64,000 nucleotides of DNA from assembly GCF_030064165.1 (NCBI RefSeq), contig NZ_CP125947.1, positions 3,658,001 to 3,722,000 on the forward strand, read 5' to 3'. Source of the stretch: Comamonas resistens. Its GTDB lineage: Bacteria; Pseudomonadota; Gammaproteobacteria; Burkholderiales; Burkholderiaceae_C. Below the pieces are notes generated by a model. The model was given only the letters and a program-made list of their open reading frames with translations. It searched no databases and was not told the DNA's origin. Both the position numbers and the translations under genes were made by a program. Position 1 is the first letter of the stretch. Every line of letters begins with the position of its first letter. Below are positions 1-64,000 of the stretch, piece after piece.

Positions 1-1663
1 CCTGCGATTTCGCCAGCAGCGCGGCGAACAGTTCGGCGCTGTCCTCCGGCAAGGCTTCGCCCGCGACTTCCTGCAAGGTGCGCAGCGCCACGGCGGCAGG
101 CGATTCCGACACGTCCGGGGCAAGGCTTTCGAGCCGGTCTTGCTGTTTCAGGCTCACACCCAGCGGCAGATCATGGCCGTAGTAGCTTTCCTGCAAGACG
201 GTCTGCACCATGCCATGCACCAGTGCGGCCAACGCCACCTGCGGATGCCGGGCGACTTCGATTTGCAGCGCGGCGGTACGGTGAGCACTCAACCGCTGCG
301 CCAGACGGTCAGACATGGCGGCGGTCTTGGGCGGGTCGTCGTCCTCGCCTTCGTCGTCGTTGTCGGCTTCGCCTTCGCTGGCGAAACCCTGCCGCAGCCG
401 TTCCAGCGTGCGCAGCGCCTTGGCTTCCGCTTCGCGCAGCAGCCCGCGATGAATCACGGCCTGCCCGTCGCGGTCGATGGTGACGATGGCACCGGCTGCG
501 GCCTTCACGTTGGCCGCATAGTCCAGCAAACCATCTTCCAGCGCCTGCAACTGCTCGCCCAGGCGTTCGCCTTCCTCCTGCAAGGCGTCGGCCTTTTCTT
601 CGTCCTCGGCGTCCAGGGCGGCATCCACGGCCTCGGCCAGCGCCTGCATCTTGGTTTGCAGCTTCTCGATGCGTTGGGCTTCGCGCTTGTTCGGGCTGCG
701 GCGCTGCCTCGGGGCGCGCTGGAAGGCTTGCAGGTCGGCATGGGTCGCGCCGGGGGTGGCATCCACCCATGCCCAGCCTTCGGCCTTCACCTCGGCGGCA
801 AGGCTGGCCAGCTTGTCCTGCGCCAGCCGTTCCAGCAACGTGGCATCGGTCAGATACACGCCACTATCGGCTTCCGCGAACAGATCGCGGCGGGTGCCAC
901 CGCCTGCGGCCTCGTAAGCATTCAGCCCAACGAAGCGCACCAGCGGATGCCGGTGGGCATCAATCTCGCGCTCCGTCAGGCGGTCGCGCAGGTTGTGCGG
1001 GCTGCGCTGCCATGTCGGCGCATTGTAGAACGCGGCTTCCTGTGCGGTGTGGTCGTCGGTGATGGCAAGTGCCATCAACTGGTCAAGGCTCACGGCGTCG
1101 GCTCGATAGTCGGCCAGCAGGCGCGGCGACACGTTGGCGAGTTTCAGGCGACGCTGCACCACCAGCGGCGTGACGCTGAAATCGGCGGCAATGTCCTCGA
1201 TGGGGCGGCCTTCGGCCACCAGCGCGGCAAATGCCTCGAACTGGTCGGCGGGGTGCATGGCTTCACGCTGCACGTTCTCGGTCAGGCTGGCGGTGCGGGC
1301 AGTGCCATCGGCCACCAACAGGCAAGGCACCTCCCATTCCTTGCTGATGCGGTGCTTCTTCGCCAGCAACTTGAGGGCGGCAAGGCGACGGCCTCCGGCC
1401 ACGACTTCGTAACGCTCACCGTCAGCGGTCGCGGTCACGATCAGGTTTTGCAACAGGCCGACACGCTGGATGCTGGCGGCGAGTTCAGAAATCGACATGC
1501 GCGGGGTCTTGCGCACGTTGCGGCCCGTGGGGCGCGACACCAGCCGCGACAGCGGCACCAGAATCAGATTCTTGCTCGGGTCGGCGGCTTCCAGCAGCAC
1601 GGCAGGCGCGGCGCTGGCTGCGGCGTGGATGGCTTGGGCTTCGGTGTGGTTGATAGCGTTCAT
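1..1663 (-). CDS. ParB/RepB/Spo0J-family nuclease-domain protein (C-terminus beyond window)
   Basis: Reads leftward from the ATG at 1663 and is still open at position 1, giving at least 554 residues. The N-terminal 150 residues carry a ParB/Srx-like domain: the VVAGGRRLAAL box and the ENVQREAMHPADQ box are clear. A charged, Glu/Asp-rich central segment follows. ParB-like proteins of this large size occur on plasmids and integrative conjugative elements, next to DUF932 genes as here, where they are thought to act in maintenance or DNA processing. No parA is visible in the window, so a classical partition role cannot be assigned. The start is preceded by AAGGAG about nine bases upstream. A 500-codon frame on the opposite strand is a high-GC shadow. 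Confidence 0.88.
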   Translation of the reverse strand, partial: MNAINHTEAQAIHAAASAAPAVLLEAADPSKNLILVPLSRLVSRPTGRNVRKTPRMSISELAASIQRVGLLQNLIVTATADGERYEVVAGGRRLAALKLLAKKHRISKEWEVPCLLVADGTARTASLTENVQREAMHPADQFEAFAALVAEGRPIEDIAADFSVTPLVVQRRLKLANVSPRLLADYRADAVSLDQLMALAITDDHTAQEAAFYNAPTWQRSPHNLRDRLTEREIDAHRHPLVRFVGLNAYEAAGGGTRRDLFAEADSGVYLTDATLLERLAQDKLASLAAEVKAEGWAWVDATPGATHADLQAFQRAPRQRRSPNKREAQRIEKLQTKMQALAEAVDAALDAEDEEKADALQEEGERLGEQLQALEDGLLDYAANVKAAAGAIVTIDRDGQAVIHRGLLREAEAKALRTLERLRQGFASEGEADNDDEGEDDDPPKTAAMSDRLAQRLSAHRTAALQIEVARHPQVALAALVHGMVQTVLQESYYGHDLPLGVSLKQQDRLESLAPDVSESPAAVALRTLQEVAGEALPEDSAELFAALLAKSQ

Positions 1664-1744
1664 GGTGAAAACTCCTTGCGATGATGGAATGCAGCAGCGA
1701 ATAACGCGGCAAGGGTTGCTGCCAGCCCCTGCCGCGCAGGGAAA

Positions 1745-2572
1745 TCAGGCTTTCAACTGGCGCAGGCCATCAGCCAACAGCCACAGGGCGCGATTCAGGC
1801 GCACATCGGAATCAATGCCCTGCACCGGGCGGGTCTGCTGGCGGCGTCCGTTGGCGCTGCGTCCAGACAAACCACCTTTGGTCAGGTTTTCCTGTACGCG
1901 GTTGAAGGTCATCCACAAGTCCGGGCGGCGGTCGTCGAACCGGCGCGGCATCAGGATTTGCGATTCGGTGATGGGTGCGGGCTTGTCCGGGTCGTCGTAC
2001 TTGAGCGACAGCGCGGCGCGGGCGAACACCTCGGCCTCGCCTTCGTCCAGCGTGATGGCCTGCATGGATTCACGGGATTCCAGCGCACGGTCAAAACCGT
2101 GCAGCACCTGATAGGCACCTTCGATCACTTGTCCGGCCACGTCGCCCTTATGCGGCACGCGCACATCGGCCACGGTATCGCCGCACACCAGCCCATTGCT
2201 GCACACGAAACGGAACATTCCGGCCAGCATCTGGTAGCTGCTGGTGCCATCGTGCGAGTTCAGCAGGATGATTTCGTTGGCTTCGCTTCGGGCGTTGATC
2301 TGGCTGGCATGGCGCAGCCGGATCATGTGCTTGGTGTAGTCGCGCCGGTCTTCGTGGCGGGTGCGGGTCTGCGTCACCATGAAGGGCTGAAACCCTTCCT
2401 TGCGCAGTTCGGTCAGCACCGTGGCGGTGGGGATATAGGCGTAACGCTGGGAACGGCTTTCGTGGGGTGCGTCCGCAAAGATGGATGGCGCTACACGGTG
2501 AATCTGGTCATCGGACAGCGGGGAATCGCTGCGCAGTACCGGGGAACGGGAAGCGAAACGGGATGCAAGCAT
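1745..2572 (-). CDS. DUF932 domain protein (ICE/plasmid backbone)
   Basis: A 275-residue protein of the DUF932 (phage/plasmid-like) family. It shows the typical N-terminal segment with regularly spaced charged residues and the conserved NEIILLNSHDGTSSYQ and FVCSNGLVCG motifs in the middle. DUF932 proteins have no established biochemical role and are typical cargo of conjugative plasmids and ICEs, commonly beside ParB-like genes. I chose the internal ATG at 2572 because AGGAG lies seven bases upstream; a frame extends to 2614 without a ribosome site. The gene is separated from the ParB-like gene by 81 bp and reads in the same direction, so the two are probably co-transcribed from the long leader upstream. 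Confidence 0.87.
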   Translation of the reverse strand: MLASRFASRSPVLRSDSPLSDDQIHRVAPSIFADAPHESRSQRYAYIPTATVLTELRKEGFQPFMVTQTRTRHEDRRDYTKHMIRLRHASQINARSEANEIILLNSHDGTSSYQMLAGMFRFVCSNGLVCGDTVADVRVPHKGDVAGQVIEGAYQVLHGFDRALESRESMQAITLDEGEAEVFARAALSLKYDDPDKPAPITESQILMPRRFDDRRPDLWMTFNRVQENLTKGGLSGRSANGRRQQTRPVQGIDSDVRLNRALWLLADGLRQLKA

Positions 2573-3060
2573 GGTCTTTCTCCTGACGAAAAGGGTTTGC
2601 TGTTCAAACCGCACACCGGATTCCTAGATTCGGAGCCCAGCCTTTCGGCTGTTCGGTGCGGTTGGCACGAGGAACCCGGTTGGCCCTGATGCCACCGTCT
2701 TTCCTGAGTTCATCGCCCGCGACGGTCAGGAGCCCACGGACGTGGGCCGTCAAGGAGAAAAGCGTCAGGTAGGTGCGGCCCGCAGGCGCAGCCGAGGACA
2801 CGGCCTGGCGCGCCTTGATGGCACGCGGCCACGGGCTACAGTCGCGAGCAAGGTGATGGAGTCAGGAGAGACGGCTGGACATGGCAACGGCCGCCGCGAT
2901 GTGCAGACCGCACGCAAGCGAAGCGCGCAGGCCCGAAGCTGGAAGCCGGGCCGTAGGCGTCAGCCGAGCGGAGCGAGGGAACGATGGAAGCCCGAAGGGG
3001 CGAGACGCCGCAGGCGGCTCGATGCGAAGCACGACAGCGCGACCGGCCATGTTTCCTGGC
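2573..3060 (-). other. Long GC-rich structured leader upstream of the DUF932 gene
   Basis: About 490 bp without a convincing reading frame. Read on the minus strand it can fold into compact hairpins: CAGCC-GAAA-GGCTG, a GNRA tetraloop stem (plus-strand 2638-2651), and GCCCAC-GTCC-GTGGGC (2732-2747). A further GGCCCG/CGGGCC arm pair lies in the distal half. Small open frames occur, but their compositions look like high-GC noise. The position directly before a backbone gene of a mobile element suggests a cis-regulatory RNA or protein-binding leader, though an origin or recombination region is possible. Function is inference; the hairpins are seen directly. Confidence 0.45.
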
Positions 3061-3572
3061 CGGGGACGCCCATTCAATCAGCGATGGACGTATAGACTAG
3101 ATGCCCTGGATGAAATGCTACTGGTTCGCAAGGGTTTCTGCGTCTGCCCAGCCGGGCAACGGTATCGAGCAGTGCCAAGCACAGCGCCCCAGTTGGGGGC
3201 AAGGCATCGGCACCGAGCGCTGCAGAAAAAAGCGCGTCGGCCCGAAGGAAAAAGCGCTGAATGGTCGCCGCACGGTCACTGCGCTGTCATCGCCTGCAAC
3301 GGCTAAAACACGCCGCGTTGAAAGATCACACATGGCTGCCTGTCTTCGATCGGCGACGGCAAACATATCTCGTTCCAGGTGCGTTAAGCGGCGTGTGCGG
3401 TACGCCTGTTTGGGATCTGCAGCCGCTTGTCTGCGAGCAAAGACGCCGCTTGTCGGAGACCGGCGCGAGAAAGCCATCGTCGGAGAGATTCTGAAGATCC
3501 AGACACGAGCCTCAATCGGTCATCGCTGCATGCCCATGCGCAGGAAACAATCCAGCAGAACGGCACCAGTGT
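3061..3572. other. Junction region without a recognisable gene
   Basis: The GC-rich ICE-type leader ends near 3060 and is followed by about 500 bp of different texture up to the IS target duplication. Open frames exist on both strands (for example 3118-3477 on the minus strand, 119 codons), but none has a recognisable domain or a good ribosome site. It is probably debris left where island modules were joined. Confidence 0.4.
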
Positions 3573-3576
3573 CTAA
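3573..3576. repeat. Left CTAA target-site duplication of the IS5-family relic
   Basis: CTAA directly flanks the left inverted repeat, and the same tetranucleotide flanks the right end at 4641-4644. It marks the original insertion site, which lay about 100 bp downstream of the HNH nuclease gene. Confidence 0.75.
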
Positions 3577-4640
3577 GGATCCTCTGCACGAATCCACGCC
3601 TGATGTGCTTGCAAGGGCCTGAAGCCCAGACAATACAGACATGAAGCAAAGCAGCCTGGGCCTGAGCAACACCGTCAAGCGCACCCGCAAGCGCGAATTC
3701 CTGGACGCCATGGAGCTGGTGGTTCCTTGGGCTGAACTGGTAGCGCTGATAGCGCCCTACGCCCCCGAGAGTGGGCGGCGGGGTCAGCAGCCCTTTGCGG
3801 TGCAGACGCTGCTGCGCATCCACTTCATGCAGCAGTGGTTCAAGCTCAGCGACCCTGCAATGGAAGAAGCGCTGCATGATGTGCCTGCGTTTCGTGACTT
3901 CGCAGGTCTGGCAAGCCAAGGGCTTGCAGTTGAAGGCGGGCACCGTGGTGGATGCCACGCTGATTGCGGCCCCCAGTTCCACCAAGAACCAAAGTGGCGA
4001 GCGTGACCCCGAGATGCACCAGAGCAAGAAGGGCAACCAGTGGTACTTTGGCATGAAGGCCCACATCGGGGTGGATGCCGACTCGGGCCTGGTGCACACA
4101 GTGCGGGGCACGGCTGGCAACGTCAGCGACATCGTCGAAGCCAACAGCCTGCTGCACGGGCAGGAGACAGATGCCTTTGGTGATGCGGGCTACCAAGGGG
4201 CGGACAAGCGCCCCGATGCCAGGCAAGCCGTGTGCTGGCACGTGGCCATGCGCCCAGGCCTGCGCCGGGCGCTGGACAAAGACAAGCCTCTTGATGATCT
4301 GATCGACCAGCTGGAGCGCACCAAGGCGCGCATCCGGGCCAAGGTGGAACACCCCTTCAGGGTGCTCAAGCAGCAGTTTGGATATGTGAAGGTGCGCTAC
4401 CGTGGTTTGAAGAAAAACACGGCGCAGATCGTGACGCTGTTTGCCCTGTCCAACCTGTGGATGGCCAGGCACAAGCTGAAAGCCATGGCACAGGTGCGCG
4501 TGCAAGGGGCGTAATGCCCACGAAATCGGGGAATTGCATCCCCCTGGAGGCGCCTGGACAACGTTTGGGCGCCTTGCTGAGGCAGGCTTTATCTCACGGA
4601 CGGGCGTAGCTCACTTCCAAGTAATTCGTGCAGACCTTCC
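3577..4640 (+). mobile_element. Decayed IS5-family insertion sequence with terminal repeats and CTAA target duplication
   Basis: The element is bounded by imperfect 17-bp inverted repeats: left end 3577-3593 (GGATCCTCTGCACGAAT) and right end 4624-4640 (GGAAGGTCTGCACGAAT read inward), matching at 14 of 17 positions. Directly outside both ends is CTAA (3573-3576 and 4641-4644), fitting the 4-bp YTAR target duplication of the IS5 group. The element is 1064 bp and its transposase carries an internal deletion and frameshift, so it is not autonomous. Intact ends mean it could still be moved in trans. Confidence 0.88.
3641..4514 (+). pseudogene. IS5-family DDE transposase, internal deletion plus frameshift
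   Basis: The N-terminal third (3641 to about 3905) reads as an IS5 transposase ending in MEEALHDVPAFRDFAGL. The remainder, from about 3905 to 4514, continues in another frame with GTVVDATLIAAPSSTKN, the DAGYQG block and KARIRAKVEHPFR, which carry the three acidic residues of the DDE triad. In intact relatives about 40 residues lie between these parts (the DESTILRFRHLLEKH region), and they are missing here. The gene is therefore broken by an internal deletion that also shifts the frame, and cannot make a full transposase. Confidence 0.88.
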
Positions 4641-4735
4641 CTAAGTGCTGCAGGGAAGACAAACGTATTGTTCAAGCGGCACATGCTATTTTCCGTCCAT
4701 AGCGATCTCAAGCCGGCACAGGAACCAGTCTTTCA

Positions 4736-5548
4736 TCAAGTTTCCAACAAGGTCTGGATCCAAGAGTGAGCCATATCCCTCTCTCCGCTCAACAGAAACC
4801 GCATTTCGCCGCTGAAAGCACTGTCGACATGAATAGATTTCAATATTCGCGCAGCCACCCTTTTGAACGCTGGCTCTTGTAAAGCATCAGATTGTGTCGC
4901 AATGAACAGTGCCTTTGCCTCCTCAATATCCCCTAAAAGCTTTACAGCTTCTGAATGCCGCAGTTTGCAAGTTGGCTCGTGATGCAAATGGTATATTTCT
5001 ATCGAAATATCTGCACGCTGGCGTTGCTCGGGAATATCACTCGTGGCACAAGGCTTCCCATTCTCTTTTCTGCATCCTAAAAGCCGCCAATCCCCGACTT
5101 CGCAAGGATCGACCAGAATTGGTCGCTCGCCAGTGACAGACCCTGGCTCATAAACTCGGCGCGCCTCGTCTAACAGTGGGAACCTATCAGCCTTTCCACC
5201 GGCAGTGTCACCCTCGATATCTTTCCGGCGAGAATTGCAGAACGTGCAGGCATACCGAAAATTCGACTGTTCAAAAGCGAGCCAGCGATAACCTCTATGC
5301 TCATTCTCTGCGTCTCTTACGCGGCCTTTCGGTCGAAAATGATCAACGGCGTTATCCGAGCGAGGAACTGAAACTTCGCAATACCAACACTTGTCATTAA
5401 AAAGATTCGCCAATCCGTCTTTCAGTTCTCTCCAGATCCGGGCATAATCATCTGGATTCGCACCATTCTCGACTGCAATTTTTGCCGCAGCCGCACGCTC
5501 CAGCCAACCATCAGGCAAACGCAATCGCGTCGAGTCAATGTACCTCAC
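4736..5548 (-). CDS. ptuB: PtuB-like HNH endonuclease (TIGR02646-type), Septu-like nuclease subunit
   Basis: A 270-residue protein with a zinc-supported HNH/His-Me finger core: Cys54-x2-Cys57, Asp69-His70 in the DHFRPKG motif, then Cys101-x2-Cys104 with Asn105 and Arg107 (TFCNSRR). This is the layout of TIGR02646/PtuB proteins, the DNA-cutting partner of a PtuA ATPase in Septu anti-phage systems. The start is a GTG that overlaps the stop of the ATPase gene as GTGA, so the two are translationally coupled. It is the last gene of the operon, and the IS relic begins about 95 bp beyond its stop. The symbol is assigned by motif and pairing, not by alignment. Confidence 0.8.
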   Translation of the reverse strand: MRYIDSTRLRLPDGWLERAAAAKIAVENGANPDDYARIWRELKDGLANLFNDKCWYCEVSVPRSDNAVDHFRPKGRVRDAENEHRGYRWLAFEQSNFRYACTFCNSRRKDIEGDTAGGKADRFPLLDEARRVYEPGSVTGERPILVDPCEVGDWRLLGCRKENGKPCATSDIPEQRQRADISIEIYHLHHEPTCKLRHSEAVKLLGDIEEAKALFIATQSDALQEPAFKRVAARILKSIHVDSAFSGEMRFLLSGERDMAHSWIQTLLET

Positions 5549-7266
5549 TGATCGGGCTCCTGCTTATCGCGCTGCTCGGCAAGTAGTTCCCGAATGAGTC
5601 GCTGCCCCAACTCCTCCCGCTCTTCGGACTCCATTGCTATTGACCGGTTAGCTAACTGCTCCGGATCGTCCGACTCAAACTTAGCGCGCAGTGCAGCGCT
5701 TCTCAAGCGTAGGTAGCGGGAATACTCTTCATCGGGATGGAAAAATCGAAACCCAAGTCGTTCCAATTTAGAGTTAATTTCAGATAGGGCTGCGAGCTCT
5801 TCAGGTGTCAAGTGCTCTTTACCTGCGTATGCCCTTTGCCGCTCTAGGAGCAAATGCGTCGGCTGATCAAGCGTTGAGGCGATACCAAACATATCGCTTG
5901 TTACAATTGCAGCGTAGCCCAGGCCGCGCGGGTCAAGTTCCGGGTGCACGGCGACAATGCGCGTCGATTCTGCATCCTTTGATAACTGCAGAATTTGAAC
6001 CTGCTCCCGCACAAGCTCTGCAATTGCCAGCGGATTATGAGTGGTTAACAGTATATGGCTATTTTCCCGATCATCATTACTTTGACCAGCAAAGGTTCGT
6101 AGATAGTTGAAATAGTCGACGGCCCAACGTGGATTTAAGTGCGTATCGGGCTCATCCAGCAAGAAAAGACTTTCACTTTCAGCTGTAAATCTAAGCAGGC
6201 CTAAAACCGTCAATAGCTGTTGTTCGCCTTCGCTAAGTTCACGAAAGGTAACTGTCCCGTCATTCTTTTGGAGGCGCACCCGAATGCGTACTTCATCAAT
6301 TAGCTGGGAAACGTGGGTGCTTTCCATGTCACGAAAAAATTCAGCCGGACGCTGCTCACCCACCAGTTTGCGGAGCGAGGCGATGTCTTTAACGTATAAA
6401 TATTTGAATTGAAGTACCTTGTCGCTCCAAAGGGAAACGCGCTCACGACGGCTGAGCTCGACTGGGGCCAATGCAATATTGTAGAGGCGGTCCAGAAAAG
6501 AGGCGACGACTCCCTTAGCACGCCAAAAGCGAGGGTCTCCTTCTTTAGATGCCCAAGGGGGCTCTCGCAGTACAAATAAAACCGACTCGATCCCCTCATC
6601 TGGATCAATACCCAAGTGTTCGGCCAAAAAATTCCTTACATCATCGGACTGCTGAATAAGGAATGCCAGCAGGACAAACTGGCTATGTACTGGCATGGCA
6701 TAAAACAGTCTTTTTAATCCAGGATCCTCCCCCCGCCTTAATTTTTTATCAAAATCCTCCAAGTATGGACGGAATACTTGATAGAGCCGGTCACTTTCAC
6801 CTGAATAATAGGCAAATACATATCGCGGCAAATACCCGAATTTAGGATCGAAGAAACTCTTCAGCGGAATTCTTTTTCCTCGTAGGGCGGAGGTTTTCGA
6901 ACTTATCTCGAAAGAGGCGTCGAATAACTCATCGCTTTTAGCCTCTGCGTCTGTTGCGACATGAATAATAAGTGAATCACGCGGCCGATCCGGGTCAGCA
7001 TCAATATTGACGTGCAACGCAGTTGAACCAGAAGAAATCCTGTATTCAAGATTGAATGCAAATGCAGGTTTTCGCGCCCCTTGAATGAAGTCCCGGAAGA
7101 TGGTAGCAAGCGCCTCAAGTACATTTGACTTTCCCGTGCCATTCCATCCAATTACGACCGTAATCCAATGCTGCTGATCAAAGTCGATTGAGACATTTTT
7201 TAGATTTTTGAACTGATGCGTAGGGCTGCTTTTCGGGCTACCTATGGTGATCCTATCTAGGCGCAT
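5545..7266 (-). CDS. ptuA: PtuA-like AAA/ABC-type ATPase, Septu-like defence subunit
   Basis: A 573-residue SMC/ABC-like ATPase. Walker A is GWNGTGKSN (residues 40-48), the signature motif LSEGEQ is at 344-349, Walker B LFLLDE at 367-372, and the switch histidine is His410 in TTHNP. The C-terminal 160 residues are helical and charged. Proteins of this type pair with PtuB HNH nucleases in Septu, where the ATPase is thought to sense infection and gate the nuclease. Its start lies two bases beyond the hsdS stop and its end overlaps ptuB, so it sits inside an hsd operon rather than alone. It could also be described as an OLD-like ATPase, but it lacks a Toprim domain. Base composition is AT-richer than the chromosome to the right. 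Confidence 0.83.
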   Translation of the reverse strand: MRLDRITIGSPKSSPTHQFKNLKNVSIDFDQQHWITVVIGWNGTGKSNVLEALATIFRDFIQGARKPAFAFNLEYRISSGSTALHVNIDADPDRPRDSLIIHVATDAEAKSDELFDASFEISSKTSALRGKRIPLKSFFDPKFGYLPRYVFAYYSGESDRLYQVFRPYLEDFDKKLRRGEDPGLKRLFYAMPVHSQFVLLAFLIQQSDDVRNFLAEHLGIDPDEGIESVLFVLREPPWASKEGDPRFWRAKGVVASFLDRLYNIALAPVELSRRERVSLWSDKVLQFKYLYVKDIASLRKLVGEQRPAEFFRDMESTHVSQLIDEVRIRVRLQKNDGTVTFRELSEGEQQLLTVLGLLRFTAESESLFLLDEPDTHLNPRWAVDYFNYLRTFAGQSNDDRENSHILLTTHNPLAIAELVREQVQILQLSKDAESTRIVAVHPELDPRGLGYAAIVTSDMFGIASTLDQPTHLLLERQRAYAGKEHLTPEELAALSEINSKLERLGFRFFHPDEEYSRYLRLRSAALRAKFESDDPEQLANRSIAMESEEREELGQRLIRELLAEQRDKQEPDQ

Positions 7267-7268
7267 AC

Positions 7269-8897
7269 TTACACCGCCTTCAAACGGATGCGGTCGTAAA
7301 TTTTACGTCCCTGATCGTCATTGACGGCCTCCGTCTCCAGCTTTCCGGCCAAATCCAAATCTCGCAATTCCGAATACAATCGCTCAATCTCTTCGGTAGA
7401 CGCTCCGTCGCCGATTCCACAGCGCTGAAATACGTCTTGCGCAGGAAGCCAATTCTTCGCCTCTGTTAAAACCTGCTCAAGTGTTCTTTCTATCGCCATG
7501 AGTTTCTCCCGTGTCTGCCCCTGGTAGATCTGCTTTCGACTTTGAATTTTTCTGGGTTGTGCCACAAATTCTGCTTTGACACGCTCTAGCAAAGCCGACG
7601 CTGGTTCGTCACCTGCGTTTTGAGGAATCAGTTGTCCTTCAAAAGCTTTGGAGAGGAGTGCAGTGTCGAGCTTTTCCAGCAACTGAGAAGCACCACCGTG
7701 ACTGGCAGCGACCCGATCTAACCACATAAAAGTGCGTTCTATCCGACGAACAATCTCTACCGCTTCCTCAAAAGGAGGAACCGGCAGTGGCAGAGCCGCT
7801 ACCTTTCTTTTACTGATCGAAGCTAAATTTGTCGTCTGAGTACCTTCATCAAAAAAATATTGTTGACCACGCTCGTTAGAAAAATGAGAGACAAATTCTG
7901 GCGGCAAGGTCGCCGGTTTCATACGGATACGGAAAACGTGATTTTGGTGAATACATTCGTCAACTTCACCATTCCAGACCCACCCCCGCCCCAACTTATC
8001 ACGATCGCCCCCTTCGTTCATGAGCACGTCACCCTGTGCTAATAAAAGACGGGCTTTCTCTTCCGGGGTGACGAAAATCGTCTTGATCTCGTCAAGATTC
8101 AACCATCCCCTTTGAACATTGGCCACACGAAGATACGACACCTCAACTAGTTCTTCCTGTCCGCTTCTACGTTTCCCAACTTGGATTCCGCTTTGAATTT
8201 CACTGATATCGCCCAATCTTTGTATCGTCCACCCTTCGGGAAGACCAGAAGTAGTATCAGAATTACTGCCGCGAAGATCGGCTGTCAATTTTCCCGAGAA
8301 AGCTAATTCAAGCACTGCGGACTTATATGCCGCTAGTAGAGAAGGAATCTTCTTTAATTCGCTACGAGCACGCGCACTACGGGAAATCAAATTATCTATC
8401 TTGGCGACGATACGCTCTTGTTCTTGGAGAGGGGGCAGCAATAAGGGGTGGCTCCTTAAATAATCTGCCGGAACTCTTTGCTGACCAACTGCGCCAGACA
8501 TTACTTTTCGCGCGTTATCCCGAAAGCTCTGTTGGCGGATGAAATACCAAAGAAATTTCGGAAGAACCGCCCCTTTGCTTCGAAAGACGTGAAATTCCGT
8601 AGAGCCGAAACCTATCCCATTAGTAAGATTGGCAGCAACGGCAGCCTTTCCATTCTCCATGGAAGGCGTAATCTTCGCGAAGATCACATCATTTTCGGCA
8701 AACTGAGTGAACCCCTTATTAACTTGTCTAAGGGGGCGCCCCATCGGAGTGGCGATCGTCCCAGTTATTTCGCTAACAGCCGCCATAGGAACAAATGTTA
8801 CGAACTCATCTGGCGAAAGATCGACTGATTTGCGTGGGTTAACTTCCGCCACATCTGCAATATTAACGCTCACCCATCCCTGAGGAAGCTTACTCAT
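7269..8897 (-). CDS. hsdS: Type I restriction-modification specificity subunit with long C-terminal extension
   Basis: A 542-residue HsdS. Target-recognition domain 1 covers roughly residues 1-150 and is followed by a helical spacer (PPLQEQERIVAKIDNLI, near 155-172). Domain 2 runs from about 219 to 375 and has a second spacer. Each half begins with an LPxGW motif. Residues 445-542, after the usual HsdS ending, form an extra domain of about 95 residues that looks winged-helix-like. HsdS sets the DNA sequence recognised by the methyltransferase complex. The start at 8897 is chosen because GAGGAGG lies seven bases upstream, and it overlaps the end of a micro-ORF. Only 2 bp separate its stop from the ATPase gene. 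Confidence 0.93.
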   Translation of the reverse strand: MSKLPQGWVSVNIADVAEVNPRKSVDLSPDEFVTFVPMAAVSEITGTIATPMGRPLRQVNKGFTQFAENDVIFAKITPSMENGKAAVAANLTNGIGFGSTEFHVFRSKGAVLPKFLWYFIRQQSFRDNARKVMSGAVGQQRVPADYLRSHPLLLPPLQEQERIVAKIDNLISRSARARSELKKIPSLLAAYKSAVLELAFSGKLTADLRGSNSDTTSGLPEGWTIQRLGDISEIQSGIQVGKRRSGQEELVEVSYLRVANVQRGWLNLDEIKTIFVTPEEKARLLLAQGDVLMNEGGDRDKLGRGWVWNGEVDECIHQNHVFRIRMKPATLPPEFVSHFSNERGQQYFFDEGTQTTNLASISKRKVAALPLPVPPFEEAVEIVRRIERTFMWLDRVAASHGGASQLLEKLDTALLSKAFEGQLIPQNAGDEPASALLERVKAEFVAQPRKIQSRKQIYQGQTREKLMAIERTLEQVLTEAKNWLPAQDVFQRCGIGDGASTEEIERLYSELRDLDLAGKLETEAVNDDQGRKIYDRIRLKAV

Positions 8898-8994
8898 ATG
8901 TGGCCTCCTCGAAAACTGCATTCACCTCCAGCCCGCGGCCGTCTAAATAGGCAATTCCCTGAGTCACTGCCGAAACCAAGTTCGCGGCGATCAT
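8890..8994 (-). CDS. 34-residue micro-ORF coupled between hsdM and hsdS
   Basis: The ATG at 8994 overlaps the hsdM stop as ATGA. The frame runs 34 codons and stops with TAA eight bases inside hsdS. The peptide begins MIAANLVSAVTQGIAYLD and ends in an acidic stretch, with no signal or membrane segment. The hsdS ribosome site GAGGAGG lies inside this frame, so ribosomes finishing it would arrive at the hsdS start. It may be a genuine small protein or a translational-coupling spacer. The tight overlaps at both ends are direct observation; function is unknown. Confidence 0.5.
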   Translation of the reverse strand: MIAANLVSAVTQGIAYLDGRGLEVNAVFEEATYE

Positions 8995-10406
8995 TTGTCA
9001 GTCTCCGAGCTCTCAGCCAACTCGTCGGCAACCGCCTCTATCTCGCTCAGCGCGGCGCGTAGATGAAGTAGAATTGCCGCAGAAATGTCATCTGGTTCTG
9101 TAAGTCCATCTTCAGGATCTGCCTCCGTTTCAGAAAGCCATGAGATATTCAAATTATCGAATTTCTCGGCAATTTCTTCTCGACTAAAGCAGCGCCAGCG
9201 CCCCCCTTTACCTTGATCTTTACGTAATTTCATTGCCTCAAGATCAACGCCATATACGGCCTCGAATGAGGAGAAGTCCGCAGCCTGCAGGGGTCTTTTC
9301 TTTCCATATCTTGGGGCGTCATGGCGCATATCGTAAATCCATACGGCCCGAGTATTCCCAGTATTCTTTCGGCCACGGGTAAAGAAAAGAACATTCGTCT
9401 TCACGCCTGGACTATAGAATATCCCGGATGGCAATCTCAAAATCGTATGAAGATCGCAACGATTCATCAGATCTTGTCGAATTTTTCTTCCCACTCCGTC
9501 TTCGAATAAAGCGTTATCAGGGAGTACAACTGCTGCGCGACCACCTGGCTTAAGCCCTAAATATATATGCTGGAGAAAAGCGAGCTGCTTGTTGGTCGTG
9601 GCGTAAGCGATATCATCTCGTTGCTTTCTAGCGCTCCCAGCCTTTGATCCAAAAGGCGGATTTGCAAGAATGACGTCTGCGGGGGAGAGATCTTCTGCAT
9701 CTTTTGTTAGTGCATCACCAAGAATCAGATGAGCCTCAAGTCGATGGAGGAACGCATTCATGAGGCAGATGCGATACGTCCCTTTCTCAATTTCCACACC
9801 CTCATATCGTGGAGGATTACTCTTGTACTTCTTTTCACTCACTTGAGAACGCACATAGTGATCTGCTGAGATCAAGAAACCTCCGGTGCCGGTGGCCGGA
9901 TCCTGTATCACTTCCCCCAATCGTGGCTGAAGTAGCTTAATCATACAATCCACCAGGGGGCGCGGCGTAAAATACTGACCCGCACCGGATCGTGCATCCT
10001 GAGAGTTCTTCGCAAGCAGCCCTTCGTAAATACCCCCCATGCCATCAAATGTTATTGAATGCCAGTCAAGCTTTGCGATTCCATCAATAACCGCCTTGAG
10101 GTTTTCTGAATGCGAGAATACGGTTGTCGGGAAGGCATAAATTTTGCGCACTGCTTCGCTTGAAGCATGCGCGCCTAGGTACGTAAGCATTTCCCGATAA
10201 AAATCTAGAAGATTATCACCCTTATAAGCGACAAGATCGCTCCATCGTCTCCCATCTGGAATGAGATTCTCCGTCTTATTTTCCTCTGCAATTTTAAGAA
10301 AAAGAAGATAAGTCAGTTCCGAAATGTATTCGTGGTAGCTAACACCATCACCTCGAAGGACATGACAAAGGTCCCATATTTTTTGTACGATACTTTCAGA
10401 ATTCAT
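8991..10406 (-). CDS. hsdM: Type I restriction-modification DNA adenine methyltransferase subunit
   Basis: A 471-residue N6-adenine methylase of the HsdM class. The N-terminal HsdM helical domain covers roughly residues 1-130. The SAM-binding motif I is DPATGTGGF (169-177) and the catalytic motif IV is NPPF (249-252). HsdM with HsdS forms the modification complex that methylates adenines in a bipartite site. It is the first intact gene of the leftward defence operon. Its ATG overlaps the stop of an open frame that begins right after the antitoxin gene, suggesting an earlier upstream partner. GC is visibly lower than in the chromosome to the right, consistent with transfer. Confidence 0.95.
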   Translation of the reverse strand: MNSESIVQKIWDLCHVLRGDGVSYHEYISELTYLLFLKIAEENKTENLIPDGRRWSDLVAYKGDNLLDFYREMLTYLGAHASSEAVRKIYAFPTTVFSHSENLKAVIDGIAKLDWHSITFDGMGGIYEGLLAKNSQDARSGAGQYFTPRPLVDCMIKLLQPRLGEVIQDPATGTGGFLISADHYVRSQVSEKKYKSNPPRYEGVEIEKGTYRICLMNAFLHRLEAHLILGDALTKDAEDLSPADVILANPPFGSKAGSARKQRDDIAYATTNKQLAFLQHIYLGLKPGGRAAVVLPDNALFEDGVGRKIRQDLMNRCDLHTILRLPSGIFYSPGVKTNVLFFTRGRKNTGNTRAVWIYDMRHDAPRYGKKRPLQAADFSSFEAVYGVDLEAMKLRKDQGKGGRWRCFSREEIAEKFDNLNISWLSETEADPEDGLTEPDDISAAILLHLRAALSEIEAVADELAESSETDK

Positions 10407-10549
10407 AAATCCGACCTGGTAACTTTATGGCTTAAGACAGCCTGAATATATTTGAAAATTTGCTCTTGGCCGTCTTGCTTCCCCTGCCGACGCCATTGCT
10501 GCTCGATCAAGTTAACTTGTAGCCAACCCACCTCAAAATTGACTAGCCA
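10403..10549 (-). pseudogene. Apparent 3' remnant of a gene upstream of hsdM
   Basis: 48 sense codons run from directly after the antitoxin stop codon to a TGA that overlaps the hsdM ATG as ATGA. The peptide is protein-like (it includes VNLIEQQWRRQGKQDG and ends HKVTRSDL) but has no start of its own. Such stop/start overlap is typical of operon neighbours, so this may be the tail of a deleted upstream gene such as hsdR. I cannot match it to HsdR by eye. Confidence 0.35.
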
Positions 10550-10852
10550 TCAGATGATGGCCTGCAAGCCCTTGTCTGCAATTAAGTTGAGCAGCTTGAG
10601 CGCCGGGCCGGCCGGGCGAGTCTCGCCTTGCTCCCACTTGCGCACGGTCGATGCCGTGGTATGCAGGTGCAGCGCGAACACCGGCTGACTGAACTTCAAG
10701 CCTTCGCGCAGGCGCTTAATGTCGGCCGCGTCGAACTCCCGCACCGGCGGCGGGCAAATCGCGTCAAACTCGCGCATCGTCACCTTGCCGATGGCTCCTG
10801 CCTCGTGGAGCGCCGCCAGGTCGCCGCGCAGCGATTCAATGATCTTGCTCAC
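10550..10852 (-). CDS. higA: HigA/NadS-type antitoxin, XRE-family repressor
   Basis: A 100-residue protein with a C-terminal XRE helix-turn-helix: IKRLREGLKFSQPVFALHL, then TTASTVRKWEQGETRPAGPAL, the usual recognition-helix and WE(Q/R)G pattern of HigA-2/NadS antitoxins. It should neutralise the toxin encoded immediately upstream and repress their promoter. The two genes overlap by 17 bp with the toxin first, the usual HigBA order. The frame stays open beyond its TGA for 48 codons into hsdM, which is treated separately as a remnant. Confidence 0.9.
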   Translation of the reverse strand: MSKIIESLRGDLAALHEAGAIGKVTMREFDAICPPPVREFDAADIKRLREGLKFSQPVFALHLHTTASTVRKWEQGETRPAGPALKLLNLIADKGLQAII

Positions 10853-11219
10853 AATGCACCTCCATTAACACGCCAACCTGCAATGCTTTCGACAGGGCTT
10901 CTGCAGTCAGTTCCAGAAACACCTTGCCGGCGAATTGCAGCGCCTTCTTCTCATCCTGCGTGACGTTCGCCTTGTCGCTCTTGGGGAACCCATGTAGGAA
11001 CACATAGCGGCTGCCAATCCTGGCCGACAGCAGCGTGCGGTAGCCGCCGCTCTTCCCACCACCGGGACGGGCCACCCGCTTCTTGTAGAGGAAGCCGCCC
11101 AAGTCCGCATCAATCAGACCGCTTTCCATCTCCTGAACTGCCTTGCACAATGCAGCATCGGGCAGCTTCTCGCCCGCCTGCCACCGTGCAAAGTCCTTGC
11201 GCTTGAGGATGCTCTTCAC
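10836..11219 (-). CDS. higB: HigB-type RelE-superfamily toxin (PF06296-like)
   Basis: A 127-residue protein matching the HigB-2/RelE (DUF1044) family: MKSILKRKDFARW at the start, a Gly-rich YKKRVARPGGGKSGGYRT core and VFLHGFPKSDKAN, then a helical end. Such toxins are ribosome-dependent mRNA interferases. I chose the GTG at 11219 because GGAGG lies five bases upstream and family members begin with this sequence; the frame itself runs on to 11381 without a better site. It forms an addiction pair with the downstream antitoxin and probably stabilises the island next to the integrase. Confidence 0.87.
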   Translation of the reverse strand: MKSILKRKDFARWQAGEKLPDAALCKAVQEMESGLIDADLGGFLYKKRVARPGGGKSGGYRTLLSARIGSRYVFLHGFPKSDKANVTQDEKKALQFAGKVFLELTAEALSKALQVGVLMEVHCEQDH

Positions 11220-11231
11220 ATCAACCTCCAA

Positions 11232-11260
11232 ACTATACCCGTAACGGGCATATCTTTCAA
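11232..11260 (-). promoter_or_regulatory. higBA promoter with overlapping palindromic operator
   Basis: On the minus strand TTGAAA (11255-11260) and TATAGT (11232-11237) are separated by exactly 17 bases, a good sigma-70 promoter. The imperfect palindrome TATACCCGTAACGGGCATA (11234-11252) occupies the spacer and the -10, a natural site for the XRE antitoxin. The GTG start is only about 12 bases past the -10, so the transcript would be nearly leaderless. Confidence 0.65.
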
Positions 11261-11356
11261 TCCCTTGCCGTACCACCACGAGAGGAACGGTACGCTCGAT
11301 TGTTGTGACAGCGACACGACAATCGGGACAGGCAAGGCTGGGGTACCGGCCGCCGC

Positions 11357-12556
11357 TCATACCGTAGCTTCCGCAGGGCACGATGCGCCCGTAATCGCCA
11401 GCCGCCGACTCGCTACCAGTTCGGCGGCATCCCGTACAGGCTTGTCCTCGGTATGAACATAGTGCATAAACATCGCCACGGTCTTGTGACCTGTGAGCTT
11501 CATGCCCACCTTGGTTGGCACGCCCGAGTTGGCAATATCAGTGGTCGCCCGGTGGCGAATGCCGTGCGTGCCAACGTGCGGCACACCAGCGGCCTTGAGC
11601 ACGCGAGTCCAGCCGCCGTAGTGTTCACCGTGGGTCATGTGCCGAGTCGGATCGTTGGGCGAAGGTAGGACGTAGGGGCAGCCTTCCCGGCGCGGCGCTG
11701 TGGACAGCAGCCGATAGGCTTCCTCGCTCATGGGCTTGGAGATGCCGCCGGTCTTGCTGTCAGGCCAGACGACGCGGCGCTTCTCCAGATCAATCCAATC
11801 CCACTCCAGCGGGCAGATTTCGGAGCGGCGGGCGGCGAACTCGAACTGCAGGCGGATCGCCAGCGGGATGACGTAGTTCTCCAGTCCCTCAGATTCCAGA
11901 TACTTCAGGTGACGGAAGATCCGCACCAGCTCGTCATCCACGATGAGCCGAGTTTCCTTGCCGGGCGGGTACATCGGGACGTGACGGCACGGATTCGTGC
12001 CGTCAGGGCGCAGCCCCCACACTTCGGCCAGGTTGAACATCTTGCGCAGCACGCCGAAAGTGCGGTTCGCCTCGGCTTGCTTGTAGGCCAGCTTCTTCAT
12101 CAGCGCCGCCACGTCCGGGCGCTTCACATCCTGCACCTTCATCCGGCCCATGATCGGAATGATGCAGCGGTCAATCACGCCCTGATAGCCGCGCTGCGTG
12201 CTGGGCTTGTTGCGCTGTTTGGAATAGTCCTCCATGAAGGTGTGGCAAAACTCCTTCATGGTCGGTGCCTTGCGGGCGGCGTTCTTGGCCGCGCCGGGGT
12301 CGCCCCCCCTGCGCACCTCGGCCAGCCACTCCTGCGCCATCGTGCGTGCCTGATCGACCGTCAGTTCCCCGTACTGGCCCAAGGCGGGCTTGCGTCGCTC
12401 GCCGGCATTCGTGCGGTACTGGAGCATGAACACCTTGCGGCCCGCCGGGGTGATCTTGCACAGAAAGCCAGGCACCACGGTATCCCGCAGTTCGATGGCC
12501 TTGTCTTGAGGTTGCGCCGCATCGACTGCGGACTTGGTGAGCTTGATCTTCGCCAT
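11357..12556 (-). CDS. int: P4-type tyrosine integrase (DUF4102 N-terminus)
   Basis: A 399-residue site-specific recombinase. The N-terminal DUF4102 arm-binding region (about residues 1-85) is followed by a SAM-like core-binding domain (about 95-190) and the catalytic domain. Catalytic residues visible are Arg243 (AARRSEI), His331 and Arg334 (HGIRH), His357 (TGHKT) and Tyr366 (HYVHTED). The enzyme integrates and excises the island. It lies at the right-hand edge of the accessory region and reads inward, as integrases normally do beside an attachment site. All catalytic residues are present, so it appears intact. Confidence 0.95.
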   Translation of the reverse strand: MAKIKLTKSAVDAAQPQDKAIELRDTVVPGFLCKITPAGRKVFMLQYRTNAGERRKPALGQYGELTVDQARTMAQEWLAEVRRGGDPGAAKNAARKAPTMKEFCHTFMEDYSKQRNKPSTQRGYQGVIDRCIIPIMGRMKVQDVKRPDVAALMKKLAYKQAEANRTFGVLRKMFNLAEVWGLRPDGTNPCRHVPMYPPGKETRLIVDDELVRIFRHLKYLESEGLENYVIPLAIRLQFEFAARRSEICPLEWDWIDLEKRRVVWPDSKTGGISKPMSEEAYRLLSTAPRREGCPYVLPSPNDPTRHMTHGEHYGGWTRVLKAAGVPHVGTHGIRHRATTDIANSGVPTKVGMKLTGHKTVAMFMHYVHTEDKPVRDAAELVASRRLAITGASCPAEATV

Positions 12557-12735
12557 GATGACTCCTCGGAAAGCCCGGTTTCCAAGAGCCGCATGGGAGC
12601 CACGCGAGGGGAAGCCGGGTCAAGTTTCGGAAAGCACCGGCATATGTTGAACTCGCCTAAGTGATTGATAAACCTGCTGTATCGAGCCTTGGCGTAGTCC
12701 AGCGAAATGCGGTGCTGGAGTCATCGTGAAACAAA
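12557..12735. other. Probable right boundary of the island (attachment region)
   Basis: About 180 bp separate the integrase start from the terminator of the first chromosomal gene. No tRNA or tmRNA 3' end is recognisable. The attachment core should lie here by position, but I could not find a matching direct repeat elsewhere in the window; the partner copy is expected left of position 1. Confidence 0.35.
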
Positions 12736-12761
12736 AAAACGGCACCCGAAGGTGCCGTTTT
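12736..12761 (-). terminator. Rho-independent terminator of the nitronate monooxygenase gene
   Basis: AAAACGGCACC-cgaa-GGTGCCGTTTT: a stem of 11 bp with flanking A and T runs on both sides, able to work in either direction. It separates the chromosomal gene cluster from the island. Confidence 0.85.
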
Positions 12762-12782
12762 CAATGTTGGAAAATCCAGGAA

Positions 12783-13739
12783 TCAAGCGCCCAGCAGACG
12801 CGATCTGGCTTGTGCATATTCGCGCTTGAGTCGCGCCACCAACTCTGCCGCAGGCACGACTTTCTCGATGGCGCCAATGCCCTGACCACAGCCCCAGATA
12901 TCCTTCCAGGCCTTCTGGGCACCACCGCCAAAGTTCATCTTGCTGGGGTCGGACTCGGGCAGATTGTCCGGGTCCAGACCTGCTGCACGAATCGAAGGCG
13001 CCAGATAGTTGCCGTGCACGCCTGTGAACAGATTGCTGTAGATCACATCGTCAGAGCTGCCATCGACAATCGCCTGTTTGTAGGCCTCCACGGCGCGCGC
13101 CTCCTCGGTGGCGATGAAGGCCGAGCCGATATAGGCAAAGTCCGCACCCATGGCCTGGGCAGCCAGTACGGCATCGCCCGTTGAAATCGCACCGGACAGC
13201 GCCACGGGTCCGTCAAACCACTGACGAATTTCCTGAATCAGCGCAAACGGGCTCTTCACCCCTGCGTGGCCACCCGCGCCGGCTGCCACGGCGATCAGGC
13301 CGTCGGCGCCCTTCTCGATGGCCTTGCGCGCGAACTTGTTGTTGATGATGTCGTGCAGCACCACGCCGCCCCAGCTGTGCACGGCCTGGTTCACGTCCTC
13401 GCGCGCGCCCAGGCTGGTGATGACGATGGGCACCTTGTACTTGGCGCAGACCTGCATATCGTGCTCCAGGCGGTCATTGCTCTTGTGCACGATCTGGTTG
13501 ATGGCAAACGGCGCCGAGGGGCGATCCGGGTTGGCCTTGTCCCAGGCCGCCAGGGTTTCCGTAATTTCCGCCAGCCAGTCCTCCAGTTGCTCGGCTGGGC
13601 GAGCATTGAGGGCAGGCATGGAGCCAACAACGCCGGCCTTGCATTGCTCTATCACCAGCTTGGGGTTGCTGATGATGAACAGCGGCGAGCCGATCACCGG
13701 CAGGGCCAGCTTTTGCAAAACAGATGGCAGATTGGACAT
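12783..13739 (-). CDS. Nitronate monooxygenase / 2-nitropropane dioxygenase-family flavoprotein
   Basis: A 318-residue TIM-barrel FMN enzyme of the NMO/2-NPD family. Visible hallmarks are the N-terminal LALPVIGSPLF segment, the glycine-rich phosphate-binding AVAAGAGGHAGVKSPF stretch, and the GAISTGDAVLAAQAMGADFAYIGSAFIATEEA block that closes the flavin site. The family oxidises alkyl nitronates; many members act as other NAD(P)H:flavin oxidoreductases, so the substrate is uncertain. It is the last gene of a leftward group including an acyl-CoA dehydrogenase 98 bp upstream, and may share that acyl-CoA metabolism context. Confidence 0.88.
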   Translation of the reverse strand: MSNLPSVLQKLALPVIGSPLFIISNPKLVIEQCKAGVVGSMPALNARPAEQLEDWLAEITETLAAWDKANPDRPSAPFAINQIVHKSNDRLEHDMQVCAKYKVPIVITSLGAREDVNQAVHSWGGVVLHDIINNKFARKAIEKGADGLIAVAAGAGGHAGVKSPFALIQEIRQWFDGPVALSGAISTGDAVLAAQAMGADFAYIGSAFIATEEARAVEAYKQAIVDGSSDDVIYSNLFTGVHGNYLAPSIRAAGLDPDNLPESDPSKMNFGGGAQKAWKDIWGCGQGIGAIEKVVPAAELVARLKREYAQARSRLLGA

Positions 13740-13780
13740 GACTTGTCTCCTTGTTGGTATTTTCTCAGGTCAAATTGGCC

Positions 13781-13828
13781 GCTAACGCTTATCCATCAAG
13801 CGTCAGCAGCTCTTGTTTCAATAGTAGC
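13781..13828. repeat. Copy of the dispersed AGCAGCT/TTTCAATAG repeat
   Basis: ACGCTT-atccatc-AAGCGT forms a short hairpin, followed by CAGCAGCTCTTGTTTCAATAG. It lies in the intergenic space between the acyl-CoA dehydrogenase stop and the nitronate monooxygenase start. Confidence 0.6.
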
Positions 13829-13837
13829 CAATCAGGC

Positions 13838-15628
13838 TCAGAACTGATCCATGGGCAATGCCATCACACTGGCCGCACCGTTGATCACGGCGTCGGCCTG
13901 GCCGGGCACCCGCGTCAGAATGTGCTCGGCGTAGAACCGGGCCGTCGCCAGTTTCGCCTGCATGAATGCGGCGTCCTGTCCCTTTTGCAACAGCTCCTGC
14001 GCCACCAGCACCGAGCGGCCCAGCTGCCAGCCGGCGACCAGATTGCCGGCCAGCATCAGATAGGGCACGCTGCCCGCATACACGGCATTGGGGTCGGCCT
14101 TGGCCTGCTCGACGATGAAGTCCACCACCCGCACAAAGGCCTGGCGGGCTTCGCCCAGGTGTTTGGCCACGGACCGGGCGATGTCGCTGCCGCTGGCCTT
14201 GAGCTCGCCTTCGGTTTTTTCGATCTGCGCGGCAATGGCCTTGGCGGTCTGGCCGCCATCACGCGCGGTCTTGCGGCCCACGAGGTCATTGGCCTGGATG
14301 GCGGTCGTGCCTTCGTAGATGGTCAGGATCTTGGCATCGCGGTAGTACTGCGCAGCGCCGGTTTCCTCGATGAAGCCCATGCCGCCATGCACCTGCACGC
14401 CCAGGCTGGTGACTTCCAGGCTCATCTCGGTGCTGTAGCCCTTGACCAGGGGCACCATGAATTCATAGAAAGTGGCATTGGCCTCGCGCACCGCGGCATC
14501 GGGATGGTGGTGGGCGGCGTCATAAGCAGCAGCGGCCGTGGTGGCCATGGCGCGGCAGCCTTCGTTGCTGGCACGCATGGTCATGAGCATGCGGCGCACA
14601 TCGGGGTGGTGGATGATGGTGGCGCTGGCCTTCACGGAGCCGTCGACGGGGCGGCTTTGCACACGCTCCTTGGCGTAGGCCACGGCATGCTGGTAGGCAC
14701 GCTCGGCCACGGCAATGCCCTGCACGCCCACGGCGTAGCGGGCTGCATTCATCATGATGAACATGTACTCAAGGCCACGGTTTTCTTCACCTACGAGATA
14801 ACCGATGGCACCACCGTTGTCGCCATACTGCAGCACGGCCGTGGGCGAGGCCTTGATGCCCATCTTGTGCTCGATGCTGACGCAGTGCACATCGTTGCGC
14901 GCGCCCAGCGAGCCGTCCTGGTTCACGAGGAACTTGGGCACGACAAACAGGCTGATGCCCTTGACGCCTTCGGGCGCCCCGGCCACGCGGGCCAGCACCA
15001 GGTGCACGATGTTGTCCGCCATATCGTGCTCACCGTAGGTGATGAAGATCTTGGTGCCGAAGACCTTGTAGCTGCCATCGCCCTGGGGCTCAGCCTTGGT
15101 GCGCACCAGGGCCAGATCGGAGCCGGCCTGGGGCTCGGTCAGGTTCATGGTGCCGGTCCACTCGCCGGTCACCAGCTTCTCCAGATAGGTGGACTTGAGC
15201 GCATCGCTGCCGGCCGTGAGCAGGGCTTCAATCGCGCCGTCGGTCAGCAGCGGGCACAGCGCAAAACTCAGGTTGGCGCTGTTGAGCATCTCGATGCAGG
15301 CCGCACCGATGGTCTTGGGCAGACCCTGCCCGCCGAAGTCCGTGGGGTGCTGCAGGCCCTGCCAGCCGCCTTCGGCGTACTGCTTGAAAGCATCGACAAA
15401 GCCAGCCGTGGTCGTAACCACGCCGTCCTTGAAGGAAGACGGGTGCAGATCACCGGGCACGTTGAGCGGAGCGACCACGCCCTCGCAGAGCTTGGCGCAT
15501 TCTTCGAGCACAGCCTGGGCGGTCTCCAGGCCTGCGTCTTCAAAGCCGGGAATCTGGGCGACCTGATCGATACGGGCAAGGTGCTCCATGTCGAACAGCA
15601 TGTCCTTGATGGGGGCGGTGTATGTCAT
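13838..15628 (-). CDS. Acyl-CoA dehydrogenase, DmdC/AcdB-type with C-terminal extension
   Basis: A 596-residue flavin acyl-CoA dehydrogenase, longer than the usual 380-400 residues. It has N-terminal, beta-barrel and C-terminal helical domains (LTEPQAGSDLALVRTKA and QVHGGMGFIEETGAAQYYRDAKILTIYEGTTAIQANDL are visible), then an additional helical domain after residue 450, as in the DmdC/FadE-like class. It oxidises acyl-CoA thioesters to 2-enoyl-CoA and passes electrons to ETF, which is encoded about 1.4 kb away in the same direction. The start at 15628 has CAGGAG upstream; earlier in-frame codons lack a site. Confidence 0.92.
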   Translation of the reverse strand: MTYTAPIKDMLFDMEHLARIDQVAQIPGFEDAGLETAQAVLEECAKLCEGVVAPLNVPGDLHPSSFKDGVVTTTAGFVDAFKQYAEGGWQGLQHPTDFGGQGLPKTIGAACIEMLNSANLSFALCPLLTDGAIEALLTAGSDALKSTYLEKLVTGEWTGTMNLTEPQAGSDLALVRTKAEPQGDGSYKVFGTKIFITYGEHDMADNIVHLVLARVAGAPEGVKGISLFVVPKFLVNQDGSLGARNDVHCVSIEHKMGIKASPTAVLQYGDNGGAIGYLVGEENRGLEYMFIMMNAARYAVGVQGIAVAERAYQHAVAYAKERVQSRPVDGSVKASATIIHHPDVRRMLMTMRASNEGCRAMATTAAAAYDAAHHHPDAAVREANATFYEFMVPLVKGYSTEMSLEVTSLGVQVHGGMGFIEETGAAQYYRDAKILTIYEGTTAIQANDLVGRKTARDGGQTAKAIAAQIEKTEGELKASGSDIARSVAKHLGEARQAFVRVVDFIVEQAKADPNAVYAGSVPYLMLAGNLVAGWQLGRSVLVAQELLQKGQDAAFMQAKLATARFYAEHILTRVPGQADAVINGAASVMALPMDQF

Positions 15629-15691
15629 CGTGCTTGAACTCCTGAAAAATGGCCCGTCAGCACTGAGCACTGCGGGCCTTGTTATCGCTGT

Positions 15692-16843
15692 TTACTGAGT
15701 CACCCGCCCGGAGGCGTTGACAATGGACAGGTCCACATACTTGGACCCGATCTGGGATCCGGGGCGATACCCCACCCAATAGCCACCCAGGTCATAGGCA
15801 TCGAGTGTGCGCAAGGCTGCAGTGACCTTCTCGGGCGTCACCGGCTGGCTGCGGCGCATGGCCTCGACGATGACCTTGGCATTCACATAGCCTTCCATCA
15901 TCGCGAAGCTGACTGGCACCTCCACAGACTTTCCAGCCGCCGTCACCGCATCGCGGAATTCCTTGTTGAGCTTGGCCGAGACCTTGTAGGGACTTGGCAC
16001 GACCTGGGCAATCGACAGACCGCTGATGTATTCCACCGGCAGGCGCTTGGCCAGTTGCTCGATATCGGCCTCTGCCGTGGCATACACCTGGGCATTGCCG
16101 CCATCCATGCGATACGCTTCGACAAAAGCAGCTGTCGTGGGGCTGGAGGCCACCACCAGCACGGCCTGGGCGGGAGTCTTGGCAGAACGTAGTTGCTCCA
16201 CCGTCTTGTCCACCGAAGACTTGTTCTTGATCGACGCTGCAGACACCAGCTTGGCACCGCTTGGTGCAACGGCCTTGCTCACCAGATCGTTCAGCGCCTG
16301 CGCATCTGGCCGGTCTTCAAACACCAGGGCCAATCGCGTGATGCCCACGGTCGCCAGATGCGTGGAAATCTTGTTCATCTGTTCGGCCAGACCTGCGCGT
16401 GTCGCAAAAAACTGGCTGGACCCCAGCACCCGCGTATCCGTGCTCTGATAGCCAACCACGGACAGCGGCGAGGACTCCAGCAGCTTGCTGTCGATCAAGG
16501 CCGTCATATTGCGATTGCCGAAGAATCCGGCCAGCACCACGGGCTTGCTATCGCTGAGCAGCTTGCGGGTCTTGCTCACCGTTTCCTCAGGATGGCCCAC
16601 ATCGTCCACGACCACCAGCTCAACCGATTGCCCTTGAACACCGCCCGCCTTGTTGACCTGATCGAAATACAGCTTCATGCCCTGGGCATAGGCCCGGCCC
16701 TGCGTCGCGTCAGCCCCCGACAAAGGCGCCACCTGACCCACCGTCCAGCCTGCGGCCTGGGCCATGAATGCAACACCACCACACACCATGGCTGCCGCCA
16801 CACGAAGCGTGCTCGGCACGCTACCCCAGCGCTTGCTCATCAT
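15692..16843 (-). CDS. Periplasmic branched-chain amino acid-type solute-binding protein
   Basis: A 383-residue Peripla_BP_6/LivK-type protein. It has an N-terminal signal peptide ending near MAQAAG (about residue 31) and then the typical VGQVAPLSGADATQGRAYAQGMKLYFDQVNKAGGVQG start of ABC-transporter binding proteins. No permease or ATPase gene is nearby, so it is an orphan receptor, common in Comamonadaceae. It lies between the ETF genes and the acyl-CoA dehydrogenase gene on the same strand, which hints at a carboxylate or aromatic acid ligand, but the ligand cannot be read from the sequence. A second in-frame ATG follows the first immediately. Confidence 0.9.
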   Translation of the reverse strand: MMSKRWGSVPSTLRVAAAMVCGGVAFMAQAAGWTVGQVAPLSGADATQGRAYAQGMKLYFDQVNKAGGVQGQSVELVVVDDVGHPEETVSKTRKLLSDSKPVVLAGFFGNRNMTALIDSKLLESSPLSVVGYQSTDTRVLGSSQFFATRAGLAEQMNKISTHLATVGITRLALVFEDRPDAQALNDLVSKAVAPSGAKLVSAASIKNKSSVDKTVEQLRSAKTPAQAVLVVASSPTTAAFVEAYRMDGGNAQVYATAEADIEQLAKRLPVEYISGLSIAQVVPSPYKVSAKLNKEFRDAVTAAGKSVEVPVSFAMMEGYVNAKVIVEAMRRSQPVTPEKVTAALRTLDAYDLGGYWVGYRPGSQIGSKYVDLSIVNASGRVTQ

Positions 16844-16942
16844 TGATTGCGTCCCTCCAAAAAACAGTCACCGACAGTGACCAGACCACTCCGGTTTTAT
16901 TGTTCAAGCATTTCTGCGCGCCCGGTTCAGCCGCCTATGGAA

Positions 16943-16967
16943 AAAGAGGGGCTATCAGCCCCTCTTT
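16943..16967 (-). terminator. Rho-independent terminator downstream of etfA
   Basis: AAAGAGGGGCT-atc-AGCCCCTCTTT: an 11-bp perfect stem with a 3-base loop, 15 bp beyond the etfA stop. It ends the etfBA transcript before the solute-binding-protein gene. Confidence 0.88.
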
Positions 16968-16981
16968 TGATGTGCACCAAA

Positions 16982-17914
16982 TTACAGCGCCTTGACCAGC
17001 TCCGGCACAGCCGTGAACAGATCCGCCTCCAGACCGTAGTCAGCCACCGAGAAGATCGGCGCCTCCGGGTCCTTGTTGATCGCCACGATCACCTTGGAGT
17101 CCTTCATGCCCGCCAGGTGCTGGATCGCGCCCGAGATGCCGGCTGCGATGTACAGCTGAGGCGCAACGATCTTGCCGGTCTGGCCGACCTGCAGGTCATT
17201 GGGCGCGTAGCCCGCGTCGACAGCAGCGCGGCTGGCACCGATGGCGGCACCCAGCTTGTCGGCCAGGGGCGTCATGACTTCCTGGAACTTCTCGGCCGAG
17301 CCCAGGGCGCGGCCGCCGGAGACGATGATCTTGGCAGCGGTCAGCTCGGGACGGTCGCTCTTGGTGACTTCACGGCCCACAAAGGCGCTCTTGCCGGAAT
17401 CGGCCGCTGCAGCCACTGTTTCGACGGCCGCCGAACCACCGCTGGCCGCTGCAGCATCAAAGCCAGTGGTACGCACGGTGATGACCTTGACGGCATCGGC
17501 GGACTGCACGGTGGCAATGGCGTTGCCGGCGTAGATGGGGCGCTCGAAGGTGTCAGCGGAGTCCACCTTGGTGATGTCGCTGATCTGGGCCACGTCCAGC
17601 TTGGCGGCCACGCGAGGTGCGACGTTCTTGCCCGAAGCGGTCGAGGGGAACAGGATGTGGCTGTAGTTGCCAGCGATGGCCAGAACTTGAGCCGCCACGT
17701 TTTCGGCCAGGCCATCCTTCAGCGATGCGCCATCGGCGTGGATGACCTTGGCAACACCGGCGATCTGGGCGGCGGCTGCGGCCGCAGCGCCAGCACCTTC
17801 GCCAGCCACCAGCACATGCACATCACCGCCGCAGGCCTTGGCAGCCGTCACGGTGTTCAAGGTCGCGGTCTTGATCGAAGCGTTGTCGTGTTCTGCAATA
17901 ACGAGAGAAGTCAT
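16982..17914 (-). CDS. etfA: Electron transfer flavoprotein alpha subunit
   Basis: A 310-residue ETF alpha chain. The C-terminal FAD-binding half is clear: [44 protein letters not shown] in part, and the [17 protein letters not shown] signature. With EtfB it forms the soluble heterodimer that accepts electrons from acyl-CoA dehydrogenases and passes them to ETF-ubiquinone oxidoreductase. The gene follows etfB by 14 bp, so they form one operon ended by the strong terminator downstream. Length matches the family. Confidence 0.96.
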
Positions 17915-17928
17915 TTGTCGTTCTTCCT

Positions 17929-18678
17929 TTAAATCACTTTGGCTTCGTTCTTGAGCTTGTCGACCAGGGCCGCCACATCGGCCACCTTGACGCCAGCGCC
18001 GCGCTTGGCGGGCTCGGCGACCTTCAGGGTCTTGAGGCGCGGCGTCACGTCCACGCCCAGATCTTCGGGCTTGAAGGTATCGAGCTGCTTTTTCTTGGCC
18101 TTCATGATGTTGGGCAAGGTGACGTAGCGGGGCTCGTTCAGGCGCAGGTCGGTGGTGATGACGGCGGGCGTGGACAGGGCCACGGTTTCCAGGCCGCCGT
18201 CCACTTCACGGGTGACATTCACCTTGTCGCCGGCGACTTCGACCTTGGAGGCGAAGGTGGCCTGGGGCAGGTCGGCCAGGGCCGCCAGCATCTGGCCGGT
18301 CTGGTTGGCATCGTCGTCGATGGCCTGCTTGCCGCAGATGACCAGACCCGGTTGCTCCTTGTCCACCAAGGCCTTGAGCAGCTTGGCCACGGCCAGGGGC
18401 TGCAGCTCGACATCGGTCTCGACCAGGATGCCGCGATCGGCACCGATGGCCATGGCCGTGCGCAGGGTTTCCTGGCACTGGGCCACGCCGCAGGAGACGG
18501 CGATGACTTCGGTGACCACGCCTTTTTCCTTCAGGCGCACGGCTTCCTCGACGGCGATTTCGTCAAAGGGGTTCATGCTCATCTTGACGTTGGCGATGTC
18601 CACACCCGTGCCGTCCGATTTGACGCGGACCTTGACGTTGTAGTCCACCACGCGCTTGACAGGGACCAATACCTTCAT
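17929..18678 (-). CDS. etfB: Electron transfer flavoprotein beta subunit
   Basis: A 249-residue ETF beta chain that begins [20 protein letters not shown] and contains [19 protein letters not shown] and the AMP-site region around [19 protein letters not shown]. It binds AMP and pairs with EtfA; together they act as the electron shuttle for acyl-CoA dehydrogenases. It is the first gene of the etfBA operon, with AAGGAGCCG just before the ATG. The 315-bp upstream region carries two palindromes listed separately. Confidence 0.96.
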
Positions 18679-18823
18679 TGCTGCGGCTCCTTAATGATTA
18701 ATGCATTGACGTTTACGTAAACTGGATTCATTTTATGCGGCGCTGCAACACTCTCCGAACAATTTTCCAGACAATCTTTCTGGAGATCTTCAGCTCGGGC
18801 CATCTCAGGCACCGGACACAAAA

Positions 18824-18837
18824 AGAACGACCGTTCT
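18824..18837. promoter_or_regulatory. TetR-type palindrome upstream of etfBA
   Basis: AGAACG-AC-CGTTCT is a perfect inverted repeat with 6-bp arms. GAACG/CGTTC operators are typical of TetR-family regulators of fatty-acid metabolism in betaproteobacteria. It sits about 145 bp before the etfB start. The regulator is not encoded in the window. Confidence 0.5.
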
Positions 18838-18882
18838 ATTTTATGCACGACTTCCAGGAAATCGGCTATCTCTCAGGAGTCA

Positions 18883-18902
18883 GCCTAGGGTAATACCTAG
18901 GC
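18883..18902. promoter_or_regulatory. GCCTAGG-N6-CCTAGGC inverted repeat upstream of etfBA
   Basis: Perfect 7-bp arms flank GTAATA. Symmetric CTAGGG-TAATAC-type sites are compatible with a LuxR/NarL-type activator, but no regulator gene lies nearby. The symmetry is seen directly; its role is inference. Confidence 0.4.
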
Positions 18903-18993
18903 CTGCGATTGATGCGAGCGCCATGCCAGCATCCAATCCGGCGACACGCTAACACCTCTGACGATGGCTTACGTCGTTCAAATGGACGGGCAC

Positions 18994-19776
18994 TCACCGC
19001 TGCCACTGCGGTGCGCGCTTTTGCGCAAATGCCTGAGCGCCTTCCTGCGCATCGATATCGAGCATATTCGTAGCCATGGTCTGACCTGCCAGCTGGTAAG
19101 CGGACTCCAGGCCCATTTCCCGCTGCCTGTAGACCAGTTCCTTGCCCATGCGGATCGCCATGCGAGGCTTGCTCACAATGGAATCGACCAAGGCATCCAC
19201 GGCCTCGTCCAGTTGCTGGGCAGGTACCACTCGGTTGAGCAAGCCATAGTGCAGCGCCGTTGGTGCATCGATGAATTCACCGGTCAACAGCATCTCCATG
19301 GATTGCTTGATGGGCATGTTGCGCACCAAAGGAACACTTGGCGTGGAGCAGAACAGCCCATACTGGATGCCGCTGGTGGCAAAGCGGGCCTGGTCACTGG
19401 CCACGGCCAGATCGCACTGCGCCACCAGTTGGCAGCCAGCCGCCGTCGCAATCCCGTGAACTCTCGCAATGACAGGCACCGGCAGCTTCTGGATCGACAG
19501 CATCATGCGACTGCAACTAGCGAACAGTTGCTGGTAATAGGCCAGCTCGACATGGGTCGCCATGTCCTTGAGGTTATGCCCCGCGCAAAAAGCCTTGCCC
19601 TGAGCAGCCAACACCACCACCCGGGCCCGGGAGTCTTTGGCGACCGTATCCAGCGCCTGCTGCAGCTCCATCAACATGGCTTCGCCGAGCGCATTGAAGC
19701 GCTGCGGATCATTCAAGGTCAGGCGCACCACGCCGCGCTCGTCCTGCTGAAACTGGATCAAGGAATCTGTCACCAC
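18994..19776 (-). CDS. Enoyl-CoA hydratase/isomerase-family protein
   Basis: A 260-residue crotonase. The oxyanion-hole segments are visible: GKAFCAGHNLKDM near residue 60 and HGIATAAGCQLVAQCDLAVAS near 108. Length is normal. Such enzymes hydrate 2-enoyl-CoA, the product of acyl-CoA dehydrogenases such as the one encoded downstream. The second catalytic Glu position of classical hydratases is not clear (GLFCSTPSVPLVR in that region), so isomerase or another crotonase activity is possible. It reads leftward, 38 bp from the deacetylase-like gene, with which it may form a short operon. Confidence 0.87.
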   Translation of the reverse strand: MVTDSLIQFQQDERGVVRLTLNDPQRFNALGEAMLMELQQALDTVAKDSRARVVVLAAQGKAFCAGHNLKDMATHVELAYYQQLFASCSRMMLSIQKLPVPVIARVHGIATAAGCQLVAQCDLAVASDQARFATSGIQYGLFCSTPSVPLVRNMPIKQSMEMLLTGEFIDAPTALHYGLLNRVVPAQQLDEAVDALVDSIVSKPRMAIRMGKELVYRQREMGLESAYQLAGQTMATNMLDIDAQEGAQAFAQKRAPQWQR

Positions 19777-19814
19777 TGCCTCCTTGCGAATGGACTGGAA
19801 ATAGGACTCAAGCG

Positions 19815-20774
19815 TCAGATATCGGCCAGCACACGCAGATGCGCTTCCACGCTACGTGCCAACGCCTCCATTACATAACCGCCCTCCAGGCAGGAGACGA
19901 TGCGCCCGTTGGAAAAGCGCCGGGCAATATCCTTGATGCGCGTGGTAATCCAGGCAAAGTCGTTTTCCGTCATGCCCAACTGCCCCATGTCGTCGTCACG
20001 GTGGGCATCGAAGCCAGCACTGATGAAGATCAGTTCGGGCTTGAACTCCTCCAGCCGCGGGATCCACATCATCTCAACGATCTCGCGAATGTCCATGCCC
20101 TTGGTATAGGCCGGAATCGGCACATTCAGCATATTGGGCGCAGGATCCTTGTCACCGCTGAACGGATAGAACGGGTGCTGGAAGATGCCGCACATCAGCA
20201 CGCGCTCATCACCGGCCAGTATGTCTTCCGTGCCATTGCCGTGATGCACGTCAAAGTCGATCACCGCCACACGCTTGAGATGGTGGCGCTCCAGCGCATA
20301 CTTGACGCCGACCGCCACGTTGTTGAAAAAGCAAAAGCCCATGGCCTGGTTATGCGTGGCATGGTGGCCTGGCGGACGCACGGCGCAAAACGCGTTTTCC
20401 AGCTCACCCGCCAGCACCGCATCGGTGGCAGCCAACGTGGCACCCGCAGCGCGCAGTGCGGCCTTGAAGGTGTAGCGATTGATGGAGGTATCGGTATCGA
20501 GCTGACGATGCTCGGGTCCGCCCGCCGCCAGTTCCTGCTCCAGCCGGCCCGTCAGCCCCTGCAGCGCAGCGATATGCATGGGGTCATGCGCCAGCTCGAT
20601 TTCGGCCAATGAGGCCACGGGCACCTCGCAGCGCTCCAGTGCATCGCCCACACCGGTGATCAGCAACCGGTCCTCTATCGCGTCAAGCCGCGCCGGGCAC
20701 TCCGGGTGTCCCGGGCCCATCTCATGCAACCAGCAATCCCGGTGGGTGAAATAACCTGTCTTGCCCACAGCCAT
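19815..20774 (-). CDS. HDAC-fold deacetylase (acetoin utilisation/acetylpolyamine amidohydrolase family)
   Basis: A 319-residue zinc hydrolase of the arginase/deacetylase fold. The catalytic His pair is in RPPGHHATHN (His137-His138), and zinc ligands are Asp175 and His177 in DFDVHHGNGT and Asp256 in SAGFDAHRDD. Bacterial members deacetylate polyamines or proteins, and the substrate here is unknown. The gene starts only 36 bp from the divergent MoxR gene, so the two share a compact promoter region. All active-site residues are present. Confidence 0.92.
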   Translation of the reverse strand: MAVGKTGYFTHRDCWLHEMGPGHPECPARLDAIEDRLLITGVGDALERCEVPVASLAEIELAHDPMHIAALQGLTGRLEQELAAGGPEHRQLDTDTSINRYTFKAALRAAGATLAATDAVLAGELENAFCAVRPPGHHATHNQAMGFCFFNNVAVGVKYALERHHLKRVAVIDFDVHHGNGTEDILAGDERVLMCGIFQHPFYPFSGDKDPAPNMLNVPIPAYTKGMDIREIVEMMWIPRLEEFKPELIFISAGFDAHRDDDMGQLGMTENDFAWITTRIKDIARRFSNGRIVSCLEGGYVMEALARSVEAHLRVLADI

Positions 20775-20810
20775 GTCTCCGCTATCGCTTATTTAGGATA
20801 TGTTTCTGCC

Positions 20811-21731
20811 ATGCATGCACAGAACACAATTAATGCGCTTTTGAGTCAGCTTAACACGGTGATGGAGGGGAAACCGGATCAGGTCAGGGATGGGGTGGCC
20901 TGTCTGCTAGCGGGCGGTCACCTGCTCATTGAAGACGTCCCGGGCGTGGGCAAGACCACGCTGGCACATGCTCTGGCGCACAGTTTTGGCTTGCAGTTTT
21001 CCCGCGTTCAGTTCACCGCCGACCTCATGCCCAGCGACCTCACGGGCGTGTCCATCTATGACCGCGGCCAGGAGGCTTTTGTGTTTCATCCTGGCCCGGT
21101 ATTTGCCCAGGTGCTGCTGGCCGACGAAATCAACCGCGCCAGCCCCAAAACACAGAGCGCGCTGCTGGAAGCCATGGAAGAGCGCCAGGTCACGACCGAA
21201 GGCAAGACACACAGCCTGCCCTCGCCTTTCTTTGTGATTGCCACCCAGAACCCGCTGGAGCAACTGGGCACCTTCCCGCTGCCCGAGAGTCAGCTTGACC
21301 GTTTTCTCATGCGCATCAGTCTGGGCTACCCGTCACGCGATGCCGAGCGCAAGCTGCTCGTCGGCAATGGCCGCCGCGCCGCGGCCGATGCCCTGCTGCC
21401 CGTCATCTCCCAGCAGGAGCTGCAGCAGTTGCAGAGTGCCGCGCTGGCCGTGCATGTCAGTGACGCCCTGCTCAACTATGTGCAGGACCTGATTACCGCC
21501 ACGCGCAACGGACAATGGTTTGCCCAGGGGCTGTCGCCGCGTGCGGGCATTGCGCTGCTGCGCGCTGCCAAGACCGTTGCCCTGATGGAAGGCCGCGACT
21601 ATGTGGCCCCCGATGATGTGCAAACCATCCTGCCGCAGGTGATTGCCCATCGCCTTGTGCCCGTGGGCCATGCGGGCCGCGGCGCGGTGGAGCAGGTGCG
21701 GGCCATGATGCAGGCCGTGCCTCTGTCCTGA
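20811..21731 (+). CDS. MoxR-family AAA+ ATPase
   Basis: A 306-residue MoxR chaperone-like ATPase. Walker A is EDVPGVGKTTLA, Walker B LLADEINRASPKTQSALLEAMEE, and the sensor-1 region FVIATQNPLEQLGTFPLPESQLDRF. The family typically works with DUF58/VWA proteins to assemble or activate a partner complex, often in envelope stress. The ATG at 20811 fits the family length; an in-frame extension upstream overlaps the divergent gene. Its stop overlaps the next start (TGATG), the first link of a five-gene plus-strand operon. Confidence 0.94.
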   Translation: MHAQNTINALLSQLNTVMEGKPDQVRDGVACLLAGGHLLIEDVPGVGKTTLAHALAHSFGLQFSRVQFTADLMPSDLTGVSIYDRGQEAFVFHPGPVFAQVLLADEINRASPKTQSALLEAMEERQVTTEGKTHSLPSPFFVIATQNPLEQLGTFPLPESQLDRFLMRISLGYPSRDAERKLLVGNGRRAAADALLPVISQQELQQLQSAALAVHVSDALLNYVQDLITATRNGQWFAQGLSPRAGIALLRAAKTVALMEGRDYVAPDDVQTILPQVIAHRLVPVGHAGRGAVEQVRAMMQAVPLS

Positions 21732-22804
21732 TGCTGCTGATGAACATCAGCCATGAATTTCGTAGCATGAAGCGCTTTATCAGCAAGGGCCACAAGCCAG
21801 AATCCCTCAAATTACCCCAAGCACGCAACGCTTTTCACGCCTGGATGCTGGCACGCCTGCCGCGCAACGACCAGCTCACCTTGACCCAGGGCAATGTCTA
21901 TATCCTGCCTTCTCGTGCAGGCTGGGCCATGCTGGCCACGCTGATCGTGCTGCTGATTGCGGCCATCAACTACCAGCTCAACCTCGGCTATCTGCTGACC
22001 TTTTTGCTGGCTGGCAGCGCTGCAGCCAGCATGGTCGTGGGTCACGGCAATCTGCGTGGCTTGCAGCTCAGCCTCACTCACAGCGGCACGCAGGGCGGCT
22101 GCTTTGCTCATGCTCCCTGCCCCGTGCAGCTGAAGCTGCACAACGCCCGCCCATCAAGGCGCTGGGGCATAGGCCTGGCACTGAGAGATGCCGTACGGAC
22201 CAGGTCCGAAGGCCATTCCTGGACCTGGGTGGATGTGCCCGAGCAAGGGGATGCAGCCGTGCAACTGAGCTTTGTGCCAACCCAACGCGGCCAGCAGGAA
22301 TTGCCCGCCATCACGGTTCTGACGCGCTACCCGCTGGGAGCCTTTCGTGTCTGGGCGCTGTGGCGGCCTGCCAGCAAGGTCTGGGTCTATCCAGCCCCTG
22401 AAACCCATGCGCCGCCCTTGCCCGCCGCCAGCCCCGAAGCCGGCGGCCGCAGCAGCGCCCAGGTGCGTAGCGGTGAAGATTTCGATGGCGTGCGCGCCTA
22501 CCAGAATGGCGACCCGCTCAAGCTGGTGGTCTGGAAAAAGGCGGCCCAGTCGTTTGCCGCAGGCAGCCACCAACTGGTCAGCCGCGACCGGCCATTCGCC
22601 CACCATCACCGCCTCTGGCTCGATGTGCGCCATACGGGCCTCGCCGACCATGAGGCCCGGCTTTCGCGCCTTACGGCCTGGGTGCTGATGGCCCAGCAGC
22701 AGGGCCGTACCTGGGGCCTGCGCCTGCCCGGAGGCCAGGAGATCGCCCCCGGCAGCGGCGCGCAGCATGCCACGCGCTGCCTGGAGGCATTGGCCGCATC
22801 ATGA
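21731..22804 (+). CDS. DUF58 membrane-associated protein of the MoxR-TgpA module
   Basis: A 357-residue protein with two adjacent N-terminal hydrophobic segments (AMLATLIVLLIAAINYQL and LGYLLTFLLAGSAAASMVVG). The DUF58 signature is SGEDFDGVRAYQNGDPLKLVVWKKAAQ around residues 248-275. DUF58 proteins follow MoxR ATPases and are likely their substrates or adaptors at the inner membrane. It is coupled to moxR by TGATG and to the transglutaminase gene by ATGA. The exact start is uncertain, with ATGs at 21731, 21740 and 21767 possible. Confidence 0.9.
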   Translation: MLLMNISHEFRSMKRFISKGHKPESLKLPQARNAFHAWMLARLPRNDQLTLTQGNVYILPSRAGWAMLATLIVLLIAAINYQLNLGYLLTFLLAGSAAASMVVGHGNLRGLQLSLTHSGTQGGCFAHAPCPVQLKLHNARPSRRWGIGLALRDAVRTRSEGHSWTWVDVPEQGDAAVQLSFVPTQRGQQELPAITVLTRYPLGAFRVWALWRPASKVWVYPAPETHAPPLPAASPEAGGRSSAQVRSGEDFDGVRAYQNGDPLKLVVWKKAAQSFAAGSHQLVSRDRPFAHHHRLWLDVRHTGLADHEARLSRLTAWVLMAQQQGRTWGLRLPGGQEIAPGSGAQHATRCLEALAAS

Positions 22805-24900
22805 GCAGTACCGCACCGATTTCTTCCGGAACGAGCTGGCAGCAGAAGCTGGGCTCGCTGCCGCGCGATGCGCGGGACACCTTGTTTCTGCTCGCCGTCA
22901 TTGCCTGGATCATGCTGCCCCAGGCGCAGCACATGCCCTGGTGGAGCAGTGCCTTTGCGGCAGCCCTGCTGCTGTGGCGCGCAAGACTGGCTCTGACGGG
23001 CACGGCCTTGCCCGGCCGCTGGGTGCTGGCCGGGGCACTGGTCATTGCCATTGCCGCCACCTGGGCCGCGCACAAAACCATCGTGGGCCGCGACGCCGGT
23101 GTGACGCTGGTCGTCATGCTGCTGGCGCTCAAGACCTTGGAGCTGCGTGCACGACGCGACGCCATGGTGGTGTTCTTCCTCGGCTTTTTCGTGCTGCTGA
23201 GCAACTTTTTCTATTCCCAGTCCCTGCCCACGGCTGCCGCCATGGTGCTGGGATTGATGGGACTGCTCACGGCCCTGGTCAATGCCCATATGACCGCTGG
23301 CAAGCCACCTCTGATGCAGGCGCTGCGCACCGCAGCCAAGCTGGCACTCTGGGGGGCACCGGTCATGGTCGCGCTGTTTCTGTTCTTCCCGCGCATGGCG
23401 CCGCTGTGGGGTGTTCCCGCCGATGACCTGGCCGGCCGCAGCGGCTTGTCGGAAAACATGCGCGTGGGTGAAGTGGCCTCGCTGGCCATGGATGACAGCG
23501 TGGCACTGCGTATTCGCTTCGATACGCCCGGTGAGAAAGAGCCACCGGCCTCCACGCTGTACTTTCGCGGCCCTGTGCTCAGCCAGTTCGATGGCCGCAA
23601 CTGGCAAGCCGATCCGGTCAGCGACGCCATGGCCCTGCCGCAGTTGCGCGTGAGCGGCGAGCCCATACGCTACCAGATGCTGATCGAACCCAGCAAGCGC
23701 CGCTGGCTGACTTTGTTGGATGCCGTCAAGGCCGAGCCGCAGATTCCGCCAGGCGCCTCGGTAGGTCGCTTGCGCATGACAGCCAGCCTGCAGTGGCTGA
23801 GCTGGCGCCCGATCACCGATGTGCTGCGTGTCGATGCACAAAGCTATACCGAGTTCAGCCACGGCCCGCTGCAACCAGCACCTGAACTCAAGCGCTATCT
23901 GCAACTTCCGGTGGGCAGCAACCCGCGCACCTTGGCGCTGGGGGAGCAACTGCGCTCCCAGCTAGGCGCAGATGCAAGTGCAACAGCGCTGATTACCGCA
24001 GCCCTGCAGCGCCTGAAAACCGGCGGCTACACCTACACGCTGGAGCCCGGCGTCGTGAACACCATCCATACCGCCGACGACTTCTGGTTCGACAGCAAGC
24101 AAGGTTTTTGCGAACACATCGCTTCGGCCTTTGCCGTGCTCATGCGCGGCATGGGCGTGCCTGCGCGCATCGTCACCGGCTATCAGGGTGGCGACCGCAA
24201 CCGCGTGGACAACTACTGGACCGTGCGCAACAGCGACGCCCATGCCTGGACCGAGGTCTGGATTGCCGGCCAGGGCTGGACCCGCGTGGACCCCACCGCC
24301 GCCGTTTCGCCAGGGCGCGTCGGCCAGTTTCAGCGTCTGATTGCACCACGCGGAGCCATCGCCAGCGCCGTTGGAAATTTTGTCGATGTGAGCACGCTGG
24401 AAAAAATGCGGGCCATCTGGGAGGCCGTCAACAACCGCTGGAACCAGTGGGTCATCAACTACACGCAAAGCCGCCAGCTCAATCTGCTGCAGAGCCTGGG
24501 CTTTGAATCACCGAGCTGGACCGATTTGCTGCGCCTGCTGGCTGCCAGTTTGAGCACGCTGGCCCTGCTCTGGCTGATCTGGGCCCGCGCCACACGCCCA
24601 CAGCGCGACGGCTGGAGCCAGCTCATGCACAGCGCCAGGCTGCGCCTGCAACGCGCGGGGCTGGAAGGCGGCGCCAGCATTTCGGCCCGTAGCCTGGCCA
24701 GCTCGGCACAGTCCCGCTGGGGCGCCGATGCCAGCTCTGCCTCTTTTGCTGCAGCCTTATCCGACTGGCTGCTGGACATGGAGCGGCTGCGCTATGCCGC
24801 GCCCAACGACAATATGCCATCCGAGCTGAATGCATTGCGCCAACGCTGGCGTCAGTTGCAGCGCCAGCGCTGGCCCCAACCTCTACCCCATCAAGCATGA
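22801..24900 (+). CDS. tgpA: TgpA-type membrane transglutaminase (DUF3488-transglutaminase core-DUF4129)
   Basis: A 699-residue protein. Residues up to about 220 form several membrane helices (DUF3488). A periplasmic transglutaminase-like core carries Cys438 in QGFCEHIASAFAVLMRGMG, His near 480 in SDAHAWTEVW and Asp near 497 in TRVDPTA. A further helix near 585 and a C-terminal DUF4129-like region follow. The Pseudomonas relative TgpA is an essential periplasmic transglutaminase. It is joined to DUF58 and mltB by 4-bp ATGA overlaps, so the whole set is translationally coupled and probably acts on the cell envelope. Confidence 0.93.
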   Translation: MSSTAPISSGTSWQQKLGSLPRDARDTLFLLAVIAWIMLPQAQHMPWWSSAFAAALLLWRARLALTGTALPGRWVLAGALVIAIAATWAAHKTIVGRDAGVTLVVMLLALKTLELRARRDAMVVFFLGFFVLLSNFFYSQSLPTAAAMVLGLMGLLTALVNAHMTAGKPPLMQALRTAAKLALWGAPVMVALFLFFPRMAPLWGVPADDLAGRSGLSENMRVGEVASLAMDDSVALRIRFDTPGEKEPPASTLYFRGPVLSQFDGRNWQADPVSDAMALPQLRVSGEPIRYQMLIEPSKRRWLTLLDAVKAEPQIPPGASVGRLRMTASLQWLSWRPITDVLRVDAQSYTEFSHGPLQPAPELKRYLQLPVGSNPRTLALGEQLRSQLGADASATALITAALQRLKTGGYTYTLEPGVVNTIHTADDFWFDSKQGFCEHIASAFAVLMRGMGVPARIVTGYQGGDRNRVDNYWTVRNSDAHAWTEVWIAGQGWTRVDPTAAVSPGRVGQFQRLIAPRGAIASAVGNFVDVSTLEKMRAIWEAVNNRWNQWVINYTQSRQLNLLQSLGFESPSWTDLLRLLAASLSTLALLWLIWARATRPQRDGWSQLMHSARLRLQRAGLEGGASISARSLASSAQSRWGADASSASFAAALSDWLLDMERLRYAAPNDNMPSELNALRQRWRQLQRQRWPQPLPHQA

Positions 24901-26039
24901 GCATTCATTCCATGTTTCCCAAGCGCTTCACCGCCGCCGCCACAGCCGTCCTGAGTCTTTGCCTGCTGGCTGCCAGTGCCAGCGCAGCACCCCACAAAAA
25001 GACAAACCGCAAGAAAGCTGCTCCCGTAGCCGCAGCCAGTGCTGCCGCAGCGGTTGTGGCCTATGCCAGCCGCGACGACGCCATGCAACTGGCCAACGAT
25101 ATTGCCGTCCGCCGCGATCTGCCGGCCGACTGGGTGCGCGCGCAACTGAGCGAGGCACGCAATCTGCCCGTGGTCACACGCCTGATGACGCCGGCAGGCA
25201 AGACCTTCGTGAAGAACTGGACCGTGTATCGCAGCCGCTTTATCGACCCTGTGCGCATACGCGCCGGCGCCAGCTTCTGGCAGGCCAACCGCCAGGCGCT
25301 GGAACGTGCCGAGCAGCAGTTTGGCGTGCCGGCCGAAATCATCGTCGGCATCATCGGTGTGGAAACCATCTACGGCCGCAACATGGGCAATTTCCGCGTG
25401 ATGGATGCACTGGCCACGCTGACGCTGGACTTTCCCCAGTCCCACCCACGCGCCCAGGCTCGCACCGACTACTTCCGGGGCGAGCTGGAGCAGGTATTGG
25501 TCACGGCCAACCGCACGGGCAGCGATCCGTTTGCACTGCGCGGCAGCTATGCCGGAGCCATGGGCCTGGGCCAGTTCATGCCCACCAGCTGGGACAAGTA
25601 TGCGGTCGACTTTGACGGGGACGGCCGCATCGACCTGTTCAACAGCGCCAGCGATGCCATTGGTTCAGTAGCCAACTACTTCATCGGCCATGGCTGGAAG
25701 CCCGGCCTGCCCACCAACTTCGCCGTAGACATGCGCGCCCAGGGCGAGAACCTGGCAACCCTGCTGGCACCCGATATCAACCCCACATTCACTGCCGCGC
25801 AAATGGCCGAGCGCGGCGTGCGCGTGCTGGGTGCCGAGGGCTATGAACGCCCTCTGGCGCTGATAGAGCTGAAAAACGGCAGCTCCGGCCCCACCGAATA
25901 CATCGCGGGCACCGAGAACTTCTACGCCATCACACGCTACAACTGGTCGGCCTTCTATGCGCTGTCCGTCATCGAGCTGGGCCGCGAGGTGCATGAGGCC
26001 TACCTGGCCAGCCAGAGCACCGCAGCAAGCCGGAACTGA
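24897..26039 (+). CDS. mltB: Lytic murein transglycosylase B
   Basis: A 380-residue GH103 enzyme with a signal peptide (cleavage near SASA-APHK, residue 30) and no lipobox, so it is probably periplasmic and soluble. The catalytic acid is Glu156 in GVETIYGRNMG. AQFG-type substrate motifs and RGSYAGAMGLGQFMPTSW are clear, and the DFDGDGRIDLF segment can bind calcium. It cleaves peptidoglycan with formation of 1,6-anhydromuramic ends. Its ATG overlaps the tgpA stop, placing a peptidoglycan lyase inside the MoxR/transglutaminase operon. Confidence 0.94.
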   Translation: MSIHSMFPKRFTAAATAVLSLCLLAASASAAPHKKTNRKKAAPVAAASAAAAVVAYASRDDAMQLANDIAVRRDLPADWVRAQLSEARNLPVVTRLMTPAGKTFVKNWTVYRSRFIDPVRIRAGASFWQANRQALERAEQQFGVPAEIIVGIIGVETIYGRNMGNFRVMDALATLTLDFPQSHPRAQARTDYFRGELEQVLVTANRTGSDPFALRGSYAGAMGLGQFMPTSWDKYAVDFDGDGRIDLFNSASDAIGSVANYFIGHGWKPGLPTNFAVDMRAQGENLATLLAPDINPTFTAAQMAERGVRVLGAEGYERPLALIELKNGSSGPTEYIAGTENFYAITRYNWSAFYALSVIELGREVHEAYLASQSTAASRN

Positions 26040-26070
26040 AGAAAGTCCGACTACAGCCCTGCTCCCCATC

Positions 26071-27228
26071 GTGAAACCTCTGCATGTCGCCATTGCCAGC
26101 ACCACGCTCCTGCTTGCGGGGATGGCGGTGCTGGGCGGCTGGATGGCGCACAAGGCAGCGCATATGGGCAAGCATGCGGCACTGCAGCAAACAGCATCAA
26201 GCCACCTGCAGCCATCAGTGCCCGGACAGGACAGTCGCTTCTACGCCAACAACCCGCGCGCCATGCGACTGGCTGAACGCATTGCCGAGCGCAGCGGGCT
26301 GGACTTAGCATGGCTGCAAAAAATCATAGGCACGGCTCGCATCAGCGAGCCTATACGCCAGTTGGTGCTTCCACCCAGGAAAACCGGCGCACGCCCTCAA
26401 AGGAAAAACTGGAATGCCTACCGCGCCCGCTTTGTCGAGCCCGTGCGCATTCGTGCGGGAGTGAAGTTTCGCGATGAACATCGCGAGGCCCTGCAACGCG
26501 CACAAAAGCAGTTTGGCGTGCCCGCAGAGATCATCGTGGGCGTGCTTGGCATGGAAACTCTCTGGGGCAAGCAAACCGGCCAGATCCGCGTGCTCGATGC
26601 ACTGGTCACACTGGCCGTGGACTTTCCGTCGGCACATCCGCGTGCCGCCCAGCGCGCTGCCTATTTTGCGGATGAGCTGGAGTACTTTCTGCGCCTGATG
26701 CACGACAGCGGCACCGACCCACGCGAGCCGCGTGGCAGCTATGCGGGCGACATGGGGCTGCCGCAGTTCATGCCGTCAAGCTGGGCGCGCTTCGGTGTGG
26801 ATTTCAATGGCGACGGCCATATCGATCTCTGGAATGCCGAGGATGCCATTGGCTCGGTGGCCAACTATTTGCTTGGCAAAGGCTGGCTGGCAGACCAGCC
26901 GGTGTATTACCCGGCCCAGATGGACGCATCGGAAGCCGTAGCTGCGCCACTGACGGCCACAGGACTTGCCCCCCTGCATAGCGTCGACAAGCTGCGCAGC
27001 CTTGGCATCACGCTGATGACGTCGCCAGACAATGCACCATCACCCGATGTACAGCTGGCGCTGGTGGAGCTGGAAAACCGCGACCAGCCATCATTGTGGA
27101 TCGCAGCTACTGGCAATCTCCGCACACTCACGCGCTACAACCCGTCGCGTTACTACGCCATGGCGGTTACCGAACTGGGGGCAGCGATTGCGGCAGCCCC
27201 GGCCCTAAGCACCGAACAGCAAGACTGA
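26071..27228 (+). CDS. Second MltB-type lytic transglycosylase
   Basis: A 385-residue paralogue of the preceding gene. It has a hydrophobic N-terminus (AIASTTLLLAGMAVLGGWMA) that may be an anchor or signal. Catalytic Glu162 is in GMETLWGKQTG, and RGSYAGDMGLPQFMPSSW and DFNGDGHIDLW are present. The likely start is a GTG at 26071, 31 bp after the mltB stop; a frame extending back to 25957 overlaps mltB and lacks a ribosome site. The tandem pair suggests duplication and division of labour within the operon. Its stop lies 4 bp from the end of the convergent next gene. Confidence 0.9.
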   Translation: MKPLHVAIASTTLLLAGMAVLGGWMAHKAAHMGKHAALQQTASSHLQPSVPGQDSRFYANNPRAMRLAERIAERSGLDLAWLQKIIGTARISEPIRQLVLPPRKTGARPQRKNWNAYRARFVEPVRIRAGVKFRDEHREALQRAQKQFGVPAEIIVGVLGMETLWGKQTGQIRVLDALVTLAVDFPSAHPRAAQRAAYFADELEYFLRLMHDSGTDPREPRGSYAGDMGLPQFMPSSWARFGVDFNGDGHIDLWNAEDAIGSVANYLLGKGWLADQPVYYPAQMDASEAVAAPLTATGLAPLHSVDKLRSLGITLMTSPDNAPSPDVQLALVELENRDQPSLWIAATGNLRTLTRYNPSRYYAMAVTELGAAIAAAPALSTEQQD

Positions 27229-27232
27229 TTTT

Positions 27233-28528
27233 TCAGCGGGGCCGCACCATCCTGCAACTTGTGGGCATCTCAGCCTTGGTCGCGGCGATCTCTCGCACCA
27301 CCTTGAAGCCATAGCCCGAACCTTCCACATCAAAGTCCACGCCGGGGCTGCCCTTTTTTTCCATCATGCCCACCACCAGAGACTGCTGAAACTGGTGGTC
27401 GGCGGCCCGCATCTGGCCGCTGCGGCCGGCCAGCTCTACCTTGGCATGCTCCATGGCCTGCGCCACGGCTACAGCGTCAGCACGGCCCGCTTTCTCCAGG
27501 CTTTGCGCCAGGGCCTCGATCATCAGCTGCATGCGCATGTGTACATAGTCGTCGCGCGGGTCAGGGAAACGTTCCCGGAATGAACGGTAAAACGCCCGGC
27601 TCTCTGCCGTCGGCACATTGGGCAACCAGTCGGCCACGGCCAGCACCTTGCCTACACCCGCGTCGCCCAGTGCTGCCGGAGCCCCTAGCGCATTGCCATA
27701 GAAGGTGTAGAAGCGACCTTCGTAACCGGCCTCCCGTGCGGCCTTGACCAACAGCATCAGGTCGTTGCCCCAGTTGCCGGTGATGACCGCCTCGGCGCCA
27801 CTTTGCTTGATCTTGACCGCATAGGGCGCAAAGTCCTTGACCCTACCCACAGGGTGCAGCTCGTCACCCACAATGCGTACGTCGGGGCGCAGCGCAGCCA
27901 GTTGCCGCCTGGCTTCGCGCAGCACGGCCTGCCCAAAACTGTAGTCCTGCCCGATCAGATAGGCGCTGTGCACGGCCTTGTCGTCCTTGATGACCTCCAT
28001 CAGCGCAGCCATGCGCATATCGGCATGGGCATCGAAGCGGAAATGCCAGAAACTGCAGCGCTCGTTGGTCAATGCCGGATCCACGGCCGAATAGTTGAGA
28101 TACAGCACGCGCCGCGCGGGGTCGCGACTGTTGTGCTTGTCGATGGCATCCAGCAACGCTGCCGCCGTGGCCGACGAATTGCCCTGCATGATGATGCGTG
28201 CACCGTTGTCTATGGCTGCACGCAGGGCCGACAGGGCTTCCTCGTTCTGCCCCTTGCTGTCGTAGCGCTCTATCACCAGCTCATGCAATCCATCGGCCAG
28301 ACGCACACCGCCGCGTGCATTCACGCGCTCGGTGGCCCACAGCAGATTGCGAAACACCGCCTCGCCGGTGTTCGCGAAAGGGCCCGAGAGACTCTCCACC
28401 AGCGCCAGTTTGATTGCAGGTGCTGGCTTGACCTTGGGCCCAGCCGACACAGCACCTGCGACCCCGAACGGCGCGCATATTAGTGGCAACTGCAGGTATT
28501 TCAAGACATCACGGCGCAATTTATTCAT
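27233..28528 (-). CDS. Branched-chain amino acid-type ABC solute-binding protein
   Basis: A 431-residue Peripla_BP_6 protein. It begins MNKLRRDVLKYLQL and then a hydrophobic segment, resembling a Tat-like or plain signal. The mature part starts near KLALVESLSGPFANTGEAVFRNLLWATERVNARGG, the family signature. Permease and ATPase genes are absent nearby, so it is an orphan binding protein. The ATG at 28528 has AAGAGG about nine bases upstream; an ATG at 28561 in the same frame is less well supported. It is convergent with the lytic transglycosylase gene. Confidence 0.88.
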   Translation of the reverse strand: MNKLRRDVLKYLQLPLICAPFGVAGAVSAGPKVKPAPAIKLALVESLSGPFANTGEAVFRNLLWATERVNARGGVRLADGLHELVIERYDSKGQNEEALSALRAAIDNGARIIMQGNSSATAAALLDAIDKHNSRDPARRVLYLNYSAVDPALTNERCSFWHFRFDAHADMRMAALMEVIKDDKAVHSAYLIGQDYSFGQAVLREARRQLAALRPDVRIVGDELHPVGRVKDFAPYAVKIKQSGAEAVITGNWGNDLMLLVKAAREAGYEGRFYTFYGNALGAPAALGDAGVGKVLAVADWLPNVPTAESRAFYRSFRERFPDPRDDYVHMRMQLMIEALAQSLEKAGRADAVAVAQAMEHAKVELAGRSGQMRAADHQFQQSLVVGMMEKKGSPGVDFDVEGSGYGFKVVREIAATKAEMPTSCRMVRPR

Positions 28529-28619
28529 CAAAAAAACCTCTTGAAATGCGCTTGCGGCCACCTACCTATGAGTCAAGCGGCAGCAACGCAAGCCGCGCAG
28601 TTTATAGGAGTTAAACACC

Positions 28620-29003
28620 ATGATCTTCGCCCCTGTGATGAGCCGTAATGCCTTTGTTTCCCCTCGTGCCGCCGACCTGGCCCTGCAGCGCTTTCTGCAA
28701 GGCACACTGGGCGCCGCAAGCCCTGTGCAGCAACAGGTTCAAGTCAGCCGCGATGACAAGTCCACCACATTGAGCCTGGATGTCCCGGGCCTGGCTCGCG
28801 AGCAGCTCAAGCTCTCCATTGACGGAGCCGTCATCAGGCTCGAAAGCGCGGAAGGAGCCTCCCGTCAGGTCAAGCGCGCCTGGGAGCTGGACCACGAGAT
28901 CGATGCCGCCGCCAGCAAGGCCAAACTGGAACATGGCGTGCTGACATTGACCCTGGTCAAGCTGGAACCACAGTCCAAAGCCACGGAACTGGCGATTGAA
29001 TAA
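28620..29003 (+). CDS. Small heat-shock protein, Hsp20/alpha-crystallin family
   Basis: A 127-residue protein with a short alpha-crystallin domain (about residues 40-120): TLSLDVPGLAREQLKLSIDGAVIRLES and LEHGVLTLTLVKLEPQ. It lacks the usual long N-terminal arm, and the I-x-I tail motif is weak. Such proteins hold unfolding proteins as oligomers. AGGAG lies eight bases before the ATG. It stands alone, with its own terminator downstream. Confidence 0.9.
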   Translation: MIFAPVMSRNAFVSPRAADLALQRFLQGTLGAASPVQQQVQVSRDDKSTTLSLDVPGLAREQLKLSIDGAVIRLESAEGASRQVKRAWELDHEIDAAASKAKLEHGVLTLTLVKLEPQSKATELAIE

Positions 29004-29078
29004 GCGCCCATCCTGTTGACCTGCCTGCCGCCCTTCCTTTCTTCCATCTCCTCTTAGCCCTGGCAGGCCGGAAAACTC

Positions 29079-29110
29079 AAAGCCCGCAATGTTTTACATT
29101 GCGGGCTTTT
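29079..29110 (+). terminator. Rho-independent terminator of the hsp20 gene
   Basis: AAAGCCCGCAATG-ttttа-type loop-CATTGCGGGCTTTT: a 13-bp stem around a TTTTA loop, followed by a T-run, 75 bp beyond the stop codon. Confidence 0.88.
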
Positions 29111-29230
29111 GTGATGGAGCTCATGAGTCTGAACTTGCTATTGCCGACCAATCCTTGTTGCCGGCAAGGCCTGAATATGGAAAAACTCTCTGCAAGTCTT
29201 TCTGGACAAGCGCCAAGCGCTCTCAAAACA

Positions 29231-29252
29231 AAAGCAGCCCTGAGGCTGCTTT
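29231..29252 (-). terminator. Rho-independent terminator of tsaD
   Basis: On the minus strand AAAGCAGCC-tcag-GGCTGCTTT is followed by TGTTTTG. It starts 23 bp beyond the tsaD stop. Confidence 0.8.
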
Positions 29253-29275
29253 GTCTGACTGTCTGAAACCAGCGC

Positions 29276-30316
29276 TTATTTCAGCGCATCCAGCGGCCAG
29301 CGCGGCTTCACGTCAAACGCGTATTCCTTGTTCGCCTGTTCGCGACCGGCCTGCAGGCGCATGGCCGCAGCCATGGCAATCATGGCGCCGTTGTCCGTGC
29401 ACAGATGCAGCTCGGGGTAGTGCACGCGAATCTTGCGCCTGGCACAGGCCTGGTTGAGCTGCTCGCGCAGCAGCTTGTTGGCGCCCACACCGCCTGCGAC
29501 GACCACGCGCTTCATGCCCGTCTGGTCCAGAGCCTTGAGCGTCTTCTTCACCAGCACTTCCACAATCGCGGCCTGGGTGCTGGCCGCCAGATCGGCTTTG
29601 CGCGCCTCCAGCTCCTCGCCCAGCTTCTTGGCCTGTGTCAGCACCGCCGTCTTGAGCCCGGCAAAGGAAAAATCCAGATCGCCGGAATGCAGCAAGGGAC
29701 GTGGCAGCTTGAAGGCCTCGGCGTCTCCTGCTTCAGCCAGCCTGGAAAGCACCGGGCCACCGGGATAAGGCAGGCCCATGAGCTTGGCGGATTTGTCAAA
29801 TGCTTCGCCTGCAGCATCGTCAATGGTTTCGCCGAGGATTTCGTACTGGCCCACCCCGTCGACACGCATGAGCTGGGTATGGCCACCCGAAACCAGCAGC
29901 GCCACAAAGGGAAACTCGGGGGGGTCCGCGCTCAGGAAGGGCGACAGCAAATGACCTTCCAGGTGATGCACGCCGAGCACGGGCTTGTCCAGCGCAGCGG
30001 CCATGGCACAGGCGGCACCCGATCCCACCAGCAAGGCTCCGGCAAGGCCGGGACCGCGCGTGAAAGCAATCACATCCACGTTGTCGAGCTTTTCTCCCGC
30101 ATCGGCCAGTACTTTCTCGGTCAGCGGCAGCACGCGGCGGATATGGTCGCGACTGGCCAGCTCCGGCACCACGCCGCCATAAGCCTGGTGCATTTCAATC
30201 TGGCTGTGCAAGGCATGGCTGAGCAAGGCGGGTACGCCCTGTCCATCCGGCATGCGCACCAAGGCCACGCCGGTTTCATCGCAGGAGGATTCGATTCCGA
30301 GGATCAGCAAACTCAT
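29276..30316 (-). CDS. tsaD: tRNA N6-adenosine threonylcarbamoyltransferase
   Basis: A 346-residue TsaD (Gcp/YgjD) protein, starting [20 protein letters not shown]. The metal ligands are in VHHLEGH (His118 and His122), and the glycine-rich [10 protein letters not shown] and [13 protein letters not shown] motifs are present. With TsaB, TsaC and TsaE it makes t6A37 in ANN-decoding tRNAs, an essential step. The start at 30316 fits the conserved N-terminus; the frame extends 13 codons further without support. It is a single gene with its own terminator. Confidence 0.96.
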
Positions 30317-30406
30317 GGGGCGCAAGTGTAGAACCAGCGTGCCCGCAATGCACAAGGGCGGACATTAGCCCTGCCCGCCCTTGTGTTGGAAGATGTCTGC
30401 CCAGCC

Positions 30407-30859
30407 TCAGCTGTGGATGGGAGTGGTGCCAGAGATGTAATGCTCCAGCTGCTGGATGGTGAACTGCTGCTCGGAAATGATTTCCTTGACCAGGTCACCA
30501 ATGGAAAGCACCCCCACCAGTTGACGGTTCTCATCCATCACCGGCAGGTGACGAATGCGGTGGGTGGTCATCAGCGCCATGCATTCGCCGCTGGTCTGGC
30601 GCGGCAGCACGCAGTGAACCTTGGAGGTCATCACATCGCCCACCAGCGTGCTGCTGGAATTTCGGCCCTGCAGCGCAATCTTGCGCGCGTAGTCGCGCTC
30701 GGTCACTATGCCTGCCAGGGCTGCACCGTCCAGCACCAGCAGCGCACCAACGCCTTTCTCGGCCATCATCTTCAGAGCGTCCAGCATGGTGCTGCGGGGA
30801 GATACGCTGTAAATGGCGCTATTGCCTTTGTCTCTCAGGATCTCGGCTACGGTCGTCAT
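30407..30859 (-). CDS. CBS-domain protein (tandem CBS pair)
   Basis: A 150-residue protein made almost entirely of two CBS motifs (about residues 10-68 and 75-135; MTERDYARK-like VTERDYARK and VGVLSIGDLVKEII are clear). CBS pairs bind adenosyl ligands such as AMP, ATP or NAD and regulate partner proteins, but no partner domain is fused here. A good AAAGGAGGA site precedes the ATG. It is a single-gene unit. Confidence 0.93.
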   Translation of the reverse strand: MTTVAEILRDKGNSAIYSVSPRSTMLDALKMMAEKGVGALLVLDGAALAGIVTERDYARKIALQGRNSSSTLVGDVMTSKVHCVLPRQTSGECMALMTTHRIRHLPVMDENRQLVGVLSIGDLVKEIISEQQFTIQQLEHYISGTTPIHS

Positions 30860-31001
30860 CGGGTCCTCCTTTCAGGTCCAAAAAGCACTCACGCGGCCAG
30901 TGTCAAGAAATTGCTGCAATGCGGCAATCAGGCGATGCCCTCATGCCTCCATGCAGTTTGCACTCGCTGCCTGATAGCCATCTTAAGCCGCAACAGATGC
31001 A

Positions 31002-31029
31002 AAAAAAGGCAGCCAAAGCTGCCTTTTTT
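31002..31029 (-). terminator. Rho-independent terminator of the DUF937 gene
   Basis: AAAAAAGGCAGC-caaa-GCTGCCTTTTTT: a 12-bp stem counting the A/T arms, 23 bp beyond the DUF937 stop on the minus strand. Confidence 0.88.
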
Positions 31030-31052
31030 CTGTCAGTGGAGTGGGGCCGGTT

Positions 31053-31730
31053 TCAACGGCGTCCATTGAGAAAGCTGCTGCCCAGCTTGAACAGATCGCC
31101 CACATCGAGCTTGCCGTCGCCGTTCTGATCCAGCAGGCTGCCCAGGATGCCGCCGGCAGCACCGCCCTGGGCTTGAATCTGGCTGCGCTCCTGGCCCAGG
31201 GCATTGCCCAGGTCATTGGCGCCCATGCCCTGGGACTGAACACGGTTGGCCAGGAAAGACATCACCAGCGGCGCCAGCAGAGCCATCAACTGGCCCGCAT
31301 TGGCGCCCAGGCCCGTGGCCTGGCCCAGCTGCGACTCGGCCTGCTGACGCTGACCGCCAAAGATATTGCCCAAAATGGAGCCGCCATTGGTCTGCCCGCC
31401 ACCGGAGCCACCGCCCAGCACGGCCCCCAGGATGCTGCCCAGGCCACCGGCACCGCCGCCCGAGCCCCCCAGCAGGCCACCGACCAGACTGCCCAGGTCC
31501 ATGGCGCCATTGGCGCTGCTGTGATCCCGCTGCAGCGCACCCAACAGATCAGCGGCGCCTTGAGGCTGGGCAGCGTTCTGGCCCAGCGCGCCAAACAGCA
31601 TGGGCAGCGCCACGCCTACGGCCTGCTCCGCCTGCACGGAGTCGATGCCCAGTTGCTGGGCCAGCCCCTGCATGGGGGCACCTTGCAATTGGCCCATGAG
31701 CTCGTCGGACAAAGATGCGTTACTGGTCAT
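31053..31730 (-). CDS. YidB/DUF937-family protein with a C-terminal EF-hand-like loop
   Basis: A 225-residue, Gly/Gln-rich protein of the DUF937 (YidB) family: an N-terminal helical part (ELMGQLQGAPMQGLAQQLG), central glycine-rich linkers (GLLGGSGGGAGGLGSILGAV) and a second helical part. The C-terminus carries DQNGDGKLDVGDL, a textbook calcium-binding loop of the EF-hand/dockerin type, following LGSLL. Function of DUF937 is not established. The start at 31730 is preceded by AGGAG; upstream frame is unsupported. Confidence 0.88.
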   Translation of the reverse strand: MTSNASLSDELMGQLQGAPMQGLAQQLGIDSVQAEQAVGVALPMLFGALGQNAAQPQGAADLLGALQRDHSSANGAMDLGSLVGGLLGGSGGGAGGLGSILGAVLGGGSGGGQTNGGSILGNIFGGQRQQAESQLGQATGLGANAGQLMALLAPLVMSFLANRVQSQGMGANDLGNALGQERSQIQAQGGAAGGILGSLLDQNGDGKLDVGDLFKLGSSFLNGRR

Positions 31731-31985
31731 GTCAAATGCTCCTAAAAAACAGCGCACATCGTAAGCGCGCCACATGGCACCAATTGTGATGAATCTTCAC
31801 CGCGCAGCACAAAGCGCAGCCAGCGCATCACCGAGACTGGATATTTGAGCACGAGCGGACTCTCCAGTGCGCATTTGCAAGCGCGGTGCAGACCTGATCT
31901 GACAGACGGCATGCGACCCGCATAGATTTAGATATAGCCCAAATGTCTTATGAGCTGCGGTTTTTATGACGACAATTGTCGAATC

Positions 31986-32978
31986 ATGAGCATCAGTCAT
32001 TACATCAAGGAAATTGGCCGCGGCAGCAAGGGAGCCCGTTCCCTGACGCGTGCACAGGCCTGCGACCTGATGGGACAGGTGCTCGACGGCCAGGTCAGCG
32101 ACCTGGAGCTGGGCGGCTTTTGCATTGCCATGCGCTTCAAGGGCGAAAGTGCCAAAGAACTGGCAGGTTTTCTCGATGCCACGCACCAGCGCCTTCCCGC
32201 ATGGCCTCAGGCCCACAGACCCATGCCCGTGGTGGTCATCCCCAGCTATAACGGCGCGCGCAAGCAGGCCAATCTGACCCCTCTGCTTGCCGGTCTGCTG
32301 AGCCAGCGCGGCCTGCCCGTGCTGGTCCATGGCTGCGATACCGAAGCGCAGCGCATAGGCACGGCCGCCGTCTGGCAGGAGCTGGGCTGGTCCACATCAG
32401 CGCAAGCCCTGGCGCTGGAACCTGGCGACAAGGTATGGATGCGCACCCGCCATTTGCTGGCCCCGCTGGAGCGGCTGTTGCAACTGCGCCGCCAGATGGG
32501 CCTGCGCAACCCGGCGCACAGCCTGGTCAAGCTGCTGGACCCCATACGAGGCGCCAGCCCGGATCGGTCGGCGCTGCTGCTGTCCAGCTACACCCACCCG
32601 GCCTATGTGGAGCCCATGAGCCAGACCCTGGCCCTGCTGGGCAGCAGCGCCCTGCTGCTGCGCGGCAATGAAGGCGAAGCCGTTGCAGCCCCGCACCGTG
32701 AACCCGCCAGCCTGGGCATGATCGCCGGTGAAATCGTGTTCGAGCGCTGCGCCATCCATAGCAGTCAGCTCGCATCCGACAAGGTGGCAGAACCCATTCA
32801 ACAGAATCTGGACGCCGCGCAGACCGCGCGGCTGATTGAAGACATGCTTGGCAAGCCGCAAACCGTTCCCGCCCCCATCGCGGCACAGGTAGAACAGATC
32901 GTGGCCCTGCACCAGGCCATGCAAGACAAGCTCGCCAGCCGCATTGCGTTGCAGGCATTTCAGCGCAACGCAGACTGA
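31986..32978 (+). CDS. ybiB: YbiB/TrpD2-type DNA-binding protein
   Basis: A 330-residue member of the anthranilate phosphoribosyltransferase-like family. It contains the TrpD N-terminal helical bundle (SLTRAQACDLMGQVLDGQVSDLELGGFCIAMRFKGES) and a partner barrel with VVIPSYNGARKQANLTPLLA in place of the glycine-rich PRPP loop of true TrpD. E. coli YbiB binds nucleic acid and responds to DNA damage, so enzymatic activity is not expected. It is 11 bp upstream of cobA on the same strand and is probably co-transcribed with it. Confidence 0.9.
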   Translation: MSISHYIKEIGRGSKGARSLTRAQACDLMGQVLDGQVSDLELGGFCIAMRFKGESAKELAGFLDATHQRLPAWPQAHRPMPVVVIPSYNGARKQANLTPLLAGLLSQRGLPVLVHGCDTEAQRIGTAAVWQELGWSTSAQALALEPGDKVWMRTRHLLAPLERLLQLRRQMGLRNPAHSLVKLLDPIRGASPDRSALLLSSYTHPAYVEPMSQTLALLGSSALLLRGNEGEAVAAPHREPASLGMIAGEIVFERCAIHSSQLASDKVAEPIQQNLDAAQTARLIEDMLGKPQTVPAPIAAQVEQIVALHQAMQDKLASRIALQAFQRNAD

Positions 32979-32989
32979 GAACAAGCGCC

Positions 32990-33781
32990 ATGAACTCTCT
33001 CTCATCCTCCCCCATCCCACAAGGCTCATGCACGCTGGTCGGCGCAGGCCCTGGTGACCCCGAGCTGCTGACCATCAAGGCCGCCAAGGCCATTGCGGGC
33101 GCCAGCGTGCTGTTTGTCGACGACCTGGTCAGCGACGCCATCCTGGCCCATGCCAACCCCAACGCCCGCGTGGTCTACGTGGGCAAGCGCGGCGGCTGCA
33201 AGAGCACGCCCCAGGCCTTCATCGAAAAACTGATGGTCGCTGCCGTGCATGAGGGCGAGAACGTGGTGCGCCTCAAGGGCGGCGACCCTTTCATCTTTGG
33301 CCGAGGCGGCGAAGAGGTCGAGCACCTGCGCGAAGCCGGCATCGCGGTGCAGGTCATCAATGGCATCACCTCGGGCCTGGCCGGCCTGACCAGTCTCGGT
33401 GCACCGTTGACCCACCGTGACCGCGCCCATGGCGTGTTGTTCATGACCGGTCACGCCAAGCCCGGCGACAGCGGCCCCGACTGGCGCCTGATTGCCGCCA
33501 CCGCACATGCGGCCAGGCTGACACTGGTGATCTATATGGGTGTCAGCGGCGTGCAGCGCATCCGCGACGAGCTGCTGACAGGCCTGCCCGGCAACACGCC
33601 CGTAGCCATTATTCAGCATGCAAGCTTGCCCCATCAGCGCCACGCGCTCACATTTTTGCAAGATCTGCCCGAGTGCATTGCCGAAAACCAGCTGGGCAGC
33701 CCCAGCATCATCGTCGTGGGCGATGTGGTGCAAGGCATTGCCGCCTGGCAGGCCGAACAGGGTCAGCTCAGGGTGGCCTGA
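32990..33781 (+). CDS. cobA: Uroporphyrinogen-III C-methyltransferase (SUMT)
   Basis: A 263-residue SAM-dependent tetrapyrrole methylase. Family marks are LVGAGPGDPELLTIKA near residue 15, VRLKGGDPFIFGRGGEE near 95 and the AIIQHASLPHQR segment. It makes precorrin-2, the branch point to sirohaem and cobalamin. It lacks the CysG N-terminal dehydrogenase/chelatase domain. It follows ybiB closely and ends at a strong bidirectional terminator. No riboswitch is visible upstream. Confidence 0.95.
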   Translation: MNSLSSSPIPQGSCTLVGAGPGDPELLTIKAAKAIAGASVLFVDDLVSDAILAHANPNARVVYVGKRGGCKSTPQAFIEKLMVAAVHEGENVVRLKGGDPFIFGRGGEEVEHLREAGIAVQVINGITSGLAGLTSLGAPLTHRDRAHGVLFMTGHAKPGDSGPDWRLIAATAHAARLTLVIYMGVSGVQRIRDELLTGLPGNTPVAIIQHASLPHQRHALTFLQDLPECIAENQLGSPSIIVVGDVVQGIAAWQAEQGQLRVA

Positions 33782-33803
33782 GGTCGCGTCCCCAGTTCAA
33801 TAC

Positions 33804-33830
33804 AAAAAGGCCGCATCAAGCGGCCTTTTT
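33804..33830. terminator. Bidirectional terminator between cobA and the thioesterase gene
   Basis: AAAAAGGCCGC-atcaa-GCGGCCTTTTT, an 11-bp perfect stem between two convergent genes, with T-runs in both directions. Confidence 0.9.
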
Positions 33831-33851
33831 TCATGGCTTGCCTGCAGGCCA

Positions 33852-34355
33852 TCAGACCGAGGGCGTGACGCTGCCGCCGGTCACACGGGTCTGGGCAAAG
33901 CGCTCTGCCATGTCCTTGCGCAGTTCCTTGCGGATGATGGCGGCCTGCCAGCGGCGCTTTTCTTCGTCGGTCTGCAGCTGCAGCGGCGGCACGGGGGCAG
34001 GCTTTTTGTCATCGTCCACGGCCACCATGGTGAAGAAGCAGCTGTTCACGTGGCGCACCACCTGGCTGCGAATCTCCTCGGCAATCACCTTGATGCCGAT
34101 TTCCATGGATGACTTGCCCGTATGGTTCACGCTGGCCAGAAAAGTCACCAGCTCGCCCACATGAATGGGTTGCAGAAACATCACCTGATCCACACTCAGC
34201 GTCACGACATAGCGGCCCGCATAGCGGCTGGCGCAGGCATAGGCAACCTGGTCAAGCAGCTTCAGAATGGCGCCGCCGTGCACATTGCCGGAAAAATTGG
34301 CCATGTCGGGCGACATGAGCACGGTCATGCTCAGCTGGTGGGATGGTGTATTCAT
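33852..34355 (-). CDS. Acyl-CoA thioesterase, hotdog fold (YciA-like)
   Basis: A 167-residue hotdog-domain protein with the conserved NFSGNVHGGAILKLLDQVAYACASRY motif, which carries the active-site Asn/His/Asp region, and then SVDQVMFLQPIHVGELV. It hydrolyses acyl-CoA thioesters. The C-terminal 45 residues are charged and extend past the domain. A single gene, convergent with cobA. Confidence 0.92.
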   Translation of the reverse strand: MNTPSHQLSMTVLMSPDMANFSGNVHGGAILKLLDQVAYACASRYAGRYVVTLSVDQVMFLQPIHVGELVTFLASVNHTGKSSMEIGIKVIAEEIRSQVVRHVNSCFFTMVAVDDDKKPAPVPPLQLQTDEEKRRWQAAIIRKELRKDMAERFAQTRVTGGSVTPSV

Positions 34356-34500
34356 GGGGCGCGATTTTAGAAGTGATCACTCCAGTGTGTAGCAGCTCCA
34401 GCGCTATATCCCGACGCAGTACCCCGGCACTGGGCCGCAGACACGCTATAACCTCCAAACCTTTGCTACCCCCTCGGCCTTTGCCCTTGAGTTGCCTTCC

Positions 34501-35103
34501 ATGCAAATCCTCTTTCCCAATCCCTTTGGAGCCCAACCCGCCCCGGAGAAGGACATCCAGGCCCTGCAGGCCCATATTGGCTTTTCCGAGTCCTATGCCG
34601 ACTTTCTGCGCACGCAAAACGGGTTCTCCGTGCTGACCATGGAAGAGTCTGCCGATATCAGCGCGCATATCCGGCCCAGCCCTGTGCAAAGCGAGGAGCG
34701 CTACGCCAATCTGCGGGTGCTCAACAGCTTTGCCGCGCAAGACCCGTATTACGACCTGGAGTCCGAGCAAGCCGACTTTCTGCTGGCCGACTGGTTTCTC
34801 AACATCGGCAGCGACCCGGCGGGCAACCCTTTTGTCGAAGTGCTGCACGGCCGCCACAAAGGCAAGATCGGCAGCCTCGATCACGACCTGTTTGCAGGGG
34901 CAGAGAATCGGCAGGAGTTTCTCGACGAAATGGAACTGGGCCATATCGCAGCACTGAGCCTGGCCGAGCAGGCCGATGCACTGTGCGACGACTCGCTGGG
35001 GCTGATCTGGTTTCACGCCCGCGATATGAGCGCCTTTACCGCGCACTGCATCTACTGCGATGAGACTTTCTGGGGCTTTGTGGTGGACGAGCCCGGCATC
35101 TGA
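34501..35103 (+). CDS. SMI1/KNR4-family protein
   Basis: A 200-residue protein recognisable by the SMI1/KNR4 layout: an N-terminal helix with LP-like segment (DIQALQAHIGFSESYADFLRTQNG), a middle LNSF...DWFLNIGSDPAGNPFVEVLHG block and a following acidic, aromatic C-terminal part. In bacteria such proteins often act as immunity proteins to contact-dependent toxins, but isolated copies also occur; no toxin gene is visible here. The ATG at 34501 is taken as start; a TTG three codons earlier is possible. Confidence 0.7.
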   Translation: MQILFPNPFGAQPAPEKDIQALQAHIGFSESYADFLRTQNGFSVLTMEESADISAHIRPSPVQSEERYANLRVLNSFAAQDPYYDLESEQADFLLADWFLNIGSDPAGNPFVEVLHGRHKGKIGSLDHDLFAGAENRQEFLDEMELGHIAALSLAEQADALCDDSLGLIWFHARDMSAFTAHCIYCDETFWGFVVDEPGI

Positions 35104-35177
35104 GCCAGCTGGGACACAATCGCGCAGATTCGCGCCTCAGCTCAGGCGCCCTGTTTTCTCTTGCCTATTCGCCTGCC

Positions 35178-36470
35178 GTGTCCTCCTCCCCCCAGATTTT
35201 TGACGCCATCATCATCGGCGCCGGTGCTGCCGGCCTGTTCTGCGCCGCCCAGGCCGGGCAGGGCGGCCTCAAGGTTTTGCTGATCGACCATGCCGAAAAA
35301 GTCGCCGAGAAAATCCGCATCTCCGGCGGCGGGCGCTGCAACTTCACCAACCGCGATCTCGATGTGCGCGCACCGCACAAGCATTTCGTAGGCCAGAACC
35401 CGCAATTCTGCCGCTCTGCCCTCTCGCGCTTCACGCCCGCCGATTTCATCGCGCTGATGGACAAGCACGGCATTGCCCACCACGAAAAACACAAGGGCCA
35501 GCTGTTTGCCGACCACTCGGCCGAGGACATCATTGCCATGCTGCTGGCCGAATGCGCGGCTGGAGGCGTGCAGCGCTGGCAGCCCTGCAGCGTCAAGAAA
35601 ATAACGTTTTTGGCCTCAGCCCCAGACCCAGAGAGCGCAGACAGCTATCAAATCGAGACGGACCGTGGTCTGGTGCAAGCGCCCAATCTGGTCATCGCCA
35701 CCGGCGGCCTGAGCATCCCCAAGATCGGGGCGACCGACTTTGGCTACCGCCTCGCCCAGCAGTTCAATCTGCCGCTGGTGGAGCGCACGCCCGGCCTGGT
35801 ACCCATGACGTTTGACGGCGAAGGCTGGCAACCTTATGCGGGCTTGGCAGGTCTGGCGCTGCCCGTGGAAATCAGCACCGGCAGCAAAAAGGAACGCATG
35901 AGCTTCCACGAGGATTTGCTGTTCACCCACCGCGGCCTGTCCGGCCCGGCCGTGCTGCAGATATCGAGCTACTGGAAGCCCGGCACGCCGCTGCAGATCA
36001 ATCTGCTGCCTGGCGTGGACCTGACCGAGCTGCTGGCCCAGGCCAAGCTCCACTCACGCAAGCTGGTGGCCAACGAGCTGGCAACTCACCTGCCCGCACG
36101 CCTGGCCGATGCCTGGGTCGGCCGCATGCCCGAGCTGCAGCGCCCCATCAACGAGGTCAGCGACAAGGCGCTGGCCAGGCTGGCCGAGCAGCTCAGCCGC
36201 TGGGAAATCACGCCCACAGGTACCGAAGGCTACAAAAAAGCCGAAGTCACGCTGGGCGGCGTGGACACCAAGGTGCTGTCCCAGCAGACCATGGAGTGCA
36301 AGACCCGGCCGGGCCTGTACTTCATCGGCGAAGTGGTGGACATCACCGGCTGGCTGGGTGGCTACAACTTTCAATGGGCCTGGGCCAGCGCGGCGGCCTG
36401 CGCCCAGGCCTTGTCTCAGACCATGCCCCAGGCGCATTCAGTTCAGACGGCGAACTCGGTGCCCTCGTAA
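35178..36470 (+). CDS. HI0933/YhiN-family NAD(P)/FAD-dependent oxidoreductase
   Basis: A 430-residue flavoprotein. The N-terminal dinucleotide site IIGAGAAGLFCAAQAGQGG is followed by KIRISGGGRCNFTN, the family hallmark, and C-terminal GEVVDITGWLGGYNFQWAWASA. Substrate is unknown for most members. The start is a GTG at 35178. The 3' end overlaps the convergent BMP-type gene by 28 bp, an uncommon tail-to-tail overlap. Confidence 0.92.
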   Translation: MSSSPQIFDAIIIGAGAAGLFCAAQAGQGGLKVLLIDHAEKVAEKIRISGGGRCNFTNRDLDVRAPHKHFVGQNPQFCRSALSRFTPADFIALMDKHGIAHHEKHKGQLFADHSAEDIIAMLLAECAAGGVQRWQPCSVKKITFLASAPDPESADSYQIETDRGLVQAPNLVIATGGLSIPKIGATDFGYRLAQQFNLPLVERTPGLVPMTFDGEGWQPYAGLAGLALPVEISTGSKKERMSFHEDLLFTHRGLSGPAVLQISSYWKPGTPLQINLLPGVDLTELLAQAKLHSRKLVANELATHLPARLADAWVGRMPELQRPINEVSDKALARLAEQLSRWEITPTGTEGYKKAEVTLGGVDTKVLSQQTMECKTRPGLYFIGEVVDITGWLGGYNFQWAWASAAACAQALSQTMPQAHSVQTANSVPS

Positions 36471-37483
36471 ATCTCGGGTACCTTGAGCTGACCCGAGGCA
36501 ATCGCTTTGGATGCCTGCTCGACCCGGCTGCGTACCTGGGCAGATACGCCCTGCCCCATGATCAGGCGCACGGCTGCCGGGTCCTGCAGACCGATCTTGA
36601 CGATGCCGGGCCTTGGCGCCCCCTGCTCCTTCATATCCTTGACGGCCAGATAGGCGCCAATGCCCACATCGGCCCAGGCCGAGGCAACAAACACCTCGGG
36701 GTCGATGGCGGTCCAGTCGATCACATTGCCGATCTGGCGCACTTTCTTCTCGCGGCAGGCTCGGGTCACGCCATCGCGGCCGGAATTGAGCATGGTGAAG
36801 ATCACATCGGCACCCGCTGCGATCTGCGCCTGTGCCACACGATAGGACAGCGCGTTGTCGTCCTGATCGCCCGAGAAGTTGGTCAGCAGCTTGACCTTGG
36901 GATTGGTATCGCGCACGCCGGCCGCATAGGCCGCGCGCCCCTTGAGGCCTGGCGGCACGCGAATGCCCGACATATGGCCCACCACACCGGTCCTGGTCGT
37001 CAGTGCGGCCAGCACACCGGCCAGATAGGCGGACTCCTCCTGCAGCACGTCATAGCTGCTGAGATTGCTGCCCTGCACCAGCCCCTGCGTCACGACAAAG
37101 CGCGTCTTGGGGAAGCGCGCTGCCACCTCGGCTGCCGCCTGATTGTTCTGCCCGCCATGGGCCACCACCAGTTGCGCACCCTGCTCGGCCAGCTGTGTCA
37201 GAGCAGGAACCAGCAATTCCTTCTTCGGTGCCATACCGTCAAGAAAACTGATTTGCACACCCAGCTCCTGACGCGCCTTCTCCAGGCCGCGCCAGCCCGC
37301 TTCCATGAACCCCTTGTCGCTGCGGGAGCCGGCAAACACGCCGCCCACCTTCAGACTCTGACCACTACCCAGCACGGACGATCCAGCGCAGCCGCTCAGG
37401 GCCAGCAGACCGCCTGCTCCAGCCGCACCGGCCAGCCATTGACGACGAGAAATCAGATTGCGCGCAGCACGCTCCAGCACCAT
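36443..37483 (-). CDS. BMP-family basic membrane lipoprotein (ABC solute-binding type)
   Basis: A 346-residue protein. It has a Tat-like signal with SRRQWLAGAAGAGG followed by the lipobox LSGC, so it is a predicted Tat-exported lipoprotein. The mature part has KVGGVFAGSRSDKGFMEAGWRG and DWTAIDPEVFVASAWADVG of the BMP/PnrA (purine nucleoside-binding) family. No nucleoside permease is near. The ATG at 37483 has AAGGAG seven bases upstream; the frame extends further without a site. GTG/ATG alternatives are unlikely. Confidence 0.9.
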   Translation of the reverse strand: MVLERAARNLISRRQWLAGAAGAGGLLALSGCAGSSVLGSGQSLKVGGVFAGSRSDKGFMEAGWRGLEKARQELGVQISFLDGMAPKKELLVPALTQLAEQGAQLVVAHGGQNNQAAAEVAARFPKTRFVVTQGLVQGSNLSSYDVLQEESAYLAGVLAALTTRTGVVGHMSGIRVPPGLKGRAAYAAGVRDTNPKVKLLTNFSGDQDDNALSYRVAQAQIAAGADVIFTMLNSGRDGVTRACREKKVRQIGNVIDWTAIDPEVFVASAWADVGIGAYLAVKDMKEQGAPRPGIVKIGLQDPAAVRLIMGQGVSAQVRSRVEQASKAIASGQLKVPEIYEGTEFAV

Positions 37484-37702
37484 AAAAAGCTCCTTGAACC
37501 TCGCAAGACAATAAGAAAAAATGTTTTCGCAAATATATTCAACGAAAATATTTCTCCGCACACTGTATGCAAGAGAGCGCTGAAATTTCACTCAGGCAAA
37601 CCCCATCAGGGTCTGTACGGTCAATATCCAAGCCAAAGCACACTACGGTTGTGATAGCAAACCAGATCGAACAATGCCGCCCCGAAGCACGCCACTTCGG
37701 CC

Positions 37703-37728
37703 CTTTGGCATCCAACTTTGGCATCCAA
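37703..37728. repeat. 13-bp tandem repeat
   Basis: CTTTGGCATCCAA occurs twice head-to-tail without mismatch, about 200 bp before rpsU. Probably a small slippage duplication; a regulatory role is possible but unsupported. Confidence 0.7.
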
Positions 37729-37774
37729 TCAAGGGCTTTTCCGCACCTCTTTCAGGTGGCACGGCTTCGCAGTA

Positions 37775-37804
37775 TTCGACGAGGCCGCCGCCATCGTTTA
37801 TAAT
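37775..37804 (+). promoter_or_regulatory. Sigma-70-like promoter of rpsU
   Basis: A perfect TATAAT is at 37799-37804, with a TTCGAC box 18 bases upstream (37775-37780). The predicted transcript has a leader of about 120 nt before the rpsU ATG. No strong Shine-Dalgarno is seen (GGAAATTGA only), so S21 translation may depend on leader structure. Confidence 0.55.
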
Positions 37805-37933
37805 GCTCGACTTTGCTGGCATTACCCCGTCGGCCATACTAGTTACTAGAGACGGGGAACAACCGCTGTTCATGGCTCTCAGGCCCGATCTTCCCGAGAA
37901 CCCGCTGTCAGCACAGATATATCTGGAAATTGA

Positions 37934-38146
37934 ATGACTACTATCCGCGTCAAAGAAAACGAGCCCTATGAAGTTGCCCTGCGTCGCTTCAAGCGCACCA
38001 TCGAAAAGCTGGGTCTGCTGACCGATCTGCGTGCTCGCGAGTTCTACGAAAAGCCCACAGCCGAGCGCAAGCGCAAGAAGGCTGCTGCCGTGAAGCGTCA
38101 CTACAAGCGCGTTCGCAGCATGCAACTGCCTAAGAAGCTGTACTAA
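37934..38146 (+). CDS. rpsU: 30S ribosomal protein S21
   Basis: A 70-residue basic protein beginning [20 protein letters not shown] and ending with the Arg/Lys-rich [17 protein letters not shown]. It is the S21 protein that helps mRNA engagement on the 30S subunit. Length and sequence match the family fully. It is followed by a strong terminator and then the YqeY-like gene, a common neighbour of rpsU. Confidence 0.98.
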
Positions 38147-38182
38147 TCGTTGGATTAGGAATAGCCGGCCTTAAAAAGCCGC

Positions 38183-38217
38183 AAACCCGCGCTCGGGACG
38201 CCAGGCGCGGGTTTTTT
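38183..38217 (+). terminator. Rho-independent terminator/attenuator after rpsU
   Basis: AAACCCGCGC, a 12-base loop, GCGCGGGTTT, then a T-run. It lies between rpsU and the YqeY-like gene, so it may set a higher level of S21 than of the downstream product. Confidence 0.85.
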
Positions 38218-38270
38218 GTTTTCTGGCCACTGCGCCATCGCGCAGTGACCTTTCACTGAAGGAGAAAGCC

Positions 38271-38717
38271 ATGAGCTTGAAAGCCCAGATTACCGAAGAT
38301 ATGAAGACCGCCATGCGTGCCAAGGACAGCGCACGCCTGGGCACCATCCGCCTGCTGCAAGCCGCGATGAAGCAAAAGGAAGTGGACGAGCGCATCGAAC
38401 TCGATGACGCCGCCATCATCGCCATCGTCGACAAGCTGATCAAGCAGCGCAAGGACTCCATCGCCGCCTTCGAAGCCGCCAACCGCGCCGATCTGGCCGA
38501 TGTGGAAAAGGCCGAGATGGAAGTGCTCAAGGTCTATCTGCCCGAGCGCATGGGCGAAGCCGAGATCACCGCGGCCGTGCAGGCCATCGTGGCCGAGCTG
38601 GGCGCCTCCGGCCCCGGCGACATGGGCAAGGTGATGGGTGCCGTCAAGGCCCAGCTGGCAGGCAAGGCCGATATGGGCCTGGTGTCGGCTGCCGTGAAGG
38701 CTTCTTTGACCCAATGA
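38271..38717 (+). CDS. GatB/YqeY-domain protein
   Basis: A 148-residue protein of the YqeY family: an N-terminal helical part (LKAQITEDMKTAMRAKDSARLGTIRLLQAAMK) and a C-terminal helical GatB-tail-like domain with GDMGKVMGAVKAQLAGKADMGLVSAAVK. It is thought to bind tRNA or act in protein quality control, without firm function. AAGGAG is eight bases upstream. It lies behind rpsU in the common order. Confidence 0.94.
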   Translation: MSLKAQITEDMKTAMRAKDSARLGTIRLLQAAMKQKEVDERIELDDAAIIAIVDKLIKQRKDSIAAFEAANRADLADVEKAEMEVLKVYLPERMGEAEITAAVQAIVAELGASGPGDMGKVMGAVKAQLAGKADMGLVSAAVKASLTQ

Positions 38718-38763
38718 TGAGCCCGTCGCACAGACCGCCTGACGGCACTGTGCGACACCTCAA

Positions 38764-38853
38764 AAAAAGAAGCTGCCAGCGCATTCTCTTTCAGCATTTC
38801 AGGCACTAAATAGCCTGAAAGGTAGAGATATCAAGCGCTAGCAGCTTCTTTTT
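38764..38853. repeat. Large hairpin repeat (copy of a dispersed AGCAGCT/TTTCAATAG family)
   Basis: The arms AAAAAGAAGCTGCCAGCGC (38764-38782) and its near-perfect complement (38835-38853, 18 of 19 bases) enclose an inner hairpin, TTTCAGGC/GCCTGAAA (38797-38804 and 38813-38820). The right arm forms the 3' end of the LysR coding sequence. Related motifs are at 13781-13828, 40998-41035 and 57032-57066. Confidence 0.8.
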
Positions 38854-39766
38854 CAATAGTTTGCTTGAGGGCCCCGGGCTTGTTTTCCCGAAAAAAGGCC
38901 TGCAGAAACTCCACACAGACCCGCACCTTGGCCGAACGTTCCAGCCGCGTCGGATAGACGGCCCAGACATTGGCTTGCTGCGTCCACTCGGGCAGCAACT
39001 GCAGCAGCCGCCCCGCCTGCAGATCGGTCGCCACATCCCAGAGCGAGCGCAGCACGATGCCATGACCGTCTCTCGCCCACTGCACGGCCATCTCGCCATG
39101 ATTGGTGGACAGCGGTCCCGTCACCTTTACGCTGCGCTCCTGATTGCCCGAACGCAGCCTCCAGACACCGAATGGATGATCGCGCTCCTTGATGACCAGG
39201 CAGTCATGAGCCGCCAATTCATCCGGCGTACGCGGACTGCCGCGCCGCCGTACATAGGCAGGGGCCGCGCACAGTACGCGGTGGTTGTCGGCCAGATGCC
39301 TGGCAATCAGATGCGGCGCGATCTCGTCGCCCACACGTACATCGAGATCAAAGCCCTCGGCCGCCACATCGACGATGCGGTCGAACACCTCCAGCCGCAG
39401 CTGCAGCGCCGGAAATTGCGCAATCAGCTGCGATAGCGCTGGTGCCACCACATTGCGGCCAAAGCCAAAGCTGGTGGACACACGCAGCAGGCCGCGTGGC
39501 TGGCGGCGCGTCACATCGACCTCCTGCAGCAGATGCTCGACCTCGTCCAGAATGCGCTGCGCCCAGTGGTAGATACGTTCGCCCTGCTCCGTCACCGCGA
39601 CCCGCCGCGTGGTGCGGTGCAGCAGTTGCACGCCCAGCTCCTGCTCCAGCAGGCGAATGCGTTTGCTAACAAAGGCTGGCGAAGCATTGAGCGCCGCAGC
39701 GGCGGCACCGAAGCTGGCTTTGCGCACCACGGTGATGAAGACACTCAGGTCTTCGGGCGAAGGCAT
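38831..39766 (-). CDS. LysR-family regulator (DmlR-like), divergent from the tartrate/malate dehydrogenase gene
   Basis: A 311-residue LysR regulator. The winged helix-turn-helix is at the N-terminus (DLSVFITVVRKASFGAAAAALNASPAFVSKRIRLLEQELGVQLLHRTTR), followed by the substrate-binding domain. It is divergent from the D-malate/tartrate dehydrogenase gene with 130 bp between starts, the arrangement of dmlR-dmlA, so it probably activates that gene on tartrate or malate. The last residues (IEKEAASA) are encoded by the arm of the hairpin repeat, so the repeat seems to have invaded the gene end. The start at 39766 is chosen by homology of the N-terminus. Confidence 0.9.
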   Translation of the reverse strand: MPSPEDLSVFITVVRKASFGAAAAALNASPAFVSKRIRLLEQELGVQLLHRTTRRVAVTEQGERIYHWAQRILDEVEHLLQEVDVTRRQPRGLLRVSTSFGFGRNVVAPALSQLIAQFPALQLRLEVFDRIVDVAAEGFDLDVRVGDEIAPHLIARHLADNHRVLCAAPAYVRRRGSPRTPDELAAHDCLVIKERDHPFGVWRLRSGNQERSVKVTGPLSTNHGEMAVQWARDGHGIVLRSLWDVATDLQAGRLLQLLPEWTQQANVWAVYPTRLERSAKVRVCVEFLQAFFRENKPGALKQTIEKEAASA

Positions 39767-39812
39767 TTTCTGCACGATCTGTGAACAATCAGGCCACGAT
39801 CTGGCAATTGTA

Positions 39813-39831
39813 TGCAGCTCAAGGCACTGCA
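39813..39831. promoter_or_regulatory. Candidate LysR operator between the regulator and the dehydrogenase gene
   Basis: TGCAG-N9-CTGCA, an interrupted dyad in the 130-bp divergent region. Its size fits a LysR-type half-site pair. It is a weak call because the arms are only 5 bp. Confidence 0.3.
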
Positions 39832-39896
39832 AAATAGCCGCATCGCGGGCTGACAAGCAGTCCATCACCGCCCCCCCCTTTCTGCGAGAAACCGCC

Positions 39897-40985
39897 ATGC
39901 CCCTGCCCAAGAAAATTGCCGTCATTGCTGGTGACGGTATCGGTCGTGAAGTCATGCCCGAAGGTCTGCGCGCACTCGAAGCCGCAGCCCGCCGTTTCAG
40001 CCTGCCGCTGGAGTTCCATCACTTTGACTGGGCGCACTGTGACTATTACGCCCAGCACGGCCAGATGATGCCGGACGACTGGAAGCAGCAACTCTCGGGC
40101 ATGGACGCCATCTTCTTCGGCGCCGTGGGCTGGCCCGCCACCGTGCCCGACCATGTCTCGCTGTGGGGCTCGCTGCTCAAGTTCCGCCGCGAGTTCGATC
40201 AGTACATCAATCTGCGCCCCGTGCGCCTGTTCGAGGGCGTACCCTGCCCACTGGCCGGCCGCAAGCCCGGCGATATCGACTACTACGTGGTGCGCGAGAA
40301 CACCGAGGGCGAGTACACCTCGCTGGGCGGCATCATGTTTGAGGGCACGGACCGCGAGATCGTGATTCAGGAATCGGTCTACTCGCGCAAGGGCGCCGAG
40401 CGCCTGCTCAAGTTCGCCTTCGACCTGGCTCGCAGCCGCGACCGCAAGCATGTAACGCTGGCCACCAAGAGCAACGGCATCGCCATCAGCATGCCCTGGT
40501 GGGACAAGCAGGCCGATGCCATGCACCAGCACTACCCCGAGGTCGCGCTGGACAAGCAGCATATCGACATCCTGACCGCGCGCTTTGTGCTGCAGCCGGG
40601 CCGCTTCGACGTGGTGGCCGCCACCAATCTGTTCGGAGACATCCTCTCCGACCTGGGCCCCGCCACCACGGGCACCATAGGCCTGGCTCCCTCGGCCAAC
40701 CTCAACCCCGAACGCAGCTTCCCCAGCCTGTTCGAGCCCGTGCACGGCTCGGCTCCCGACATCTATGGCAAGAACATCGCCAACCCCATCGCCATGATCT
40801 GGTCGGGCGCGCTGATGCTGGACTTTCTGGGCCACAGCCAGGGCGAGTGGCGCGCCGCGCACGACGCCATGGTTGCCGCCATCGAAGAAGTCATCAAGAC
40901 CGGACCACGCACGCCCGACCTGGGCGGGTCGGCCAATACCACCGAGATGGGCGAGGCCGTGGCGGCGCTGATCGCCCAGGGTTGA
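39897..40985 (+). CDS. Tartrate dehydrogenase/decarboxylase or D-malate dehydrogenase
   Basis: A 362-residue beta-decarboxylating dehydrogenase of the isocitrate/isopropylmalate family. It starts with KIAVIAGDGIGREVMPEG, and has the metal-binding VAATNLFGDILSDLGP and NAD-pocket FEPVHGSAPDIYGKNIANP segments. The ENTEGEYTSLGG motif is present. TtuC and DmlA proteins oxidise tartrate and D-malate, the best fit given the divergent LysR regulator; sequence alone does not separate the two. The start at 39897 fits the family; a longer open frame upstream overlaps the regulator. Confidence 0.93.
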   Translation: MPLPKKIAVIAGDGIGREVMPEGLRALEAAARRFSLPLEFHHFDWAHCDYYAQHGQMMPDDWKQQLSGMDAIFFGAVGWPATVPDHVSLWGSLLKFRREFDQYINLRPVRLFEGVPCPLAGRKPGDIDYYVVRENTEGEYTSLGGIMFEGTDREIVIQESVYSRKGAERLLKFAFDLARSRDRKHVTLATKSNGIAISMPWWDKQADAMHQHYPEVALDKQHIDILTARFVLQPGRFDVVAATNLFGDILSDLGPATTGTIGLAPSANLNPERSFPSLFEPVHGSAPDIYGKNIANPIAMIWSGALMLDFLGHSQGEWRAAHDAMVAAIEEVIKTGPRTPDLGGSANTTEMGEAVAALIAQG

Positions 40986-40997
40986 CGCTTCCATCTT

Positions 40998-41035
40998 GAT
41001 AGCTTCCAGCGCTTGAGACTCAAGCGCTATCAGCC
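40998..41035. repeat. Dispersed hairpin repeat after the dehydrogenase gene
   Basis: AGCGCTTGAG-a-CTCAAGCGCT (41008-41028) is a perfect 10-bp stem, flanked by GATAGCTTCC and ATCAGCCATTTT. It belongs to the same family as the element near 38800 and may act as a terminator between convergent genes. Confidence 0.7.
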
Positions 41036-41076
41036 ATTTTCATGCGAAATAGTGCAGTGCAATAGCGCTGCCTTTC

Positions 41077-41700
41077 TCATCGGCTTGTCGCCATACGCAG
41101 GCCAAGGCCGACCAGAGCGGCGCCCATCAGCGCGTCGATGGGACGGCGCATGCGCCTGTAGACGGATCGCACGCCGCCTACCGAGAAAAACACCGCCAGC
41201 AAGCCCATCCACAGAGCGGTGATGCCGCCCACCAGGCCCACCACGGCCAGATAGACCCAGGCGGGCGCACCAACGGGTAACAAGGTCACGAACAAGGTGG
41301 CAAAGAAAGTCGCGGTCTTGGGGTTGGTCAAGCCCACCAGCAAACCGCGCCGCCAGGCCTGGCCCGCACTGCCGCAGGACACCTGGGAAACCTCGGCATC
41401 GCCGGGCGCCTTCTTGAATGCGGCCATCAACATGCGCATCCCCAGATAACTTAGATAGATGGCGCCCGCCATGCGGATGATTTCATAGAGCCAGAACATC
41501 TCCTTGATGAGCAGGCCGAAACCCAGAATGGCCACAACCGCCCACAGCGTCACGGCACAGGCGATGCCCAGGCCCACGAATACGCCCGCTCGCCGCTCAT
41601 GGAGCGCATGCGAGGTGACTGCCACAAAGTCGGGGCCGGGACTGGCGCAGGCCAGAAGAAGAATGCCGGCAAGCGTTGCCAGCTGAGGCTGGTAGTCCAC
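41077..41700 (-). CDS. LysE/RhtB-family amino acid exporter
   Basis: A 207-residue inner-membrane protein with six predicted segments. The family pattern is visible: LLACASPGPDFVAVTSHAL at the first loop, GLGIACAVTLWAVVAILGFGLL, and GLLVGLTNPKTATFFATLF in the middle. It exports amino acids or related compounds. It is convergent with the dehydrogenase gene and stands alone. Confidence 0.92.
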   Translation of the reverse strand: MDYQPQLATLAGILLLACASPGPDFVAVTSHALHERRAGVFVGLGIACAVTLWAVVAILGFGLLIKEMFWLYEIIRMAGAIYLSYLGMRMLMAAFKKAPGDAEVSQVSCGSAGQAWRRGLLVGLTNPKTATFFATLFVTLLPVGAPAWVYLAVVGLVGGITALWMGLLAVFFSVGGVRSVYRRMRRPIDALMGAALVGLGLRMATSR

Positions 41701-41831
41701 GAAATCTCCGCAAAGCTGCTACAGACCATCGCCTAGCCGCAAGAACCGGGACATATGCAATCTGCTGCCCCTTGCATGCACAGCACATACAAGGGCCGGC
41801 GATCCCCAGGTCGGCCTTGCCCGGTACGAGC

Positions 41832-42431
41832 TCAGCCTTTTAGCTTCGTGGCGATCTGCGCAACATATTTGCCTTGATAGCGCGCGCCTGCAAGCTCCAC
41901 CGCGCTGGGCTTGCGCGAGCCGTCACCCGCAGCGATGGTCGAAGCGCCATAGGGTGAATTGCCCATCACCTCATCCACCCCCATCTGCCCCTGGAAGGCA
42001 TAGGGTAGGCCGACCACCACAAAGCCCAGATGCAGGAGTACCGGGTGGAAGGTGAGGATGGTGGACTCCTGGCCGCCATGCTGGGTGGCGCTGGATGCGA
42101 ACACGGAGCCGACCTTGCCCACCAGCGCACCGCTGGCCCATAGGGCACCCGTCTGATCGATGAAGTTCTTCATCTGCGACGACATATTCCCGTAGCGCGT
42201 GCCGGTGCCGAAGATGATGGCATCGTATTCGGGCAGTTCCTGCACCGTCGCGATCGGCGCGGGCTGATCCAGCTTGTAGCCCGACTTCCTTGCAATTTCC
42301 TCCGGAACCAGCTCGGGAACCCGTTTGACGACAACATCCGCCCCGGCTTCACGAACACCTTCCGCCACGGCATACGCCATGGTTTCAATGTGCCCATACA
42401 CCGAGTGATAAAGAACCAGTACCTTGGCCAT
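41832..42431 (-). CDS. wrbA: NAD(P)H:quinone oxidoreductase, WrbA family
   Basis: A 199-residue flavodoxin-like protein, [25 protein letters not shown], with FMN loop [19 protein letters not shown] and [10 protein letters not shown]. WrbA reduces quinones by two electrons and guards against redox cycling. The start at 42431 has AGGAG upstream (AGGAGAAGTC). The frame extends far upstream into the neighbouring gene without support. It is the last gene of the leftward cluster that begins near 49127. Confidence 0.94.
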
Positions 42432-42499
42432 GATGACTTCTCCTAGGGATTGACGCTCAAAACGCAGCGGCGTCACGCTGAAAAACGCATACCCAAAAT

Positions 42500-43204
42500 T
42501 CATCTCGTCGTGCGGTCGTTGCGCTCCCTCCAGCTGACAAGCGCCGTCCACGCGGCCACCACGGGCGGCAGCACAAAACACCACATACCCAGGGCCACAT
42601 AGGCCAGCGCCGCCAGCGCGCAGCCCGCGGCAAAGCTGGCAATGGCGGGCAGCATCTTGCGCAGCCGCCCCGTGGCCGCACCGCGTTCATCACCTTGCAG
42701 CCCCTTGAGCAGGTCGGCCAGATCGATCATGACCTGGGTGGTATTGCCCGTCATCAGGGTGGACGGCGGCAATTGCGGCAAGTGCATGCGCTGCATGCCG
42801 TTCTGCACGGCCATGGCACATACCATCAGCATGCCGGCCGCAAACGCGGGCAACCGGTCGCTGTCAGCGAACGGGCCAAAGCCCAGCATCAGCGCCGCCG
42901 CCAGCGCCAGCAGCAGTACCTGGGCCGCGATCAGGCTGCGCATGGGTGCCTGCTGCCGCGCTGCCAGTGCGTTGCTGGCCAAGCGTGTCAACACCACAGC
43001 CACGCAGAACACGGGCAGCGCCAGCAGCTTGGAGACAGCGCCCGCGCTGCCGTGGATCAGAGCCGCACCCAAGGTGACGAAGTTGCCTGTCACATGCGCG
43101 GCAAACAGGCCGTTGAGTGCCAGAAAGCCGGCCGTGTCCACATAACCGGCATTGAAGCCCAGAAGATGACTCAAGACAGCGGGAGTGGTACGGGTTTCGG
43201 GCAT
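42500..43204 (-). CDS. DUF1275 (YoaK-type) membrane protein, copy 2
   Basis: A 234-residue membrane protein of the DUF1275 family, with about six hydrophobic segments. The hallmarks are [31 protein letters not shown] near the N-terminus and [18 protein letters not shown] in the middle. Function is not established. A second family member lies about 630 bp upstream, separated by a TMEM175-like gene. Confidence 0.9.
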
Positions 43205-43226
43205 GGAGGCTCCAGGAATAAGGCGC

Positions 43227-43820
43227 TCAGGGCTGCTTGCCGTCCTGCTGCGCCATGTATTTTTCGATGCGCGAATCGGGCAGAAACCACAGCGCAGCCA
43301 TGGCCGTGAAAATGGAAAATGCGGCCACGGTGCTGTAGAAGCTCACGACGATGGCCAGGGCATATACGGGCAGGGAAATCTTTCCCTTCAGGTCCTTGCC
43401 CAAAGTGCTGGCGAGCACCGAGTGCCCGCCCTCCGAGGCGATGATGACGCGCTCCAATATCCAGTAGGAGAGCGCGCACATGAACAGCACCCCGGCGTAA
43501 AGCGCAGTGGGCAGCGCCAACAGTCCCGACTTGCCGGCCCAGGTGGTGGTGATGGGAATCATGGTCAGCCAGAACAGCAGGTTCAGATTGGCCCACATGA
43601 TGCGGCCGTTGATGCCCCGCACCATCTGGAACAGATGGTGATGGTTGTTCCAGTAGATGCCGACATAGATGAAGCTCAGCACATAGCCGAAGAAGTTGTG
43701 CGCCTCCTTCCACAGCCCGCTCCAGGTGAACTCGGCCGGCAGCTGGATCTGGTAGAGCATCAGCGTCAGGCTCACCGAAATGACGCCATCGCTGAAGGAT
43801 TCGAGCCGGCTCTTGTTCAT
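43227..43820 (-). CDS. TMEM175/DUF1211-family potassium-channel-like protein
   Basis: A 197-residue protein. Starts MNKSRLESFSDGVISVSLTLM, the RxxxFSDG hallmark of bacterial TMEM175 channels, followed by membrane segments and the conserved NNHHHLF region. Bacterial members are K+ channels with one six-helix repeat. ATG 43820 is favoured because GCAGG sits about eight bases upstream; ATG 43826 is two codons earlier. A longer frame upstream is a shadow of the adjacent DUF1275 gene. It is 14 bp from that gene and co-directional. Confidence 0.9.
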   Translation of the reverse strand: MNKSRLESFSDGVISVSLTLMLYQIQLPAEFTWSGLWKEAHNFFGYVLSFIYVGIYWNNHHHLFQMVRGINGRIMWANLNLLFWLTMIPITTTWAGKSGLLALPTALYAGVLFMCALSYWILERVIIASEGGHSVLASTLGKDLKGKISLPVYALAIVVSFYSTVAAFSIFTAMAALWFLPDSRIEKYMAQQDGKQP

Positions 43821-43834
43821 GGCCATGGCCTGCG

Positions 43835-44548
43835 TCAGATGAACTGCCGGCGAAAGGACAGGCTGGCCAGATACAGCACGGCCAGCATGAAGGGCAGCAC
43901 GCTCCAGAAACCGAAGTGCATATAAAGCACCGCCCCCAGGAAAGCACCCAGCACAAAGCCGCCCACCACGCTGCCGCTCTTGAGCAGGGCCTGGCCCTGC
44001 TCGCGACCAGGCTGGCGCAAGTAGTTCGACAGATCGATGCCAAGCTGCGTGGTATTGCCCGTCATCATGGTGCTGGGGCTGATGTGCTTGATCAGCGTCT
44101 TGCTGGCCGTGTTGCGTATGGCCAGGGCCATCAGGCCCAGGCCGCCGGTCAGCGCCAGCGCGCCGGCATTGGGGTCGCGAAACGGCTGCAGTTGCAGGCC
44201 CGCGACCATGAAGCCGCTGAGAAACAAGGCCTCGGCCACGAACAGCCAACCCAGGGTCTTGGAAGATGGGCTGCAACGGTCTATCCACATCTTGGTCATC
44301 ATGACCGTGGCAATGAACAGCGGGATCGCGCCCAGCTTGATCCACAGGCCGGCACCGCCCTTGACGAAAGCGGCGCCAGCCAGCACCAGGTTGCCGGTCA
44401 CATGGGCCGTGAAAAAACCCAGCAAGGCGATAAAGCCAATCGTGTCTATGGCGCCACCCACGATGGTCAGCAGCACAGGCGCGCGGCACTGCGCCCAAAG
44501 GCCGGGCGTCTGCCCTGCCAGCGGCGCTGCATTGTTGGCAGCCGTCAT
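43835..44548 (-). CDS. DUF1275 (YoaK-type) membrane protein, copy 1
   Basis: A 237-residue DUF1275 protein with GGAIDTIGFIALLGFFTAHVTGNLVLAG and STMMTGNTTQLGIDLSNYLR. It resembles the second copy at 42500-43204 but is clearly diverged. The start overlaps the DoxX stop as ATGA. Function unknown; the position between DoxX and a K+-channel-like gene suggests a membrane-stress cluster. Confidence 0.9.
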   Translation of the reverse strand: MTAANNAAPLAGQTPGLWAQCRAPVLLTIVGGAIDTIGFIALLGFFTAHVTGNLVLAGAAFVKGGAGLWIKLGAIPLFIATVMMTKMWIDRCSPSSKTLGWLFVAEALFLSGFMVAGLQLQPFRDPNAGALALTGGLGLMALAIRNTASKTLIKHISPSTMMTGNTTQLGIDLSNYLRQPGREQGQALLKSGSVVGGFVLGAFLGAVLYMHFGFWSVLPFMLAVLYLASLSFRRQFI

Positions 44549-44994
44549 AAAGCCTCCTTATCCCGCAGGTCCAGCCAGGCCACGAGCAGAAAGCCCCCGA
44601 CCAGGCCCAGATGCTCAAAGAACGAATTGGCCGCCATAAAGCGCTGCTGCCCCGCAGGCAGCTCCCAAAAGCGCAATGCCAGCAACGTGGCCAGCAAGGT
44701 GAATCCCGCCAGTGCCAGCGCGCCCAGCCAGCGCATCCGCCCGCTGAGGATCAGCACCGAAGCGCCCAGCTCCAAGACTATCACCAGCACCGCAAACAAG
44801 GGAGCCGGCGCAAGTCCGAAGTGCTGCATCTCTGCGATGGAGCCAGGAAAGTCACCGAGCTTGACCAGCCCACCCTGCAAATAGGCCGCGCACAGGCCCA
44901 GGTAGGCGACAAAGCGCATGGCGGCGCTGCCGAAGATGGGGCGCGCCAGGGCGTCCAGGCGCGCCGAAAAACCGGAATTGGAAGCAGTCATCAT
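44545..44994 (-). CDS. DoxX-family membrane protein
   Basis: A 149-residue DoxX protein with four hydrophobic segments (MRFVAYLGLCAAYLQGGLVKLGDF, FAVLVIVLELGASVLILSG and others). The family's roles are uncertain; some members belong to redox-linked membrane complexes. The start at 44994 (ATGATG) has GGGAGAG before it. The stop overlaps the DUF1275 start by 4 bp. Confidence 0.88.
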   Translation of the reverse strand: MMTASNSGFSARLDALARPIFGSAAMRFVAYLGLCAAYLQGGLVKLGDFPGSIAEMQHFGLAPAPLFAVLVIVLELGASVLILSGRMRWLGALALAGFTLLATLLALRFWELPAGQQRFMAANSFFEHLGLVGGFLLVAWLDLRDKEAL

Positions 44995-45024
44995 CTCTCT
45001 CCCATAACACTTGCAATCCGAGCT

Positions 45025-45140
45025 CCTGAGCCTAAAAACTGGCGCAGACCAAGCCAGGGACACCGAGCAAGGGTCTAGGCGGCCCCGCTGCCCCGCAGCG
45101 AGGGTGTCGTCCCCCTCCCGCGCAGCAGCTCAGGGGAGCG
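45025..45140. repeat. GC-rich dispersed intergenic repeat, copy 1
   Basis: Contains CAAGCCAGGGACACCGAGCAAGGG followed by short GC hairpins and CTCAGGGG. It shares the CAAGCCAG...CGAGCAAGGG block and the CTCAGGGG end with the element at 47530-47670. It lies between the amidohydrolase stop and the DoxX start. Confidence 0.55.
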
Positions 45141-45146
45141 TCAATG

Positions 45147-47147
45147 TCAAGCCATCCAGCAGGAGCAGCCCAGCGCGCCGAAGAAGCTCTTGGGGTCGGA
45201 GGCCGGCACGTTCGATGCCCAGGCATCGGCATGGCTGTGACCGTGCATGCCGCAGCTCGTGCCGCAGCCGCAAGCCGCTGCCATGCTGCGATAGCGGGTC
45301 GGGCTAAGCGAGTTCTTGCCTGCACCGTCCGGCTCGCCCCAGGCCGCATAGCCGCCGAACAATCGCGTGGGCGACCAATCAGGCATGGCGGGCGGCAGCG
45401 GGTTGTTGTCATGTTGGGCAAACTCGCCCTCGCCATAGACCACGCGGCCGCCGACCACCGTGAGGTGCGATGTGAGGAACGAAATCTCGTCCTCGGGCAC
45501 CTTGAAGAAGTCCTTGCTCGGCACGATGAAGTCGGCGAGCTGGCCTACCGAAATCCGGCCCCTCTGACCTTCCTCGTTGCTGAACCAGGCCACGTTTTCC
45601 GTCCACATGCGCAGGGCCGTCTCGCGATCCAGCAGATTGCGCTGCGGGTACATCTGCGTGCCGCCCACGGTCTTGCCGGTGATCATCCACGACAGCGACA
45701 CCCAGGGGTTGTAGGAGGCGACGCGCGTGGCGTCGGTGCCGGCCGAGACCTTGACGCCTTTTTCCAGAATGCGCTTGACGGGCGGCGTGGCCTCGGCCGC
45801 ACGGGCGCCGTAGCGCTCGATGAAGTACTCGCCCTGGTAAGCCATGCGGTGCTGCACGGCAATGCCGCCGCCCAGCGCCGCGATGCGGTCTATGGACTTG
45901 TCGGAGATGGTCTCGGCATGGTCGAAGAACCAGTGGATTCCGCTCAAAGGCGTGTCGCGGTTGACCTTCTCGAACACATCGAGAGCACGCGATATGGTTT
46001 CGTCATAGGTCGCATGCAAGCGCCAGGGCCACTTGTTCTGCACCAGCACGCGCACCACTTCTTCAAGTTCACCCTCCATCTGCGGCGGCATGTCCGGGCG
46101 CTCCACGCGAAAGTCCTCGAAGTCGGCGGCCGAATACACCAGCATCTCACCCGCGCCGTTGTGGCGGAAGTAATCGTCGCCCTGCTTGTACTTGACCGAT
46201 CGGGTCCAGTTCAGAAAGTCCTCCTTCTCCTGCTTGGGCTTTTGCGTGAACAGGTTGTAGGCCAGGCGCACGGTGATCTGGTTGGCGTCGGCCAGCTTCT
46301 GGATCACCTCGTAGTCTTCGGGATAGTTCTGGAAGCCGCCGCCCGCATCGATCACGCCGGTCACGCCCAGGCGGTTGAGCTCGCGCATGAAATGGCGCGT
46401 GGAGTTGATCTGGTAATCCAGCGGCAGCTTGGGGCCCTTGGCCAGGGTCGCATAGAGGATGGTGGCATTGGGCTTGGCCAGCAGCAAACCGGTAGGGTTG
46501 CCGCCTGCATCGCGCACGATCTCGCCGCCCGGGGGCGCTTGCGTGTCCTTGGTATAGCCCACGGCGCGCAGCGCGGCGGCGTTGAGCAGCGCGCGGTCGT
46601 ACAGATGCAGCAGGAACACCGGCGTATCGGGCGCGATGGCGTTGATCTCTTCCAGCGTGGGCAGCCGCTTCTCGACGAACTGGTGCTCGGTAAAGCCCCC
46701 CACCACACGCACCCATTGCGGCGCCGGGGTAATGGCTACCTGGCGCTTGAGCATGTCCAGCGCATCGGCCAGCGAGCGCACCCCGTCCCAGCGCAACTCC
46801 ATGTTGTAGTTCAGGCCGCCGCGCACCACATGGGTGTGGTTGTCGAACAGGCCGGGCAGCACGCTCTTGCGCTTGAGGTCGATGCGTCGGGTCCTGTCGC
46901 CCGCCAGCGCCAGGACTTCCTGGTCGTCACCGACGGCGACAAAGCGGCCGGCCTTGACGGCCACGGCACTGGCCACGGGTTTGCTGCGGTCCAGCGTGGT
47001 GATCTGGCCGTTGAAAAAAATGGCGTCGGGATGGGGATCGGTCATGGCAGATGTTCCTTGGTGATCGGCTGCGGAGGCGTTGCGCCCCAATAAGCTACCC
47101 AGTGCCAGCGTTGTCGCGGCGCCCAGGATGTCTCGGCGGGATGTCAT
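45147..47147 (-). CDS. YtcJ-type amidohydrolase with Cys/His-rich C-terminal tail
   Basis: A 666-residue metal-dependent hydrolase of the amidohydrolase-3 (YtcJ-like) group. A Tat signal (SRRDILGAATTLALG) points to periplasmic export. Metal motifs are DNHTHV, FDHAE and GTDATR. The body resembles enzymes acting on formamides or imidazolones, but substrate is unknown. The last 60 residues are unusual: they contain CGCGTSCGMHGHSHAD, then GALGCSCWMA, a Cys/His cluster after a Pro/Gly-rich linker. It is part of a leftward cluster with XapX and DoxX genes. Confidence 0.9.
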   Translation of the reverse strand: MTSRRDILGAATTLALGSLLGRNASAADHQGTSAMTDPHPDAIFFNGQITTLDRSKPVASAVAVKAGRFVAVGDDQEVLALAGDRTRRIDLKRKSVLPGLFDNHTHVVRGGLNYNMELRWDGVRSLADALDMLKRQVAITPAPQWVRVVGGFTEHQFVEKRLPTLEEINAIAPDTPVFLLHLYDRALLNAAALRAVGYTKDTQAPPGGEIVRDAGGNPTGLLLAKPNATILYATLAKGPKLPLDYQINSTRHFMRELNRLGVTGVIDAGGGFQNYPEDYEVIQKLADANQITVRLAYNLFTQKPKQEKEDFLNWTRSVKYKQGDDYFRHNGAGEMLVYSAADFEDFRVERPDMPPQMEGELEEVVRVLVQNKWPWRLHATYDETISRALDVFEKVNRDTPLSGIHWFFDHAETISDKSIDRIAALGGGIAVQHRMAYQGEYFIERYGARAAEATPPVKRILEKGVKVSAGTDATRVASYNPWVSLSWMITGKTVGGTQMYPQRNLLDRETALRMWTENVAWFSNEEGQRGRISVGQLADFIVPSKDFFKVPEDEISFLTSHLTVVGGRVVYGEGEFAQHDNNPLPPAMPDWSPTRLFGGYAAWGEPDGAGKNSLSPTRYRSMAAACGCGTSCGMHGHSHADAWASNVPASDPKSFFGALGCSCWMA

Positions 47148-47187
47148 GCGTTTTCTTTCATGGAATGCCGGTACCAGAGCGGCACGG

Positions 47188-47457
47188 TCATGCCTGCTCT
47201 TTTTCTGCCGGTTTGTCGGATTGCCGACCCGGCAACTGACCCAGCACAGAGGCTGTAGCCCGGGTCTCGCTGCAAGCGATGCTGAACGCGCTGCCGCCGA
47301 GCAACTGCTTGCCCACGGGAATGACCTGCTCGCCCACCAGAATGCCCAGCAGGCCTACCAGGGCCACCAGCGGCGGTGCCGGCGAGCGCACGCTCAGCAG
47401 GCTGTAGATGATGCCGACCAAAAGGCCGGCCCCCAGAGACAGTGCATAGAGCTTCAT
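47188..47457 (-). CDS. XapX-domain small membrane protein
   Basis: An 89-residue protein with two membrane segments (LYALSLGAGLLVGIIYSLLSVRSP and PLVALVGLLGILVGEQVIP), which is the XapX/DUF1427 pattern. The C-terminal 35 residues are hydrophilic. XapX proteins commonly lie beside amidohydrolases and isochorismatase-like hydrolases, as here. Function unknown. Confidence 0.9.
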   Translation of the reverse strand: MKLYALSLGAGLLVGIIYSLLSVRSPAPPLVALVGLLGILVGEQVIPVGKQLLGGSAFSIACSETRATASVLGQLPGRQSDKPAEKEQA

Positions 47458-47529
47458 GGCGTCATCTCCTTGATGGTTTTCACGATCTCAGTTCTCAACG
47501 ATGCTGCGCATCACCCGCGCCGCATAAAA

Positions 47530-47670
47530 CCGGCGCGCCCCAAGCCAGAGCAGCCGAGCAAGGGCCGCCCCGCCGCGCCGGTGGCGTCCCCCTGCCCACT
47601 TTGCTCAGCAAAGTGAGAGCGGGGGGGAAGGCGCGGGGCCGCCTAGGCGCAGCGCCTCAGGGGGGTGTCG
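47530..47670. repeat. GC-rich dispersed intergenic repeat, copy 2
   Basis: About 140 bp between the hydrolase and XapX genes. It starts with CCAAGCCAGAGCAGCCGAGC, includes the palindrome CACTTTGCT-c-AGCAAAGTG, CCGCCTAGGCG and GGCGCAGCGCC, and ends CTCAGGGGGGTGTC. It resembles the shorter element at 45025-45140. Confidence 0.6.
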
Positions 47671-47672
47671 TT

Positions 47673-48368
47673 TTATTTAGCGGGATTGGGGCCGATGCGC
47701 TGGCCGTGCTGCACGCGCTCGGGAGCCTTGTGCACCATGGTGTAGGCATAGTCCACGCCCATGCCATAGGCGCCCGAGTGCTCGCGCACGATGTTCATCA
47801 CCGCGTCGTAAGTGCTCTTGCGTGCCCAGTCGCGCTGCCATTCCAGCAGCACCTGTTGCCAGGTCACGGGCACCACGCCGGCCTGCACCATGCGGTCCAT
47901 GGCGTAGTTGTGCGCGTCCAGCGAGGTGCCGCCCGAGGCATCGGCCACCATATAGATCTCGTAGTCGGTGTCATGCATGCACGACAGCGCAAAACCCAGA
48001 TTGCAGACCTCGGTCCACAGGCCCGACACCACGATCTTCTTGCGGCCCTGGGCCGCATGGACGGCCAGCGCATCACGCACGTTCTGATCGTCCCAGGAGT
48101 TCATCGAGGAGCGCTCAAGCAGCTTGTTCTCGGGAAACACGCCCAGCAGTTCGGGATAGGTGTGGCCCGAGAAGCCCTCGGTTTCCACCGTGGTGATGGT
48201 GGTCGGGATGTCAAAGACCTTGGCCGCCTTGGCCAGGCCCACGACGTTGTTCTTCAACACCTGACGGTCGATGGACTGCACGCCGAAAGCCATCTGGGGC
48301 TGCTGGTCGATGAAGATGATCTGGCTGTTCTGGGGAGTCAGGACTTCGGTGTAGTTGCGATGGGACAT
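47673..48368 (-). CDS. Isochorismatase-like hydrolase (YcaC-type)
   Basis: A 231-residue cysteine hydrolase. The catalytic pattern is visible: Asp in IIFIDQQPQMAF and Cys in VSGLWTEVCNLGFALS, with a cis-peptide region before it. YcaC-type members are cytoplasmic enzymes of uncertain substrate. It is 48 bp from the pirin gene and precedes XapX in the leftward cluster, so it may help clear amides or similar compounds produced with the amidohydrolase. Confidence 0.92.
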   Translation of the reverse strand: MSHRNYTEVLTPQNSQIIFIDQQPQMAFGVQSIDRQVLKNNVVGLAKAAKVFDIPTTITTVETEGFSGHTYPELLGVFPENKLLERSSMNSWDDQNVRDALAVHAAQGRKKIVVSGLWTEVCNLGFALSCMHDTDYEIYMVADASGGTSLDAHNYAMDRMVQAGVVPVTWQQVLLEWQRDWARKSTYDAVMNIVREHSGAYGMGVDYAYTMVHKAPERVQHGQRIGPNPAK

Positions 48369-48416
48369 GGTGAACTCCGTGGTTGGGGTGGGTGAAGGGA
48401 AACAGGGAGGGGAAAC

Positions 48417-49127
48417 TCAATGCACCGCGCCGGCATCGACCAGCACGATCTCGGTGTCTTCGCTCGCGGTGATGCGCAAGCTTTTTTCGGCGTGTACGGC
48501 CGCGCCGTCGCGCGCATCCAGCGCCACGCCGTTGACTTCGGCACGGCCTGCGGCCAGCACCAGATAGCCATAACGATCGCCTTGGGCAAACTGGTACTCG
48601 GTGCTCTCTCCGGCCTTGAGCGTGGCGCCCAGCACGCGGGCATCGGCGCGGATCGGCAGGGCATCCTCGTCGCTGTCGTCGCCGCTGGCCAAGGTCACGA
48701 AATGACCTGCACGGTCATGTTTGGGAAAGGGTTTGGTGCCCCAGGCCGGCAACTCGCCATGGCGGCTGGGCAGGAGCCAGATCTGGAAGATGCGCGTGAC
48801 GCCGGGCTCAAGATTGAATTCGGAGTGACGTATACCCGTGCCCGCGCTCATGACCTGCACGTCGCCGGCCACCGTACGGCCTTGGTTGCCCAGGTTGTCG
48901 CGGTGGGTGATGGCGCCTTCGCGCACATAGGTGATGATTTCCATATCCGCATGCTGGTGCGGCGGGAAGCCCGAACCTGGCTCGATGGTGTCGTCGTTCC
49001 ACACCCGCAGCGCGCCCCAGTGCAGGCGCTCTGGGTCGTGGTATTCGGCAAAGGAGAAATGGTGCCTGGCGTCGAGCCAGCCGTGGTGGGCAGTGCCCAG
49101 GCTTTCCAGAGGACGGCGTTCGATCAT
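48417..49127 (-). CDS. Pirin-family cupin protein
   Basis: A 236-residue pirin. The iron-binding cupin motif is in FPPHQHADMEIITYVREGAITHRDN, with His57, His59 and His101 as likely ligands, followed by ITRIF-like VTRIFQIWLLP. Bacterial pirins act as quercetinases or as redox-sensitive regulators. The start at 49127 has AGGAGAAG upstream. It is the first gene of the leftward cluster and is divergent from a LysR regulator gene. Confidence 0.93.
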   Translation of the reverse strand: MIERRPLESLGTAHHGWLDARHHFSFAEYHDPERLHWGALRVWNDDTIEPGSGFPPHQHADMEIITYVREGAITHRDNLGNQGRTVAGDVQVMSAGTGIRHSEFNLEPGVTRIFQIWLLPSRHGELPAWGTKPFPKHDRAGHFVTLASGDDSDEDALPIRADARVLGATLKAGESTEYQFAQGDRYGYLVLAAGRAEVNGVALDARDGAAVHAEKSLRITASEDTEIVLVDAGAVH

Positions 49128-49201
49128 GGTCTTCTCCTGCGGGCTCGTTGATGACGATGAAGCCAGTCTAGGAACAGCGAATCGCGCTGAGAAGACAAGA
49201 A

Positions 49202-49213
49202 ATGGAATTCCAT
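49202..49213. promoter_or_regulatory. Perfect palindrome in the pirin/LysR divergent region
   Basis: ATGGAATTCCAT, a 12-bp perfect palindrome in the 168-bp region between divergent starts at 49127 and 49296. The location fits the binding site of the adjacent LysR protein. No footprint-type evidence can be read from sequence. Confidence 0.4.
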
Positions 49214-49295
49214 GCTTTCCGTTTTTGGCATGCGCAAGCCATGCATGCACTGGCATATTGCAGGGGTGTTTCAACATCCCTGAGTGGCCAATGCC

Positions 49296-50231
49296 ATGAA
49301 CAAATTGCCAGACCTGGAAGCGTGGGCGATCTTTGCCAAGGTCGCGGAAACCGGCTCCTTTGCGCGCACCGCGGCCGAGTTTTCTCTGTCCCAGGCCACG
49401 GTGTCCAAAGCCATTTCGCGGCTGGAAGCGCGCATGAAGACCACGCTGTTCCACCGCACCTCGCGCCGTCTATCACTGACGGGCAACGGCCATGCGGCAC
49501 TGGAGCGCGCATCGCGCATCCTCGAGGAAGGCCAGGCCGTGGAAGCCGAGGTGGCCGAGCAATCCATCAGCCTGCGTGGCGTGATACGGCTGTCCGCCCC
49601 CATGTCCTTTGGCATTGCGCGGCTGGCGCCGGCGCTGCCCGGCTTTCTGCAGGCCCACCCCGACGTGGAGCTGGACGTGCACTTCAACGACCAGCAGGTG
49701 GACCTGGTGGGCGATCGTTTTGATATGGCCCTGCGCCTGGCCAACCTCGAAGACTCGAGCCTGCTGGCGCGCCAGCTATGCAAGGTGCAGATCGTGCTCG
49801 TGGGCTCGCCCGCGTATTTCGAGCGCCACGGCAGGCCTCGCCACCCCAGCGATCTGGCCCAGCACAAGGCCTTGCAGTACAGCTACCAGCGCAGCGGCAC
49901 GCACTGGCGCTTCCGGCATGCTCGACATGGCGAGTTCACCCAGTCCATGGCCGTGCAGATGCAGGCCAACAATGCAGAGGCGCTGACCCCTGCACTGCTG
50001 GCCGGACTGGGCGTGGCACTGCAGCCGGCCTTTCTGGTCTGGCAGCAGCTGCAGACAGGCGCGCTGGAAGCGGTGATGGAGGACTGGCTGGTGGATCCCA
50101 TCGCGCTGCACATACTGACTCCGCCGGGCCGCAACCGCCCCGCTCGCGTACAGGCCCTGATAGAGCACCTGGCCAGCTCCTTCGCCAGCGAGCCCTGGGC
50201 CGGTGTGGCGGAGCTGGTGCGGCCGCTCTGA
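49296..50231 (+). CDS. LysR-family regulator divergent from the pirin cluster
   Basis: A 311-residue LysR protein. The N-terminal helix-turn-helix is LEAWAIFAKVAETGSFARTAAEFSLSQATVSKAISRLEARMKTTLFHRTSR, followed by a co-inducer domain. Divergent orientation suggests it controls the pirin-hydrolase-amidohydrolase cluster. A GTG four codons earlier (49284) is an alternative start. It ends 1 bp from the convergent beta-propeller gene. Confidence 0.92.
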   Translation: MNKLPDLEAWAIFAKVAETGSFARTAAEFSLSQATVSKAISRLEARMKTTLFHRTSRRLSLTGNGHAALERASRILEEGQAVEAEVAEQSISLRGVIRLSAPMSFGIARLAPALPGFLQAHPDVELDVHFNDQQVDLVGDRFDMALRLANLEDSSLLARQLCKVQIVLVGSPAYFERHGRPRHPSDLAQHKALQYSYQRSGTHWRFRHARHGEFTQSMAVQMQANNAEALTPALLAGLGVALQPAFLVWQQLQTGALEAVMEDWLVDPIALHILTPPGRNRPARVQALIEHLASSFASEPWAGVAELVRPL

Positions 50232-50232
50232 A

Positions 50233-50874
50233 TTACTTTGCCCGTGCCGGGCGGCGCACGGCCCTGAGCTTGCCGCTGGCCCCGCCGCCGCAGAAGAAGC
50301 GATCACCGCCATCGGACTCCAACCCAGAGACACCGGTACCTGCCGGCATCTCCAGCCGCTCCAGCACCGCGCCGCTATGCGGGTCTATGCGCCGCAGATC
50401 GCTCTGGTCTTCCTCCCAGGTACCGTGCCAGAGTTCTCCGTCCACCCAGGTGACGCCGGTGACGAAACGGTTCGAATCAATCGTGCGCAGCACCGCCCCG
50501 GTCTCGGGATCGATCTGGTGAATCTTGCGCTGTTGGTACTGGCCCACCCACAACGAACCCTCGGCCCAGGCCAGGCCCGAGTCGCTGCCGCCTCCGGGCG
50601 CCGGTATCGTGGCCAGCACGCGGCTGGTTGCCGGGTCTATCTTCTGGATACGGCTCTCGGCAATCTGGAACAGATGCCTGCCGTCAAAGGCTGTACCGGC
50701 ATCGCCCTGTACATCGATGCTACGTACGATCTGGCCGCTTTCGGGGTCCAGGGCCTGTACCTGCTCTCCGGTGGCAAACCAGACCCGGCAGCCATCGTAG
50801 GACACGCCATGCACATGCGTGATACCGGGAAAGGGCCCGTACTCGCGGATGACTTCTGCGTTAGCTGCTTTCAT
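50233..50874 (-). CDS. Beta-propeller protein, glutamine-cyclotransferase/YncE-like
   Basis: A 213-residue cytoplasmic protein with no signal peptide. It is built of repeating WVGQYQ..., IDPETGAVLRTID-type units (four to five, each about 40 residues) that form a small beta-propeller. Repeats such as LDPESGQIVRSIDV, IDPATSRVLATIPA and IDPETGAVLRTIDS are visible. Function is unknown; a signalling or ligand-binding role is possible. It lies 32 bp downstream of the regulator gene at 50907-52127. Confidence 0.75.
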   Translation of the reverse strand: MKAANAEVIREYGPFPGITHVHGVSYDGCRVWFATGEQVQALDPESGQIVRSIDVQGDAGTAFDGRHLFQIAESRIQKIDPATSRVLATIPAPGGGSDSGLAWAEGSLWVGQYQQRKIHQIDPETGAVLRTIDSNRFVTGVTWVDGELWHGTWEEDQSDLRRIDPHSGAVLERLEMPAGTGVSGLESDGGDRFFCGGGASGKLRAVRRPARAK

Positions 50875-50906
50875 GTTGAACTCCTGAGTGATGTGGTCAG
50901 CCCATG

Positions 50907-52127
50907 CTAGTCACCTGGCAGCGCAGCAGGGAGTAACAAAGTCGTCGCGAATCCCGTCAGGGGCCGGCTCATCCAGCGGCGCGCGCGCCCGCGCCCCACG
51001 GGTTGCGCCAGGCCTTCGGCTGCCAGCGCATCCAGCGCTCTTTGCACGCTGCGCTGACTGGCATCCAGCGCCAAAGCCAAAGCCGAACTGGCCCAAGACT
51101 CGCCATCGGACAGCAGAGCCAGCACCGCACCATGCGCGCTCCTCACGGGCCGCTCCAGCACGGCTACGGACCCACGGTGAGGCAGCAGTGCAAAGCCCTG
51201 CGAAGTGGCTCGCACCTCGGCCAGCGGACGCAGCAGCCGCCGCAGCCGCCCCAGCTCGACACGCAGACGTGCCCGGTAGGACTCGTCGGCCTGTCGGGCC
51301 CTAAACACCTTGGCCGCCAGGGCATCGCGCGACACATCACTCGGCCAGGCTTCGCCCAACACGCGCACCAGCGCAAACAGCACCGGACGGCCCGCCAGCG
51401 AGAGCACTACCTCTCCAGCTCTCACCGCGTGGCGACAGGCATCGACCACCAGCATGTCCGACGCAAACAAGGTTTCGACCTCGTCCAGCGCCAGCAAGCG
51501 TTCGGCCTGTTCTTTCTGCAGCAGTCGTGCCGCAGGCGCATTCAGGGCGTCCACCGCACGCTCCACCTCGGTCGCCAGTGCCGCGATGCCCGCGCTGTCT
51601 GCGGCCTGCGCCGCCAATTCCAGCGCTGCACGCGCGGCCCGGGTATCGAGTCGCCGCATAGCGATGCCGGCCATGGCCAGCTCGTGAATTGCTCTCAAAG
51701 CCGGCGGCAGCAGTCCTGGCTGCAGCCCATCGAGCAGGCGTGCGGCTTCGCCCAGGCGCCCCACCAGCAGGCAGTGGCGGATCTCGAGATAGCGTGCATG
51801 AGCGGCATTCACCTGATCGCCATGCACTTCGAGCGTGGCGCGCGCCGCGTCCAGCCTGCGGGCCGGCCAGGCCAGATCGCGCAGGGCCAGCGCAATCTCG
51901 GCCTCGGCCACCACGCAGCGGGCGCGAGACACGGCCTCCCGGGCACCGAAGGCTTGGGCTGCGCTGCGCACCAGGGCCCTGGCCCGCACCAGATCACCGA
52001 GTTGTGCCATGGCAATACCGCGCAGCGCCAATGCAGGAGCATCGCCACGCAAGGCAATCCGGTTCAGCGCGCCAAATGGGTCTCCGGCAGCCAGCGCGCG
52101 GGCCGCCGCCGTGATCAGAGAATCCAT
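50907..52127 (-). CDS. TPR-like protein with winged-helix DNA-binding domains (transcriptional regulator)
   Basis: A 406-residue protein. Residues 1-200 look like Ala/Leu-rich helical repeats of the TPR type. Residues about 240-320 resemble an OmpR-like winged helix (ARQADESYRARLRVELGRLRRLLRPL), and the C-terminus holds another HTH-like stretch (SSALALALDASQRSVQRALDALAAEGL). This is the layout of a stand-alone regulator with a sensory N-domain, but the signal is unknown. The beta-propeller gene follows on the same strand. Confidence 0.75.
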   Translation of the reverse strand: MDSLITAAARALAAGDPFGALNRIALRGDAPALALRGIAMAQLGDLVRARALVRSAAQAFGAREAVSRARCVVAEAEIALALRDLAWPARRLDAARATLEVHGDQVNAAHARYLEIRHCLLVGRLGEAARLLDGLQPGLLPPALRAIHELAMAGIAMRRLDTRAARAALELAAQAADSAGIAALATEVERAVDALNAPAARLLQKEQAERLLALDEVETLFASDMLVVDACRHAVRAGEVVLSLAGRPVLFALVRVLGEAWPSDVSRDALAAKVFRARQADESYRARLRVELGRLRRLLRPLAEVRATSQGFALLPHRGSVAVLERPVRSAHGAVLALLSDGESWASSALALALDASQRSVQRALDALAAEGLAQPVGRGRARRWMSRPLTGFATTLLLPAALPGD

Positions 52128-52188
52128 GCCAATTTCGCCATATCCGTCACTCCCAGCATGACAAGCAGGGAGTTCATCTTAGGCTCGC

Positions 52189-53205
52189 TCAGCCGGCCGC
52201 GCCCCGGGCCAGACCCCGGCCCTGGGCCTGGCGCGCTGCCACGAAGGCGTCGAAGGCCTCGGCGCTGGTCTTGCGCGGCACATAGCCCCAGCGCTTGAGC
52301 GCGGCGTTGAGCAGCACGGGCCGGTAGCGCAGAAAGTCCAGCTGCTCGGGCCCGTAGCGGCTCACGCCCAGGCGGGCGCCGATGAACAGCGCGCTGCGCA
52401 GCAGGCTGGCGGGCAGATCCAGCGTGGTCTTGCCCAGGCGCGCGGCGATCTCGTGGATGGTCAACGCACCGTCGCCCGCAAGGTTGTAGCAGCCGGGTGC
52501 GGCACCGCTGAGCGCGTGCAGCATGGCCCCGGTCACGTCCTGGTCCCAGATGAAGACAAACGGGCTGTCGCTGCCGCGAATGGCCAGCAGGCGTGGCTTT
52601 TCGAACAAGGCCGTGATCTGGTTGTCCACGCGCTCGCCCAGGATGGTGCCTATGCGCAGCACGGTCTGCGCCAGCCGCGGATGGGTGCCGCGCCACTCTT
52701 CCAGCATTTCCTCCACCAGCCGCTTGTGGTCGGAATAGGCGAAGGCCGGGTTGCCGCGCAGCGCGTGGTGCTCCTCGATCCAGGCGGGGTTGTCGGCGTG
52801 GTAGCCATAGGCCGCGCCGCTGGAGGACACGACCACATGGCGCACGCCCTGCGCCACGCAGGCGTTCAGCACGTTGCGCGTGCCGTTGACGTCCACGTCG
52901 TACTCCAGTGCCCGGTTGCTGTGCTTGCCGGGCGTGACGATGGAGGCCAGGTGCACCACGGTGTCAATGCGGTGCTCCTGCAGCATCCGGCCCAGGGCCG
53001 GGTCGCGCACGTCCATGGATGCATAGTGAACACCCGCCACCCGCCGCTCCTGCGGCACGGTGCGCACGTCCAGCGCCACGGTGGTGGTGGCAACGCGCTG
53101 GCCCAGGGCCTGGACCACGCTGCGGCCCAGGAATCCGTCCGCGCCCGTCACCAGCACGCGCCGCGCAGGTTCCAGGAACGAGGTGATGGAAACGATCTGG
53201 CTCAT
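52189..53205 (-). CDS. NAD-dependent epimerase/dehydratase (extended SDR)
   Basis: A 338-residue extended SDR. The NAD-binding loop VLVTGADGFLGRSVVQALG is near residue 17, and the active-site YSDHK is near residue 157. It resembles 3-beta-hydroxysteroid-type or sugar-nucleotide enzymes; sequence does not tell the substrate. The start overlaps the transporter stop as ATGA, so it belongs to the operon that also encodes a flavin monooxygenase and a BASS transporter. This argues for a catabolic pathway of a steroid- or terpene-like acid. Confidence 0.88.
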   Translation of the reverse strand: MSQIVSITSFLEPARRVLVTGADGFLGRSVVQALGQRVATTTVALDVRTVPQERRVAGVHYASMDVRDPALGRMLQEHRIDTVVHLASIVTPGKHSNRALEYDVDVNGTRNVLNACVAQGVRHVVVSSSGAAYGYHADNPAWIEEHHALRGNPAFAYSDHKRLVEEMLEEWRGTHPRLAQTVLRIGTILGERVDNQITALFEKPRLLAIRGSDSPFVFIWDQDVTGAMLHALSGAAPGCYNLAGDGALTIHEIAARLGKTTLDLPASLLRSALFIGARLGVSRYGPEQLDFLRYRPVLLNAALKRWGYVPRKTSAEAFDAFVAARQAQGRGLARGAAG

Positions 53206-54131
53206 GCCGCCTGCCCCTTCAGCGCTGGTGCCCCCTGGGGCGCCCTCCGGCCCCAGGCACTGGCCAGCACCAGGCCCGCGATGATGTCCCAGAAGCCCCA
53301 GACCCCGGCCACCACGGCCATGCCGCCCAGGCCGCCAAAAAAGCTGAAGGTCAGCACCAGGCCCAGCCCCGCGTTGCGAATGCCCACCTCCATGGTCACG
53401 GCACGGCGCTCGTAGTCCTGCAGGCCGGTGGCGCGGGCACACAGATAGCCGGTCGCGAAGGCCATCGCATCGTGCAGCGCCACGGCCAGCAGCACCAGGC
53501 CCACGTAGTCGAGGAAAAAGCGCCAGTTGCCGGCAATGGCGCCGACGATGAAGCCAATGAGCGCCAGAAAGCTCACGATGCGCACGGGTTTGGTCACCTT
53601 GCGCGTGGCACTCGGAAATTGGTGCGCGCACCACAGGCCCAGCACGAAGGGCAGGCCGATGATGATGAGGATATGGCCCAGCATCTCCAGCGGATCGAGC
53701 GCAATCGTCTTGAGCAGGGCCGACGCCGTGGGGTGCAGCCCGCCCCAGAAGGCGAAGTTCAGCGGCATAAGCACGATGGAGAGCGCGTTGGAAATCGCCG
53801 TCATCGACACCGACAGCGCCACATTGCCCTTGGCCCGGTGGGTGAGGATGTTGGAGATATTGCCCGGCGGGCAGCAGGCCACGAGGATCATGCCCAGGGC
53901 GATGCTGGGCCCCACGCCCAGCAGCAGCGTGAGCGCGAAGGTCACGGCGGGCAGCACCGCGAACTGCGCGGCTACGCCCACGGCCATGGCCCAGGGCATG
54001 CGCGCCACGCGACGAAAGTCCTCCATCCTGGTATCGAGCGCGATGCCGAACATCAGAAAGGCCAGCACTGCGTTGAGCAGCATCAGCGATGCGGGGTTGA
54101 AGTTCAGCCGTATTTCGTCCACAGGCAGCAT
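53202..54131 (-). CDS. BASS-family (bile acid:sodium symporter) transporter
   Basis: A 309-residue membrane protein with about ten hydrophobic segments and the conserved CCPPGNISNILTHRAKGN and AVTMEVGIRNAGLG motifs. BASS proteins import organic acids, including bile acids and pyruvate-type acids, with sodium. ATG 54131 has GGGAG upstream; a TTG at 54146 overlaps the previous gene. It is 11 bp downstream of the monooxygenase gene and coupled to the SDR gene. Confidence 0.92.
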   Translation of the reverse strand: MLPVDEIRLNFNPASLMLLNAVLAFLMFGIALDTRMEDFRRVARMPWAMAVGVAAQFAVLPAVTFALTLLLGVGPSIALGMILVACCPPGNISNILTHRAKGNVALSVSMTAISNALSIVLMPLNFAFWGGLHPTASALLKTIALDPLEMLGHILIIIGLPFVLGLWCAHQFPSATRKVTKPVRIVSFLALIGFIVGAIAGNWRFFLDYVGLVLLAVALHDAMAFATGYLCARATGLQDYERRAVTMEVGIRNAGLGLVLTFSFFGGLGGMAVVAGVWGFWDIIAGLVLASAWGRRAPQGAPALKGQAA

Positions 54132-54142
54132 GGCAACTCCCT

Positions 54143-55546
54143 TCAAGCCAGAGTGGCGGCGGCCTGCCGCACGGCGTTGCGGTAGGTGTCCTTGTGCACG
54201 TAGTAAGCCATGCGTTCCAGCTGCAGGTAGCGGTAGCCGCCCGTCAGGTCGGGGGCCGGGCCTGCCATGGCGGCCTGCAGGCGTTGAGCGGCGGGCGTGT
54301 TGCCGTCCAGCCCCTTGAAGTAGCGCGCCACCAGCTCGGCCTGCTCGTAGCGGCCCTGCCAGCCGATGCCGCTGGCCTCGATCATGCCCAGCACGGCCAG
54401 GCGCTTGTAACGCGGCGCAAAGATGTTCAGATACAGCTGCGGCGCCATGCCCTGCCAGTTCAGGTGGTCGCGGTCTATGAAGGGATAGTGCAGCGTGTAG
54501 CCGGTGGCGGCCAGCACCAGGTCGTAGTCCTGCTGGCTACCGTCCTTGAAGTGCACGGCATGGCCGTCGAAGCGCACGATGTCGGCCTTCACATGGATGT
54601 CGCCATGGCCCAGGTGGTGCAGGATCAGCGAGTTCACGATGGGGTGGGACTCGTACATCTTGTAGTTCGGCCTGGGAAAGCCGAAGCGCGTGGGGTCGCC
54701 CGTGAACCACTGGAGCACGGTGGCGTCCAGCCTCTGCTTGAGCCAGCGCGGCAGCGGCTTCTTGCCGCCCAGCGTATCCGCAGGCCTGCCGAAGACATAC
54801 TTGGGCACGAAGTAGTAGCCGCGACGCACGGAAATGTCCACGCTTTGCGCGTAGTGCACGGCATCGACCGCGATATCGCAGCCCGAGTTGCCTGCGCCGA
54901 TGATGAGCACGCGCTTGCCCTTGAACTGCTCGGCGCTCTTGTACTGGCTGGTGTGCAGCAGCTCACCCGCGAACTGCCCCTCGAAGCGCGGCATATTGGG
55001 CTCGGCCAGCGTGCCGTTGGCAATCACCACGCCCTTGTAGACGGCGCTCTCCAGCTTGCCCGCCGCATTGCGGATGCCCACGCGCCAGGGCGTGAGCGGA
55101 TCGCCGGGCTGCACGGGCTCCACACTTTCCACGCGCACGCCGAAGCGGAAATGGCGGCGCAGATCGAAGCGCTCGGCAAAGGCCGCGAAATAGCGGCACA
55201 GCTCGCGGTGGCTGGGGTAGTCGGCCACATCGTCGGCCATGGGGAATTCGGTGAACTCGGTTGTGCGCTTGCTCGATATCAGATGGGCCGATTCGTAGAC
55301 CGTGGAACGCGGATTGGCGATGTTCCAAAGCCCGCCCACATCGGTATAGGCCTCGAAGCCCTGGAAGGCAATGCCCAGTTTCTGCAGATTGCGCGCCCCG
55401 GCCAGACCGGACGGCCCGGCACCGATCAGCGCAATCATCTGCTCGGTGGGCAGTTGGGCCAGTTCAGCGGCTCCCCTGGCCTGGGCCGCCGCCGTGGGAG
55501 CCGGTGCCGTATGGCTGCTGCTTCTCATGGTGTCTGTCTCCATCAT
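54143..55546 (-). CDS. Flavin-containing monooxygenase (FMO / BVMO-like)
   Basis: A 467-residue FAD/NADPH enzyme. FAD loop GAGPSG is at residues 42-47, the FMO-type motif FAGELLHTSQY at 192-202, and the second dinucleotide loop GAGNSG at 217-222. FMOs oxidise heteroatoms or ketones; some act as Baeyer-Villiger enzymes. It is the first gene of the operon, followed by a BASS transporter and SDR. The IclR regulator is divergent, with 120 bp between starts and a nested palindrome. Confidence 0.92.
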   Translation of the reverse strand: MMETDTMRSSSHTAPAPTAAAQARGAAELAQLPTEQMIALIGAGPSGLAGARNLQKLGIAFQGFEAYTDVGGLWNIANPRSTVYESAHLISSKRTTEFTEFPMADDVADYPSHRELCRYFAAFAERFDLRRHFRFGVRVESVEPVQPGDPLTPWRVGIRNAAGKLESAVYKGVVIANGTLAEPNMPRFEGQFAGELLHTSQYKSAEQFKGKRVLIIGAGNSGCDIAVDAVHYAQSVDISVRRGYYFVPKYVFGRPADTLGGKKPLPRWLKQRLDATVLQWFTGDPTRFGFPRPNYKMYESHPIVNSLILHHLGHGDIHVKADIVRFDGHAVHFKDGSQQDYDLVLAATGYTLHYPFIDRDHLNWQGMAPQLYLNIFAPRYKRLAVLGMIEASGIGWQGRYEQAELVARYFKGLDGNTPAAQRLQAAMAGPAPDLTGGYRYLQLERMAYYVHKDTYRNAVRQAAATLA

Positions 55547-55611
55547 GGTTTTTGTCTTATGTATTCGTCGGCACGCGCAGGAAAACAGGCTTTGCGCATC
55601 TTCACTCTATG

Positions 55612-55659
55612 AGAACCCGGAAAAATCTCGGAAAATTTTCTTGATTCGTCTCGGGTTCT
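55612..55659. promoter_or_regulatory. Nested palindromic operator, likely IclR site
   Basis: The outer arms AGAACCCG (55612-55619) and CGGGTTCT (55652-55659) are perfect complements. The inner GAAAATTTTC (55631-55640) is a 10-bp palindrome. Both have the same centre, between 55635 and 55636. The site lies 8-55 bases before the IclR ATG and in the divergent promoter region. Confidence 0.65.
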
Positions 55660-55666
55660 GAGATTT

Positions 55667-56425
55667 ATGCAAGAAGCTCCGCTTTCCCCCGGCCTGCGCC
55701 TGTTCGGCCTGCTGGAAATCCTGGCCCGCGAGGCACGGCCGCTGACGCTGGCCGAGGCCGTTGCCGCCAGCGGCTGGCACAAGCCCAGTGTGCACCGGCT
55801 GCTGCTGCAGCTCGAAAGCGGCGGCCTGCTGACCCGCGAGCCCGACGGCCGCCGCTACGCGCTGGCCCCGCGCCTGCTGCGCCTGGCCGAAGCCACGCTG
55901 GCCGGTAGCGCCCAGCACGGCGTGCGTCATGCCGTGTTGCGCCAGTTGGTGGCCGACATCGGCGAGAGCTGCAATCTCACCATGCTCTCGGGCGTGGAGG
56001 TGGTGTATCTGAACCGCATCGAATCCGCTTTTCCGCTGCAGCTCAATCTGCGCCCCGGCACGCGCGTGCCCGTGCATTGCTCGGCCAGCGGCAAGCTCAT
56101 CCTGGCCCATATGACGCAGCGCCAGCGTGCCGAACTGCTGGGCAGCCTGCCGCTGGCGCGCTACACCGCCACCACGCTGACCAGCAACTCCGCGCTGGAG
56201 GACGAGTTCGTGCGCATACGCAAGGTGGGCTATGCCGTAGATGCAGAGGAGTTTGTGGACGGTCTGGTCTGCGCCGCCGTGCCCGTGTTCGGCGGCGATG
56301 GGCGCCATGTGCGCTGCGCCGTGGCGCTGCAGGCGCCCGTGGCTCGCATGACGCTGGCCCAGGCCATAGAGAAGGTACCGCGCCTGCACGAAGCCGCCAG
56401 GGCCTTGACCAGAACCCTGAGCTGA
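55667..56425 (+). CDS. IclR-family regulator divergent from the monooxygenase operon
   Basis: A 252-residue IclR regulator. The N-terminal winged helix is GLRLFGLLEILAREARPLTLAEAVAASGWHKPSVHRLLLQLESGGLL, followed by the effector domain with NLTMLSGVEVVYLNRIES and PVHCSASGKLILAH. IclR proteins usually repress or activate neighbouring catabolic genes. Its position and the palindrome support control of the monooxygenase-BASS-SDR operon. No clear Shine-Dalgarno is visible. Confidence 0.93.
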   Translation: MQEAPLSPGLRLFGLLEILAREARPLTLAEAVAASGWHKPSVHRLLLQLESGGLLTREPDGRRYALAPRLLRLAEATLAGSAQHGVRHAVLRQLVADIGESCNLTMLSGVEVVYLNRIESAFPLQLNLRPGTRVPVHCSASGKLILAHMTQRQRAELLGSLPLARYTATTLTSNSALEDEFVRIRKVGYAVDAEEFVDGLVCAAVPVFGGDGRHVRCAVALQAPVARMTLAQAIEKVPRLHEAARALTRTLS

Positions 56426-56484
56426 TCGGCCATTGCAACCACGGCATTCAGCTTCAAGACCGGATTTACCGGCATCATCCGCAT

Positions 56485-57009
56485 ATGAATATCGGCCCCG
56501 AAACCGCGCAGGACACACAGGCCATAGCAGCGCTGATACTCGCCGCCTTTCACAACCATCCCCACCAGGACCCGGCCAAGGGCACGACCGAGCACCGGAT
56601 CGTGCAAGGCCTGCGCGATGCTGGCGCCCTCAGTCTCTCGCTGGTGGCCCAGGATGGAGAAGATATCGTCGGTCATATCGCGTTCTCTCCTGTCGACCTC
56701 GAAACAGCATCCGTCAGCCCCGGGACCTGGCTGGTGATGGCGCCGGTCTCCGTCGCTCCGGCGCGCCAGGGCCAGGGCATTGGCAGCCGGCTGATTCGGC
56801 AAGGGCTGGAGCAGCTCAAGGCACTGGACGTGGAAGGCGTGGTGGTGCTCGGCGAGCCCGACTACTACACGCGTTTTGGCTTTCACCACCAGCACCAGTT
56901 GAGCGTGCCAGGCCTACCAGCCGGGTACTTCATGGCCCAGCGACTCGATGGCGAAGCGCCCATATACCTGCAGGCTACGGTGAACTTTCATCCGGCCTTT
57001 GATGTCTAG
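56485..57009 (+). CDS. GNAT-family N-acetyltransferase (YhbS-like)
   Basis: A 174-residue GNAT protein. The acetyl-CoA loop is in APARQGQGIGSRLIRQGLE near residues 91-109, with the preceding WLVMAPVSV strand and the following VVVLGEPDYYTRFGF, as in YhbS. Substrate unknown. A larger frame upstream overlaps the IclR gene and is a shadow. It is 59 bp downstream of iclR and could be co-transcribed. Confidence 0.9.
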   Translation: MNIGPETAQDTQAIAALILAAFHNHPHQDPAKGTTEHRIVQGLRDAGALSLSLVAQDGEDIVGHIAFSPVDLETASVSPGTWLVMAPVSVAPARQGQGIGSRLIRQGLEQLKALDVEGVVVLGEPDYYTRFGFHHQHQLSVPGLPAGYFMAQRLDGEAPIYLQATVNFHPAFDV

Positions 57010-57031
57010 GAAAATCGCGCACAGGCCCATT

Positions 57032-57066
57032 GCAGCAGCTCTTTTTTCAATAGCTGACAGCGCTTG
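57032..57066. repeat. Copy of the dispersed AGCAGCT/TTTCAATAG repeat
   Basis: GCAGCAGCTCTTTTTTCAAT at 57032, then AGCTGACAGCGCTTGA. It resembles the motif near 13805 (AGCAGCTCTTGTTTCAATAG) and 38840 (AGCAGCTTCTTTTTCAATAG). Confidence 0.6.
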
Positions 57067-57104
57067 ACTGCATTGGCTTAACCGCATATTCAAGCGTGTT
57101 TCTC

Positions 57105-57416
57105 ATGAACCCCGACAAAACCCCGCAAGCCGCCTTCGCACGGGCATGGAACGACAATCGGGGCATGAATACCTTGGAGCAACCGCGCAATCCTCTGCAC
57201 GGCATCACGCTGGAGCGCATCGTCACCGAACTCGTGGACTACTACGGCTGGGATGGTCTGAGCGAGTGCATTCCCCTGCGCTGCTTCAGCGTCAACCCCA
57301 GCATCGGCTCCAGCCTCAAGTTCCTGCGCAAGACGCCCTGGGCACGCGAGAAGACCGAGAGTCTGTATCTCTACACCTTGCGCAAGCAGCAGCGCCAGGA
57401 CCAGCGCGGGCGCTGA
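57105..57416 (+). CDS. VF530-family DNA-binding protein (DUF2132)
   Basis: A 103-residue protein with the VF530 domain: [21 protein letters not shown] and [25 protein letters not shown]. The domain has a structure with DNA-binding features but no established role. Family members usually start about eight residues before NPLHG, so an internal ATG at 57165 (83 residues) may be the real start. Convergent with the EamA gene. Confidence 0.85.
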
Positions 57417-57430
57417 AAGCCCCTCCGTCT

Positions 57431-58348
57431 TCAGCGCCGCATCCAGCGGCCGCCGAACTGGTTGACCACCATGCCCAGCAGCACGCCCAGCGTGCCCAGC
57501 CATTGCAGCCCCGAGGGGAATTCGCCCAGCAGCAGCATGGCCGACAGCAGGCCTATCACCGGCACCAGTAGGGACAGCGGCGCCACGGTGCTGGCCGCAT
57601 AGCGCTGCAGCAAACGCGTCCACAGGCCATAGCCCAGCAGAGTGGACAGCAGGGCCAGATAGGCAATCACGCCCAGCTCGCGCCAGCCTATAAGGCTGAG
57701 CTGGGAAACCATGGCTGCGCCACCCTCCAGCCACCAGGACAGCAGCAGCAGCGGAATAATGGGAAACACGCTGGTCCAGACGATAAAGGACGCGGGCTCA
57801 TAAGAGCCCTGCCGCGCGGCCAGGCGCGTCAGCAGATTGGAGCCGGCCCACATGGCGGCAGCTCCCACGGTCAGCACAAAACCGATCAGGGTCATGCCCG
57901 CAGCCCCGTTGCCATGGGCCGCGCCGATCAGCACCAGGCCCGCAATGGCGATCAGCAAGCCTATCCACTGCCAGCGCTGCGGCTTCTCGTGCAGAAACAC
58001 GGCTGCCAGCAACATGGTGATGAAGGCCTGGGTCTGCAGCACCACGGAAGCCATGCCCGCCGGCATGCCCAGTTTCATGCCTGTGAACAGCAGCCCGAAC
58101 TGCCCCACGCCCTGCACCAGCCCATAGGCCGCCAGCAGGCCCCAGGACAGATTGCGCGGCGGACGCACGAACAGCAGCAAAGGCAGCGATGCCGCAGCAA
58201 AGCGCAGTGCGCACAGCAGCAGAGGCGACAGCGTGGCCAGACCCCACTTCATGACCACGAAATTGAGTCCCCAGACCACGATGACGATGATGGCGCTGAA
58301 CCAGTCCGCCCGGCTCATGCCGGAAGCAGGCGAGGATGCTGAAGTCAT
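57431..58348 (-). CDS. EamA-family (DMT superfamily) transporter
   Basis: A 305-residue protein with ten hydrophobic segments in two EamA repeats (WGLNFVVMKWGLATLSPLLLCALRF and GSNLLTRLAARQGSYEPASFIVW). The family exports amino acids or other small metabolites. It lies 14 bp from the end of the VF530 gene on the opposite strand. Confidence 0.93.
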   Translation of the reverse strand: MTSASSPASGMSRADWFSAIIVIVVWGLNFVVMKWGLATLSPLLLCALRFAAASLPLLLFVRPPRNLSWGLLAAYGLVQGVGQFGLLFTGMKLGMPAGMASVVLQTQAFITMLLAAVFLHEKPQRWQWIGLLIAIAGLVLIGAAHGNGAAGMTLIGFVLTVGAAAMWAGSNLLTRLAARQGSYEPASFIVWTSVFPIIPLLLLSWWLEGGAAMVSQLSLIGWRELGVIAYLALLSTLLGYGLWTRLLQRYAASTVAPLSLLVPVIGLLSAMLLLGEFPSGLQWLGTLGVLLGMVVNQFGGRWMRR

Positions 58349-58402
58349 GGCTCCGACCGTTGTTGCAAGTGAGAAATCAAGTCCTGGCCCCGGCAGCCGG
58401 AC

Positions 58403-58960
58403 CTATTTGAGCCCATGACGATCACCGGGCCCGGGCAGCAGCATCAGCACCGCCTTGAACGCATAGAGCACGATCAGGGTTCCGCTGAAGTCCCCCCATA
58501 TGGTCACGAGAAAACGCTCCAGGTCCATGCCCTGCCCCCTGAAGACCATCCAGGCCTGGTATACGGAGCCATTGGCCAGCGCATAGATCAGACCCAGCCA
58601 GAGCAAGCGCTTGGGCGTGAGGCTGGCCAGGGAGCGGCTCAGGCCCATATATCGGCGAGCCACGCAATACATGCCATAGGGCGCGAGCGTGGCCACGATG
58701 GCACCCGAAAACGAACGCCACCCGTCACCTGGAAAAAAATAGAAAAAGCCGGTCAGCCAGGCGCCTATGAATAGCCCCGCAGCGCCGGCCTCGGCAAACA
58801 GCAAGGTGCACAGCAGACGCACGCCCGCGGGCAGATAAATCCAGTTGGCACCCTGGGTGAATATCAGAGAGGCGAACATCCACTCGTTCACAACCAGCAT
58901 CAATACAAATAGCAAGGCCGTAACCACGGCCATTGCAAATGGCGTGAAAATATTTTTCAT
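58403..58960 (-). CDS. Small integral membrane protein, MASE1-like
   Basis: A 185-residue protein with about five hydrophobic segments (AVVTALLFVLMLVVNEWMFASLIF, LLCTLLFAEAGAAGLFIGAWLTGFFYFF and others). The WIYLPAGVRLLCTLLF region recalls MASE1-type sensor domains, but no signalling domain follows. Function unknown. The start at 58960 is taken from the hydrophobic N-terminus; upstream codons are possible. Confidence 0.65.
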   Translation of the reverse strand: MKNIFTPFAMAVVTALLFVLMLVVNEWMFASLIFTQGANWIYLPAGVRLLCTLLFAEAGAAGLFIGAWLTGFFYFFPGDGWRSFSGAIVATLAPYGMYCVARRYMGLSRSLASLTPKRLLWLGLIYALANGSVYQAWMVFRGQGMDLERFLVTIWGDFSGTLIVLYAFKAVLMLLPGPGDRHGLK

Positions 58961-59045
58961 TGGTATCGATCGTCGCACGCGCAGTATTATCGGCGCCGGT
59001 TATCTCTCTCGCCCGGGAAACGGCGCATCTCCTCTCTTTGCCACA

Positions 59046-59399
59046 ATGAAAAAGTCTTTGTCTGCCGATATCTATCTACGCTTTCTGCAGCTGGCCGAGA
59101 CTATCCGCGGCCTGCCCACATTGCCCGCCCTGGACCCTCTGGAAGAGCGCCTGCTGGAGCAGATTGCCAATGCCGGAACGCGCCAGGAACGTCTTTGCGT
59201 GCGCGACCTCATGGCTCAGCGCGAGCTGAGCTCGCCGGCCACGATTCACACCCGTCTCAAATCCATGCGCCAGAAAGGCTGGATTCTGCTGGCCGATACC
59301 GAAGATGCGCGGCGCAAGCAGATCGAGCTCAGCGAGGCGGCGCACGCACATTTTGAAAAGCTCTCGGCCTGCATTGTTCAGGCCGCCGAAGAGCACTGA
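59046..59399 (+). CDS. MarR-like winged-helix protein
   Basis: A 117-residue protein with a compact winged-helix: RQERLCVRDLMAQRELSSPATIHTRLKSMRQKGWILLADTEDARRKQIELSEAAHAHF. The wing and C-terminal helix resemble MarR-like regulators, without a ligand domain. Targets unknown. The ATG at 59046 follows CCACA, and the longer upstream frame overlaps the divergent membrane-protein gene. Confidence 0.75.
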   Translation: MKKSLSADIYLRFLQLAETIRGLPTLPALDPLEERLLEQIANAGTRQERLCVRDLMAQRELSSPATIHTRLKSMRQKGWILLADTEDARRKQIELSEAAHAHFEKLSACIVQAAEEH

Positions 59400-59417
59400 G
59401 GCTTTGTCCAGGTAACA

Positions 59418-59443
59418 AAAAAGCAGCCCGAGGGCTGCTTTTT
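59418..59443. terminator. Bidirectional terminator between the winged-helix gene and pmbA
   Basis: AAAAAGCAGCCC-ga-GGGCTGCTTTTT, a long perfect stem between two convergent genes. Confidence 0.9.
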
Positions 59444-59459
59444 CATGGAAGCGCAGGCT

Positions 59460-60881
59460 TTAGCTGCCCGCCACCTTCATGCGATTGATGAGGATGGAGC
59501 CCACGGTCTTGGCACCGTAGTTATAGGCATCGGCCCCGATGGCCTCTATGCCCTTGAACATGTCCTTCATATTGCCGGCGATGGTGATTTCATCGACGGG
59601 GAAGGCGATTTCGCCGTTCTCCACCCAGAAGCCGCTGGCGCCGCGCGAATAGTCGCCGGTCACATAGTTCACGCCCTGGCCCATCAGCTCGACCACAAAC
59701 AGGCCCGTGCCCAGCTTCTTGAGCATGGCATCCAGATCGTCGCCCGTCTTGGTGCGGCGCGAAGTCATGACCAGATTGTGCGAGCCGCCGGCATTGCCCG
59801 TGGTCTTCATGCCCAGCTTGCGCGCCGAGTAGCTGGAGAGGAAATAGCCTTCCACGCGACCAGCATCGACCACCTTGCGGGCCTGCACGCGCACGCCCTC
59901 TTCGTCAAAGGGCGAGCTGCCCTTGCCGCCCAGGACGAAGGGGTCTTCCTCGACATCGATGTGCTTGGGGAAGATGGGCTTGCCCATGGAGTCGAGCAAA
60001 AAGGTGCTCTTGCGATACAGCGCGCTGCCGCTGACGGCCTGCACAAAGCTGCCCAGCAGGCCGGCGGCCAGCGGAGACTCGAACAGCACCGGGCATTCGG
60101 TGGTCGGAATCTTGCGGCTGCCCAGACGGCTCAGCGTGCGCTCTGCCGCGTAGCGGCCCACGGCCTCTGGCGAGGCCAGATCGGCCGCGTTGCGCATGGA
60201 GCTGTACCAGTAATCGCGCTGCATCTCGCCATTCTTGCCGGGCAGCTTGGCGATGGGCGCCACCGACATGCTGTGGCGCGAGCTCGCATAACCGCCGCGA
60301 AAGCCGTTGGTATGGGCCGTGAAGAAATGGCTTTGCTGGGCCGACACGCCCGCACCTTCGCTGTTGCTCACGCGGCGGTGGGTCTTGAAGGCGGCCTCCT
60401 CGCAGCGCAGCGCCATCTCTGCAGCGGCTTCGCTGGTGATATCCCAGGGATGGAACAGATCCAGATCACGGTGCGTGCCGGGCAGCGCGATATCGGCGCT
60501 GTCGGGCAGGCGGGCAAACGGGTCTTCGGCCGTGAAGCGGGCGATGTCGTAGGCCGCCTGCACGGTCTGCTTGATGGCGGCCTCGGAGAAGTCCGAGGTG
60601 CTGGCATTGCCCCGGCGCTGGCCCAGATAGACGGTCACACCCAGCGACTTGTCGCGGTTGCGTTCCACGGTCTCCAGCTGGCCCTTGCGCACGCTGACCG
60701 ACAGGCCGCAGCCCTCGGAAGCCTCGGCGCCTGCGTCCGTCGCCCCCAGCTTCTTGGCATGCTGCAGAGCCTGGTCCACCAGCCCCTCAAAAAAGGCTTG
60801 GCTGAAGCTGAAACCGGCCTGCGGCGCGGATTGGGCCTGTGCACTGGAAGTGCTTGTATTGCTGGAGCGAGGTTTTTTCAT
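59460..60881 (-). CDS. pmbA: Metalloprotease PmbA/TldE
   Basis: A 473-residue protein of the TldD/PmbA family, with SVRKGQLETVERNRDKSLGVTVYLG at the N-terminal side and GTGLFVVELMGQGVNYVTGDYSRGASGFWVENGEIAFPVDEITIAGNM in the C-terminal part. With TldD it degrades peptides and processes microcins; PmbA lacks the metal-binding HExxxH of TldD, and I see no such motif here. The start at 60881 is the first ATG after the frame opens in the space to the divergent darP gene. TldD is not in the window. Confidence 0.93.
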   Translation of the reverse strand: MKKPRSSNTSTSSAQAQSAPQAGFSFSQAFFEGLVDQALQHAKKLGATDAGAEASEGCGLSVSVRKGQLETVERNRDKSLGVTVYLGQRRGNASTSDFSEAAIKQTVQAAYDIARFTAEDPFARLPDSADIALPGTHRDLDLFHPWDITSEAAAEMALRCEEAAFKTHRRVSNSEGAGVSAQQSHFFTAHTNGFRGGYASSRHSMSVAPIAKLPGKNGEMQRDYWYSSMRNAADLASPEAVGRYAAERTLSRLGSRKIPTTECPVLFESPLAAGLLGSFVQAVSGSALYRKSTFLLDSMGKPIFPKHIDVEEDPFVLGGKGSSPFDEEGVRVQARKVVDAGRVEGYFLSSYSARKLGMKTTGNAGGSHNLVMTSRRTKTGDDLDAMLKKLGTGLFVVELMGQGVNYVTGDYSRGASGFWVENGEIAFPVDEITIAGNMKDMFKGIEAIGADAYNYGAKTVGSILINRMKVAGS

Positions 60882-60946
60882 AGCGGCGGATATGATAGCC
60901 GCCACTGCAGTGCGCTCTGCGCTGCCACCGATATTGCCCCCTTACC

Positions 60947-61639
60947 ATGTCACGCAAACCTACAAAAGGCTATTTTGTTCGCGGTAAGTTCGTTGCCGAA
61001 GGCAGCGAGCTGGACCTTGAGCTGAAGGCCGAACTCAAAGGCACTTACGACTCCACCAAGACCGACCTCAAGCGCGAAAGCGATGCGCTGCAGGATCTGG
61101 GCAAGGAGCTGATGACGCTGCGCAGCGACCTCTTCAAGCGCCTGCAGCTGTCCGACCAACTGATCGACGCGCTGGCCGAGGCCAAGCGCATCACCAACTT
61201 CGAAGGCAAGCGCCGCCAGATGCAATATGTCGGCAAGCTCATGCGCAAGCTGACGCCTGAGCAGGTCGCAGCCGTGAAGCAGGCGCTGGACGAGCAGCGC
61301 AATGGCTCGGCCGGCGAAAAAATGTCGCTGCAGGTAGCCGAGCAATGGCGCGACCGCCTGATCGTCGAGGAAGCGGCCCTGTCCATCTGGCTCGAGCATT
61401 TCCCCGGCACCGATGTGCAGCAGCTGCGCTCGCTGATCCGCCAGTCGCGCAAGGACATCGAGAAAGCCAAGGAACAAGCCGCCGCAGCGGCGGCTGCCGC
61501 CGGCCCCGATACCGAGCCCAAGGAAGTCAGCAAGGGCCGCGCCTACCGCGACCTGTTCCAGCTGGTGCGTGAGCAACTGGCGAGCACCGATAAGGCCGGC
61601 AAGGCCGATGCGGCCGCCGAGGATGACGGCGATGAGTGA
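60947..61639 (+). CDS. darP: Ribosome-associated protein DarP (YjgA)
   Basis: A 230-residue DUF615 protein: KSYFVR-like KGYFVRGKFV, then helical LQDLGKELMTLRSDLFKRLQLSDQLIDALAEAKRI and MQYVGKLMRKLTPEQVAAVK. DarP helps 50S assembly. It is divergent from pmbA, the usual arrangement. The 3' end overlaps mogA by 8 bp. Confidence 0.95.
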   Translation: MSRKPTKGYFVRGKFVAEGSELDLELKAELKGTYDSTKTDLKRESDALQDLGKELMTLRSDLFKRLQLSDQLIDALAEAKRITNFEGKRRQMQYVGKLMRKLTPEQVAAVKQALDEQRNGSAGEKMSLQVAEQWRDRLIVEEAALSIWLEHFPGTDVQQLRSLIRQSRKDIEKAKEQAAAAAAAAGPDTEPKEVSKGRAYRDLFQLVREQLASTDKAGKADAAAEDDGDE

Positions 61640-62243
61640 TGCGCCCGTATATCTTCACGATGCCGTGAAGATCGGCATTGTCTCCATCAGCGACCGCGCC
61701 AGCAGCGGCGTCTATGAAGACAAGGGCCTGCCCGCGCTGCAGGACTGGCTGAGCCGCGCGCTCAAAAACCCCATCCAGTTCGAGCCACGCCTGATTCCCG
61801 ACGAGCAGGCCGGCATCAGCGCGGCACTGATCGAGCTGGTCGATGCGGGCTGCAGTCTGGTGCTGACCACCGGCGGCACCGGCCCCGCGCTGCGCGATGT
61901 GACGCCCGAGGCCACCCTGGCCGTGGCCCACAAGGAAATGCCGGGCTTTGGCGAGCAGATGCGCCAGATCAGCCTGGCCTTTGTGCCCACGGCCATCCTC
62001 TCGCGCCAGGTGGCGGTGATACGCGGCAGCAGCCTGATCATCAATCTGCCGGGCCAGCCCAAGGCGATTGCCGAGACGCTGGAAGGCCTCAAGGACGTGG
62101 ACGGCCAATCCAAGGTCAACGGCATTTTTGCCGCCGTGCCCTATTGCATCGACCTGATCGGCGGCCCCTATCTCGAGACCCATGACGAGATCTGCAAGGC
62201 CTTCCGCCCCAAGACCGCGATTCGCGCGCCCCGCACGGCATAG
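61632..62243 (+). CDS. mogA: Molybdopterin adenylyltransferase
   Basis: A 203-residue MogA. GIVSISDRASSGVYEDKGLPAL, LVLTTGGTGPALRDVTPEATL and RGSSLIINLPGQPKAIAE are the family motifs. It adenylylates molybdopterin before molybdenum insertion. The start overlaps the darP end by 8 bp, so translation may be coupled. No other molybdenum-cofactor gene is in the window. Confidence 0.95.
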   Translation: MSDAPVYLHDAVKIGIVSISDRASSGVYEDKGLPALQDWLSRALKNPIQFEPRLIPDEQAGISAALIELVDAGCSLVLTTGGTGPALRDVTPEATLAVAHKEMPGFGEQMRQISLAFVPTAILSRQVAVIRGSSLIINLPGQPKAIAETLEGLKDVDGQSKVNGIFAAVPYCIDLIGGPYLETHDEICKAFRPKTAIRAPRTA

Positions 62244-62605
62244 CCTGAAACGCCAGGTGCAATCCCTGCCAAAACATCTACTAAAGCAGCCTACCGGCTG
62301 CTTTTTTTATGGCGCTGGCGCGGCATGGCTGCTGCGGGTATCTCGCTGCAACCGCTATCAGAATAAAAGCACCTTGCGCCTTTCGTTCATTGATTTCAGC
62401 AATCAATCCATTCGAAATCAATTAACAGCAAGCGATAGAAGCTATTAAATCAGGCATGTCCCTTGGGATTTCCCGCAAGTGCTTGCCCCGATGCCAGACG
62501 CATGGGCCGCCCCTAGCATGTTTGCTGCGATGCAGCGACGGCGGCCACCCGCCGACCGGACACTGCACGCTCTCTCCACATTTCTCATAATTTTCAGGAG
62601 ACTCC
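62244..62605. other. Intergenic region between mogA and the solute-binding-protein gene
   Basis: 362 bp. The first 65 bases contain the mogA terminator (62283-62308). A patch from about 62350 to 62450 is AT-rich and may hold the downstream promoter, but I could not fix -35/-10 boxes. No open frame of note. Confidence 0.5.
62283..62308 (+). terminator. Rho-independent terminator of mogA
   Basis: AAAGCAGCC-tacc-GGCTGCTTTTTTT, a 9-bp stem with a T-run, 40 bp beyond the stop. Confidence 0.88.
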
Positions 62606-63814
62606 ATGCATCGCTTGTCCCAGTCTGCGCCCACTGCTTGCCTGCTGGCTCTCGCCCTGACGGCGGCCTTCGCGGCTCCCGCCATGGCACAGGAAAAAGT
62701 CAAGATCGGCTTCATCACCGACATGTCCAGCCTTTATGCCGACGTGGAAGGCAAGAACGGTGCCGTTGCCATACAGATGGCGATTGACGACTTTGGCGGC
62801 AAGGTACTGGGCAAGCCCATCGAGCTGCTGACGGCCGACCACCAGAACAAGGCCGATATCGCGGCCAGCAAGGCCCGCGAATGGATAGACACGCAAGGCA
62901 TCAGCCTGGTGTTCGGCGGCACCAACTCCGCCACGGCCCTGGCCATGGCCAAGGTCGCGCAGGAGAAAAAACGCGTCTTTATCGACAACGGTGCGGGCAG
63001 CTCGGCGCTGACCAACGAGCAATGCAGCCCCTATACCGTGCACTACGCCTTCGATACCGTGGCCCTGGCCAAGGGCACGGGCGGTGCCGTGGTGGACACG
63101 GGCGGCAAGAGCTGGTTCTTTGTGACGGCCGACTATGCCTTCGGCCACGCCCTGGAAGCCGACACCAGCAAGATCATCGAAGCGCGCGGCGGCAAGGTGC
63201 TGGGCTCGGTCAAGACGCCACTCAACGCCAGCGACTTCTCTAGCTTCATGCTGCAGGCCCAGAACAGCAAGGCGCAGATTCTGGGCCTGGCCAATGCCGG
63301 CGGAGACACCATCAACTCCATCAAGGCAGCCAAGGAGTTCGGCGTCACCAAGAACATGAAGCTGGCCGGCCTGCTGGTCTTCTTCAGCGACATCCACAGC
63401 CTGGGCCTGAAGAACACCGAAGGCATGCAGTTCACCGCCCCCTGGTACTGGGACATGAACGATGGCTCGCGCAAGTTTGCCGACGCCTTCATGGCCAAGA
63501 CCCAGCGCCGCCCCAGCGAGATCCAGGCCGCCGACTACTCGGCCACCATGAACTACCTCAAGGCCGTGGAAAAAGCCGGCACACTCGATGCCGACAAGGT
63601 CATGGTCACCTTGAAGAGCACCAAGATCGACGACTTCTTCGGCCAGGGCTATATCCGCGAAGACGGCCGCTATGTGCACGATATGTACCTGATGCAGGTC
63701 AAGTCGCCGGCAGAGTCCAAAGGCACCTGGGACTACTACAAGATCATCAAGAAGCTGCCTGCCGAGCAGATCTGGACGACCAAGGCAGAAAGCAAATGCC
63801 AGTACTGGCGTTGA
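62606..63814 (+). CDS. Branched-chain amino acid-type ABC solute-binding protein
   Basis: A 402-residue Peripla_BP_6 protein with a signal peptide ending APAMA-QEKVK near residue 28. Mature start is KIGFITDMSSLYADVEGKNGAVAIQMAIDDFGG, and FVTADYAFGHALEAD and ASDFSSFMLQAQNSKAQILGLANAGGD are typical of the family. It is preceded by CAGGAGACTCC. No permease or ATPase gene precedes it; a new gene starts after its terminator, so association with transport genes beyond the window is possible. Confidence 0.93.
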   Translation: MHRLSQSAPTACLLALALTAAFAAPAMAQEKVKIGFITDMSSLYADVEGKNGAVAIQMAIDDFGGKVLGKPIELLTADHQNKADIAASKAREWIDTQGISLVFGGTNSATALAMAKVAQEKKRVFIDNGAGSSALTNEQCSPYTVHYAFDTVALAKGTGGAVVDTGGKSWFFVTADYAFGHALEADTSKIIEARGGKVLGSVKTPLNASDFSSFMLQAQNSKAQILGLANAGGDTINSIKAAKEFGVTKNMKLAGLLVFFSDIHSLGLKNTEGMQFTAPWYWDMNDGSRKFADAFMAKTQRRPSEIQAADYSATMNYLKAVEKAGTLDADKVMVTLKSTKIDDFFGQGYIREDGRYVHDMYLMQVKSPAESKGTWDYYKIIKKLPAEQIWTTKAESKCQYWR

Positions 63815-63838
63815 GTCGGATAGCGCCTCTATGAAGTG

Positions 63839-63867
63839 AAAAGGCTTTGCGTTTTGCAAAGCCTTTT
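63839..63867 (+). terminator. Rho-independent terminator after the solute-binding-protein gene
   Basis: AAAAGGCTTTGC-gtttt-GCAAAGCCTTTT, a 12-bp stem, 25 bp after the stop codon. Confidence 0.9.
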
Positions 63868-63994
63868 CTTATGGCGGCGGTCGGCCAGAAGCAACCACCC
63901 CCGACCATTGCCATGCCCCGATTTATATTGAACCAAGTGAATAATACTATTGGGTTGTTTACTCGTTTTATTTAAACGCCATAAGGGAGAACCG

Positions 63995-64000
63995 ATGCGC
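63995..64000 (+). CDS. Start of a gene continuing beyond the window
   Basis: ATGCGC at the window end is preceded by AAGGGAGA at a normal distance, in a locally AT-rich leader. Only two codons are visible, so the product cannot be named. Confidence 0.4.

Follow-up and report, generated by a model that had tools for sequence, protein, structure and literature searches.

A type I methyltransferase and a Septu-type ATPase-nuclease pair are encoded together in Comamonas resistens, in a tightly packed leftward operon, hsdM-hsdS-ptuA-ptuB, without hsdR. The operon lies in the window, i.e., the 64-kb stretch of DNA analyzed here. Coupling between HsdMS and PtuAB is well supported at the level of sequence by the recurrence of the cassette across lineages, low dN/dS values, turnover of the recognition domains and an HsdS tail that covaries with the ATPase. 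We give roughly an even chance to the proposal that HsdMS marks self and gates PtuAB via this tail, with the four genes forming a single functional unit.

Organization of the operon

Five tightly packed leftward frames were present between positions 4736 and 10406, as the sequence-only reading of this DNA had described, and the overlaps and the gap that it reported were read at the junctions. hsdM and a micro-ORF overlap at ATGA, the ATG of hsdS falls inside the 3' end of the micro-ORF, hsdS and ptuA are separated by a 2-bp gap, and ptuA and ptuB share a 4-bp gene overlap at GTGA. The open frame of hsdS covers 7269-8921; its likely true start is 8897, downstream of GAGGAGG, giving a protein of 542 aa, the same length as in the database cluster P0122. 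The linker positions below were computed from this start.

4736..5548, minus strand: ptuB, HNH nuclease, 270 aa (PADLOC PtuB1, 345 bits; CxxC, DHFRPK, N96 and CN motifs)
5545..7266, minus strand: ptuA, ABC-like ATPase, 573 aa (PADLOC PtuA1, 944 bits; AAA_21)
7269..8897, minus strand: hsdS, specificity subunit, 542 aa (PADLOC Specificity_I, 892 bits; AlphaFold2 model)
7272..7490, minus strand: C-terminal winged-helix tail of HsdS, about residues 470-542, candidate PtuA-docking domain (conservation, AlphaFold2, fold comparison, covariation)
7488..7559, minus strand: disordered linker of HsdS, about residues 447-470 (pLDDT <50 at 451-469)
8889..8994, minus strand: micro-ORF, 34 codons, bridging hsdM and hsdS
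8991..10406, minus strand: hsdM, N6-adenine methyltransferase subunit, 471 aa (PADLOC MTase_I, 644 bits; N6_Mtase, HsdM_N)

The PADLOC scores and the catalytic motifs agree with the earlier proposal that a PtuA/PtuB-like pair is embedded in an hsdM-hsdS operon. Read from the alignment across loci, PtuA of the window has GWNGTGKS as its Walker A motif, LSEGEQQ as the signature, LFLLDEPD as Walker B, and TTHNP; its HsdM has DPATGTGGF and NPPF. Against chains of solved structures, the PtuA family profile matched 9n69_A ('AAA family ATPase'; E 2.5e-11) and 9vh1_D (retron Ec78 ATPase; E 1.2e-4), and the PtuB family profile matched the PtuB chains 9vh1_F (retron Ec78; E 4.6e-7) and 8ee7_C (PtuB; E 0.0015).

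The micro-ORF was considered as a conserved small protein or component of the system and rejected: among 12 junctions compared, it was identical only in the near copies L009 and L010 and unconserved in the other nine. It is probably a spacer or a translational coupler. In several relatives the same slot holds a DUF4357 protein, or pieces that resemble its start by eye.

Absence of HsdR and its occurrence among related loci

Type I systems are thought to require HsdR. Profile searches detected no hsdR in the 64-kb window or next to the cassette, which bears out the absence noted from the sequence alone; elsewhere in the host genome, the closest ResIII-helicase match is some 73 kb beyond the window. 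The host genome has three HsdR-like genes, with another hsdM no more than a few kb away from each; one additional place gave a weak helicase match (22.8 bits).

Of 81 loci, comprising the window and 80 that were fetched, 76 had the complete four-gene set, in two gene orders, a recurrence beyond chance. A full EcoEI-type HsdR was found in 37 of the 60 loci that were decided; the other 23, which are spread over four phyla, showed no HsdR over 4.5 kb to either side; all eight HsdRs of relatives that were scanned contain PF08463 (EcoEI-type HsdR). Because the first HsdR profile, built from TIGR00348 seeds, scored EcoEI-type HsdRs weakly (14 matches), two family-specific profiles were added. L083, a broken ptuA fragment with no hsd genes, was excluded from the HsdR-less count, and the Fisher tests took 24 HsdR-less loci (L083 included) and 18 rather than 19 HsdR-bearing class controls. 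HsdM loci gathered regardless of ptuA and having no ptuAB kept HsdR in 43 of 48 and 19 of 20 cases; 28 of the 37 HsdM places listed in genomes were fetched, and the family counts took viral HsdM loci only from 450 bits upward, which set aside 28 of 80. HsdR fragments were observed in L015 and L042, and broken cassette frames in L031, L058 and L057.

The sequence-only reading had named in advance, as evidence against its hybrid system, a majority of homologues with a full hsdR, and such a majority is what was found. The strictly HsdR-less version of its claim did not hold, whereas the coupling of HsdMS to PtuAB gained support from the tail and covariation described below. Its other option, capture of Septu by a type I locus that later lost hsdR, fits the data, since PtuAB sits in EcoEI-type operons that often still have hsdR (37 versus 23), and the loss would have been repeated. 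Both options, self/non-self marking by HsdMS with cutting by the ATPase-HNH pair and capture followed by loss, seem to be partly right.

An HsdR hidden nearby or supplied in trans was searched for with profiles and tblastn in the 81 loci and in whole genomes, and was rejected. Supply from elsewhere in the genome could draw on the three HsdR-like proteins of the host, and Comamonas composti (G120) carries a complete member of the family away from its cassette (1459 bits). However, this was the sole case among 29 genomes without HsdR at the cassette, some of which are draft assemblies, and the three HsdR genes of the host each stand near another hsdM. This explanation is already disfavored, and we assign it next to no probability. 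The HsdRs of the four control genomes were rows of the query alignment, so these controls test only that the genome search works.

The C-terminal tail of HsdS

The AlphaFold2 model of HsdS (mean pLDDT 89.3) has two recognition domains and two coiled coils; Pfam detects only one recognition domain, and the second was assigned from the secondary structure and confidence of the model. The last 85 residues were modeled with a pLDDT of 84.8, and the tail is predicted to be a tethered winged helix. A Foldseek search with the tail gave no match at E <=0.001.

Among the loci compared, tailed HsdS adjoins ptuA, and HsdS proteins with no ATPase of this kind beside them did not show the tail. This census took in 76 loci, the tail being unmeasurable in 18, and its plasmid loci (from L130-L140) were chosen partly via PtuA/HsdR matches. 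The 85-residue tail piece found nothing in plasmids, in a search that is insensitive, as the tail profile detects L131, L132, L139 and L140. In a set excluding the near copies L009 and L010, the tail covaried with PtuA (r 0.89) and the HsdS coils with HsdM (r 0.84), and the covariation of the tail with PtuA exceeded that with HsdM. The existence of the tail as an ATPase-linked HsdS domain appears to be a new observation, and its distribution and covariation suggest that it docks PtuA.

These results bear on the alternative that an ordinary Septu has inserted into a type I hotspot and that PtuAB acts alone, HsdMS being a bystander. DarTG2 between hsdS and hsdR (PMC12255303) is a known embedding of unrelated defense genes, and DUF4357 and YhcG occupy slots of the same operons as PtuAB. 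On the other hand, an independent cargo leaves unexplained the ATPase-linked tail, its covariation with PtuA beyond HsdM, and the fact that HsdR is nearly always kept without PtuAB yet absent in 23 of the 60 decided PtuAB loci. We regard this alternative as improbable.

Mobility and evolution of the cassette

The block at 4641-12742 is 99.1% identical in Comamonas composti (L009) and 99.9% identical in Luteimonas padinae (L010). This HsdR-less block moved between orders recently, and carries the following genes upstream of hsdM.

10550..10852, minus strand: HTH (NadS/MqsA-like) antitoxin-type gene, common to L009 and L010
10836..11381, minus strand: RelE-family toxin-type gene (PF06296, 145 bits)
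11357..12556, minus strand: tyrosine integrase (PF00589, PF13356)

The six scanned neighbors of the cassette are the integrase, RelE, HTH, two IS5 frames and DUF932, none a reverse transcriptase. The search for relatives in E. coli genomes found no close match, and the phage search gave a single distant match.

Judged by branching order, the concatenated PtuA+PtuB+HsdM tree contained a 14-locus HsdR-less clade. In the PtuA-only tree, the window clusters with five other rows (SH-aLRT 99) and the HsdR-less loci are scattered; a single deep HsdR-less clade was therefore dropped, and we claim repeated change. On the PtuA tree, HsdR must have been lost or gained at least 11 times in all, 8 of the changes being forced by starred branches. 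Loci with short or broken proteins were omitted, so that the two trees hold 72 and 78 of the 81 loci, respectively. The difference between them is likely due to recombination of modules.

The dN/dS values were low in HsdM, PtuA and PtuB, which are under purifying selection, whereas in most of the pairs compared the HsdS recognition domains have turned over. Could decay account for the operon, with hsdR gone from a former type I system and the remainder on its way to an orphan methyltransferase among remnant genes? The HsdR fragments and broken frames noted above speak for such decay, but the 23 HsdR-less loci in four phyla, the low dN/dS, the retained catalytic motifs and the fact that the HsdR-less block has recently moved across orders go against it, and we consider it very improbable. 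With its many lineages, low dN/dS, recognition-domain turnover and ATPase-linked HsdS tail, the HsdR-less form does not give the impression of a decaying system.

Proposed mechanism

Sequence comparison across loci shows the unit, the tail, its co-occurrence and covariation with PtuA, and the repeated absence of HsdR, and we propose the following model. A type I methyltransferase (HsdM+HsdS) would be coupled, both physically and in function, to a Septu-type ATPase-nuclease (PtuA+PtuB). HsdS would serve as a modular adaptor, in which the recognition domains read DNA, the coiled coils hold HsdM, and the winged helix tethered at the C-terminus docks on PtuA; PtuB in turn would be held by the C-terminal part of that ATPase. 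HsdMS would methylate host sites as the self mark; on unmodified or otherwise non-self target DNA it would gate PtuA according to methylation state, and the PtuB nuclease would be let loose, either on the DNA so recognized or on a substrate of the host, for instance tRNA. The cassette would thus act in phage defense, with PtuAB substituting for HsdR in the lineage of the window. In a more specific version, which we hold tentatively and at somewhat less than even probability, HsdM2S senses target methylation and activates an SMC-like PtuA head via the HsdS-tethered, kleisin-like winged helix, PtuAB replaces HsdR, and the same plug-in of tailed HsdS and ABC-type ATPase is used in several effector families, including TIGR04435-type loci.

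The same tail could equally act as a leash. HsdMS would then silence PtuAB through it, as in a guard system like PrrC, and phage interference, for example by DNA-mimic anti-restriction proteins, would free a suicide nuclease, methylation not being the trigger. PrrC resides within a type I locus, and inhibition of that type I system by Stp of phage T4 switches PrrC on (PMC12707154); a Septu system is described that cleaves tRNA-Tyr (PMC13096335), as a PrrC-type toxin does. HsdR is also retained in many loci. However, HsdR-less loci have no HsdR restriction to guard, yet their HsdM is kept under purifying selection, and the turnover of recognition domains is expected if sequence-specific marking matters. 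A guard role is rather unlikely in our estimation, though a serious competitor.

To our knowledge, what triggers Septu is an open question. If gating by HsdMS is true, a Septu ATPase tied to a methyltransferase would provide a defined, programmable trigger for PtuAB. It would also help to explain why ATPase toxins gather next to hsdS in type I loci, and would indicate that one small added domain can re-tool a DNA-recognition subunit for a new effector.

Comparison with known systems

No description of the hsdMS-ptuAB unit was recognized in the literature searched, which contains no preprints and few subscription papers; this is weak evidence of novelty. Septu (PADLOC septu type I) has the same two-gene unit of ATPase and HNH nuclease with the same motifs, ptuB adjoining ptuA; unlike it, the pair in the window lies inside an hsdM-hsdS operon. 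The paper on PADLOC names Septu type I and a reverse-transcriptase type II (PMC8565338). Compared with PtuAB of retron type I-A (Ec78), the window scores below equivalog level, with 46.9 of 500 bits for PtuA and 17.1 of 150 bits for PtuB, and no reverse transcriptase is present among the six scanned neighbors.

The family TIGR04435, 'restriction system-associated AAA family ATPase', resembles the window in that a type I operon carries an ATPase gene downstream of hsdS. PtuA of the window scored 139 bits against this model, below its cut-off of 300. L130 and L258 are annotated as TIGR04435-type, and the gene downstream of their ATPase is unnamed. Among loci with weakly PtuA-like ATPases, HsdS has a C-terminal extension in L130, L161, L171, L241 and L253 and none in L228; the tail profile does not match these extensions.

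MADS, judged from NCBIfam model names, likewise combines a DNA methyltransferase, a specificity subunit and an AAA ATPase, but the three proteins of the window are far under the MAD2, MAD3 and MAD5 cut-offs (90/720, 38/420 and 30/400 bits) in this comparison by NCBIfam models only. In BREX type 1, the BrxX methyltransferase has a winged helix after an HsdS-like spacer, and HNH-OLD ATPases are accessories (PMC12839542). The window differs in its separate HsdS and its PtuB nuclease, and no BREX family was among the best 25 PADLOC rows for the four proteins.

With EcoEI-type type I restriction-modification systems, the window shares the HsdM N6-adenine motifs (NPPF) and an HsdS that, in the AlphaFold2 model, is built of two recognition domains plus coiled coils; it differs in having no HsdR in the locus and in the added winged-helix tail. 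PrrC and DarTG2 resemble PtuAB here in that a type I operon harbors the gene of a toxin or nuclease (PMC12707154, PMC12255303), and the order given for PrrC is HsdR, HsdS, PrrC, HsdM (PMC11555353). As far as these sources describe them, PrrC and DarTG2 loci keep HsdR, whereas ptuAB loci often lack it, and their ATPase-nuclease accompanies a dedicated HsdS tail.

Composition and mobility of the cassette

The five leftward frames claimed by the sequence-only reading (hsdM, a micro-ORF, hsdS, ptuA and ptuB) were present in the window exactly as described there. HsdM, HsdS, PtuA and PtuB were identified by domain searches, and their catalytic motifs are intact. By profile comparison, PtuB resembles solved PtuB structures, and PtuA matches AAA ATPases, among them the solved one of retron Ec78. 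The claim that no hsdR adjoins the cassette was also borne out: in the host, the nearest match to a ResIII helicase is some 73 kb beyond the window, and the host's three HsdR-like genes are each near other hsdM genes. The GC content of the operon is about 0.47-0.53, as compared with 0.60-0.67 in its surroundings.

4641-12742, block with the cassette, an integrase and a RelE/HTH pair
4736-10406, leftward, the cassette
8889-8994, leftward, micro-ORF, with no clear resemblance to DUF4357
10550-12556, integrase, RelE-type toxin and HTH gene, directly upstream of hsdM
3578-4640, IS5-type element adjoining ptuB, its transposase split over two overlapping frames (3641-4006 and 3771-4514)

Near-identical copies of the block occur in two species of different orders, Comamonas composti (99.1% identity) and Luteimonas padinae (99.9%), and in both the integrase, toxin and HTH genes accompany hsdM. 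The DNA to its left is also common to the copies, at about 94%, and therefore the mobile element may be larger than the block. Neither of these copies (L009 and L010) has the IS5-type element. Between hsdM and hsdS, five relatives encode DUF4357 or a homologue of it (L012, at 7516-8448; L017; L059, shortened; L063; L066), and L019, L055 and L060 have short frames resembling, by eye, the start of DUF4357.

HsdR in homologous loci

Genome contigs were scanned with a PtuA alignment, and the best 80 of 134 relatives were kept, giving 81 loci with the window. When homologous loci with and without hsdR were counted, the proposed four-gene set itself held in 76 of the 81, with broken frames in some (L031, L057, L058), while the lack of hsdR held only for a part: a full HsdR was found in 37, a fragment in 8, and none in 23 with at least 4.5 kb visible on both sides (24 including L083). 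HsdR was absent from three more with the left side alone visible, and nine were left unassigned. Among the five incomplete loci, four end at a contig edge and L083 holds a broken ptuA fragment. The order was hsdM-hsdS-ptuA-ptuB in 36 loci and hsdS-ptuA-ptuB-hsdM in 41, with four unassigned. A large homologous gene lies upstream in 39 loci, and was an EcoEI-type HsdR (PF08463 plus helicase) in 8/8 members scanned. HsdR-less loci are spread over Pseudomonadota, Bacteroidota, Myxococcota, Cyanobacteriota and plasmids; in the stretches fetched for plasmid loci L131, L132, L139 and L140, no HsdR was detected by profile or annotation.

Two side features were seen in these loci. A YhcG-type PD-(D/E)XK nuclease family gene lies between ptuB and hsdM in five loci of the second order (L042, which was scanned, L047, L048, L053 and L069). 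Cysteines of the CxxC pairs are missing from PtuB of L073, L077, L086 and their kin (CWYT in 12 loci, SCIVAN in 10), so metal binding may differ in these lineages.

Controls anchored on HsdM gave a different proportion. Among viral contigs (best 80 of 246 relatives, 52 of the cassette's HsdM family), HsdR was present in 43 of 48 loci without PtuAB, the others being cut by contig ends (2) or lacking HsdS (3), and in 3 of 4 with PtuAB, the fourth (L191) ending 1.5 kb upstream. Of 369 genomes in the host's class, 36 (host included) had an HsdM match, and 28 places were fetched. HsdS was present at 20 places; 19 of these had HsdR (L230 and L249 as edge pieces only) and none of the 20 had cassette-type PtuAB. 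At the one HsdR-less place, L253, hsdM is broken and a related ATPase (92 bits) is present. Fisher tests, with loci treated as independent though they are not, gave p = 1e-6 for the comparison with viral contigs and p = 0.004 for that with class genomes, taking 24 HsdR-less loci (L083 included) and 18, not 19, HsdR-bearing class controls. The PtuAB-less plasmid locus L137 carries a DUF4145 protein and a transposase at the expected place of HsdR. Viral loci L145 and L146 carry distant PtuAB (33-37% identity) after hsdM-hsdS of another HsdM family, with one HsdR match in L146 and none in L145.

The family HsdR alignment was also searched against 22 + 11 genomes, 29 with an HsdR-less cassette (a few contig-limited) and four controls. 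A full family HsdR was found elsewhere in 1 of the 29 (1459 bits); four others and the host had weak relatives only (223-334 bits). The query alignment includes the in-locus HsdRs of the four controls, which were recovered at 1049-1752 bits.

In the PtuA tree (78 rows), the HsdR state changed at least 11 times, by gain or loss, with 8 changes forced by starred branches; shuffled labels gave 17.3-17.5. The concatenated tree has a larger HsdR-less clade of 14 loci round the window, and its conflict with the PtuA tree suggests recombination between modules.

Selection on the cassette

For pairs without a seen HsdR (L059/L063, L059/L060, L082/L086, L074/L075), dN/dS was 0.08-0.13 for HsdM, 0.03-0.05 for PtuA and 0.06-0.11 for PtuB; L059 and L063 show 2.5 kb upstream only, and a search of both genomes detected no HsdR of the family. 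Recognition domains were at 21-30% identity in L059/L063 and L059/L060 (both domains) and L082/L086 (the second), and at 82-88% in L074/L075 and the first domain of L082/L086. The same kind of turnover was seen in the HsdR-bearing pairs L022/L028, L049/L050 and L067/L071. Rapid specificity change, on top of machinery that stays conserved, is what one expects of a self/non-self system.

A C-terminal tail of HsdS that covaries with PtuA

Alignment of 74 full-length HsdS proteins revealed that a conserved domain of 60-70 residues, following a basic linker, ends the HsdS beside ptuAB. Its profile matched 4/5 plasmid loci with ptuAB (not L138) and 0/5 without, 4/4 viral HsdS with ptuAB and 0/41 without, and 0/20 class-genome control HsdS. 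Independently of the profile, the length after a conserved motif (90-108 residues) set apart 12 of 13 ATPase-adjacent HsdS; four long HsdS without an adjacent ATPase were three misreadings, with a recognition domain after the motif, and L253. L172 and L173 are apparently copies of one sequence. In the AlphaFold2 model, the tail folds with confidence as a winged helix (pLDDT 84.8). A disordered linker joins it to the rest of HsdS, for which two recognition domains and two long helices were predicted. Fold comparison returned many winged helices, with kleisin ones from SMC-head/cohesin structures near the top (6qpq_D, 5h66_C, 6yuf_B, 1w1w_E), a resemblance that is only a hint.

Weakly PtuA-like ATPases occur beside HsdS with a C-terminal extension not matching the tail profile (L130, L161, L171, L241, L253), and beside HsdS without extension in L228. 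In a Priestia aryabhattai plasmid (L258, 3819-9595), hsdM-hsdS is followed by an ATPase of the related TIGR04435 type, with no annotated hsdR in the stretch seen. These loci except L228 may represent a parallel system; the extension was seen in L130, L161, L171, L241 and L253, the five of them inspected.

Across 67 loci, the tail covaried with PtuA (r 0.89; 0.85 after partialling on HsdM) and the HsdS coiled coils with HsdM (0.84; 0.79 given PtuA), and recognition domains tracked neither strongly (0.24, 0.23). The smaller cross terms were above zero: tail-HsdM given PtuA 0.18, tail-coils given PtuA 0.34, and coils-PtuA given HsdM 0.28. Between loci of differing gene order, the values were 0.87 for tail-PtuA and -0.38 for tail-HsdM. 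The tail followed PtuA 1-345 (0.84-0.85) and, less closely, PtuA 461-573 (0.50), which itself correlated with PtuB at 0.90 (genome loci with full-length PtuA, PtuB and HsdM) and is a candidate PtuB-docking tail. These sequence correlations read as a chain of HsdM, HsdS coils, HsdS tail, PtuA and PtuB. Adjacency of the genes on DNA could be the source of part of this covariation and is the main caveat.

Possible mechanism and comparison with known systems

Most likely, HsdMS would mark self DNA and gate PtuAB through the HsdS tail, with PtuAB taking the place of HsdR. The main rival is a guard model, in which PtuAB would behave in a PrrC-like manner; the analogy with PrrC speaks for it (PMC12707154, available portion). 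According to the available portions of published accounts, tRNA-Tyr is cut by a Septu (PMC13096335) and by retron-Eco7 PtuAB, and another Septu is cited as cutting nicked DNA (both PMC11555353). In the literature searched, with partial coverage, we recognised no description of an HsdR-less hsdMS-ptuAB unit or an ATPase-linked HsdS tail. Other defence genes embedded in type I loci are known (PMC12255303, available portion), and NCBI labels a related ATPase as 'restriction system-associated'.
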